Below are positions 1-36,029 of a stretch of 36,029 nucleotides of DNA, piece after piece. The translations under genes were made by a program, and so were the position numbers. Position 1 is the first letter of the stretch; each line of letters opens with the position of its first letter. The notes under the pieces are model-generated. The model was not told the origin of the DNA. It was given only the letters and a program-made list of their open reading frames with translations, and did no database searches. Source of the stretch: Ruminococcus callidus ATCC 27760 (lineage in GTDB: Bacteria > Bacillota > Clostridia > Oscillospirales > Ruminococcaceae); the NCBI RefSeq assembly GCF_000468015.1, contig NZ_KI260480.1, positions 58,890 through 94,918 on the forward strand, written 5' to 3'.

Positions 1-34
1 AAGAGCGTCTGGCGACTTTGCACGGTATTGCCTT
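1..34. repeat. Window-terminal inverted repeat, left copy
   Basis: The first 34 bases are the exact reverse complement of 35996-36029. Read inward from the right end, the sequence (AAGGCAATACCGTGCAAAG...) resembles the arm of the palindromic repeat at 34314-34376 (GGAAATACTGCATAAAG...GACGGCTTT). The GGTATTGCCT part also recurs inside the phage near 12278. The likeliest reading is that the sequence was cut inside copies of a dispersed palindromic repeat. The repeat ends 23 bases before the alcohol dehydrogenase start codon. Confidence 0.85.
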
Positions 35-57
35 AATGAAAATGGAGGAACAGACCA

Positions 58-1269
58 ATGAGCAGATTTACATTGCCGAGAGATTTGTACCACGGAAAGG
101 GAACACTGGAAACCCTGAAAACACTGGAGGGCAAAAAAGCTTTTCTTGTGGTGGGCGGCGGTTCCATGAAGCGGTTCGGATTTCTGGACAAGGCAGTCGG
201 CTATTTGAAAGATGCCGGCATGGAAGTAGCACTGTTTGAAGGCGTAGAGTCCGACCCATCTGTTGACACTGTGCTGCGTGGAGCAAAAGCCATGCAGGAG
301 TTTGCACCGGACTGGATCGTGGCAATGGGCGGCGGTTCGCCTATCGATGCCGCAAAAGCAATGTGGGTATTCTATGAATATCCGGATACCAAATTCGAAG
401 ATCTGTGCACCCCGTTCAGCTTCCCAAAGCTGCGGACAAAGGCAAAGTTTTGTGCAGTGCCCTCTACCTCCGGCACTGCCACAGAAGTGACCGCCTTTTC
501 CATTATCACAGATAACGAAAAGGGTATCAAGTATCCGCTGGCGGACTTCAACATTACGCCGGACATCGCAATTGTGGACAGTGCACTGGCGGAAACCATG
601 CCGCCGAAACTGATCGCACACACCGGTATGGACGCAATGACTCATGCCATTGAAGCTTACGTTTCCACGCTGCACTGCAATTATACCGATGCAGTGGCAC
701 TTCACGCCATTAAGATGATTCACCAGTATCTGAAAAAGTCTTATGACGGCTGCATGGAGGCCCGTGCGGCAATGCACGATGCACAGTGCCTTGCCGGTAT
801 GGCATTCTCCAACGCTCTGCTGGGAATCGTCCACTCCATGGCACACAAGACCGGTGCCGCATACAGCACCAGCCATATCATTCACGGCTGTGCCAATGCT
901 ATGTATCTGCCGAAGGTCATCAAGTTCAATGCCAAGGACGAAGCCGCAGCCAAGCGTTACGCGGAGATCGCGGAGCACATTGGTTTGGCAGGCAATTCCA
1001 CAGAAGAACTGGTGGATTCCCTGATCGCAGAACTGCGTTCCATGAACGACAAGCTGAACATTCCCCAGTCCATTCAGAACTACGGAGCAGGCGGTGTCAA
1101 GGCAGAAACCTCGATCATCGACGAAACCGAGTTCCTCGACAAACTGCCTGAAGTGGCAGCCAATGCCATTGCCGATGCCTGCACCGGTTCCAATCCGCGT
1201 ATCCCCTCGCAGGAAGAAATGGAACAGCTGCTGAAGGCTTGCTATTACGATCTGGCAGTGGATTTTTAA
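58..1269 (+). CDS. Iron-containing alcohol dehydrogenase
   Basis: This 403-residue protein is a group III (iron-activated) alcohol dehydrogenase. It interconverts aldehydes and alcohols with NAD(P)H in the cytoplasm and is close in style to butanol dehydrogenases of clostridia. The N-terminal Rossmann half has GGGS near residue 34 and the nucleotide-binding GGGSPIDAAKA near residue 92. The C-terminal helical half supplies the metal ligands D192, H196 (GMDAMTHAIEA), H263 (SMAHKTG) and H276 (IIHGCANA). The length matches the family. The start at 58 follows an AATGGAGG ribosome site. The gene is host, reads toward the prophage, and its stop codon abuts the repeat into which the phage inserted. 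The exact substrate cannot be told. Confidence 0.93.
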   Translation: MSRFTLPRDLYHGKGTLETLKTLEGKKAFLVVGGGSMKRFGFLDKAVGYLKDAGMEVALFEGVESDPSVDTVLRGAKAMQEFAPDWIVAMGGGSPIDAAKAMWVFYEYPDTKFEDLCTPFSFPKLRTKAKFCAVPSTSGTATEVTAFSIITDNEKGIKYPLADFNITPDIAIVDSALAETMPPKLIAHTGMDAMTHAIEAYVSTLHCNYTDAVALHAIKMIHQYLKKSYDGCMEARAAMHDAQCLAGMAFSNALLGIVHSMAHKTGAAYSTSHIIHGCANAMYLPKVIKFNAKDEAAAKRYAEIAEHIGLAGNSTEELVDSLIAELRSMNDKLNIPQSIQNYGAGGVKAETSIIDETEFLDKLPEVAANAIADACTGSNPRIPSQEEMEQLLKACYYDLAVDF

Positions 1270-1368
1270 GAGCTTGTGTTCATAGGAAATGTGTGCGGAT
1301 TTTCGAGCAAATTTTGTTGCAGACAAGGCAAAAATTCGCAGGCATACTTGGTGTCTGGCAAGAATTTT
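1269..1368. repeat. Left half of palindromic MITE-like repeat interrupted by the phage
   Basis: This 100-bp stretch begins AGAGCTTGTGTTCATAGG right at the stop codon of the alcohol dehydrogenase. It ends with the ATTTT target duplication. Its reverse complement matches 31445-31507 over about 60 bases (shared AGAGCTTGTG, CATAGG, GCAAATTTTG blocks). Joined to the right half without the phage and one duplication, the two make a 163-bp palindrome with an inner AAAAATTC/GAATTTTT hairpin. It carries no coding capacity. Such elements are typical of non-autonomous palindromic repeats. Confidence 0.75.
1364..1368. repeat. 5-bp target-site duplication, left copy
   Basis: ATTTT precedes the phage left terminus and is repeated at 31440-31444 just after the right terminus. 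Mu-family transposases make 5-bp duplications, so the size fits. The AT-rich context means a chance match is possible. The repeat that is restored on removal of the phage makes the assignment convincing. Confidence 0.8.
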
Positions 1369-1397
1369 TGTGAGTTGACAAGGGAAACGTAAAAAGG
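1369..1397 (+). other. Prophage left end, transposase recognition site
   Basis: The segment starts TGT and contains TGACAAGGGAAACGTAAAAA. The right end contains, on the opposite strand, TGACACGCAAAACGAAAAAA and TGCCACGCAAAACGCAAAAA. These look like end-type binding sites for the phage transposase. In Mu the ends likewise start TG and carry CGAAA-rich 22-bp sites. The match is seen in the sequence; binding is inferred. Confidence 0.75.
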
Positions 1398-1514
1398 TTG
1401 AAAAGGGTGGAAAAGGGTGGAATTGAATTGGAAGGGGGAAAAAGTGGCGAAAATGCGTGATGTTTTGGGTGGAATGAGATAGAATCGGAAAAGTGAACGA
1501 AAATTGAAGTGTCA

Positions 1515-1563
1515 AAAAAATCGCTCGGAAAATGAGGATGTCCTCTGTTTTCCGGGCGATTTC
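1515..1563 (-). terminator. Intrinsic terminator of the repressor transcript
   Basis: A long hairpin has arms AAATCGCTCGGAAAA and TTTTCCGGGCGATTT around an inner GAGGA/TCCTC stem. Read on the minus strand it is followed by seven T residues (plus-strand A run at 1515-1521). It therefore fits as the terminator of leftward transcription from the repressor gene. On the plus strand only a weak T run follows. Confidence 0.7.
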
Positions 1564-1720
1564 GTTTTGGTGTTCAATTTTTGAGGGCAGCGTTTTACCG
1601 GCGTTTGAAAAGTGTTTGAAAGTGTTCAAAACGGCGGAAATACGCTGCTTTTTTGCTTTTGCGGTTTTGAACAGTTTGTTTTAGAAGAAAATAGGTGCTT
1701 TGAAAAATTGTTTCCTGAGG

Positions 1721-1770
1721 GGATACCAACCTGCCAACTAGTTTGAACTAGGATGCCAACCGGTTGGTGT
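1721..1770. repeat. Cluster of GGAnnCCAACC repeats with two palindromes
   Basis: GGATACCAACC (1721), GGATGCCAACC (1751) and an inverted GGACACCAACC (minus strand, ending near 1770) lie within 50 bases. Between them are the palindromes CTAGTTTGAACTAG (1738-1751) and CCAACCGGTTGG (1756-1767). The cluster sits just downstream of the repressor stop codon. It may bind a phage protein or form RNA hairpins in the repressor transcript. No function is assigned. Confidence 0.55.
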
Positions 1771-1782
1771 CCACCTCTTTTT

Positions 1783-2145
1783 TTAACCCACATTCATATT
1801 TGACTGAGGTAGATCCTGTTCTTTTTTATAAACTTCTCGTGCCATGAACATCTGCTGCCGGATGTAATCCTGCCCCTGTTGACTCAACGAACGGAAATCA
1901 AAGATCAACTTTTTTTCTATCTCATCTAATTCGTCCATTGTACTTTCGGATTTCTTTCCGGATAACAGTTCTTCGGGCGATACTCTCAAAAACTCGCAAA
2001 TGCGAATGATATACTTGGAAGGCGGATCGCTATTTCTCTTCTTCCATGTCGAAAAAGTGCTTGTTGTAATATCTAAGTGGGCACAAAGCTCATTCTGAGG
2101 AATATTTTTTTCGTTTAACAGCTTGATCAGATTATCTATAATAGA
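1783..2145 (-). CDS. Phage repressor, XRE-family HTH
   Basis: This is a 120-residue protein on the minus strand. Residues about 5-60 form an XRE/Cro-type helix-turn-helix domain (NIPQNELCAHLDITTSTFSTWKKR). A charged helical tail follows. I chose the TTG start at 2145 because AAAGGTGG stands eight bases before it; an ATG lies nine codons upstream without a good ribosome site. The gene is divergent from the early operon, next to palindromic operators, in the place of the Mu c repressor. It probably shuts the early promoter in lysogens and limits its own expression. Mu c itself is of a different fold class, so this is an analogue rather than a homologue. Confidence 0.85.
   Translation of the reverse strand, partial: SIIDNLIKLLNEKNIPQNELCAHLDITTSTFSTWKKRNSDPPSKYIIRICEFLRVSPEELLSGKKSESTMDELDEIEKKLIFDFRSLSQQGQDYIRQQMFMAREVYKKEQDLPQSNMNVG
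1991..2007. promoter_or_regulatory. Candidate third repressor operator inside the repressor gene
   Basis: AACTCGCAAATGCGA at 1991-2005 is identical to 15 bases of the operator at 2213-2230. Here it encodes part of the repressor (RICEF). A chance 15-base match so close by is unlikely. It could support looping between operators or autoregulation. This is an inference from sequence identity alone. Confidence 0.55.
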
Positions 2146-2172
2146 CAAAAAGATAACCACCTTTCTATGCAT

Positions 2173-2178
2173 ATCTTA
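2173..2178 (-). promoter_or_regulatory. Possible -10 of the repressor promoter
   Basis: On the minus strand TTTGTAAGAT gives a TG-extended TAAGAT box about 27 bases before the TTG start. No good -35 is visible at the expected distance. The operator copy at 2186-2197 lies where polymerase would bind, so repression by its own product is plausible. Confidence 0.4.
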
Positions 2179-2185
2179 CAAATTC

Positions 2186-2197
2186 TCGCATTTGCGA
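2186..2197. promoter_or_regulatory. Repressor operator O1 (imperfect)
   Basis: TCGCATTTGCGA is the core of the 18-bp operator at 2213-2230, centred 30 bases away, about three helical turns. It lies between the divergent start sites of the repressor and the early operon. Confidence 0.65.
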
Positions 2198-2206
2198 ATT
2201 TTACGA

Positions 2207-2235
2207 TTGACAAACTCGCAAATGCGAGTTATAAT
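2207..2235 (+). promoter_or_regulatory. Early promoter with operator O2 in its spacer
   Basis: TTGACA (2207-2212) and TATAAT (2230-2235) are both perfect consensus and are 17 bases apart. The 18-bp palindrome AACTCGCAAATGCGAGTT (2213-2230) fills the spacer and touches both boxes. Repressor bound there would block polymerase. This is very likely the phage early promoter, driving the genes from 2325 rightward. Confidence 0.9.
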
Positions 2236-2324
2236 ATTAGCATACCAATACAACAGGGTATAAAAAGCCTTATGATAATTGTACCACAAAGTAAGGCAAA
2301 AGTAAATGAAAAGGAGGAAAAAAT

Positions 2325-2582
2325 ATGAAAGTTATTGTCAAGCGGATTCCATGCAGAAAAAAGCCTGCTCCAGATGCAGCGGAGCAGGCAAAGATGGAAC
2401 AGGAACGGAATGAACGTGTTTGGAAAGACCAACTGAAATACAAGGAGGAATACGACCTTACCGAGGTTTCAGTTGAAGCAATAGAGGATTACATTGCACA
2501 CAGCACCCATATAGATGAAAATGGAAAGAAGAAAATTCTTCTTCCAAAATCTTTTCTTCTTCTGTGGTTTCTGTCCTTTTAA
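2325..2582 (+). CDS. Unknown first early gene, possibly truncated
   Basis: The 85-residue product is basic at its start (MKVIVKRIPCRKK) and then rich in Glu and Lys, with no family I recognise. An AAAAGGAGG site precedes the ATG, and it is the first gene after the early promoter. The last 15 residues (LLPKSFLLLWFLSF) are hydrophobic and unlike the rest. Its stop codon overlaps that of the convergent gene at 2579. The tail may therefore be non-native sequence left after insertion of that neighbour. The region is more AT-rich than the rest of the phage. Confidence 0.6.
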   Translation: MKVIVKRIPCRKKPAPDAAEQAKMEQERNERVWKDQLKYKEEYDLTEVSVEAIEDYIAHSTHIDENGKKKILLPKSFLLLWFLSF

Positions 2583-2953
2583 TCTTCATCTAATGCAAAC
2601 AGTGCATACTGACGGAAAAAATCAGAATCAGATTCTTCGCATTCCATCTCTGTGTCTCCCAGTTCTTTTAAATATGCTGTTGATTTTTTCACTGTGGACA
2701 TCAGATTGCTAACCACTTCAATTTCGGTGATGAGAATCAAGCTTTCTGTTTCATAGGGTATCCCGAAAGACAGGCTTAATAATTCTACAAAACGACGAAG
2801 TTTTTCTTCTTCCAGTTCGGATAAATGTCCTAGGTTTTTCTCCAGATTCCGTATTTGATAAAGCTTAAAGCGACATATATCTGCATTACCAATGATCTGA
2901 CTGATTGACATTAATGACAGCCGTTTTGCAATTTCACTTGCTTTACATTGCAT
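2579..2953 (-). CDS. Unknown leftward accessory gene in the early region
   Basis: This 124-residue, mainly helical and acidic protein is read against all neighbouring early genes. I place the start at the ATG at 2953, about 11 bases after an AAAGGGGG ribosome site; a TTG one codon upstream is an alternative. It has its own near-consensus promoter at 2981-3009, outside operator control. It could thus be made in the lysogen, as superinfection-exclusion or other cargo genes are. The middle section has leucine-rich helices (LYQIRNLEKNLGHLSELEEEK cut short here). No domain is recognised, so the role is open. Confidence 0.65.
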   Translation of the reverse strand: MQCKASEIAKRLSLMSISQIIGNADICRFKLYQIRNLEKNLGHLSELEEEKLRRFVELLSLSFGIPYETESLILITEIEVVSNLMSTVKKSTAYLKELGDTEMECEESDSDFFRQYALFALDED

Positions 2954-2980
2954 CAAGAACAACACCCCCTTTCCTCGCCT

Positions 2981-3009
2981 ATTATAGCATAATCAGGCAG
3001 GAAATACAA
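2981..3009 (-). promoter_or_regulatory. Promoter of the leftward accessory gene
   Basis: On the minus strand TTGTAT (3009-3004) and TATAAT (2986-2981) are separated by exactly 17 bases. The ribosome site and start of the 2579-2953 gene follow at once. No copy of the repressor operator overlaps it. Confidence 0.75.
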
Positions 3010-3066
3010 CAGATTCGACAGGAATCGACAAGATATTTCAACAACATTTTGAAAGGAGCAATTTTC

Positions 3067-3282
3067 ATGTTACCGAGAATTTTACACACCTATTACTGTG
3101 TTACCACAACCTATTCGCCCACTGGAAAAACTGTCCGTCTGACAACGGTGCAGACCGGCGACAAGCCCAACAGCAGCTATTGTCTGGACGGGAAGCAGAA
3201 CATCTATCGGGACTACTTCACCCAGCGGCTGATCGCAGAGCAGTTTGCCAAAGCCATGGGAGGCGATGTGACATGGTCGTGA
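3067..3282 (+). CDS. Small unknown early protein
   Basis: The 71-residue protein starts at an ATG seven bases after GAAAGGAG. It is rich in Thr and Tyr (YYCVTTTYSPTGKTVRLTT) and looks like a small beta-rich domain. The ORF continues upstream without a better start. It overlaps the next gene by 10 bases, which places it in the early operon. No family is recognised. Confidence 0.6.
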   Translation: MLPRILHTYYCVTTTYSPTGKTVRLTTVQTGDKPNSSYCLDGKQNIYRDYFTQRLIAEQFAKAMGGDVTWS

Positions 3283-3464
3283 CCGAGAATCCCACGGCTT
3301 TGCAGATCGCTGCCAGTGCAAGGTTTCACGGAAGGGATGCGGCGAGCATCGGCTATCTGTATGACTGGTATGACGCTATCCCGGAGATGCTGGAACCCAA
3401 GGAAGAACTGAAACAACGCATTCTGAAAACCAACGGCGTACACAGGAAGGATGATGAAAAATGA
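3273..3464 (+). CDS. Small unknown early protein
   Basis: The 63-residue product begins at an ATG nine bases after GGGAGG and overlaps its neighbours on both sides, with an ATGA junction to the HTH gene at 3461. It contains a helical stretch with LYDWYDAIPEMLEP. No domain is recognised. Its place in a tightly packed operon supports it as a real gene. Confidence 0.55.
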   Translation: MVVTENPTALQIAASARFHGRDAASIGYLYDWYDAIPEMLEPKEELKQRILKTNGVHRKDDEK

Positions 3465-3697
3465 CCCCGAAAACATTCGGCAAGCAGCTGCTGGAGATCC
3501 GCACCACGCTGGGACTGAGCCAGACGGAGGTTGCGGAGGCGGCAGAGGTATCCCAGAGCTATGTTTGTCAGCTGGAGCAAGACAAGTTTGTGCCGAGCAT
3601 CACGGTGGTGCTGCGGCTGGCAAAGGCACTGCGTGTGCCGGTGGAGCGTCTGCTCCCCACAGAACCGGAGTTGAAAAAGCGGAGGTGTGCATCATGA
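3461..3697 (+). CDS. Cro/Ner-like XRE helix-turn-helix regulator
   Basis: The 78-residue protein is almost entirely one XRE-type HTH domain (LGLSQTEVAEAAEVSQSYVCQLEQ). It lies in the early operon, translationally coupled by ATGA to the gene before it. In Mu the first early gene is ner, a small regulator that turns down early transcription and the repressor. This protein is a good functional candidate for that role, though the homology is only to the wide XRE family. Its target could be the operators at 2186-2230. Confidence 0.8.
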   Translation: MTPKTFGKQLLEIRTTLGLSQTEVAEAAEVSQSYVCQLEQDKFVPSITVVLRLAKALRVPVERLLPTEPELKKRRCAS

Positions 3698-3975
3698 AAA
3701 TCAAAATCGGAACGGTGATCGAGAATCACCTGATCTATGCCATTTACGGCACGGAGCACTGCCTTGCCAGACCGATCCTGCCGGACGGCGAATTCGTGGT
3801 CTGGCACATTGATGAGGACGGCAAAGGCGTGTGGGGCGGTTCGTATTTCCCCGACCAGATGGATGCAGAGTGGGAATATGCCAGCCGGTGCTTTCCGTGG
3901 TTTTCGGACAATGTGCTGTTTGCCGCCAACGAGGACGATGACGAGGTGGAGGAAGCCGATGAAAAGACTGCATGA
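3694..3975 (+). CDS. Unknown early protein with acidic tail
   Basis: The 93-residue protein starts at an ATG after GGAGG and overlaps the HTH gene by four bases. Its first 70 residues look like a small beta-rich domain with several Trp (VVWHIDEDGKGVWGG). The last 20 residues are very acidic (NEDDDEVEEADE). No family is recognised. It is translated as part of the early operon. Confidence 0.6.
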   Translation: MKIKIGTVIENHLIYAIYGTEHCLARPILPDGEFVVWHIDEDGKGVWGGSYFPDQMDAEWEYASRCFPWFSDNVLFAANEDDDEVEEADEKTA

Positions 3976-4150
3976 ATGGGGCGGAACGCCGCCCAGACGG
4001 TCACAAAAGCTGCGAAGAACTGTACGGCAAATGAAGAACTGCGGCTACACAGACTGGTCGATCCTCCACGAGATCCGCACCAGCGACTGTTCCAAAGCAG
4101 AGCAGGACAGGCTCCTGAAAGAGCTGCATATGGAGGTGCATATGCTGTGA
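3959..4150 (+). CDS. Small basic unknown early protein
   Basis: This 63-residue protein overlaps the previous gene by 17 bases and the next by four. Its first half is basic (RRSQKLRRTVRQMKN) and the second half helical with charged residues. It could bind nucleic acid, but that is only a guess from charge. Confidence 0.5.
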   Translation: MKRLHEWGGTPPRRSQKLRRTVRQMKNCGYTDWSILHEIRTSDCSKAEQDRLLKELHMEVHML

Positions 4151-4404
4151 AGGTGATCGAAGATGTGCAAGACAAGTACGGCAACTACTGCATCATTTTC
4201 AAAAGCACGAATCTCAGGCTGATCTACGACTGGCTGCACACGCACTACAGCGGAAACGGATTCAAGTTTGCAATCGTAATTGACCTGAGTATCGACTATG
4301 ACTACGAAGAGCCGACAGAAACGCTGGTCTACTTCCTGGACGAGATCACAGAAGAAGTGCTGGACTATGCCGGATTCAAGCTTGCAAATGCAGATGAAAC
4401 ATAA
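4147..4404 (+). CDS. Small unknown early protein
   Basis: The 85-residue product starts at a GTG that overlaps the stop of the gene before it (GTGA), with GGAGGTG eight bases upstream. It is acidic, with IDYDYEEPTETLVYFLDEITEEV. No family is recognised. It is the last small gene before the transposase, from which 82 bases separate it. Confidence 0.55.
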   Translation: MKVIEDVQDKYGNYCIIFKSTNLRLIYDWLHTHYSGNGFKFAIVIDLSIDYDYEEPTETLVYFLDEITEEVLDYAGFKLANADET

Positions 4405-4486
4405 AAGCCGAAACAGCGGCAGAGAGCCGCTGTCTGCCGGAACTGGTCTACCGGCACTGATGATGGCAGACCGGAAAGGAGGAGCT

Positions 4487-6490
4487 ATGGACTACTTATC
4501 CGTCAAAGAAGCGGCAGCCCTAAAAGGGTGCAGCGTTCAATCACTTCAAAAACAATGTAAAAACGGTGTTTTACCGGCGGTTATCCAAGAACATCCGCAG
4601 AACCATAAACCCTGTTATCAGATTCCGGTCTCCGCATTTCCGGAGCCGTTGCAGGCTAGGTACTATCAGCAAAAGCGGCAGGAAATGGGCATGATGCCCA
4701 CGCCGATCCCGGCGGAAACGAAACCGCAGAAGCCGAAAAAGAAGGCAAGAGCCGTGCGGCAGATGACCATTGAGGACTGCACCGCACAGCAGCGGCAGGA
4801 GATCCAGATCTGGACAGCAATTCTGCTGGAATGGCACGCCGGACGCATCCAGTACAGCAAGAAAACCGACTATGACAAGCTGTATGTGGGTAAGTGTCAG
4901 TTGGAGCACCCAGACCTACAGGTTTCCACGGGGATTTTGTACCGCAAATGGAACGCCTATCAGGAGCATGATCTTGCCGGTATGCTGGGGATACGGGGCG
5001 GCTGGAACAAGCACAGCAGCGGCATTCCCCAAGTCGTGTGGGAGGCGTTTCTGTGGTTCTGGCTGGACGAGAATCAGCCAACCGTCCGAGCCAGCTATCG
5101 CAATGTGATCAGCTGGACAGAGGATTTCCACCCGGAGCTGCTGGAACAGATCCCGTCTGAACGGAGCTTTCGGCGGCGAATCGACAACGATGTGGCAGAG
5201 GCAACGAAAATACTGATGCGTGAGGGCGAAAAGGCGTTTTCTGACCGCTGTATGCCGTACATTATCCGAATGTATGACCAGCTGGAACCGAATGACGTAT
5301 GGATCGCCGACAACCACACACTGGATATTCAGTCTCTGGACGAACACGGCACCATTCACCGCCTGTATCTGACAGCATTTCTGGATGCCAAGTCCGGCGT
5401 GATCACCGGCTGGAACATTACGGAGTCTCCGGATTCCCAGTCCACGATCCTGGCACTGCGGCACGGCATTCTGCGGTTCGGCATCCCGAAAGCGGTGTAT
5501 TTTGACAACGGTCGGGAATTTCTCACCCACGATGTGGGCGGAAAAGGACACCGCACCCGAAAATCTGACCAGGATGTCACAGAGCCGCCTACCATTTTAC
5601 AGCGGCTGGGCATTGAAATGCACAACGCCATTGTACGAAATGCGAAAGCAAAGCCCATTGAACGAACATTTTACACGGTCAAGAGCCAGTTTTCCAAAGC
5701 GTTCAGCGGTTTCTGCGGCGGCACGATCCTGGAACGTCCGGAAAGCCTGAAACGGCGAATCAAGAACAAAGCCATACCGCAGGACTACGAGGTCAGAAGC
5801 CATCTGGAAACGTGGATCGACGGCGAGTACAACTTGCAGGAGTACGGCGGTTCTGAGGCAAAGTACCGAGACATGAGCCGTCTGGATGTCTGGAACGAGG
5901 AGATCCGGTCGATCCGCAAGGCAGCGGATGCAGAGCTGAATCTGATGCTGATGCGATCCACCAGAACCCAGAAGATCAAGCGAAACGGCGTGTACATCAC
6001 TTTTGCCGGTGAAAAGATCTGGTACATGAATCCGGAGGAAACCATTCTGCATCTGGGCGAGGAGGTCTATGTGCGGTATGATCCGGCAGACCTGAAAACC
6101 GTCCGGCTGTACAACACCCAAGACCAGTATCTGTTTACCTGGGAGCTGGCGGATATCCTGCTGATGGACTATCTGACCTCCAATCCGGAGGAGATCGCCA
6201 ACGCAGAAATGATGATCCGCCGCACCAAGAAGTTTGTACGGGATCAGGTCAAGGGCATCACCGCCGATCTGACCAACACACAGCGGATCGATTCTCTGGA
6301 TGCCACGATCCGGAGAGCCGCCAAGGCAAAGGAAGAACGATTCCAGATCCGGTATCCCAAGACCATCGAACCGGTACGAGCCGGAGAAACGAAAGAAGAA
6401 CACCGCATGGTTTCCGGCAGCGAAATGATCCCGGTCACCATCGACCTGAAAAAAATGCGGCAGAACGCCCAAAGACGAAAGGAAGAATAA
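4487..6490 (+). CDS. MuA-type DDE transposase
   Basis: The 667-residue protein catalyses strand transfer of the phage ends, for integration and for replicative transposition. An N-terminal MerR-like/wHTH segment (DYLSVKEAAALKGCSVQSLQKQCKNG) is followed by DNA-binding helices and an RNase H-fold catalytic core. The catalytic residues visible are D275 (IADNH), D340 (YFDNGREF) and E392 (KPIERTF). A Mu-type beta-barrel domain follows, with a charged tail that in Mu contacts the B protein. The length equals that of MuA (663). I chose the ATG at 4487 for its AAAGGAGG site. The B ATPase follows after three bases. Its substrates are probably the ends at 1369 and 31439. Confidence 0.95.
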   Translation: MDYLSVKEAAALKGCSVQSLQKQCKNGVLPAVIQEHPQNHKPCYQIPVSAFPEPLQARYYQQKRQEMGMMPTPIPAETKPQKPKKKARAVRQMTIEDCTAQQRQEIQIWTAILLEWHAGRIQYSKKTDYDKLYVGKCQLEHPDLQVSTGILYRKWNAYQEHDLAGMLGIRGGWNKHSSGIPQVVWEAFLWFWLDENQPTVRASYRNVISWTEDFHPELLEQIPSERSFRRRIDNDVAEATKILMREGEKAFSDRCMPYIIRMYDQLEPNDVWIADNHTLDIQSLDEHGTIHRLYLTAFLDAKSGVITGWNITESPDSQSTILALRHGILRFGIPKAVYFDNGREFLTHDVGGKGHRTRKSDQDVTEPPTILQRLGIEMHNAIVRNAKAKPIERTFYTVKSQFSKAFSGFCGGTILERPESLKRRIKNKAIPQDYEVRSHLETWIDGEYNLQEYGGSEAKYRDMSRLDVWNEEIRSIRKAADAELNLMLMRSTRTQKIKRNGVYITFAGEKIWYMNPEETILHLGEEVYVRYDPADLKTVRLYNTQDQYLFTWELADILLMDYLTSNPEEIANAEMMIRRTKKFVRDQVKGITADLTNTQRIDSLDATIRRAAKAKEERFQIRYPKTIEPVRAGETKEEHRMVSGSEMIPVTIDLKKMRQNAQRRKEE

Positions 6491-6493
6491 CAC

Positions 6494-7414
6494 ATGGAAT
6501 ACACAGAGCATCAACAGAGCCTGCTCCGCAAGCTGGAGCAGCTGCAAAAGGACGAAGGACTGAGCCTGTCTGCATTGTCTGCCCGTCTGGGCATCTCCAA
6601 GGGAGCACTCTCCCAGCTGTTTTCCGGCAGCTATCAGGCAAATCCGCAGAAGATGTTTGCGAAACTGGAAAGCTATTTCGGGGTAAAAGATCAGACCAGA
6701 CAGACCTATCAGGAATCCGGCTATGCAGATACCAGCATCTCCACGGAGATCTATGACATCATCGGTGTCTGCCAGATCAAGGGCGGTCTTGCCATTGCCG
6801 CCGGAGATGCCGGCATCGGAAAGACCAAGGCAGCACAGCACTTTGTGGCAGAGCACCCGAACAACAGCGTACTGATCACGCTGAATCCCTGTCTGACCAG
6901 CATCAAGTCCCTGCTGCGGCTGATCGCCGACCGCATCGGTGCTCCCATGGAACGCTCCAGAGATGCCCTGTGGTATTCCATCCGGCAAAAGTTGAGTGAC
7001 GGCACGGTGCTGATCTTTGATGAATCCCAGCACCTGCCGCTGAAAACCATTGAGGTGCTGCGAAGCTTCTCCGATGATTTTGCCGACCACGGGCAGACGC
7101 TGGGCATCTGTTTCATCGGAAATCTGGAAACGGTGACACGCATCGGCAGCAAGAAAGCAGAGTTCGCACAGATCGCCAACCGCACCAAGCAGAAGAAGCT
7201 GTACACCCGTTCCAAGATCCAGCGTGAGGACATTGCCAAGCTGTTCCCCATGCTGAACGGACGGCAAAAGGAAATTGATTTTCTGTTCCGCATCGCCCAG
7301 ACACCGCAGGCTATCCGTGGCGTGGTCAACCTGTTCTCCAATGCCTATGACAACGAGGACTACAGCTATGAGGGACTGGTGGCAATGGCAAAGTACATGG
7401 ATATGGAGGTCTGA
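6494..7414 (+). CDS. MuB-type AAA+ ATPase, target selection
   Basis: The 306-residue protein pairs an N-terminal HTH domain (residues about 18-60, LSALSARLGISKGALSQLF) with an AAA+ ATPase domain. The Walker A is GDAGIGKT at 104-111 and the Walker B is LIFDES with D176 and E177. MuB binds DNA with ATP, brings target DNA to the transposase and gives target immunity. The same two-domain layout and size (MuB 312) and its place right after the transposase support this. Target choice by such proteins favours AT-rich DNA, in line with the ATTTT target here. Confidence 0.94.
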   Translation: MEYTEHQQSLLRKLEQLQKDEGLSLSALSARLGISKGALSQLFSGSYQANPQKMFAKLESYFGVKDQTRQTYQESGYADTSISTEIYDIIGVCQIKGGLAIAAGDAGIGKTKAAQHFVAEHPNNSVLITLNPCLTSIKSLLRLIADRIGAPMERSRDALWYSIRQKLSDGTVLIFDESQHLPLKTIEVLRSFSDDFADHGQTLGICFIGNLETVTRIGSKKAEFAQIANRTKQKKLYTRSKIQREDIAKLFPMLNGRQKEIDFLFRIAQTPQAIRGVVNLFSNAYDNEDYSYEGLVAMAKYMDMEV

Positions 7415-7415
7415 G

Positions 7416-7589
7416 ATGAAAAACGGCAAACGCCCCACCAAGGCACAGAAAAAGATCCTGGCATTCTACGGATTCCATCCGGAGGACTGGCTGATCTCCA
7501 AGAACACCAGCACAGAGCTGGTCATTCTCCACCGGTACACAGAACGCACCAGACATATCCCGAAGCATCGGGATTCAGAAATCACATAA
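7416..7589 (+). CDS. Small protein, resembles DUF6906
   Basis: The 57-residue basic protein (KNGKRPTKAQKKIL, then GFHPEDWLISKNTSTELVILHRYTERTR) recalls the small DUF6906 family found in phages of Firmicutes. It starts one base after the stop of the ATPase gene. The function of the family is not known. The match is from memory of the pattern and was not searched. Confidence 0.65.
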   Translation: MKNGKRPTKAQKKILAFYGFHPEDWLISKNTSTELVILHRYTERTRHIPKHRDSEIT

Positions 7590-7869
7590 TCCCCCCTGAG
7601 AGGAGAAATGCTCCTCTCGCCTAATGCAGCCAAGGACGGTGACAAGCCCGTAAGAGCCTGTTTTGCATCTTCTCGCACGCATCTTGCTTGCATATTTTCC
7701 GCCATATTTCACAAAAATGCTCGTGAATACATCAAGTATTCACTCTGCTTTTTGCTCCATCTGACGGAAAATCTGACAACGCAATCTGCATACGTCAGAT
7801 GCAAAACACGCTCTAAAAATGCAGAGTCGGCAGTTTATTTTCATACATTTTCATACAGGAGGTATTTTT
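7590..7869. other. Intergenic region with hairpin and palindromic repeat
   Basis: The 280-base gap holds a perfect hairpin (GAGAGGAG/CTCCTCTC near 7599-7619, with no T run) and then the 162-bp palindromic repeat at 7653-7814. A GGAGG ribosome site serves the next gene. No coding sequence is supported. Confidence 0.6.
7653..7814. repeat. Palindromic MITE-like repeat carried by the phage
   Basis: The 162-bp element begins AGAGCCTGTTTTGCATCT and ends in the inverted copy AGATGCAAAACACGCTCT. Inner arms GGAAAAT/ATTTTCC and a central AAGTATTCACTCTGC also occur. Its length is within one base of the host repeat that the phage interrupts (163 bp), and the terminal AGAGC and inner layout are shared. 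It probably belongs to the same family of palindromic elements. Its transcript would fold into a long hairpin between two early genes. Confidence 0.75.
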
Positions 7870-8169
7870 ATGGCAAAAGCAAAACTGACACTGAAACAGG
7901 AGGCAGATATGCTCTCCGCCGTCAATCAGATCAAGGAACTGGAGGCAGCCGGCAAGCAGCTGAAAAAGCAGGCAGACGAGCTGCGGAGTCAGGTCAAGGC
8001 GATGATGGACAAGAAGCATCTGGAGGAAATGGACGTGGGCAATTTTACCGTGCGGTATACCACGGTGGTCAGCAGCCGGTTCGACAGCCGTGCATTTCAG
8101 GAGACACACCAGGCACTCTATGACCAGTACTGCGTTGCATCGGAAAGCAAGCGGTTTACTATTTCGTGA
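7870..8169 (+). CDS. Small coiled-coil early phage protein
   Basis: The 99-residue protein starts after GGAGGTATTTTT. Residues about 5-55 form a charged helix typical of a coiled coil (LKQEADMLSAVNQIKELEAAGKQ, shown in part). The second half may be a small beta-rich domain ending KRFTIS. Mu has the nuclease inhibitor Gam at a similar place, but the protein is too short for Gam and I see no specific match. It may protect or bind DNA; this is not shown by the sequence. Confidence 0.6.
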   Translation: MAKAKLTLKQEADMLSAVNQIKELEAAGKQLKKQADELRSQVKAMMDKKHLEEMDVGNFTVRYTTVVSSRFDSRAFQETHQALYDQYCVASESKRFTIS

Positions 8170-8178
8170 GGTGCGGCG

Positions 8179-8574
8179 ATGACGAAGGAACAATGGGAAA
8201 CCGCAGAGCAGAACCTGCAATCATCCTACCGCATCGTAAAGCTACAGGCAGACGGCTACACGTTGTCTTTGCAGACACAGCGGTACAAGATGCAGCTGTG
8301 CATTGCGGTCTATGTTGACGGTAAAATTCAAGGAAAATGGCTGACGGAGGACTGTGAGATCCGCAGAAAGTTCTTCCAGAAGCACAAACACAGTATACTC
8401 ACCCGAAAGGAGCAGGAAAAGCTGAAACGGGAACGGAAAGCTTTTCGGGAGAAGGTACTTGCCAACAGCATTTGCTACACCTATTCGCCCTACTGGAGTT
8501 CTTTCCGTTCTCTGAAACGGCATCTGTGCCAGAACTGCACGGACATCACGTTGTGTGAGGAGGTGGAAGCATGA
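8179..8574 (+). CDS. Unknown early phage protein with C-terminal cysteines
   Basis: The 131-residue protein is basic in its second half (KKxKRERKAFREK-like) and ends with a paired-cysteine segment (HLCQNCTDITLCEE) that could bind a metal. It overlaps the next gene by four bases (ATGA). The function is unknown. Proteins of this type occur in early operons of transposable phages of Firmicutes. Confidence 0.55.
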   Translation: MTKEQWETAEQNLQSSYRIVKLQADGYTLSLQTQRYKMQLCIAVYVDGKIQGKWLTEDCEIRRKFFQKHKHSILTRKEQEKLKRERKAFREKVLANSICYTYSPYWSSFRSLKRHLCQNCTDITLCEEVEA

Positions 8575-8873
8575 GAAAACCAGCAGACACCGGAAACCGC
8601 TGCTTCGACCAGTTTTGGGCAGCATATCCCCGAAAGGTGGGCAAGGAGAAAGCCAGACGGGCATTCGAGAAAATCCAGCCCAGCGAGACGGAATTGCAGA
8701 AGATGCTGGCGGAGCTGGAACGGCAGCGGAAGGTCTACCACTGGGGCAAAGAGAACTGGAAGTTCATTCCGCATCCTGCCACATGGCTGAATCAGAGAAG
8801 ATGGGAGGATGAGACCATTGCCGCAGAAGATGACATTCCCGACGATGACCCCTACGGGGCTTTCGTATACTGA
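8571..8873 (+). CDS. Replication-protein C-terminal-like domain
   Basis: The 100-residue protein contains the segment FDQFWAAYPRKVGKEKARR, followed by WKFIPHPATWLNQRRWED. This signature ends many phage replication initiator and replisome organiser proteins. Here it stands alone, without the usual N-terminal winged-helix part. It immediately precedes a DnaC/IstB-type ATPase gene. It may recruit that ATPase or the host helicase to the transposition complex. Start and ATGA coupling are clear. Confidence 0.75.
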   Translation: MRKPADTGNRCFDQFWAAYPRKVGKEKARRAFEKIQPSETELQKMLAELERQRKVYHWGKENWKFIPHPATWLNQRRWEDETIAAEDDIPDDDPYGAFVY

Positions 8874-9597
8874 TCTGATGCAGATGCGTGTGGATGCGTA
8901 CAATGCACAGTCCGGCACGCTGACCGGCTACGACTGCAAAACGTGCCGCAACAAGGGCATGATCGCAGAGATCCGGGACGGCTATGAGGTCATGTGCCTG
9001 TGCAGCTGTATGAAAACCAGAGATACCCTGCGGCGAATCCATGAATCCGGTCTGGAATCCCTGCTCCGCATCTGCACATTTCAGAACTACACCGCAGAGC
9101 AGCCGTTTCAGCAGCATATTCTCCAATGTGCCAAAGCGTACCTACAGGAACGGCACAGGTGGTTCTATATCGGCGGTCAGACCGGATGCGGCAAGACACA
9201 CATCTGCACCGCCATTGTGGGCGGCATGATCCGGAACGGTTTTTCGGTGCGGTACATGGTGTGGCGTGAAGCGTCCAATCAGCTGAAAGCTGCTCTGACA
9301 GACGGCAGCTATGCCGCACAGATCGCAGCGTACAAGGAAGCTGATGTGCTTTACATAGACGATCTGTTCAAGACCAGCAGCACCGCAGAGGTATCCGGTG
9401 CAGATGTGCGTCTGGCATTTGAGATACTGGACTATCGTGCCAGAAATCAGATGCTGACGATCCTCTCCACGGAATGGCTTTTGCCCCAGCTGCGGCAAAT
9501 TGACGGAGCAATCGGCGGCAGGATCATTCAGATGTCCAAAGGGTATGCGTTTGAGATACGCCCGGACAACCAGAAAGATTATCGGCTGAGGAAGTGA
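8809..9597 (+). CDS. DnaC/IstB-type helicase-loader ATPase
   Basis: The protein is up to 262 residues. A cysteine pair region (YDCKTCRNKG, then VMCLCSCM) near residues 40-65 looks like a zinc-binding N-terminus. The ATPase domain has Walker A GGQTGCGKTH and Walker B VLYIDDLFK. The closest families are DnaC/DnaI helicase loaders and IstB. The start is uncertain: 8809 has GGGAGG too close, 8830 is possible, and 8878 lies just after the previous stop codon. Mu relies on the host loader, so a phage-borne one suggests this phage supplies its own replisome recruitment after transposition. Confidence 0.85.
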   Translation: MRPLPQKMTFPTMTPTGLSYTDLMQMRVDAYNAQSGTLTGYDCKTCRNKGMIAEIRDGYEVMCLCSCMKTRDTLRRIHESGLESLLRICTFQNYTAEQPFQQHILQCAKAYLQERHRWFYIGGQTGCGKTHICTAIVGGMIRNGFSVRYMVWREASNQLKAALTDGSYAAQIAAYKEADVLYIDDLFKTSSTAEVSGADVRLAFEILDYRARNQMLTILSTEWLLPQLRQIDGAIGGRIIQMSKGYAFEIRPDNQKDYRLRK

Positions 9598-9602
9598 AGC
9601 AT

Positions 9603-10076
9603 ATGGCAAAAGGACAAACCCAGACACTGTACAGCCTTGCTGCTGTGCTGGGGCTGGTAGAATCGGGAAACAAGGAAGACCCGTTCCACATGATCGTCTA
9701 CCGTATCAGCGGCAAGACCTCTGTCCGGGAACTCACCCCACCGGAGGCGGCAGCGGTAGAGGCGGAACTGCGGCGGCAGCTCCGGGAGCAGCGTCCCAAA
9801 AAGAAAGCGGCATCCCCGGAGTATCCGGGAAAAATGACAGCCGGACAAAAGGCGTATGCCTGGCGGCTGCTGTACGATCTGGCAAAGCTCTCACCCTCTG
9901 CGGTGCCAGTGGGCGAACGCATGGCAGGCATCGTCCGAAAGGTATTGCAGGAAGACCCCTGCCCCGGTCATCCGCTGAACTGGGTCAAACGGGAGGACGG
10001 GGCGAAACTGATCGAGGCACTGAAACGGTATCTGCGAAACACAAAGCGAAAGGCGGCGAAACATGACTCTGGATAA
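9603..10076 (+). CDS. gemA: GemA-like regulator (DUF1018)
   Basis: The 157-residue protein matches the Mu gp16/GemA family in its C-terminal half: MTAGQKAYAWRLLYDL, then GIVRKVL, then LNWVKREDGAKLIEALKRYL. Mu GemA affects host gene expression and gyrase-related functions. The ATG at 9603 has GAGGA ten bases before it; a GTG at 9594 overlapping the previous stop is an alternative. It overlaps the Mor gene by 14 bases, as expected for Mu order. Confidence 0.85.
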   Translation: MAKGQTQTLYSLAAVLGLVESGNKEDPFHMIVYRISGKTSVRELTPPEAAAVEAELRRQLREQRPKKKAASPEYPGKMTAGQKAYAWRLLYDLAKLSPSAVPVGERMAGIVRKVLQEDPCPGHPLNWVKREDGAKLIEALKRYLRNTKRKAAKHDSG

Positions 10077-10359
10077 ACTGACCATGGAACAGCTGCACGG
10101 CAGTCAGCTGGAAATTGCGGAGGTCATCGGCATCGAAGCGTACCGGAAGCTGGTCGCCAGCTACGGCGGCAGCAGCATCTATATCAGCAAGGCGGATTCC
10201 GTGATGAACGGTCTGAGAGATGCGGAGATCTTCCGGCGGTTTGACGGTTCCAATTATCTGGAACTGGCACACGCCTTCAATCTGGCGGAGAACACCATCC
10301 GGGACATCATCTACCGCCAGAGCACCGACCGGGAAGCACACCAGATGACGTTCTTCTGA
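10063..10359 (+). CDS. mor: Mor-family transcription activator
   Basis: The 98-residue protein carries the Mor/C family signature. It has a dimerisation part (VIGIEAYRKLVASYGGSSIYIS) and a C-terminal HTH (NYLELAHAFNLAENTIRDII). In Mu, Mor is the last early gene and activates the middle promoter with the sigma-70 RNA polymerase. The gene position here is the same. The probable target is the region just downstream (10361-10452), which has phased direct repeats and a TG-extended -10-like sequence. No separate C gene is visible in the window. Confidence 0.9.
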   Translation: MTLDKLTMEQLHGSQLEIAEVIGIEAYRKLVASYGGSSIYISKADSVMNGLRDAEIFRRFDGSNYLELAHAFNLAENTIRDIIYRQSTDREAHQMTFF

Positions 10360-10360
10360 A

Positions 10361-10452
10361 CCTGAAAATTCATTGAAATTCCTGAAAAATCTGCCTTATT
10401 TGCAGCACCGTTCTTTTCTGTGCTATCATTACAGTAGAAGTAATGATAGCAC
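10361..10452 (+). promoter_or_regulatory. Candidate Mor-activated middle promoter region with strong hairpin
   Basis: CCTGAAAA occurs at 10361 and again at 10381, exactly 20 bases (about two helical turns) apart. A TG-extended TATCAT lies at 10424-10429 without a good -35, as in activator-dependent promoters. The same bases are in a perfect 13-bp inverted repeat, GTGCTATCATTAC (10420-10432) and its complement (10440-10452), followed by TTTTCTTTT. The hairpin could instead be the terminator of the early transcript. Both roles together are possible. Confidence 0.6.
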
Positions 10453-10476
10453 TTTTCTTTTGGGGAGGGAGATGCA

Positions 10477-10788
10477 GTGACACAGGAACTGATCCTGTTT
10501 ATCATCACCACGGTGATCACCGTGATCCTTGGGATCATCGGCTATTTTCTGAAACGCACCATGGATCGCAATGACAAGAACGAAATGGCAGTGCAGGAGC
10601 TGCGTGACAATCTGCTGACGCTGTCGGACAAGTACGCCACCAAGGCAGAGATCCGGGAGATCAAGGCATCTATGGAAAAATTGTCGGAGAACATCGACTA
10701 CATCAAGGAACACACCACCAAGAACGAGGATTTTATTCGCACCATGGCAAGGCTGGAAAGCAAGATCGACAGCTATTGCAGCAAGTAA
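10477..10788 (+). CDS. Membrane-anchored coiled-coil protein, DUF2730-like
   Basis: The 103-residue protein has one N-terminal transmembrane helix (ILFIITTVITVILGIIGYFL) followed by a long charged coiled coil. Mu gp25/gp26 (DUF2730) have this layout and the same place after Mor. The start is a GTG at 10477 behind GGGGAGGG. It is the first gene of the presumed middle operon. Its role in Mu is unclear, although lysis or morphogenesis has been suggested for such proteins. Confidence 0.7.
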   Translation: MTQELILFIITTVITVILGIIGYFLKRTMDRNDKNEMAVQELRDNLLTLSDKYATKAEIREIKASMEKLSENIDYIKEHTTKNEDFIRTMARLESKIDSYCSK

Positions 10789-10800
10789 GGAGGAACGGCA

Positions 10801-11130
10801 TTGGAGCAGGCAGAAATGATAGAGCGAATCCGGCAGAAGGCATTTTTCAAGAATAACGGCATGGTGCTGAAAGCCGTGAATCTGCTGCGTGACAAGTTTG
10901 TTGCATTGACGGACATCCGCTATGCACTGGAACCCAGTATGACCGAGGCGGAATTCCGGGACAGCATCAACTATCTGACGGAATCCGGATATATCCGGCT
11001 GCGGCACATGGATTCCAAGGCGTGTACGACACTGGCAGATACGGCAATGGAGCAGCTGGAAGCCAAGGTATCGGCGGACGGTATCAAGATCATTGCCTGT
11101 GTCCGCAAGGACGAATGTATTGACGTGTGA
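10801..11130 (+). CDS. Unknown middle-operon protein, possible winged helix
   Basis: The 109-residue protein starts with TTG at 10801, nine bases after AAGGAGG. Its middle (TEAEFRDSINYLTESGYIRLRHM) reads like the recognition helix and wing of a winged-helix domain. It corresponds in place to Mu gp26. No stronger assignment can be made. Confidence 0.6.
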   Translation: MEQAEMIERIRQKAFFKNNGMVLKAVNLLRDKFVALTDIRYALEPSMTEAEFRDSINYLTESGYIRLRHMDSKACTTLADTAMEQLEAKVSADGIKIIACVRKDECIDV

Positions 11131-11138
11131 GGTGCTGC

Positions 11139-11684
11139 ATGGGACGCAGAAAGCATTCTAAGATCGACAATCTGGAACCGGCAGTCAAGGAGACCGTAGA
11201 CGAGATGATCAAGACCGGTGCCTATTACCGGGAGATCGTGGACTATATCCAGTCCCACGGCGTGAGCATCTCTTTGGCAGCGGTGGGAAAATATGCGAAA
11301 AATCTCATGAGTACGCTGGACGCACTGCGGCTCAGTCAGGAGAACTTCCGGGCGATCATGGAAGAAACCGACCGCTATCCGGATCTGGACATGACAGACG
11401 GCATTCTCCGCCTGCTCTGCAATCAGATGCTGGATGCCATCAACAAGCTGCCGGAGGAACGGCTGTCGGAGATCGACTTTGACACCCTGTCCAAAAATGC
11501 CGTGGCACTCACCCGTGCAGTGGCGTACAAGAAGAACGTGGACACCAAGACACGGGATCTGCTGGAAAACGGTGCAGAGCAGTTCAAGGATCTGATCTAT
11601 GAAGCCATGGCGGCAGAACGACCGGATCTCTACAAGGAAGTCAAGAAATTTATCAAATCCAAAGCCAAGGAGGGAAAGGCATGA
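11139..11684 (+). CDS. Mu gp27-like protein (DUF3486)
   Basis: The 181-residue protein starts MGRRKHSKIDNLEPAVKETV and has an HTH-like helical segment (YREIVDYIQSHGVSISLAAVGKYAK) near residues 30-55. Mu gp27 is placed just before the terminase large subunit and is thought to act as the small terminase or its helper. I chose the ATG at 11139, six bases after GAGG. It overlaps the NusG-like gene by four bases. Confidence 0.82.
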   Translation: MGRRKHSKIDNLEPAVKETVDEMIKTGAYYREIVDYIQSHGVSISLAAVGKYAKNLMSTLDALRLSQENFRAIMEETDRYPDLDMTDGILRLLCNQMLDAINKLPEERLSEIDFDTLSKNAVALTRAVAYKKNVDTKTRDLLENGAEQFKDLIYEAMAAERPDLYKEVKKFIKSKAKEGKA

Positions 11685-12172
11685 GTATGTATGTGGTACA
11701 GGTAAAGCCCGGCACGGATCTGCAAGTGGCTGTGCTGCTGCGGAAAAACGGGCATCTGGTACGCTGTCCGCAGCGAACCATGGACATCCGGAAAAACGGC
11801 AGTTGGAACAGCATCACCGAACCTGTCTTTCCCGGCTATCTGTTTCTGGAGGAAGAAATCGACCGGCAGAAGTATGACAGCGTTGTCCGGGCAGACGGCG
11901 TGATCGGATTTCTGAAAGTGTCCGGCTGTACGCTGGGCAAGCTGCAACCCCACGAGGAAGCATACATCCGGTGGCTCTGGAACGGCGGCAAGCCCATTGC
12001 CCCGTCCCGGATCTATACCACATTGCAGGGGGACAAGATGGTCTTGTCCGGCGTGCTCCGGGAATACTGGAACAATGTGGTGCGGCTGGATCTCCGGCAG
12101 CGGCGTGCCCGTGTGCGGCTCTCCATCTGCGGACATGACTACACGGTCACACTGCCGGTAATCGGTATTTAA
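11681..12172 (+). CDS. NusG paralogue (LoaP/RfaH-type), putative late antiterminator
   Basis: The 163-residue protein has an N-terminal NGN domain (residues about 3-100; YVVQVKPGTDLQVAVLL, then the typical EPVFPGYLFLE, then VIGFLKV). A KOW domain follows at about 115-163 (GDKMVLSG, then RARVRLSICGHDYTVTLPV). NusG paralogues such as RfaH and LoaP bind RNA polymerase at the NGN domain and suppress termination in chosen operons. Mu has no such gene. Here it is the last gene before a 306-base leader that contains a strong terminator, and the late genes lie beyond. It is best explained as the phage's own late antiterminator. The domain call is strong; the role is inferred. Confidence 0.88.
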   Translation: MSMYVVQVKPGTDLQVAVLLRKNGHLVRCPQRTMDIRKNGSWNSITEPVFPGYLFLEEEIDRQKYDSVVRADGVIGFLKVSGCTLGKLQPHEEAYIRWLWNGGKPIAPSRIYTTLQGDKMVLSGVLREYWNNVVRLDLRQRRARVRLSICGHDYTVTLPVIGI

Positions 12173-12478
12173 GAGCGTGTGTGAAACAAATCAGTATGCC
12201 TGTCGCTGCTGTGGTTGATTCGTCCCACAGGGTGCGGCATATGGTATAAAGGCAGTACTTCTTGCAGCTCTTTGTGCGGTATTGCCTGAACCCCGAACGG
12301 AACTTTTCCAAAAAGATTCCGAATGGCGAAGCATACCCTGTTTAAGAACGTTCAGAGGGCGTTTAGAATCGTTTGAAGATTTTTCTGCGAAAAACAACAC
12401 CCAAAAAGAATACACGCAATATACGGGCGTACAGCGTCCGTATTTTTTTGACCATTTTTCTGAAAGGAGTGACTGCAA
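12173..12478 (+). promoter_or_regulatory. Late-operon leader with two hairpins and a terminator
   Basis: This 306-base stretch has no gene. It begins at the stop of the NusG-like gene with AAGAGCGTGTG. Hairpin 1 (12196-12240) has outer arms ATGCC/GGCAT and inner arms CTGTGG/CCACAG. Hairpin 2 (12250-12287) has arms AGGCAGTAC/GTATTGCCT with one G-U pair. An intrinsic terminator closes the leader at 12421-12449. This layout matches leaders recognised by LoaP-type factors. Its start and the GGTATTGCCT block resemble the dispersed repeats, so hairpin 2 may come from such a repeat. Confidence 0.65.
12421..12449 (+). terminator. Leader terminator upstream of the late genes
   Basis: The stem ATACGGGCGT/GCGTCCGTAT has ten pairs (two G-U) around an ACA loop and is followed by seven T residues. 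It lies 30 bases before the first late gene start, in the same direction. Without antitermination it should stop most transcripts from the middle operon. Confidence 0.85.
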
Positions 12479-12820
12479 ATGAACAGCCGAAAGAAAAAGA
12501 GCATCCACCAGCTGGCAGACGGTATCCTGCAATTTGAGGACAAGCGGAAATCCATTCCGCAAGCGGACTTTACCGATTTGCAGACGTTCCTCTCTGCCTA
12601 CCTGAATACCCCGGAGCCGAAGAAGCGGAAAAAGCTGGCGGAGGAATTCCGGAAACGGCACATGGAGCTGTACGAATTCCTGCAAAGCAATCCGGAGCTA
12701 ATCCGGGCAGAGACCAAGATCACCGCCACCCTACAGGCGGCGGCATCCGGAGCAGCCGAAGAAGAGGATAACGGGCAGATCACCAATCTGTTTGAGAAAT
12801 TGCAGGAGGGACTGGCATGA
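12479..12820 (+). CDS. Unknown protein before the terminase, possible small terminase
   Basis: The 113-residue protein is helical, basic at the N-terminus (SRKKKSIHQLADG) and has a KKRKKLAEEF segment. It ends in a more acidic part. Its ATG follows AAAGGAG, and it overlaps the large terminase gene by four bases. Position suggests a packaging role beside gp27, but no family is recognised. Confidence 0.6.
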   Translation: MNSRKKKSIHQLADGILQFEDKRKSIPQADFTDLQTFLSAYLNTPEPKKRKKLAEEFRKRHMELYEFLQSNPELIRAETKITATLQAAASGAAEEEDNGQITNLFEKLQEGLA

Positions 12821-14112
12821 TCTATCAGACTTTTTCCCCCAAGCAGATACAAGCCATGCTCTGGTGGGCAATGCCGAAATTCCGGCAGTATGATGCTATC
12901 ATCTGTGACGGCTCTGTCCGTTCCGGAAAGACCATGGCAATGAGCATCGGCTATCTGCTATGGAGTATGCGGAGCTTTGACCATGAGACATTTGCCTTTT
13001 GCGGCAAGACCATCGACAGCCTGAAACGCAATGTGGTCACGCCGATCCAGAAGTGGATGGCAGGCGTGATGCAGCCGAAGATCAACCTGTCCAAGAACTA
13101 TATGGACGTGGAATGGCAGGGGCATCACAACCGCTATTATTTTTTCGGCGGCAAGGACGAGAGCAGCTATGCTCTCATTCAGGGTATCACCCTTGCCGGT
13201 GTCCTGCTGGACGAAGTGGCACTGATGCCCCGTTCTTTTGTGGATCAGGCAACGGCGAGATGCTCTGTCACCGGTTCTAAGATCTGGATGAACTGCAACC
13301 CGGACGGCAGCGAGGAACACTGGCTGTACAAGGAATGGATCGACAGCGTACACGGGAAAGCCGGCGAAAAGAACCGGCTGCACCTGCACTTCACCATGGA
13401 GGACAACCGTGCTCTCTCTGTATCTGTCCGGAAACGGTACGAGCGGATGTATTCCGGTGTGTTCTATGACCGGTATGTACTGGGCAAGTGGGTTATGGCG
13501 GACGGGCTGGTGTATCCGCAGTTCCAGAAGCTGCGGCACGTCATTCCGGACACTGTGCCGGATGTGCATTCCGGCGAGTTCTATCTCAGCTGTGACTACG
13601 GCACACTGAACCCGACCTCTGTCGGCTTATGGCACCTGTCCGGAGATGGCTATGCCACCCGAATCCGGGAGTACTATTATGATGCCCGAAAAGAGGGACA
13701 TTCCCGAACGGACGAGGAACACTACGCTGCACTGGAACAGCTTGCCGGAGATATTGCCCCCTATGTGCGGTATGTGATCGTAGACCCGTCTGCCGCCAGC
13801 TTTATTGAATGTATCCGGCGGCACGGGGTATTTCGGGTGCGGAAAGCCAACAACAGCGTTCTGGACGGCATCCGTGACACGTCCACGCTGCTGCAAGCCG
13901 GACGCATCCACATCTGTGAAGGCTGTACGGATATTATCCGGGAATTCGGGCTGTACTGCTGGGACAATCAAGCCAAAGGAAAAGACGCTGTGGTCAAGAC
14001 CAACGACCACGCCATGGACGATATGCGGTATTTCGTCCGGACGGCGATGCAGCGGACGCTGCGGGAATACCGGATGCCGCCGGCAGATGACAACGAGGAG
14101 GTGATGCCATGA
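12817..14112 (+). CDS. terL: Terminase large subunit, PBSX family
   Basis: The 431-residue motor protein packages DNA into proheads. The ATPase domain has Walker A GSVRSGKT at residues 32-39 and Walker B LLDEVALM. The C-terminal RNase H-fold nuclease shows its acidic residues in LSCDYGT, VIVDPSA and NDHAMDDMRYF. The best family is the PBSX/SPP1-type Terminase_3 group, not the Mu gp28 type. For a transposing phage it must cut host DNA next to the integrated copy, as Mu does by headful packaging. It is coupled to neighbours by ATGA overlaps. Confidence 0.94.
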   Translation: MIYQTFSPKQIQAMLWWAMPKFRQYDAIICDGSVRSGKTMAMSIGYLLWSMRSFDHETFAFCGKTIDSLKRNVVTPIQKWMAGVMQPKINLSKNYMDVEWQGHHNRYYFFGGKDESSYALIQGITLAGVLLDEVALMPRSFVDQATARCSVTGSKIWMNCNPDGSEEHWLYKEWIDSVHGKAGEKNRLHLHFTMEDNRALSVSVRKRYERMYSGVFYDRYVLGKWVMADGLVYPQFQKLRHVIPDTVPDVHSGEFYLSCDYGTLNPTSVGLWHLSGDGYATRIREYYYDARKEGHSRTDEEHYAALEQLAGDIAPYVRYVIVDPSAASFIECIRRHGVFRVRKANNSVLDGIRDTSTLLQAGRIHICEGCTDIIREFGLYCWDNQAKGKDAVVKTNDHAMDDMRYFVRTAMQRTLREYRMPPADDNEEVMP

Positions 14113-15452
14113 TCGATGCAACCCAGATCGCCGCAGCCATGCAGGTGCCCTGCCTGCTCAGCGGCGACATGATACAGCAGATGCAGCTGTGGGAAGAACT
14201 ATATCTGAACCGTGCCGGCTGGATACGGAACCGTATCCGTTCCTGTCACATTCCGGCGAATATCGCACAGGAGCTGAAACGGCTGACACTGACGGAATTT
14301 TCCGCCACGGTACACGATGCGGCAGAACTGGAACAGGCGGTCAGCCGTGTGCTGCCGAAGCTGCGGCGGAAAATGGACTTCGGGCTTGCCATTGGCGGCT
14401 TGCTGCTGAAACCCTATTTCACGGCACAGGGTGTTTCGGTGGACATTGTGCCGCAGAACGCCTATCTCCCGGTGAACTACACGGACGATTCCTGTGATGC
14501 GGTGGTGTGTCCGGAGGAAATTTCCATCGGCAGGGACTATTTCACCCGTCTGGAACTGCACGTCTATTCCCGGTTGCGGCAGACACACACCATTCAGAAC
14601 CGCTGCTTCCGGTCTGCCAGTCCGGGAACACTGGGCACAGAGTGCAGTCTGGATGCAGTGCCGCAGTGGGCGGATGTATTGCCGGAAAAGGTGTATGAAA
14701 ACGTACAGCGTCCGCTGTTTGCCATTTTTCAGACACCGGATTCCAACAACATCGACCCCACTTCACCGCTGGGCGTTTCGGTCTTTGCCGATGCCGTGGA
14801 CTTTATCCGGGATGCGGATGAGCACTGGGAACGAATCCTGTGGGAACTGGAATCGTCCGAACGTGCCATTGATGCCACCGAGGATCTGTTCCGGTACAAG
14901 GACGGCAAGCCGGTACTGCCCAAGGGCAGAGAGCGGATGTTCCGCAGCTATGAGAAAACGGACGGGCAGTCCTTTATCAATACCTTTTCTCCGGAAGTCC
15001 GGGACACTGCCTATTTCCATGCGTTCAATCAGATCCTGCGGCGGATCGAAAATGCGGTGGGGCTTTCCTACGGCACACTTTCCGAAGTATCCGATGTGGA
15101 GAAAACCGCAGAGGAAGTGCGAAGTTCCAAGCAGCGGAGCTTTTCCCGTGTAAAAGACATTCAAGAAAATCTGCGGAACGCACTGGAGCAGATGCTCTAT
15201 GGGATGCAGTTCTATCAGGACTACTACCGCAGTCAGAGCAGCCCACCGGTCAAGGCAACCTTTAACTTCGGGGATGGTGTGCTGGAAGATCCAGACGTGG
15301 AGTACCAGCGGCGTGTGCAGATGGTACGGGACGGACTTCTGAAACCGTCTCTGTTTCTGGCGTGGTATTTTGACTGCTCTGAGGAAAAGGCAGCACAGAT
15401 GATGCCGGAGCGGCAGGATGACGGCGGTTTATTTTCCGGTGGTGAGATCTGA
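14109..15452 (+). CDS. Portal protein, SPP1 gp6-like
   Basis: The 447-residue protein lies between the terminase and the minor capsid gene and shares one base with the latter. It has the alpha/beta make-up of SPP1-type portals, with the long helix region near residues 330-390 (YGTLSEVSDVEKTAEEVRSS and on). It forms the dodecameric DNA channel at the head vertex. The identification uses place, length and overall pattern. Confidence 0.85.
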   Translation: MIDATQIAAAMQVPCLLSGDMIQQMQLWEELYLNRAGWIRNRIRSCHIPANIAQELKRLTLTEFSATVHDAAELEQAVSRVLPKLRRKMDFGLAIGGLLLKPYFTAQGVSVDIVPQNAYLPVNYTDDSCDAVVCPEEISIGRDYFTRLELHVYSRLRQTHTIQNRCFRSASPGTLGTECSLDAVPQWADVLPEKVYENVQRPLFAIFQTPDSNNIDPTSPLGVSVFADAVDFIRDADEHWERILWELESSERAIDATEDLFRYKDGKPVLPKGRERMFRSYEKTDGQSFINTFSPEVRDTAYFHAFNQILRRIENAVGLSYGTLSEVSDVEKTAEEVRSSKQRSFSRVKDIQENLRNALEQMLYGMQFYQDYYRSQSSPPVKATFNFGDGVLEDPDVEYQRRVQMVRDGLLKPSLFLAWYFDCSEEKAAQMMPERQDDGGLFSGGEI

Positions 15453-17284
15453 TGCAGAATTATGAGCCGGATGTGACTCAGCTGCTGGGGCTATATCAGC
15501 AGCTGGAAGATGATATTGTGGCAGACATGGTGCGGCGGATGCTGCGTATGGGGTTTGTGTCAGAAACCACCGCCTATCAGGCAGAGGTGCTGCAAACTGC
15601 CGGTATCCTGTATGATGACATTTTGCAGATGATCGCAGACCGGACAGATGCCAGTGTGGCACAGGTTCGGGCGATGTTTGAGGATGCCGGTGTGCGGACG
15701 GTGGAGATCGACAACGACACCCACGAAGCAGCCGGCGAAGCCCCGGCGGACATTCGGCAGGACGCAGGCATGAAGCAGGTGCTGGAAGCCGGATACCGGA
15801 AAACCCTTGGCACGATGCGGAATTTGGTCAGCACCACGGCGAACACCACGCAGACTGCTTTCCTGCAAGCCTGTGACCGGGCGTATATGCAGGTGTCCTC
15901 CGGAGCGCTCAGTTATCAGGATGCCATACGCATGGCGGTGCGAAATCTGGCGGACGGCGGAGCATATGTGACCTATCCCACTGGACACCGTGACCGCATT
16001 GATGTTGCGGTGCGGCGGTGTGTGCTGACGGGCGTGGGACAGACTGCGGCGGCAGTGGCAAAAAAACGTGCAGAGGATTCGGGCTGTCAGTACATGGAAC
16101 TGACGGCACACGGCGGAGCAAGACCGGAGCACGCCAGATGGCAGGGGCAGCTTGTCCAGATACAGGGCAAACGCACCAGGAAGATCATTGACGGGCTGAA
16201 AGTCTTTACCCTGCAAGAAATCGGCTATGGGGACGGCAGAGGCTTCAAGGGCTGGAACTGCCGGCACAACTGGCATCCGTACTATCCGGGACTGTCCACG
16301 CCGAACTACACATCGGAGGAGATCGCCAGGCTGGACGAAAAGAGCATTTCTTACAACGGCGAGAAGTACACAGAGTATGAGATCAGCCAGATGCAGCGAA
16401 AGGGCGAGCGGAAGGTCAGAACACTAAAGCGGCGAGCGGCAGCGTTGGAGGAAGCAGCGAATAACACAGATGATCCGGTGTTAAAACAGGGTTTGAACAA
16501 TGATTTTTCGGCGGTTTCCGTGCGTTTGAAAGATGCGGAAAAAACGCTGAAAGACTTCTGTCAGCAGACCGGACAGCGGAGAGATCCGTTCCGGGAGCAG
16601 GTCAATGGGTTCGGACGGTCTACGGCTCAGAGGGCGGTGCAGGCTGCAAAACGAGTTCAGAATGGCAAAAAAGAATTGACTTCTGGCGGTGACGGTGGTA
16701 TAATAAAAGAACAGGAACGAATGCAAAGTTCTTCGGATTATGCTGTTCCAAAAGATTTGGTAAAAAGCAGAGAGTTCAGGAGCAAGTTTGATTCCATGGA
16801 TTCAGATAAAAAGTTACAGCGGCAGTATTATCAGGTTGCTAAGAAAATGTTGAACCATCGTTCAGGCACAAATGGTGAAGACTTGTATTTCTATAATACC
16901 AGAACAAAGAAATGGTATTCCTCAACAACAGGAACGCAAGCCGGAACGCCGGACTATACCGAAGAAATCCGCAGAGCGTTGCAAGAATCTGAAAAAGATG
17001 AAATCGTTTCGTTCCATAACCACCCACTTGGTATGCCGCCCAGTGCTGGTGATTTGAATGCCGCATTGAAAAACGGGTATCAAAAGGGCTATACAATTGG
17101 ACATGACGGTACGGTATTTGAATATACAGCACCAATATTTATTATCGATGAAGCGGTGTATAATAAGAGAATCAGTCTACATGCCGAAAAAGGAGATAGC
17201 GAATTCCAAGCACAGGTAAACGCACTCCTAGATTTGCAAGAATTTTATAAATTCAAATTTAAGGAGATGAAATCAGATGGATGA
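15452..17284 (+). CDS. Minor capsid protein fused to JAMM-like C-terminal toxin domain
   Basis: Residues 1-360 of this 610-residue protein match the phage minor capsid 2/MuF class (key block GHRDRIDVAVRRC, then HGGARPEHARWQGQ), which enters the prohead near the portal. From about residue 420 the DNA turns AT-rich and a different domain begins. It has the motif SFHNHPLGMPPSAGDL with H522, H524, S531 and D534, close to the JAMM metalloprotease signature (HxH, S, D), though one residue shorter than usual. MuF proteins with exchangeable C-terminal toxins are a known family of phage polymorphic toxins. A small ORF overlaps the 3' end as a possible immunity gene. What the domain cleaves is unknown. 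Confidence 0.85.
   Translation: MQNYEPDVTQLLGLYQQLEDDIVADMVRRMLRMGFVSETTAYQAEVLQTAGILYDDILQMIADRTDASVAQVRAMFEDAGVRTVEIDNDTHEAAGEAPADIRQDAGMKQVLEAGYRKTLGTMRNLVSTTANTTQTAFLQACDRAYMQVSSGALSYQDAIRMAVRNLADGGAYVTYPTGHRDRIDVAVRRCVLTGVGQTAAAVAKKRAEDSGCQYMELTAHGGARPEHARWQGQLVQIQGKRTRKIIDGLKVFTLQEIGYGDGRGFKGWNCRHNWHPYYPGLSTPNYTSEEIARLDEKSISYNGEKYTEYEISQMQRKGERKVRTLKRRAAALEEAANNTDDPVLKQGLNNDFSAVSVRLKDAEKTLKDFCQQTGQRRDPFREQVNGFGRSTAQRAVQAAKRVQNGKKELTSGGDGGIIKEQERMQSSSDYAVPKDLVKSREFRSKFDSMDSDKKLQRQYYQVAKKMLNHRSGTNGEDLYFYNTRTKKWYSSTTGTQAGTPDYTEEIRRALQESEKDEIVSFHNHPLGMPPSAGDLNAALKNGYQKGYTIGHDGTVFEYTAPIFIIDEAVYNKRISLHAEKGDSEFQAQVNALLDLQEFYKFKFKEMKSDG
16676..16704 (+). promoter_or_regulatory. Internal promoter at the capsid-toxin domain junction
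   Basis: TTGACT (16676-16681) and TATAAT (16699-16704) are 17 bases apart inside the coding sequence. An in-frame ATG follows at 16721 with AGGA close before it. The promoter sits where base composition changes and just ahead of the toxin domain. It could express the small downstream ORF, and perhaps the isolated domain (residue 424 on), in the lysogen. It is independent of late control. Activity is inferred from sequence only. Confidence 0.65.
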
Positions 17285-17432
17285 TGTTGATATCAAAGAA
17301 AAAGATGTTGATATGAATGAAATTAGACGAATATGCTCTGAGAACACTATCGAAGAACTAGAAGCAGAATTCGAGAAGTTCAAAAAGGAATTCGTAGAAA
17401 AGCACAAGAATGATGAAAGCACCTCAAAATAG
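17277..17432 (+). CDS. Small acidic protein, candidate immunity partner
   Basis: The 51-residue ORF starts at an ATG overlapping the last codons and stop of the toxin fusion gene, ten bases after AAGGAG. It is acidic, with a helix-forming segment (IEELEAEFEKFKKEFVEKHK). Immunity genes follow toxin domains at once in polymorphic toxin systems, so this is the natural candidate. Its base composition is AT-rich like the toxin domain. No known immunity family is recognised, and a small chaperone is another option. Confidence 0.65.
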   Translation: MDDVDIKEKDVDMNEIRRICSENTIEELEAEFEKFKKEFVEKHKNDESTSK

Positions 17433-17448
17433 CACGTTTTTTGAGATG
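17418..17448. repeat. Inverted, degenerate copy of the cassette terminator stem
   Basis: GCACCTCAAAA and TTTTTTGAGATGC form an imperfect stem around the stop codon of the small acidic gene. The reverse complement begins GCATCTC and ends GAGGTGC, like the three terminators downstream. It may be a relic of cassette exchange. Confidence 0.5.
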
Positions 17449-17468
17449 CAAAACCAAATATAACAAAA

Positions 17469-17493
17469 AGCATCTCACCTGAGGTGCTTTTTT
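17469..17493 (+). terminator. Cassette terminator 1
   Basis: AGCATCTC/GAGGTGCT with loop ACCT is followed by five T residues. The stem and the following TTTTTTCTATGCCAGAAAGGAG block are repeated at 17795-17835. It would stop transcripts from the internal promoter after the small acidic gene. Confidence 0.8.
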
Positions 17494-17514
17494 CTATGCC
17501 AGAAAGGAGAATCT

Positions 17515-17766
17515 ATGAAAGAAATGACATTCGGCGGTGCATTGGAAGCACTGAAAGCCGGAAAGAAAGTTGCCAGAACCGGTTGGAACGGCAAAGGAAT
17601 GTATTTGTACCTTGCTGACGGCAAATTACTGACGCAGGAAATCGGTGACGGAAGTTATCCGTTTACGGACAGCATTGTCATGAAAACCGCAGATAACCGA
17701 TATTGCATTGGCTGGCTGGCTAGTCAGACCGATATGCTGGCGGAAGATTGGTGCATTGTCAAATAG
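17515..17766 (+). CDS. tad2: Tad2-like protein (DUF2829), putative Thoeris inhibitor
   Basis: The 83-residue protein has the DUF2829 pattern: TFGGALEALKAGKKVARTGWNGKGMYLYL at the start (given in part), then DGSYPFTDSIVMKTADN, and a final MLAEDWCIV. This family includes Tad2, a phage protein that sequesters the cyclic ADP-ribose signal of the Thoeris defence system. The length agrees with Tad2 (about 90). It sits alone between two near-identical terminators with its own AAAGGAG site, as a cargo (moron) gene. Anti-Thoeris activity is inferred from the family; not all members need share it. Confidence 0.8.
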   Translation: MKEMTFGGALEALKAGKKVARTGWNGKGMYLYLADGKLLTQEIGDGSYPFTDSIVMKTADNRYCIGWLASQTDMLAEDWCIVK

Positions 17767-17794
17767 ACTACCAGCGTTTTTGCATAGCGAAAGC

Positions 17795-17819
17795 AGCATC
17801 TCGTAAGAGGTGCTTTTTT
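17795..17819 (+). terminator. Cassette terminator 2
   Basis: The same AGCATCTC/GAGGTGCT stem, loop GTAA, is followed by T residues. The 24 bases from GAGGTGC through AAAGGAG are identical to those after terminator 1. Confidence 0.8.
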
Positions 17820-17840
17820 CTATGCCAGAAAGGAGCAGTT

Positions 17841-18002
17841 ATGCTTACAATGATTGTTTTGTTAGTCCTCCTCTATGCCATGAACGGAAGTTTTGCCGTT
17901 CCCACGGTGTGCTTTGTGCTTTCGTGGATCGGCATTGGATTCGGAGCGTTTGACCTTATTTTGAAACTGTTTCTGAAAGCTTATGAGAAGCATCTCGACT
18001 GA
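17841..18002 (+). CDS. Small membrane protein, cargo gene
   Basis: The 53-residue protein begins at an ATG after AAAGGAG. It has two hydrophobic segments (LTMIVLLVLLYAM and VPTVCFVLSWIGIGFGAFDLI) and a short charged end. Its stop codon lies in the loop of the third terminator. It is the third cargo unit between minor capsid and scaffold genes. Function is unknown; superinfection exclusion or membrane toxicity are possible. Confidence 0.6.
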   Translation: MLTMIVLLVLLYAMNGSFAVPTVCFVLSWIGIGFGAFDLILKLFLKAYEKHLD

Positions 18003-18013
18003 GGTGCTTTTTT
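17989..18013 (+). terminator. Cassette terminator 3
   Basis: The stem AGCATCTC/GAGGTGCT with loop GACT and a T run is the third near-copy. The stop codon of the membrane protein gene is at 18000-18002, inside the hairpin. Confidence 0.8.
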
Positions 18014-18048
18014 CATACATTTTATTTTTTTGAAAAGGAGTTATCCCT

Positions 18049-18582
18049 ATGATCGATGAGAAATTTCTGAAAGGCATCGGCATCACCGACAAGGACACCG
18101 TGCAGAAGATCACGGAAGCCTATGCCGCAGACATCAAGGCGGAGCAGGACGCTGCCGCCGCCGTGCAGACGCAGCTGGACGAAGCCAGCAAGACCATTCA
18201 GTCCTACAAGGACATGGACATTGACGGCATCAAGGCGAGCGTGGCAGACTACAAGCAGAAGCTGGAGCAGTCCGAGGCAGACCGTGCCGCATTCGAGTAC
18301 CGCACCAAGCTGTCCCAGTATGTCAAGGGATTGCAGCTGAAAAATGATGTGTACGAAAAGTACGTCACCGATCTGCTGACATCCAAGGAACTGAAATTTG
18401 ACGGTGACAAGCTGATCGGGGCAGACGATGTGGTGCAGCAGTTCCGCACCGCCCATGCAGACGCATTCGCCCCGAACCCCGGCGAGCGTGCGGCTGTTCC
18501 CACGTCCGGCAATCTGCCCAGTGCCATGAACGGCGTGGAAGCTGCGTTTTATGGCATGAATCCGAGTTTGAAGAAGTCCTGA
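18049..18582 (+). CDS. Phage scaffold protein, GP20-like
   Basis: The 177-residue protein is acidic and helical, with a coiled coil at about residues 30-85 and a conserved end (AVPTSGNLPSAMNGVEAAFYGMNPSLK). It is of the phage GP20 scaffold type that directs capsid assembly and then leaves the head. It precedes the major capsid gene, from which a GC-rich repeat separates it. Confidence 0.87.
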   Translation: MIDEKFLKGIGITDKDTVQKITEAYAADIKAEQDAAAAVQTQLDEASKTIQSYKDMDIDGIKASVADYKQKLEQSEADRAAFEYRTKLSQYVKGLQLKNDVYEKYVTDLLTSKELKFDGDKLIGADDVVQQFRTAHADAFAPNPGERAAVPTSGNLPSAMNGVEAAFYGMNPSLKKS

Positions 18583-18589
18583 CCCCTCA

Positions 18590-18720
18590 GTCAGTGCTAC
18601 GCACTGCCAGCTCCCCTAAAGGGGAGCCTATAGAGAGGTGTTACCCCACCGTCTGCCCTACGGGCATCTACCTCAGCACAAGGCACGCCCTACGGGTGCC
18701 CTTTCAGGGGAGCCTATCAG
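18590..18720. repeat. REP-like GC-rich repeat between scaffold and capsid genes
   Basis: The region has a series of hairpins: CAGTGC/GCACTG, GCTCCCCT/AGGGGAGC, GCCC/GGGC (TCTGCCCTACGGGCATC) and GCAC/GTGC with CCCTACGGG. Blocks such as CCCTACGGG and AGGGGAGCCTAT occur twice. This is the style of chromosomal REP-like repeats in Ruminococcaceae. It may process or stabilise the transcript around the very highly expressed capsid gene, or weakly terminate. Confidence 0.7.
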
Positions 18721-18751
18721 GTAAGTTATTTTTATTTATGGAGGAAAAGTT

Positions 18752-19609
18752 ATGGAACATATTGCACAGGAAAGATATTCGACACTGGTGGACGAGAAGC
18801 TGCGGTATACGCTGGTCACCAAGGACAACCTGATCTTTAACACTCGCTATGAGGGCAATCCCAAGGCAGGCAAGGTCAAGGTGCCGGTGCGTGATACCGA
18901 GGTAGAGGTCAAGCAGTATGACAAGCAGAATGGTGCTGCGATCTCTACCGGCTCTACCACCTACTTTGACATCAACATCGACATTGACGAGGCGGTCAAC
19001 GAGATGATCGACGGCTATGACGCTGCCAGCGTTCCGGACGGCATCACCGCAGAGCGTCTGGACAGTGCCGGCTATTCTCTGGGGCTGTCCATGGACACCA
19101 AGTCTGTCCGTGCTCTGGAGGAGACCGCCGGCATCACTGTGGCAGCATCCAAGACTGCCTGCACCGACAGCACGGCATACAAGCAGGTACTGGCGGCAAA
19201 GCGTGTACAGTCCCGTATGGGTGTCCCCAATGACGGCAAACGCTGGCTGCTGGCATCTCCGGAGTTTATGGAGGTGCTGCTGACTGATGATCGTTTCGTC
19301 AAGCAGGGTGATCTGTCTCAGGAGCTGGTGCAGTCCGGCGTGGTGGGCAGAATCGCCGGCTACAATGTTTTCGAGTCCAACAACACCATGTTTGAGGACA
19401 GCAAGCTGGTATCCGGCAAGAAAACCACCACGGAATTCATCTGCGGTCACCCGAACTGGTGCCACCGTGTGCAGGAGTGGTCTGTTCCGGTCGCCGTCAA
19501 GAATCTGACCAACGAGTATATCGGTTCTTCTGCCGTACAGGGCAGAAAGGTCTACGGCATCGGTATTTCCAAGCCGCAGACGGTCTATGTCAAGAGAGTG
19601 GAGGCGTAA
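18752..19609 (+). CDS. Major capsid protein
   Basis: The 285-residue protein lies at the usual place after the scaffold. It starts MEHIAQERYSTLVDEKL and has the beta-rich, HK97-like make-up (FNTRYEGNPKAGKVKVPVRD, later RWLLASPEFMEVLL). An AGGAAAAGTT site precedes the ATG. It forms the icosahedral shell. The exact HK97 subfamily was not determined. Confidence 0.87.
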   Translation: MEHIAQERYSTLVDEKLRYTLVTKDNLIFNTRYEGNPKAGKVKVPVRDTEVEVKQYDKQNGAAISTGSTTYFDINIDIDEAVNEMIDGYDAASVPDGITAERLDSAGYSLGLSMDTKSVRALEETAGITVAASKTACTDSTAYKQVLAAKRVQSRMGVPNDGKRWLLASPEFMEVLLTDDRFVKQGDLSQELVQSGVVGRIAGYNVFESNNTMFEDSKLVSGKKTTTEFICGHPNWCHRVQEWSVPVAVKNLTNEYIGSSAVQGRKVYGIGISKPQTVYVKRVEA

Positions 19610-19612
19610 GGC

Positions 19613-20020
19613 ATGGCATATGCTGATTTTCCATACTACCAGGATTTTTATCTTGGCAGTATGATCCGGGATCCGACCGCATTCGGTCGGGCGGCAGAAC
19701 GGGCAAGCGAGTATCTGGACATGGTGACATTCGGGCGGCTGCTGGACGGCGTTCCTGCTCCGTGGGAAGACCGCATCCGGAAATGCTGCTGTGCACTGGC
19801 GGAGGCGATCGTCACCTATCAGGCATACGGCACAGGCGGTGCAGAGGGCAGCGGTCTGAAAACGGCGGAGACCATCGGAGCGTACAGTGTCAGCTACGCT
19901 ACCCCGACAGAAAGCATCTCCGCCCTTCTAAACGGAGAAACATCCGGCTTGCAGGACTATCTCAAAAGTATCTGCATCCGGTATCTGGGTGGTTCGGGGC
20001 TGTTGTACAGAGGAGTGTGA
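19613..20020 (+). CDS. Head-tail connector, gp6-like
   Basis: The 135-residue helical protein follows the capsid gene by three bases. Its pattern (FGRAAERASEYLDMVTFGRL, then CALAEAIVTYQAY) fits the small helical adaptor proteins (SPP1 gp15/HK97 gp6 type) that bind the portal. Confidence 0.75.
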   Translation: MAYADFPYYQDFYLGSMIRDPTAFGRAAERASEYLDMVTFGRLLDGVPAPWEDRIRKCCCALAEAIVTYQAYGTGGAEGSGLKTAETIGAYSVSYATPTESISALLNGETSGLQDYLKSICIRYLGGSGLLYRGV

Positions 20021-20022
20021 AT

Positions 20023-20355
20023 ATGTTTACCAATAAAATCGGCTGCACGGTATTTGAGAGAACGGTGGGAAAAGACCGCATGGAGCAGTATGTGCGGCAC
20101 TTCTTCCCTGCGATCTACTGGGAGGACATGAAGGGACAGAGCCAGAGCGGCACGTCTATGAAGCAGCAGGACAGCGTGCTGTGTATCATTCCGGCGGCAT
20201 CGGTATCCGGCTATATCCCGAAACGGAGCGACCGGATCCTCTGCGGCAGATGCACCGCCGCAGAACCGCCGGAGGAATGCCGGACGGTCATGGAAGTGAA
20301 AGACTTTCGCTATGGCTCTGCCGGTGTGCAGCATCTGGAGGTGACGGCAGTATGA
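20023..20355 (+). CDS. Head completion protein, DUF6751-like
   Basis: The 110-residue beta-rich protein starts at 20023 behind AGGAG and ends with an ATGA overlap into the next gene. Its place, second after the capsid gene, is that of head closure (stopper) proteins. The text CIIPAASVSGYIPKRSDRIL recalls the DUF6751 group. The family match is from memory. Confidence 0.65.
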   Translation: MFTNKIGCTVFERTVGKDRMEQYVRHFFPAIYWEDMKGQSQSGTSMKQQDSVLCIIPAASVSGYIPKRSDRILCGRCTAAEPPEECRTVMEVKDFRYGSAGVQHLEVTAV

Positions 20356-20681
20356 TCATCAAGGTGGGTATCCATTTTAATACCAAGCAGCTTCACGCAA
20401 AATCGGCAGTCCTGAAACAGCAGGCACAGGAATTTGTGGGAAATGAACTGCTGCGGAAATGTGATCCCTATGTGCCGTTTGACACCGGAATGCTCCGGGA
20501 TTCCGGCATTTCTCACAGCAAGCCGGAGGAAGGGTATCTGTTATGGAAAACACCCTATGCGGCGGTGCAGTGGTATGCCGGCGTATCCCGTGGGCTGCGT
20601 GGGAAAAAGTGGGCACTTCGGGCATGGGCAGACCACGGCAAGCTCATTCTGAAAAACGCCCGTATCCTTGCAAAGGGGTGA
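20352..20681 (+). CDS. Minor capsid/neck protein, HK97 gp10-like
   Basis: The 109-residue protein has the motif CDPYVPFDTGMLRDSG and then TPYAAVQWYAG, which are seen in minor capsid 2/gp10-type neck proteins of siphoviruses. It connects head and tail. The start overlaps the previous stop. Confidence 0.78.
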   Translation: MIIKVGIHFNTKQLHAKSAVLKQQAQEFVGNELLRKCDPYVPFDTGMLRDSGISHSKPEEGYLLWKTPYAAVQWYAGVSRGLRGKKWALRAWADHGKLILKNARILAKG

Positions 20682-20685
20682 TAGA

Positions 20686-21126
20686 ATGGCGATCATTTCG
20701 GCGATACGGGAGTACATTGCCGGCTGTCCGCTGCTCCATGACGGGGCGATCTTAGGCGTAGACCAGCTGGAGGCGGACACCATCGGCTATACTGTGGACA
20801 CTACACCATGTGAACCAGTGGTGCAGAAGTACACGGACGGCAGCGACAAGCGGCAGTTTCTGTTCGTCTTTGCCAGCCGGGAGAAGTACGGGGAAAGGGT
20901 GCTGGAGAACATCGCCAATTCCGGTTTCTACGAGGACTTTGCGGACTGGATCGAGCGGAACAACTGGCAGGGTATCTTTCCGGAACTGGGCGACTATCGG
21001 ACACCATACCGCATGGACATTGTTTCCAGCGGCTATGCCTATGACACCGGCGATGATACGGCTCGCTATCAGATCCAATTACGACTGATGTATTATCAGG
21101 ACAGGAGGTATTTTACACATGGGTAA
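20686..21126 (+). CDS. Tail terminator/minor capsid-like protein
   Basis: The 146-residue protein follows by four bases and overlaps the tail tube gene by eight. It reads as an alpha/beta protein (FASREKYGERVLENIANSGFYEDFADWI). By gene order it should be the tail terminator or tail completion protein that caps the tube. Confidence 0.68.
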   Translation: MAIISAIREYIAGCPLLHDGAILGVDQLEADTIGYTVDTTPCEPVVQKYTDGSDKRQFLFVFASREKYGERVLENIANSGFYEDFADWIERNNWQGIFPELGDYRTPYRMDIVSSGYAYDTGDDTARYQIQLRLMYYQDRRYFTHG

Positions 21127-21922
21127 GAATTTGAAAAACGCAGACCTTGTACTGCGTACCGGCAAGGTGGCATTCTATCATGTGCCGGGACAGAGTGCCT
21201 ATACACGCATGGAGGGCTTCACCAGCCTCTCCACGTCCAAGAATCCCACAGAGTATGAGCGGCAGTATGTGGACGAGGATTTCAAGCGGACGGATATTAC
21301 CGGCTATAACACTGCCATTGCCTATGCACTGGATCGCTACAAAAAACATCCTGTGACAGATGACATTATCAACATTCACGAGAACGAGCTGCTGGGACAG
21401 GATGCGGTGCGTTCTATCATCAATGTGGATATGACCACAGCACAGCAAGGGGGCAGCGGCATCTGGGCGGCATCGGCAAAGATGCGTGACTATGCCGTCA
21501 TTCCGGATGCAGACGGCGACACCACAGACTGCATGACCTATTCCGGCAACTTTAAGACAAGGGGCGAAATGGAGGATGTCACGGTGTACAGCACCGATGA
21601 TTTTCAGACCATTACGATTTCTTCCAACACCAAGCCGGTACTGAAAACGCTGTCTGTTTCTTATGGCAGCGAGAACCTGCTGAAACCGACCTTCAAGCCG
21701 TCTGTTACAGAGTACACGGTCAGCAAGATCGGTTCTCTGAGTGTGTATGCAGCAGCGGAGAGTGACACATTTAGTATTACAGCTTCTTGCAATGGAAATT
21801 CTTCGCCCATTACCAATTCCGGTGTGGCATTTACCGTCAAGGAAGGCGACTATATCTACATTACTGTTACAAACGGCACACTGGGCTCTAATACCTATGC
21901 CGTTAAGTGCAGTGCTTCGTAA
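21119..21922 (+). CDS. Major tail tube protein with cadherin-like domain
   Basis: Residues 1-175 of this 267-residue protein fit a siphovirus tail tube protein (SLSTSKNPTEYERQYVDEDF). Residues about 178-265 are a cadherin-like beta-sandwich (LKTLSVSYGSENLLKPTFKPS, then GDYIYITVTNGT). Such added Ig-like domains project from the tail tube and can bind cell surfaces or mucus weakly. Confidence 0.85.
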   Translation: MGKNLKNADLVLRTGKVAFYHVPGQSAYTRMEGFTSLSTSKNPTEYERQYVDEDFKRTDITGYNTAIAYALDRYKKHPVTDDIINIHENELLGQDAVRSIINVDMTTAQQGGSGIWAASAKMRDYAVIPDADGDTTDCMTYSGNFKTRGEMEDVTVYSTDDFQTITISSNTKPVLKTLSVSYGSENLLKPTFKPSVTEYTVSKIGSLSVYAAAESDTFSITASCNGNSSPITNSGVAFTVKEGDYIYITVTNGTLGSNTYAVKCSAS

Positions 21923-21932
21923 GGAGGAATGA

Positions 21933-22301
21933 ATGATGAAAGACGATCTGACAATCTGGCATATCCACGGACTGGAGCTGCCGCTGGACATTGAGGAAGC
22001 GGACACCGTGGAAAAGTATGAGGCTGCTCTGGCACAGCTGGAGCAGGATGTGCCGGAGGACAAGTCTGCCGGTGCGGCAGCATACATCCGGGCATACTGC
22101 AAGGCGTTTCGTACCTTTTATGATACGCTCTTTGGTGAGGGTACGGCGGAACAGATCTTTTCCGGCATCCCAGATCATGCACGGCGGTATACGGCAGTGT
22201 ACGGAGAATTCCTGACCTTTGTGGCAAAACAGGCGGCACAGTCGCAGGCGGAATCCATGCAGCTGAAAAAGAAGTATCTGCCCAAAGGCGGCAGACGATG
22301 A
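21933..22301 (+). CDS. Tail assembly chaperone (gpG position)
   Basis: The 122-residue acidic protein lies between tail tube and Gp15 genes, the place of tail assembly chaperones. It starts after AAGGAGG and ends in a basic tail (LKKKYLPKGGRR). It resembles DUF6673 proteins. No slippery sequence for a frameshift was evident; the next gene starts by ATGA overlap instead. Confidence 0.7.
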   Translation: MMKDDLTIWHIHGLELPLDIEEADTVEKYEAALAQLEQDVPEDKSAGAAAYIRAYCKAFRTFYDTLFGEGTAEQIFSGIPDHARRYTAVYGEFLTFVAKQAAQSQAESMQLKKKYLPKGGRR

Positions 22302-22864
22302 ATCTGCTGTACGATGCCCTGCCGGACACGGTGACGGTAGACGGCAAGGCGTACCGGATCTATACCGACTATCGGGACTGGCTGCGGTTTTATGATATGC
22401 AGGAGGATGATGGTCTTTCCAAACGGGAAAAGCTGCTGCTGATGCTGGAATGGTACATCGACAAGCCACCGCTCTCCTGTCTGGAGGAGGCTCTGGAAGC
22501 TCTCATTGGGTTTGCGACACGCTCCGAGGAGCAGCCGGAACAGCGGCAGGAGCATTCCGGACGCAAAACCACAGACCGGGTGCTGTCATGGCAGTATGAT
22601 GCAGCCTATGTGTATGCTGCGTTCCTGTCAGTCTATCACATGGACTTGCAGCAGGTGGAGCAGATGCACTGGCATCTGTTTCTGGGGCTGTTTGATGCCC
22701 TTCCGGACGAAACGCCAATTAAGCAGCGGATGGGATACCGCAGCGTGAATCTGGCGGAGATCAAGGACAAGAACGAACGGCTGCGGATCCGGAAGATTCA
22801 GGATCGCATCCGCATTCCGCAGCCGGAGCTGGACGGCTATCAATGCGGCGCGTTTTTTGGATAG
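22298..22864 (+). CDS. Gp15-family tail assembly protein
   Basis: The 188-residue protein has the Gp15 family pattern: VTVDGKAYRIYTDYRDWLRF, then VLSWQYDAAYVYAAFLSVY, and IKQRMGYRSVNLAEIKDK. Members lie just before the tape measure gene and probably act as the second tail chaperone. Confidence 0.87.
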   Translation: MNLLYDALPDTVTVDGKAYRIYTDYRDWLRFYDMQEDDGLSKREKLLLMLEWYIDKPPLSCLEEALEALIGFATRSEEQPEQRQEHSGRKTTDRVLSWQYDAAYVYAAFLSVYHMDLQQVEQMHWHLFLGLFDALPDETPIKQRMGYRSVNLAEIKDKNERLRIRKIQDRIRIPQPELDGYQCGAFFG

Positions 22865-22878
22865 AAGCGTATAAATAG

Positions 22879-22913
22879 CGGCACTTTTACGGTATGTGAG
22901 AGTGCCGTTTTTT
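22879..22913 (+). terminator. Intrinsic terminator before the tape measure gene
   Basis: CGGCACT/AGTGCCG around a 15-base loop is followed by six T residues. It lies within the late operon, in the 67-base gap between Gp15 and tape measure genes. The read-through needed to reach the tail genes fits with antitermination. Confidence 0.75.
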
Positions 22914-22931
22914 CGGAGGTGGTGAAATAAT

Positions 22932-25403
22932 ATGGCAGATGAAAGCATCAGAGTCCCCATTGACGGTGATACCAGCGGTTTTGACCAAAAGGTTGAAGGC
23001 ATGAAAGGGACGATCTCCGCAGCATCTGTGGCAATGGGCAATCTGCTCTCTGACATGGGAAAGAAAGCCCTGTCTGCATTTGGCGATATGATCTCCTCCG
23101 GGGACGAGTTCAACAAGGCGATCAATCAGATGTCCTCTTCGACTGGTGCGACCGGAGCGGAGCTGGAAGGGCTTCGGGATGTGGTCAAGGATGTGTACGG
23201 CAATAACTTCGGGGATTCCTATGAGGATGCCGCCAATGCCGTGGCAGAGGTCACAAAGCAGACCGGACTGATGGGCGAGGAATTGCAGTCTGCCACAGAG
23301 GGTGCTATGGCACTCAGCGACACGTTCGGCTATGAAGTCAACGAAAGCACCCGTGCTGCATCGGCACTCATGAACAACTTCGGGATCAGTGCCGAAGAAG
23401 CATACAATCTCATTGCCGCAGGAGCACAAAATGGTGCCGATCAGAACGGCGATCTGCTGGACACCCTCAATGAGTATTCCACACAGTATGCGGCACTGGG
23501 ACTTTCCGCAGAGCAGTTTACCCAGAGTCTGATCTCCGGTGCAGAATCCGGAGCGTTCTCCATCGACAAGGTGGGCGATGCGGTCAAGGAATTCAATATC
23601 CGCTGCAAGGACGGCAGCGAGTCCACCGCAGAGGGATTCGCCATGATCGGCATGAATGCAGATGACATGGCACAGCGGTTTGCGGCTGGCGGCGATACGG
23701 CACAGGAAGCGTTTTTCCAGACTGTCCAGGCGTTGGACAGCATTGCCGATCCGGTGGCGAAAAACCAAGCTGCCATTGACCTGTTCGGCACACAGTTCGA
23801 GGACTTACAGGCGAACTTGCTACCTATGCTGGCAAACATGGAAGATGCGTCCGGTGTGGCGTATGATGCACTGGGACAGATCAACGAGGTCAAGTATGAT
23901 GACATCGGCAGTGCGGTAGAGGGACTGAAACGGACTGTCAGCGGTTTCTCTCTGGATATGAAGTCCACGCTGTCTGCCGGAGCAGCAGATGCCATTTCCG
24001 GTATCATCAATGTGATGAACGGCGGAGATGCTGCCGGGATCTTTGACGGGCTATTTGAAAGCATCAACAGTGTGATCGACTCCATCGGCAGCAGATCCAG
24101 CGGCATGGTGGAAGCTGGTAAGAAGATACTGGGCGAATTTCTTTCCGGTATCCGGGAAAACCTGCCTGGCATTCTCAGTGCCGGAACAGAGATCCTAAAC
24201 AGCATCGTCCAGGGCATTTCGGAAAATGCTTCGGCATTACTGGAAGCAGGACAGACACTTTTGAACGGCATTATTACAGCGATTCAACAGGCATTGCCGA
24301 ATCTGCTGCCCATTGCGGTGCAGCTGATCACCACGCTGATCAACGGATTGTCCGAGGGATTGGTGGCACTGATGGAGTATGTGCCGCAGATCATTCTAGC
24401 CATTGTCAATGTGATCGTGGAGAATCTGCCCACGCTGATCGTGGCAGCTATCGAGATCCTGAACGCTCTGGTAGGCGGTCTGATAGACAATGTCAGCACG
24501 ATTCTAACAGCGGTCATTATGATTATCATGACACTTGCAGATATGATAATCCAGAATCTCCCTCTCCTGATCGATGCCGCCATTCAGATCATTATGGCAT
24601 TAGTCAATGGCATTCTGGACAATCTGCCGCAATTGATCGAAGCGGCAATTGATATGATATTTGCCATTGTCAACGGACTGATCGAACAATTGCCACAGCT
24701 GATCGATGCAGCCATTCAAATTGTCACAGCTCTGTTTCAAGGACTAATAGACAACTTGCCAATGATCATTGAAGCAGCAATCAAGCTGATGTATGGTCTG
24801 TCTTCCGGGTTGATCAAAGCAATTCCGGATCTTTTGAAAGCGATTCCCCAGATATGGGGAGCGATCTGGGATGCGATCACCGAAGTGGACTGGCTGGAAC
24901 TGGGCGGCAACATCCTGAAAGGCATTGCCAACGGTCTGATCGAGGGTGTTTCTGCTATCTGGGATACGGTGCAGGACGTTGCCGGACAGATCTGGGACGG
25001 ATTCAAGGACTTTTTCGGGATCAATTCCCCGTCTAAGCTGATGCGTGACACTGTGGGTAAATTTTTACTGCCCGGCGTTGCCATAGGCATGGAAGACACC
25101 ACGGGCGACACTGCCGATGATCTGAACCGTTCGCTGGATGCCATGATGGACAAGGTGGACACCGACCGGCTGCAAATGCAGCTGGATTCTGCGGTACAGA
25201 TGCAGGGATATTCCAGCATGGGAACTGCCGGAACGGCAGTACAGTACAATCCGCCGGAGAAGACAGCGGCGGAGGAATACCAGCAGCCGCAGCAGAACGG
25301 GGATATTATCATTCCGGTGAACATCGGCGGCACACAGTTGGAAACCGTTGTGGTCAAGGCGGCACAGATCGCCAATGCACGAAGCGGAGGGGAAACATTA
25401 TGA
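22932..25403 (+). CDS. Tape measure protein
   Basis: The 823-residue protein sets tail length and leads DNA through the tail. Residues 1-130 are helical. Residues about 410-680 consist of repeated hydrophobic units of the type NGLIDNLPQLIEAAIDM. A GINSPSKLMRDTVGKF-like motif near 700 is common in phage tape measures. By the usual 0.15 nm per residue the tail would be roughly 120 nm. The start follows CGGAGGTGG. Confidence 0.92.
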   Translation: MADESIRVPIDGDTSGFDQKVEGMKGTISAASVAMGNLLSDMGKKALSAFGDMISSGDEFNKAINQMSSSTGATGAELEGLRDVVKDVYGNNFGDSYEDAANAVAEVTKQTGLMGEELQSATEGAMALSDTFGYEVNESTRAASALMNNFGISAEEAYNLIAAGAQNGADQNGDLLDTLNEYSTQYAALGLSAEQFTQSLISGAESGAFSIDKVGDAVKEFNIRCKDGSESTAEGFAMIGMNADDMAQRFAAGGDTAQEAFFQTVQALDSIADPVAKNQAAIDLFGTQFEDLQANLLPMLANMEDASGVAYDALGQINEVKYDDIGSAVEGLKRTVSGFSLDMKSTLSAGAADAISGIINVMNGGDAAGIFDGLFESINSVIDSIGSRSSGMVEAGKKILGEFLSGIRENLPGILSAGTEILNSIVQGISENASALLEAGQTLLNGIITAIQQALPNLLPIAVQLITTLINGLSEGLVALMEYVPQIILAIVNVIVENLPTLIVAAIEILNALVGGLIDNVSTILTAVIMIIMTLADMIIQNLPLLIDAAIQIIMALVNGILDNLPQLIEAAIDMIFAIVNGLIEQLPQLIDAAIQIVTALFQGLIDNLPMIIEAAIKLMYGLSSGLIKAIPDLLKAIPQIWGAIWDAITEVDWLELGGNILKGIANGLIEGVSAIWDTVQDVAGQIWDGFKDFFGINSPSKLMRDTVGKFLLPGVAIGMEDTTGDTADDLNRSLDAMMDKVDTDRLQMQLDSAVQMQGYSSMGTAGTAVQYNPPEKTAAEEYQQPQQNGDIIIPVNIGGTQLETVVVKAAQIANARSGGETL

Positions 25404-26269
25404 GACTTGTGAATATTTGGGCGAAGTCGCCGAGCGGCACTTGGTCTTGTGCTGCCAATATGCGACAGCTGGTTAACGGAGATTCTACTGCGGAGCCTCT
25501 GGGAAAACGATTCCAAAGTGCTGCCGGAACACAGATCTATTATCCGGTTCTGGCGTTGGTGAAAACCATTCCACTGTCGTTTGAGGTGCACGGAGATACC
25601 GCCTTGTCCAAGCTGATGAGTGTGCTCAGATGTGGTGTACTGTATCTGGACGGTGCAGTTTATCCGGCACAAACAGGGGCAATTGTTCCATTTGACCAGC
25701 ATCTGGGAGATTGTTTGATCCTGTCCGGAAACGTTTCTGTGACCACGATTTCTGTTAGTCGTGAGATCTATCGCGTATCTTTTTCGGCAATCCGGCAGCT
25801 TGGTCAGGAGGAATTTGGTGAAATTCCGTATTTTGCCCCGCTTTTCAGTAATTCCCAGATCTCTTTTTCCGGCGTGGAAATCGTACAGGACAGCAATGGC
25901 ACTCCCTTTTCGCCGCTGGCATATTTGCAGTCCAGAAGCGGCAAACGTCTGGCAGACGGCTCTGTGCAACTGCCGGACTATACGACCGAAAGCACAGACG
26001 TAATCTATCTGCATTTCTATGTCGGTGCAAATTTGCTGCAAGCGGCTTCGCCAAAAATTTTGATATATGGTGTCAACGGGTATCCAAATGCGGAGAGAGA
26101 TCTGACGGCGTATTTTCAAGATTCCAGCGGAAATTGGATCGGCAGCGTCATTGGGATCGGGATCACCGGAACAGTGACAAACGCCTATGTGCGGATGCAG
26201 TGCGGCGATATTGACCGCATTTATCGTCTGCGGATCGATGCACCGAATTTCCGGGAGGATGAGATATGA
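25400..26269 (+). CDS. Distal tail protein (Dit-like)
   Basis: The 289-residue protein follows the tape measure gene with an ATGA overlap. The first 130 residues are beta-rich and of Dit type (LVNIWAKSPSGTWS), and the second half could be a carbohydrate-binding-like insertion. Dit forms the hub at the tail tip. The call rests mainly on place. Confidence 0.75.
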   Translation: MRLVNIWAKSPSGTWSCAANMRQLVNGDSTAEPLGKRFQSAAGTQIYYPVLALVKTIPLSFEVHGDTALSKLMSVLRCGVLYLDGAVYPAQTGAIVPFDQHLGDCLILSGNVSVTTISVSREIYRVSFSAIRQLGQEEFGEIPYFAPLFSNSQISFSGVEIVQDSNGTPFSPLAYLQSRSGKRLADGSVQLPDYTTESTDVIYLHFYVGANLLQAASPKILIYGVNGYPNAERDLTAYFQDSSGNWIGSVIGIGITGTVTNAYVRMQCGDIDRIYRLRIDAPNFREDEI

Positions 26270-27663
26270 TCATTGCAGAATCTATTCGGGTGGAGGTATA
26301 CAAATACAACTATGCCGCACACGGCTATGATCTGGTTACCACACTGACGGAATCCAGTATCATTTCTGCCGGCGGCAAGCGGCAGTGCTGTGCAGACGGC
26401 ACATTTGAGATCGGCGGCGTGTATGCTGCCACGTTTTCCATGCAGGCAAAGATTCCGGGAATGACCACATTTCAGGTGCGTGGGGCAAAATTACGGGTAC
26501 GTTCCAAATACGGCACTGAATCCGCATGGCACAATATGGGCACATTCTGGGTCACGGATGCCACCCGTGTGGGCGAGATCTTTTCCGTCAACGCACAGGA
26601 CTCTGTGGGGTGGCTGGATACGTCCAGCTATAACAGCACATCGGAATCTGCCGTCAAAGCTGTCGGAAAGGTGCTTGCAGACAAGTGGCAAAACATCGGA
26701 ATCGGAATCGACCAGTGGGACGAAAACGGAACTGAATACGGCGGCTGGCTGCAATATCTGACGGACTGCACCAATACCTTTATCCAGTCCCAGACCGGCG
26801 TAAAAGAGATGCTGCACTGGAAAGCGTATGACAAGGCAAGACGGGAAACTTATGGCAGGTACTGCAACGACAGGATCTATGCAAAGGTCAACGGGAAATG
26901 GTCACAAACCATATATCCGGCAAAGTTTTATCTGAGTGCGGAAAACAGCAACAGCGACTCTGACTGCCCACGGGATTTTTACCGCTATCTGGCAGAACTG
27001 GCTTTTGGGTTTGTGTATGCCAGACCGGAGGACGGAGCTTTGGAACTGGGACAGTTCGGGAACGGTTATCACGGAAGTGTCAGCATCGGCATGTCAGAAA
27101 TAGAATACGATTCCTGTGAGATGGCAGATTATGAGATCCATATGCTGCGTACAGATGCCCGTGTGGAACTGGAAGATGAAAAATCTGCATGGGCATGGGT
27201 AAGACATAGTTCTCCGGATTACAGCACCAGTTCTTTTCAGCGATTTCTGATCGAATCCAATCCGTTTCTGGATGGTTTTGCAAAGGATTTTGTATTCAGC
27301 AGCGGCTATGGACTGAATACCATTCCTCATTCTATGTGGCTTGCAAGATATTCTTCCGACACCGGGAATCAGTATGCAGTGCGTCCGTTTTCCTGCACCG
27401 TACACAGTACAAAACGGTTTCAGCTGGGACAGAAAATCAAGCTCTCCTATCGGGATTTTCATGAAACCACTGCCAAGAGCTATGACAGCATTATCACTGC
27501 CATTGAATGGACATTTCGGGGCGGTACAAAGCTTTCCTGCGGCGGCGAGGACAGCCGCGTGATGGCGGACTGCATCCGTTCCTCCAAGGGCGACAAAGTC
27601 CGCAAAGAGGCACGGAACCGGTGCAGAGCGTTGGAAAAACGAGTTCAGAAACTGGGAGGGTAA
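26266..27663 (+). CDS. Tail tip hub protein (Tal-like)
   Basis: The 465-residue protein comes after Dit and begins with a Tal/gp27-like beta domain (IRVEVYKYNYAAHGYDLVTT). It includes a typical stretch NAQDSVGWLD. It ends in a basic helix (KVRKEARNRCRALEKRVQKL). It closes the tail tip and may extend into a receptor-facing part. No peptidase motif was seen. Confidence 0.75.
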   Translation: MIIAESIRVEVYKYNYAAHGYDLVTTLTESSIISAGGKRQCCADGTFEIGGVYAATFSMQAKIPGMTTFQVRGAKLRVRSKYGTESAWHNMGTFWVTDATRVGEIFSVNAQDSVGWLDTSSYNSTSESAVKAVGKVLADKWQNIGIGIDQWDENGTEYGGWLQYLTDCTNTFIQSQTGVKEMLHWKAYDKARRETYGRYCNDRIYAKVNGKWSQTIYPAKFYLSAENSNSDSDCPRDFYRYLAELAFGFVYARPEDGALELGQFGNGYHGSVSIGMSEIEYDSCEMADYEIHMLRTDARVELEDEKSAWAWVRHSSPDYSTSSFQRFLIESNPFLDGFAKDFVFSSGYGLNTIPHSMWLARYSSDTGNQYAVRPFSCTVHSTKRFQLGQKIKLSYRDFHETTAKSYDSIITAIEWTFRGGTKLSCGGEDSRVMADCIRSSKGDKVRKEARNRCRALEKRVQKLGG

Positions 27664-27666
27664 GAC

Positions 27667-29004
27667 ATGATATTGCAGGCAAACAAGAAATTCATTGACA
27701 CCAGCCATGTGGCACATCTGCTGACTGCCGGAGAAAAGTATGCGGACAAGCTTGTCTTTTCCGTAGAGCGATTTTATCAGGAAACCGATCTGTCCGGCTG
27801 TCTGTTTGTGATGCGTGGTGTCAACAGTGCCGGAAATCTGGCACTGGAAACGCTTTCGCAGGAAGTCATGGAAACAGAGATCCGGCTGACATGGAACGTG
27901 TCTTCGGCGTTTACTGCGGTTTCCGGTATGCTGGCGTTGGAGATCGTCTGCTATGACAACAGCGACCGCATTCTGAAATACACGGTCACGCCCATGCAGG
28001 TGAAAGCCTCTGTGCTGGAGGAATACAGCGGCGGTGTGGACGCTATCGAGGAAGCACTGAAAGAAATGGAACGGATCCTGACGGAAACCAGAACAATTTC
28101 GGTACAGCTGCCGCAGATCCGCAACGGCACATGGTGGCTGTATGATACCGACAGCGGAGCGTATACAGACAGTGGTCTGCCGGCTCGTGGTGAAAAAGGC
28201 GAACCGGGAGAAAAAGGCGATCCGGGCGAGCAGGGCGTTCCCGGTGAAAAGGGAGAAACCGGAGAAAAGGGTGAGCCGGGTGCAAAGGGCGATCCCGGCG
28301 AAAAAGGCGAACCCGGTGCACCCGGAAAAGACGGTGCAGACGGCGTAGACGGACGTGACGGTGCGGACGGAAAATCCGCCTATCTCCTTGCAGCAGAGCA
28401 TGGCTACAGCGGTTCTGAATCCGAGTGGCTGGCATCTTTGAAAGGCGAAAAGGGAGATGCCGGACAACCGGGGGAACGTGGAGAAAAAGGGGATCCGGGA
28501 GAGCAGGGCATTCCCGGTGAAAAAGGCGACACCGGTGCAGACGGGAAAGACGGTTTTTCCCCCATTGCTGCTGTGGCGAAAGACGGCAGCACGGTGACCA
28601 TCACCATCACAGATGTCAACGGTACAACCACAGTAACGCTGACAGAGGGTGCGGCAGTAGACCTCACCCCATACGCAAAGACGGTCTATGTGGACGGAAA
28701 GGTGCAGGAGCTGTCCGACAGCCTGACGTATACCTTGCAGGAGCATACGCTGTCCATCACGCATCTGGAGGAATCCGCACACACCCACGACAATCTGGAC
28801 GTACTGAATAAGATCAGCGGAACAGAGTGGACACAGCTGGTTTCCATCAAGCATTACCACAACAACATAGAAACGCTGAACAGCATTAGTCCGGCGGACT
28901 ATGAGAATCTGAGTAGCAAGTTTCCGGCGAGAATCACGGCGTTAGAGGATTCTTTGGGCGACATTGCAACTGCTCTGGCGGACATTGTGGAGGTGACGGC
29001 GTAA
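27667..29004 (+). CDS. Baseplate/receptor protein with collagen-like repeats
   Basis: The 445-residue protein begins with a BppU-type domain (residues 1-140). Two collagen-like blocks follow: Gly-X-Y triplets (GEKGEPGEKGDPGEQG and on) at about residues 175-234 and again at about 258-297. Short coiled segments and an end helix follow. Phage collagen-like stretches form trimeric shafts, so this is likely a trimeric tail fibre that holds a receptor-binding end. The repeats are also places where variants arise by recombination. Confidence 0.85.
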   Translation: MILQANKKFIDTSHVAHLLTAGEKYADKLVFSVERFYQETDLSGCLFVMRGVNSAGNLALETLSQEVMETEIRLTWNVSSAFTAVSGMLALEIVCYDNSDRILKYTVTPMQVKASVLEEYSGGVDAIEEALKEMERILTETRTISVQLPQIRNGTWWLYDTDSGAYTDSGLPARGEKGEPGEKGDPGEQGVPGEKGETGEKGEPGAKGDPGEKGEPGAPGKDGADGVDGRDGADGKSAYLLAAEHGYSGSESEWLASLKGEKGDAGQPGERGEKGDPGEQGIPGEKGDTGADGKDGFSPIAAVAKDGSTVTITITDVNGTTTVTLTEGAAVDLTPYAKTVYVDGKVQELSDSLTYTLQEHTLSITHLEESAHTHDNLDVLNKISGTEWTQLVSIKHYHNNIETLNSISPADYENLSSKFPARITALEDSLGDIATALADIVEVTA

Positions 29005-29634
29005 ATGGCGACAATTGCACAGTACATTGCAGAGATCAACCACCAGCGTGACCTGCTGGCAGGGCATCTGGTTGCCCGTGGCATTATCGCAACGGCAGAC
29101 GAAAAGCTGAATCTGCTGGTACACAAGGTTTCCCTGCTGCCCTCTGGCTCGACCGAAAAAACAGTGATTTTTGATGCAGACCACCGGGACGGAATCTTTC
29201 TTTCCCACAATAACACCTTGTACAGTCTTTCTGCGTTTACGGCGGTATATCCGGACTTTTGCAGCAGCAAAAATGAGTATGCCCTGAACTATTCCACCTC
29301 TATTTTTGGATGGGATTATTCCTGCTACACCTGTTCGACTGTGCCGCTGACGCTCTCTGCGGCAACACAGATCGCCATGCGGTTTCTGGCAAGCAGCACA
29401 GAAACCGGCATCATGCGGCTGGTACAGTCGGACAGCGGCACAGCAGAGGACATTCTCAGCAAGGCACAGACAGAGGGCAGCCATATTGACCTGTCCTTGC
29501 AGTGGCTGTACAGCACGGATTATATCACCACGCTGACCCCCTGCGAAGGTGTCACCACAGGCACATACTATCTGGCATGGGTCGGACGGAGCAACAACAG
29601 CCGTCCGCTGATCCGGTCGATTACAGCGATTTAA
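29005..29634 (+). CDS. Tail fibre-associated protein
   Basis: The 209-residue protein starts at the base after the collagen-like gene stop codon. It has an N-terminal helix (AEINHQRDLLAGHLVARG) similar to the end of tail fibre partners, then a beta-rich domain with many Thr and Ser that could be a carbohydrate-binding head. No family is recognised; a receptor-binding role is inferred from place. Confidence 0.65.
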   Translation: MATIAQYIAEINHQRDLLAGHLVARGIIATADEKLNLLVHKVSLLPSGSTEKTVIFDADHRDGIFLSHNNTLYSLSAFTAVYPDFCSSKNEYALNYSTSIFGWDYSCYTCSTVPLTLSAATQIAMRFLASSTETGIMRLVQSDSGTAEDILSKAQTEGSHIDLSLQWLYSTDYITTLTPCEGVTTGTYYLAWVGRSNNSRPLIRSITAI

Positions 29635-29646
29635 GGAGGTTATTTT

Positions 29647-29844
29647 ATGAATCTGATCGAGGCAGTTGAGCAGCTGAAAAGCGGCAAGGCGATCCGGCGG
29701 AGCAGCTGGGGGGATGCGGCGATTCAGGCGGCACAGCTGGAAAACGGACAGTATCAAATCTTTGCTTCTGGGAATCTCACGCCGGAAATGCTGGTTTTGC
29801 TTTCCGGCGACTATGAAGCAACAACAGGAACGGAGGAAACATGA
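29647..29844 (+). CDS. Second, divergent Tad2-like small protein
   Basis: The 65-residue protein starts MNLIEAVEQLKSGKAIRRSSWGD. This resembles the N-terminus of Tad2/DUF2829 proteins, such as the one at 17515 (ALEALKAGKKVARTGW). The remainder is shorter and lacks the C-terminal DW motif. It lies between tail and holin genes and shares an ATGA overlap with the holin gene. It may be a divergent or shortened family member. The call is tentative. Confidence 0.5.
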   Translation: MNLIEAVEQLKSGKAIRRSSWGDAAIQAAQLENGQYQIFASGNLTPEMLVLLSGDYEATTGTEET

Positions 29845-30104
29845 TGGAAGTTTTGGGTATTACAGCAGTAGCAGCAATCACGATCATCTGCTATCTGGCG
29901 GCGGAGATCGTGAAGGTCACTTCTCTGGACAACAAATGGATTCCGGTCATCTGCGGTATTTCCGGCGGCATTCTGGGAATTGCAGCGTTGTTCTGGATGC
30001 CGGATTTTCCGGTGCAGGATGTGCTGTCTGCGGCAGCAGTCGGCATTGTGTCCGGACTGGCAGCAACGGGAGCAAATCAGATTTTCAAGCAGTTCAGGAG
30101 CTGA
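29841..30104 (+). CDS. Holin, Hol44-like
   Basis: The 87-residue protein has two or three hydrophobic helices (ITAVAAITIICYLAAEIVKV, WIPVICGISGGILGIAALFW, VLSAAAVGIVSGLAATGA). The pattern is that of the phage holin family Hol44 of clostridia. It forms the membrane hole that releases the endolysin. Two ATGs are possible at the start (29841 and 29844). Confidence 0.88.
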   Translation: MMEVLGITAVAAITIICYLAAEIVKVTSLDNKWIPVICGISGGILGIAALFWMPDFPVQDVLSAAAVGIVSGLAATGANQIFKQFRS

Positions 30105-30108
30105 TGAA

Positions 30109-31326
30109 ATGGCAAAATATGCGTATGAAGATAATCCGCAGCTTTCGCCTCATTTTTGTGCCAGAGAATTCCGCTGCAAATGCAGTTCTCCGCACACGTT
30201 TCAGGTGTCGGAACAGCTGATTTCGATGCTGGAACGGCTGTATATGGCGTTGGACTGCGGCAAGATCATCGTCAGCAGCGGCTACCGCTGTGCAGCACAT
30301 GACAAGGCAGTTGGTGGAAACGGAGCAGGGCAGCATACCAAAGGCACGGCGGCGGACGTGGTGTGCTACGACAAGTCGGGCAACATAATTTCAGCAAAGA
30401 CGGTGTGCTGTAAGGCTCAGGATCTGGGCTTCGGCGGCATTGCCAATATCACCGGTGCTTATACTTCGGTGCATCTGGATGTACGCACCGGCAGCCGATA
30501 TTATGGTGATGAAACCAAAGGCACAAACACAGTGACAAACAATTTCTACAGCTATTTCGGCATTGCAAAAGCACAGCCGCAACCATCTGAAATTGTGGCA
30601 AAAGGGATTGATGTTTCCAAGCATCAAGGCGTGATCAACTGGGAAAAAGTCAAGGCATCCGGGCAGGTGGATTTTGCGATTTTACGGGCTGGTTTTGGGA
30701 AAGAATCCAGCCAGATCGATGTGCAGTTTGAACGGAATTACAGCGAGTGCAAACGGCTTGGAATTCCCTGCGGTGCGTACTGGTACAGCTACGCCAAAAC
30801 TGCCGCAGAAGCGTGGCAGGAGGCTGCTGTGTGCCTGTCTGCTCTGGCTGGAAAGCAGTTCGAGTATCCAATCGCATTTGACATCGAAGAACAGGCAAGT
30901 TTGCAAAATGCAGATGCCCTGTGTCAGGCGTTTTGCAGTGCGTTGGAATCTGCCGGGTATTATGCGGCAATTTATACGTTCAAGTCGGCTCTGGAAAGCT
31001 GTATCGGGGACGATATAAAAAGCCGGTATGACGTGTTTCTGTCTCATGTGGATGTGAGCAGATCGTCCTATGCCGGGAATTATGGGCTGTGGCAGTACAG
31101 CTGGAAAGGCAGCGTTTCCGGCATTGTCGGCGAGGTGGATCTGGACTATGCGTATCAGGATTATCCGGCGATCATCAAGGCTGCCGGGCTGAATGGATTT
31201 GCAAAAAATGCAACAACTACCACAGACAAGCCGAATGAGGACACAGAAAAAGACACCAACAATAATGACACACTCAAACAGATCTTGCGGCACGTTGCCA
31301 GTATTGACGAGAAATTGAACGGATAA
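30109..31326 (+). CDS. Endolysin: M15 peptidase plus GH25 muramidase
   Basis: The 405-residue enzyme degrades the cell wall with two domains. Residues 1-150 are an M15-type peptidase with zinc ligands H76 and D83 (QHTKGTAAD) and H122 (SVHLDVR). Residues about 165-360 are a GH25 lysozyme (KGIDVSKHQGVINW) with catalytic acids in FDIEE (D258, E260). A short Thr-rich linker and a charged helix end the protein, perhaps an oligomerisation or wall-binding tail. The ATG at 30109 follows CAGGAG. It is the last phage gene. Confidence 0.93.
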   Translation: MAKYAYEDNPQLSPHFCAREFRCKCSSPHTFQVSEQLISMLERLYMALDCGKIIVSSGYRCAAHDKAVGGNGAGQHTKGTAADVVCYDKSGNIISAKTVCCKAQDLGFGGIANITGAYTSVHLDVRTGSRYYGDETKGTNTVTNNFYSYFGIAKAQPQPSEIVAKGIDVSKHQGVINWEKVKASGQVDFAILRAGFGKESSQIDVQFERNYSECKRLGIPCGAYWYSYAKTAAEAWQEAAVCLSALAGKQFEYPIAFDIEEQASLQNADALCQAFCSALESAGYYAAIYTFKSALESCIGDDIKSRYDVFLSHVDVSRSSYAGNYGLWQYSWKGSVSGIVGEVDLDYAYQDYPAIIKAAGLNGFAKNATTTTDKPNEDTEKDTNNNDTLKQILRHVASIDEKLNG

Positions 31327-31362
31327 AACAGCGGTAAAACGCCGTTTATAGGTAGTAAAAAA

Positions 31363-31396
31363 CGCTCTTGAACGTGGTGTTCAGGAGCGTTTTTTT
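31363..31396. terminator. Terminator at the end of the late operon
   Basis: CGCTCTTGAAC and GTTCAGGAGCG form an 11-pair stem with one T-G pair and loop GTGGT. It is followed by seven T and preceded by six A residues, so it can stop transcripts from both sides. It isolates the phage late operon from host genes. Confidence 0.85.
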
Positions 31397-31439
31397 CGTT
31401 TTGCGTGTCAGTTTTTTGCGTTTTGCGTGGCAGGCTACA
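31388..31439 (-). other. Prophage right end with two transposase-type sites
   Basis: Read inward on the minus strand the end begins TGTAGCC. It then has TGCCACGCAAAACGCAAAAA and TGACACGCAAAACGAAAAAA, two similar sites 22 bases apart. The left end contains one matching site. Two adjacent end-type sites resemble the R1-R2 arrangement of Mu. Confidence 0.75.
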
Positions 31440-31507
31440 ATTTTTAACGCAGTATGCAGCAAAATTTGCCGAAAAGACGCAGGCAGATGCCTATGCACAC
31501 AAGCTCT
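31440..31507. repeat. Right half of the interrupted palindromic repeat, with target duplication
   Basis: It starts with the ATTTT duplication (31440-31444) and ends CCTATGCACACAAGCTCT. It is the inverted counterpart of 1269-1368. A different half-element (AAGGAAACACTGCAAGCAG) begins at about 31508, next to it, related to the repeat ends at 32735-32942. The remaining bases to 31590 hold a short hairpin (ACAGGCGATATGCCTGT) and the ribosome site of the next gene. Confidence 0.75.
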
Positions 31508-31598
31508 AAGGAAACACTGCAAGCAGCCGGACAGGCGATATGCCTGTGTATATATTGGAACGCCTTGTTCCCAACCCAATTTAAAGGAGTGTATCATT

Positions 31599-32738
31599 AT
31601 GAGTTATCTGAAAGTTGACATTCTGTATCTGAGTGAAAAGGACATGCTGGACGCTGGTGTAAATGATGTTGTGAAGTGCACAGATACCATGGAAGAAGTG
31701 GTGAAGCTTCTGGACGACGGAGATTACCGCATGGGCGGTGAAAACGGCAACTCTCACGGCTGTATGATCAGTTTTCCGGATAATCCCGCATTCCCGAACA
31801 TGCCGAAGAACGGTCCGGACCGCCGCTTTATGGCAATGCCGGCATATCTGGGCGGCAAGTTCGATATGGCAGGTGTGAAGTGGTACGGTTCCAACGTGGA
31901 GAACCGTGAAAAGGGACTGCCCCGTTCCATTCTAATGGTCATTCTGAACGACAAGGACACCGGTGCTCCCAAGGCATTCATGTCTGCAAACCTAATCAGT
32001 GCATACCGTACCGCAGCCATTCCGGGCGTTGGCGTGAAGCTGCTGTCCAAGCCGGATTCCAAGGTGCTGGGTGTTGTAGGACCAGGCTTCATCAACAACA
32101 TCACCATTGAAACCTTTGCAGCACTTCGTCCCTCGCTGGACACCCTGAAGATCAAGGGACGCGGCAGAGCCTCCATTGACCGCTGCATTGCCTATGTCAA
32201 GGAACACTGCCCACAGTTCAAGAACATCATCGTCTGTGATACCATGGAAGAATGCTGCAAGGACGCAGACATTATGACCATTGCCGTTTCCACGCCTACC
32301 GGCGGACACGCCAACTATCCGTTTATCCAGCGGGAATGGCTGAAGCCGGGCTGTCTGGTGTGTGCACCGGGTGCCGTAGATTTTCCGGACGAACTGGTCT
32401 GCGACCCGAAGGTAAAGCTGGTTGTAGATAACAAGAAGCTGTACGAGGCATGGGCAGAGGAATATCCGTATCCCACTTTCGATAAGATGTTCCTGCTGGG
32501 CGACAAGTTCACCGACCTCGACCATGACGGCAAGCTGGACTGGGGCGTGGTACAGAACATCGGTGCCATTGCCAACGGCAAGGTGCCGGGCAGAGAGTCC
32601 GACGATCAGATCATTCTGTACTCCATCGGCGGCATGCCGGTAGAAGATGTGGCATGGGGCAAGACCGTGTATGAAACGGCTCTGGAAAAGGGCATCGGCA
32701 CGAAGCTGAACCTGTGGGACGCACCGTATTTGTATTAA
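31599..32738 (+). CDS. Ornithine cyclodeaminase/mu-crystallin family dehydrogenase
   Basis: The 379-residue protein has the family motifs for an NAD(P)-binding fold (LGVVGPGFINNITIETFAAL) and the preceding SAYRTAAIPGVG. Family members deaminate ornithine to proline or reduce imines. This subgroup is often labelled tyramine oxidase subunit B in clostridial genomes, a name with little support here. The ATG at 31599 follows TTAAAGGAG. It stands upstream of nitrogen assimilation genes, so a role in amino acid nitrogen metabolism fits. Substrate is unknown. Confidence 0.87.
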   Translation: MSYLKVDILYLSEKDMLDAGVNDVVKCTDTMEEVVKLLDDGDYRMGGENGNSHGCMISFPDNPAFPNMPKNGPDRRFMAMPAYLGGKFDMAGVKWYGSNVENREKGLPRSILMVILNDKDTGAPKAFMSANLISAYRTAAIPGVGVKLLSKPDSKVLGVVGPGFINNITIETFAALRPSLDTLKIKGRGRASIDRCIAYVKEHCPQFKNIIVCDTMEECCKDADIMTIAVSTPTGGHANYPFIQREWLKPGCLVCAPGAVDFPDELVCDPKVKLVVDNKKLYEAWAEEYPYPTFDKMFLLGDKFTDLDHDGKLDWGVVQNIGAIANGKVPGRESDDQIILYSIGGMPVEDVAWGKTVYETALEKGIGTKLNLWDAPYLY

Positions 32739-32942
32739 GGAAACGCTGCATAAAGCACGCTTGACGGCTTTGTACGCAATCTGCTTGCAAATTTCCCGTC
32801 ATATTGCCCAGAAATCCCTTGCCATACATAAAGTATGCCTGCGGAATTTCTATGCAATCTGTCGAATGCGGAATTTCTGTGCAATCTGCCGGAAAATCTG
32901 ACTACGCATCTTACGCACAAGTTTTATGCAGTGTTTCCTTAA
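32735..32942. repeat. Complete palindromic MITE-like repeat
   Basis: The 208-bp element has termini TTAAGGAAACGCTGCATAAA and, inverted, TTAAGGAAACACTGCATAAA (19 of 20 the same). Inside are further inverted blocks and a copy of GAATTTCT...GCAATCTG. Its centre (AAAGTATGCCTGCGGAATTTCT) resembles the centre of the repeat at the phage insertion site. The left end overlaps the stop codon of the upstream gene. It fills most of the gap to the glutamate dehydrogenase gene. Confidence 0.8.
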
Positions 32943-33035
32943 GTATTAAGAATCTTGTAAATCACAATTCCGGTAAGTCTGCCGTGACCGGTTTGTCCGG
33001 CAGGCTTTTCGGCTGTCAGGAAAGAGGCGTTTCCC

Positions 33036-34292
33036 ATGAAGAAATACGACCCGTTTGAAAATGTGCAGACGGTAATGGAACAGGCGGCGATACTGGGAAA
33101 GATCGACCGCAGAATGTTTGAGATCATCAAGAATCCCCAGCGGGAAACGAAGGTGTATCTTCCCGTAGAAATGGACGACGGCAGCATTCGGGTGTTCGAG
33201 GGCTATCGTGTGCAGCACTCCAATATCCGCGGCCCGTTCAAGGGTGGTATCCGTTACCACCAGAACTGCGACCTGAACGAGATCAAGGCACTTGCCACAT
33301 GGATGTCTCTGAAATGTGCTGTGGCGAATATTCCTTACGGCGGTGCAAAAGGCGGCATTCAGGTGGATCCCAGTACCTTGTCCAAGCGGGAACTTTGCCG
33401 TCTGACACGGCGGTATACCTACGCCATTGAACCGCTGATCGGAGCGGACAAGGATATTCCCGCACCGGACGTAAACACCAATGCCCAGACTATGGCGTGG
33501 GTGCTGGATACTTACAGCATGCTCCACGGAAAACCATGTCCGGGCGTAGTGACCGGAAAGCCTGTGGAACTGGGCGGTTCCAGAGGACGTGCTTCCGCCA
33601 CCGGCAGAGGCGTGGTCATTGCCACCCAGCTGGTTCTGAAGACCAACGGCGTGGATTCACTGGACGGCGTAAAAGTTGCCGTGCAGGGTATGGGCAATGT
33701 TGGAGCCAACGCGGCACGAATTTTCTGCCACCGCAACGCCTGCGTTGTGGCACTCAGCGATGTGTCCGGTGGCATTTACTGCGAATCCGGATTAGATGCC
33801 GATGCGGTTTCCGCGTTTCTGGAAGAGGGGCACCTGCTGAAAGACTATCAGGCAGAGGGCGTTTCTCATATTTCCAACACGGAACTGCTGACTTGTGACT
33901 GTGATGTGCTGGTGCCGGCGGCTCTGGAAAACCAGATCAACGCCGAAGTTGCAGAACAACTTCGCTGCCGGTACATCGTAGAGGGTGCCAACGGTCCTAC
34001 CACTGTGGAAGCAGATGCGATTCTGGAACAGCGTGGCATTACTCTGATTCCGGATATTTTCGCCAACAGCGGCGGCGTGATCGTGTCCTATTTCGAATGG
34101 GTGCAGAATATCCAGGAACTGACGTGGGAACGCTCACAGGTCAACGAGATGCTGGAAAAACTGATGACGGCTTCTTTCGGCGAACTGCTGGAAGAACGAA
34201 AAAAGACGGCATGTTCTTATCGTATGGCAGCTTATATCGTAGCACTGCGGCGGCTGCTGTACGCCGAGGACATCAAGGGACTGTTCCCATAA
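33036..34292 (+). CDS. Glutamate dehydrogenase family (Glu/Leu/Phe/Val)
   Basis: The 418-residue enzyme interconverts glutamate and 2-oxoglutarate plus ammonia. The catalytic region shows GPFKGGIRYH and PYGGAKGG, and the coenzyme domain VQGMGNVGANAA and FANSGGVIVSYFEW. The length is that of the hexameric clostridial type. The ATG at 33036 follows AGGAAAGAGGCG. The next genes, an ammonium channel and P-II, support a role in ammonia use. Coenzyme choice cannot be told from what I read. Confidence 0.93.
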   Translation: MKKYDPFENVQTVMEQAAILGKIDRRMFEIIKNPQRETKVYLPVEMDDGSIRVFEGYRVQHSNIRGPFKGGIRYHQNCDLNEIKALATWMSLKCAVANIPYGGAKGGIQVDPSTLSKRELCRLTRRYTYAIEPLIGADKDIPAPDVNTNAQTMAWVLDTYSMLHGKPCPGVVTGKPVELGGSRGRASATGRGVVIATQLVLKTNGVDSLDGVKVAVQGMGNVGANAARIFCHRNACVVALSDVSGGIYCESGLDADAVSAFLEEGHLLKDYQAEGVSHISNTELLTCDCDVLVPAALENQINAEVAEQLRCRYIVEGANGPTTVEADAILEQRGITLIPDIFANSGGVIVSYFEWVQNIQELTWERSQVNEMLEKLMTASFGELLEERKKTACSYRMAAYIVALRRLLYAEDIKGLFP

Positions 34293-34313
34293 TCGCGGGA
34301 AACGGGAGTGTAG

Positions 34314-34376
34314 AAGGGAAATACTGCATAAAGCCCGTCTGACGGCTTTGTACGCAATCTGCTTGCAGTGTTTCCG
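34314..34376. repeat. Short palindromic repeat derivative
   Basis: This 63-base element begins GGAAATACTGCATAAAGC and ends GCTTGCAGTGTTTCC (inverted GGAAACACTGCAAGC). Its first 50 bases are nearly those of the left arm of the element at 32735-32942. It looks like that element with the centre and right arm deleted. It lies between glutamate dehydrogenase and the ammonium channel genes. Confidence 0.75.
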
Positions 34377-34399
34377 TAGAAAAAGAGAGGTGTTGCATC

Positions 34400-35632
34400 A
34401 TGACAGGCAATGTTGCATTCATGTTCGTATGTACCATTATGGTATTCTTTATGACACCGGGGCTGGCATTCTTTTACGGCGGCATGGTAAGACGGAAAAA
34501 CGCCCTGAACACCATGATGTTTTGCATGGCAATGATGGGAATCGGTATGCTGCTGTGGTTTCTCTGCGGCTATTCGCTGAGTTTCGGCAAGGATCATGCC
34601 GGCATCATCGGCGACCTGAACAATGTGCTGATGCGGAATGTTTCGTGGGAAGTTACCGGCGGAGAGGGCGATGCACCGGAAATGGTGTCTGCTCTGTTCA
34701 ACATGATGTTCGCAGTGATCTCGCCGGCGATCATTCTGGGAGCCGTGGCAGAACGCATGAAATTTTCCAAAATGATGCTGTTCGTGGTGATCTGGTCGTT
34801 CCTGGTATATTACCCGCTGGCACATATGGCATGGGGCGGCGGACTGCTGGAGATGATCGGTTCCATTGACTTCGCCGGCGGCAACGTCATTCATATCAGC
34901 ACCGGTGTTTCCGGACTGACGGCATGCATCATTCTGGGCAGCCGGAAAGGCTACGGAGCCATGTCCTACCACCCGCACAACATACCGTTGTTTCTGCTGG
35001 GAGCCTCCATGCTGTGGATGGGCTGGTTCTGCTTCAACTGCGGCTGTGCCGGTGGTGCCAACAGTATTGCCGTTCTGGCGTTTGCCAATACAGCACTTTC
35101 CTCCGCCGCAAGCATGGTGGTATGGATGCTCATCGAAGCACTGGTGCAGAAAAAGTGCACCGTCATGGGTGCCGTGACTGGCGGCATCGTGGGGCTGGTC
35201 GGCATCACGCCGGGAGCAGGCTATGTGCCGCTGTGGTCGTCCCTGATCATCGGTGCAACGGCAGCTCCGATCTGCTATCTGGCAATTTCCAAGATGAAGA
35301 AAAAGTTCGGCTATGACGACGCACTGGACGCATTCGGCTGCCACGGTGTCGGCGGTATCTGGGGCGGTATCGTGACTGGTATTTTCGCCACCAAACAGAT
35401 GAACGATGCGGTTCCGCAGGAAGGCTTGCTGTTCGGAGATTACCGGCTGTTTCTCTCCCAGCTGGGGGCAATCGGCATTTCCATTGCAGTGGCAGTGGTC
35501 ATGACGACTATTATCATGCTGGTACTGAAAAAGTGCAGCGGTGTGCGGGTATCCGATCTGGAAGAAGCACAGGGCCTGGATCTGATCGAACACGGTGAAC
35601 GTGCATATCCGGCGTTCAACGGACTGGATTGA
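34400..35632 (+). CDS. amtB: Ammonium channel AmtB
   Basis: The 410-residue membrane protein has about 11 transmembrane helices. The pore twin histidines are in GGNVIHISTG and AFGCHGVGG. The N-terminal FFMTPGLAFFYGGMV motif is typical. It brings ammonium into the cell when nitrogen is low. The start follows GAGAGGTGTTGC. The P-II gene is 14 bases downstream, the usual partnership. Confidence 0.95.
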   Translation: MTGNVAFMFVCTIMVFFMTPGLAFFYGGMVRRKNALNTMMFCMAMMGIGMLLWFLCGYSLSFGKDHAGIIGDLNNVLMRNVSWEVTGGEGDAPEMVSALFNMMFAVISPAIILGAVAERMKFSKMMLFVVIWSFLVYYPLAHMAWGGGLLEMIGSIDFAGGNVIHISTGVSGLTACIILGSRKGYGAMSYHPHNIPLFLLGASMLWMGWFCFNCGCAGGANSIAVLAFANTALSSAASMVVWMLIEALVQKKCTVMGAVTGGIVGLVGITPGAGYVPLWSSLIIGATAAPICYLAISKMKKKFGYDDALDAFGCHGVGGIWGGIVTGIFATKQMNDAVPQEGLLFGDYRLFLSQLGAIGISIAVAVVMTTIIMLVLKKCSGVRVSDLEEAQGLDLIEHGERAYPAFNGLD

Positions 35633-35646
35633 GGAGGTGCGAGATC

Positions 35647-35985
35647 ATGAAAAAAATAGAAGTGATTTTCCGACCGGAAAAGCTGGAGCCGCTGAAAGAA
35701 AAGCTGCTGGCAGCTGGTGTGCAGGGTGTGACTATTTATCAGGTGCACGGCTGCGGAAACCAGCACGGCTGGATCGCCTATCACCGCGGCAATGAGGTCA
35801 TGATGAACACGCTTCCGAAGGTCTATCTAATGACAGTGGTGCCGGACGACCGCGTGGAGGACTTCCTGCAACTGATCAAGGAAAACGTCTATACCGGAAC
35901 TGTGGGCGACGGCAAGATCTTCATTTCCACCGTGGACGAGTGTATTCGTATCCGGACAAATGAAACCGGCGACGCGGCACTTTGA
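35647..35985 (+). CDS. glnK: P-II nitrogen regulator, GlnK-like
   Basis: The 112-residue protein binds ATP, ADP and 2-oxoglutarate and plugs the AmtB channel. It has the B-loop TGTVGDGKIFIS and the T-loop region HGCGNQHGWIAYHRGNEVMM. At the place of the modified Tyr51 of enteric GlnB/GlnK there is Val (RGNEV), so uridylylation is not expected. That is common in Firmicutes. It starts after GAGGAGGTG. Confidence 0.93.
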   Translation: MKKIEVIFRPEKLEPLKEKLLAAGVQGVTIYQVHGCGNQHGWIAYHRGNEVMMNTLPKVYLMTVVPDDRVEDFLQLIKENVYTGTVGDGKIFISTVDECIRIRTNETGDAAL

Positions 35986-35995
35986 CAGGAAATAA

Positions 35996-36029
35996 AAGGC
36001 AATACCGTGCAAAGTCGCCAGACGCTCTT
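35996..36029. repeat. Window-terminal inverted repeat, right copy
   Basis: It is the exact reverse complement of bases 1-34. It begins 11 bases after the stop of the P-II gene. See the left copy for its likeness to other repeats in the window. Confidence 0.85.

Follow-up and report, generated by a model that had tools for sequence, protein, structure and literature searches.

The late operon of Mu-like phages of Clostridia-type bacteria is most probably switched on by processive antitermination of the LoaP type, in which a phage-encoded NusG paralogue would act through a structured leader RNA that lies between its own gene and the first late gene. The window, meaning the whole 36,029-nt stretch of DNA that was analyzed (G000:C196:58890-94918), is a Mu-type prophage: Pfam recognizes Mu-transpos_C, HTH_Tnp_Mu_2 and Gp27 in it, with a Mu-type transposase at 4298-6490 and an AAA protein at the MuB position (6494-7414). 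A Mor/C-family transcription activator gene is found at 10063-10359 on the + strand, and a gene for a Mu Gp27-like protein (11127-11684, +; PF11985, E 1.3e-16) is the last one 5' of the NusG paralogue. The latter, a protein of 163 aa encoded at 11681-12172 (+), is followed by a gap of 306 nt, the leader (12173-12478), after which the first late gene begins (12479-12820, +; 113 aa). This gene has no family match in Pfam or PHROGs, and from its position it is probably the terminase small subunit; from 12817 onward, PHROGs identify the terminase large subunit (12817-14112, +; phrog_2, E 3.5e-54), the portal protein (14109-15452, +; phrog_533), and the head and tape-measure genes.

The LoaP-like protein

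The original prediction placed an NGN-KOW protein directly before the late leader, and both the ORF and its family hold up. The product (P0001) matches Pfam NusG (E 9.3e-09), PHROG 6386 'transcription antiterminator' (E 8.3e-43) and NCBIfam LoaP (NF033641, E 1.6e-24). By sequence, LoaP appears to be the nearest curated family, though the score of 86.9 bits is below the curated cut-off of 125; the protein is therefore named LoaP-like and is not filed as LoaP. A structure prediction against LoaP, RfaH and NusG had been proposed as a check, and the AlphaFold2 model made from 22 relatives (mean pLDDT 95.1) has the NGN-KOW fold. Its C-terminal part is all strand and an RfaH-type helical C-terminal domain is absent, as in the LoaP fold. 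The closest solved structure, at TM 0.86, is 8f5g, titled as a NusG-RNA complex, which is probably the LoaP-RNA structure mentioned in PMC12691694.

All 22 aligned phage proteins match NCBIfam LoaP (best E 1.1e-39), and all 22 also match NusG, RfaH and UpxY, at best more weakly than LoaP. According to PMC12691694, R41 of LoaP is needed for RNA recognition in the B. velezensis system, and E40 is the second RNA contact. When equivalents are assigned via 8f5g, a mapping of our own, the position equated with R41 is an arginine in 20 of the 22 phage proteins, in 26/26 LoaP-like proteins of the class and in 8 of 11 canonical LoaP proteins (lysine in the other 3), and in 0/29 NusG-type proteins. The position equated with E40 is isoleucine in 15 of the 22 phage proteins and glutamate in 2. 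PHROG 6386 was rejected as a marker for counting, as it matches ordinary NusG too (279/291 genomes and 10/14 controls); a search of the viral contigs with the single protein gave no match.

The leader RNA and its structure

The leader has a fold z of -2.4, with 2 of 100 shuffles as good, and the two hairpins and the terminator that had been claimed for its 306 nt all fold. What the claim overlooked is that the leader RNA is a relative of the Rfam family RAGATH-28 (RF03052): the match, at 12209-12332 (+), scores 42.2 bits (E 4.4e-06), where the gathering score is 45.3. The threshold is thus not reached by the copy in the window; relatives in G017 and G282 pass it, with 52.4 and 49.5 bits. Both the P1 hairpin and the AUGGCGAAGC end of RAGATH-28 are present and aligned in the window RNA. 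P1 (12209-12230, +) is contained in the first claimed hairpin, which folds at 12201-12239 (z -2.5), and is composed of a CUGUGG/CCACAG stem, then UU, G-A and U-C around UNCG at 12219-12222; in the minimum-energy fold of the window the entire 10-nt P1 loop is open. Further 3', a P2 hairpin (12298-12321, +; z -1.7 alone) lies just 5' of a conserved UGGCGAAGC module (12324-12332, +), in which 8 of 9 columns are invariant over 40 RNAs, and UGGCGNAGC is nearly invariant among the leader RNAs. Hairpin 1 and this module are what is conserved in the leader, which had also been missed. The weight originally put on hairpin 2 (12250-12287, +; z -2.9) was misplaced, as no other phage of the set has this insert: between TTGAT.CGTC and GGCG.AGC the window RNA spans 118, versus 74-83 in the other 40 distinct RNAs. 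The term RAGATH-28 was not found in the literature searched.

Structural tests were performed on 41 RNAs, selected by hand from 57 distinct candidates after removal of 12 without the consensus and 4 near-duplicates (L065, L145, L244 and L312); 25 came from the RNA or DNA pattern and 15 via the protein, to which the window was added. L038/L323 failed the stem filter and stands outside the 41 RNAs, though it has a LoaP-like gene, and L079, being of insufficient length, does not enter the tests for terminators and arrays, for which n is 40. As the sequences are related and partly redundant, the counts do not represent independent events. Over the 41 RNAs, 80.4% of P1 cells are paired, and 7 of 9 pairs are changed on both sides, all in the outer stem, a number reached by 6 of 500 shuffles. 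Covariation in P1 is 0.403 versus 0.149 in shuffles (0/500 as high), and with sliding it does not exceed 0.160. Pair types, of which there are 23, show no excess over shuffles (23.3). A lack of conserved leader hairpins in relatives, which was to count against the original prediction, is not seen: the stem of hairpin 1 is kept with covariation. Hairpin 2 is found only in this phage. The two inner P1 pairs beside the loop hardly vary, so that covariation is no test of the UNCG loop. The loop reads UNCG in 40 of the 41 RNAs, where N is U, G or A (L331 has CUCG), and with its covarying stem P1 is by sequence a UNCG-type leader hairpin as in LoaP systems; a folded tetraloop is the putative form of this loop. 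RNAalifold on alignment A5 returned three P1 pairs only.

Support for P2 is seen on average and not in every sequence, with a mean stem score of 13.3 versus 8.7 in shuffles over the 41 RNAs and a median per-sequence fraction of 0.12. A pseudoknot between the P1 loop and GGCGAA is a candidate alternative to the UNCG loop. There is almost no variation in its four core pairs, where 1 cell of 164 goes from G-C to G-U, and the next, variable pair is kept in 30 of 41 RNAs, without covariation. One RNA, at 2052-2173 of L149, carries a UGCG loop and a GGCGCA module, a double change that would restore a loop-module pair and is the sole case among the 41. A P3 helix (GGCAUA with UAUGCC) found no support as a general feature, scoring 11.1 versus 10.2 for swapped partners and standing in the best tenth in 5 of 41 RNAs.

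Coupling of the gene and the RNA

A search for the gene-plus-leader pair in related phages had been proposed as a check, and the pairing is seen from both directions. RAGATH-28 is rare: among 291 class genomes 3 have a match, 2 of them over the cut-off, and among 14 controls none does. A DNA pattern made of the two conserved RAGATH-28 ends yielded 30 viral and 81 genome stretches, some of which are copies of one phage present in both collections; 110 of these 111 were examined (L037-L146, with L147 left out). The 30 folded loci among them were picked by hairpin, consensus and spacing before any protein search, and a LoaP-like gene adjoins 30/30 of these versus 0/80 unfolded loci, adjoining being defined as a gene end from 400 nt before to 150 nt after the loop start. 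Among the 41 distinct RNAs, 15 of which were found via the protein, all 41 have a LoaP-like gene upstream on the same strand. In 33 of these the gene end and P1 are at most 60 nt apart or overlap, and in 8 the gene ends 81-261 nt away; at several loci there is overlap between the RNA and the gene's 3' end. The arrangement in the 33 would leave little promoter room between gene and RNA in most phages.

Starting from the protein, two viral searches with protein alignments gave 6 and 69 loci. In 43 of these 75 the RNA model R1 has a match immediately after the gene, at a distance of up to about 235 nt. R1 was built partly from those loci or copies of them; 10 of the 43 are neither in the training set nor near-copies of it. 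The RNA was present in 6/6 loci of the first search and, in the second, in 37 of 39 with a protein E of at most 4e-14 and 0/30 weaker ones; the two misses are L332, which ends inside the gene, and L339. Five of the 43 matches are weak (L334-L338, 14.5-23.3 bits). A further weak R1 match was seen on the minus strand of L316. The 29 loci brought in by PHROG 6386, in our own reading mostly ordinary nusG, have no R1 match at E 0.01. In the only INPHARED record that contains a relative, the RNA likewise follows the gene immediately (44.5 bits). Over the genomes, 89 of 391 match R1 at E 0.001, its E-values being rough, and scores above 50 bits are confined to G282, G017 and G385; the match in the window is split into two, of 23.9 and 21.0 bits. 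Other genome matches reach at most 26.6 bits, and those in G376 and G087 adjoin LoaP-like genes; most of the rest were taken as noise without a check of each.

The phages carrying the RNA are largely of the Mu kind. The Mu transposase domain PF09299 is present in 29 of 35 RNA-bearing records, comprising 12/12 whole genomes and 17/23 virus contigs, and the 6 records without it are contigs 4-24 kb in length. For G282, G017 and G385, the domain is encoded on the contig and strand of the RNA, 5-9 kb upstream of it. Terminase or portal genes were found downstream in 9/9 phage-type loci tested (PHROGs, 10 proteins).

Terminators, activator gene and promoter-like sites

The strong terminator claimed before the first late gene is present at 12421-12449 (+), with 10 pairs, a T-run and a z of -4.7, leaving a gap of 29 nt to that gene. 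Further terminators in the late operon, placed near 17469, 17795, 17989 and 22879, all fold as well: three near-identical copies are at 17465-17494 (z -5.4), 17795-17820 (z -4.1) and 17989-18015 (z -4.2), and another between late genes is at 22877-22914 (z -5.0), each on the + strand. The three copies, of the form GCATCTC..GAGGTGC with a T-run, border small genes that sit between those for the minor head protein and the scaffold (17465-18015), and two of the three are then followed by the same RBS-like stretch; the region looks like a cassette of acquired genes. Across the phages, a local terminator within 200 nt after the RNA is found in 15 of 40 leaders versus 0.7 expected, and 25 have none by this local test. 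A long-range alternative terminator, with its 5' arm beside P2, can be drawn in 20 of 40 leaders versus 10.0 expected from shuffles of 2-base blocks. In 13 of these 20 one geometry recurs, the 5' arm lying 23-34 nt before RUGGCG and the 3' arm 31-39 nt after the module, a sharing that is suggestive only.

Late genes of phage Mu are controlled by Mor and C, and Mu carries two Mor/C genes. The statement that no C gene is seen in this phage does not hold, since PF08765 matches at 10084-10338 (G000:C196:68973-69227; E 5.4e-17), within the activator gene given above. The same family is found in 20/20 records tested, the window and 19 others, with one copy over the cut-off in each, although the records may be fragments; 2 of 14 control genomes have it, one of them over the cut-off. 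With the gene present in all of these records, transcription through the LoaP-like gene is probably initiated by a Mor-type activator, and the place of C, the second activator of Mu, may be taken by the LoaP-like protein and its RNA, if the order of events is as supposed. The Mor/C gene is closely followed by a hairpin of 13 pairs (GTGCTATCATTAC..GTAATGATAGCAC) at 10420-10452, which has a T-rich tail, and then by a promoter-like site at 10477; the hairpin is proposed to be either a terminator or an activator site.

A promoter-like site is also seen inside the leader (12342-12369), and a stronger one at 16676-16704 (+) in the 3' part of the minor head gene, a sigma-70 type site reading TTGACT-17-TATAAT with TG (11/12); from these the late genes might have promoters of their own. 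Overlapping the former is an array of GTTTAAA-like repeats at 10-11 bp spacing (12340-12378, +). GTTYAR occurs 3' of the RNA at 1.48 per 160 nt versus 0.18 in mononucleotide shuffles, and at least 2 copies are present in 19 of 40 leaders, where the spacings are only 10, 11, 20, 21 or 31 bp; this helical phasing points to a candidate DNA-binding array. A second GTTTAAA-like cluster is present at 1572-1640, near the left end of the prophage.

Cellular counterparts

A protein of the LoaP-like kind is found at E 1e-28 in 38 of 391 class genomes. A strict motif, defined as a UNCG hairpin plus a GGCGAAGC-like module, occurs in 7 of 29 class-genome loci, of which L148, L149 and L154 are phage-type and L158, L160, L163 and L165 are taken as cellular. 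It also occurs in 2 of 11 weaker viral loci (L335 and L338), and is absent from 11/11 canonical LoaP loci, 30/30 weak viral loci and 29/29 PHROG 6386 loci. R1 scores on the cellular loci are low, at 9.7-18.4 bits, with 26.3 in L170; among canonical LoaP loci there is a match of 12.2 bits in L377, on the downstream side of the gene, and one of 25.8 bits in L380, on the upstream side. The hairpin of the cellular loci has the form U-GU-UUCG-GC versus UU-GA-UNCG-UC in the phages, and the former is also seen in viral L335 and L338. Rfam on 12 such loci gave only sub-threshold RAGATH-28 matches, in L330 and L170, and little was gained by scanning the LoaP loci only for UNCG hairpins with a UU bulge.

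Downstream proteins were scanned with Pfam in nine loci, one of which, L159, was chosen only for its module-like string. Six have capsule- or wall-polysaccharide-type matches downstream (L158, L159, L163, L165, L170 and L377) and L160 has a winged-helix protein; viral L336 and L338, with weak RNA matches, have no Pfam match downstream. In L380 (2006-2077, - strand) the hairpin and UGGCGAAGC module stand before, not after, the canonical LoaP gene, and in L386 (around 1501-1570) they precede an ORF whose start is LoaP-like by eye; both are possibly cases of autoregulation.

Proposed mechanism and alternatives

In kind and in order, the parts of the phage locus match those of the B. velezensis LoaP system. 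In that system, according to PMC12691694, neither in vivo nor in vitro can the UNCG hairpin be dispensed with; LoaP needs no other factor to counteract termination assisted by NusA, and it promotes read-through of several terminators in one operon. In the phage, transcription would start upstream, probably at a promoter under the single Mor/C-type activator, and the polymerase would run through the LoaP-like gene into the leader, where the nascent RNA is predicted to fold P1 with its UNCG loop. The LoaP-like protein would bind P1 as cellular LoaP binds its own UNCG hairpin, join the elongating RNA polymerase and counter NusA-assisted intrinsic termination, such that the polymerase may pass the leader terminator and those inside the late operon. 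As the gene lies upstream of its own target, late expression is proposed to wait for enough protein. The UGGCGAAGC module and P2 probably aid loading, as a pause or a second contact. A more detailed model is offered tentatively, at well below the confidence placed in LoaP-type control itself: RAGATH-28 might be the version found in phages of an RNA that loads LoaP and has two parts, a UNCG recruitment hairpin and a separate P2-UGGCGAAGC module for pausing or factor binding. In one phage group the module would also contain the 5' arm of the terminator and so act as a switch; the system would replace the second activator of Mu in transposable phages of Clostridia, and hosts and phages would share this kind of RNA for capsule and late operons.

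Alternatively, the late genes could use an activator-dependent promoter of the Mor/C type, perhaps involving the GTTTAAA array, in or after the leader, with the LoaP-like protein aiding elongation or having some other role. The Mor/C-family gene in every record tested, the helically phased array that immediately follows the RNA in roughly half of the leaders, and the promoter-like sites at 12342 and 16676 are all consistent with this; however, the terminator at 12421-12449 comes after both the array and the weak promoter-like site, so that transcripts starting at these would still meet it, and the 16676 site comes only after the terminase and portal genes. A promoter of this kind also leaves unexplained why the RNA is beside or overlaps the LoaP-like gene in 33 of 41 cases, and the records, which may be fragments, have one Mor/C gene over the cut-off each against the two of Mu. 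On balance such a promoter is an unlikely explanation, and LoaP-type antitermination is preferred.

That RAGATH-28 is instead a trans-acting small RNA or a self-cleaving ribozyme, with the LoaP-like gene an incidental neighbor, would agree with its Rfam type ('Gene; sRNA') and with RAGATH motifs having reportedly come from a search near ribozyme-associated genes. This is very improbable given the coupling in all of the folded and none of the other pattern loci, the overlap of the RNA with the gene 3' end in several loci and a P1 loop that reads UNCG, like the hairpin bound by LoaP. A packaging signal or packaging RNA is less probable again: the element does lie directly upstream of terminase genes in the phages tested, but similar elements follow cellular loaP-like genes before capsule-type genes, and the stem covariation argues for an RNA rather than a DNA site.

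Relation to known systems and significance

LoaP-type antitermination of the late operon can be compared with several known systems. With LoaP at the dfn and mln operons of B. velezensis, as described in PMC12691694, the phage locus shares a NusG paralogue, a UNCG-type leader hairpin, an intrinsic terminator after it and more inside the operon and, by our own mapping, the RNA-recognition arginine; the likeness of the hairpins is one of loop type. The phage differs in that its target is the late operon, its RNA is longer and has the conserved P2-UGGCGAAGC module (absent from the passages of PMC12691694 consulted), the E40 contact is mostly not kept and the window protein scores below the LoaP cut-off. 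Rfam RAGATH-28 shares the hairpin sequence GGUUGAUUCGUCC and the end AUGGCGAAGC with the window copy, whose middle part is extended by an additional hairpin and whose score is just under the gathering threshold; the Rfam table rows consulted name no partner protein. RfaH, acting with ops DNA, is likewise a NusG paralogue acting on a long operon, but recruitment in the phage is apparently by RNA, and the C-terminal domain of the phage model is strand-rich; RfaH chains match this model at a query TM of about 0.4-0.5.

Phage Mu has in common with the window phage the Mu-type transposase, Gp27 and a Mor/C-family gene, whereas the window phage has one Mor/C gene over the cut-off to the two of Mu and places a LoaP-like gene and leader RNA before its late genes. 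The N and Q proteins of phage lambda are also phage-encoded antiterminators acting on a downstream operon; here, unlike in lambda, the factor is a NusG paralogue that probably recognizes a UNCG hairpin. The suggestion of a new control mode can be kept in part: a NusG paralogue directly precedes a terminator-bearing late leader, yet a phage 'transcription antiterminator' family already exists in PHROGs. Among the matches listed in the literature search, no title connects transposable phages or RAGATH RNAs to LoaP or a NusG paralogue. With LoaP-type control of late genes, the orphan RNA family RAGATH-28 would gain a likely partner and function, and antitermination by NusG paralogues would be extended from antibiotic and capsule operons to phage late-gene control, suggesting how Mu-like phages of Clostridia may time the expression of their late genes.
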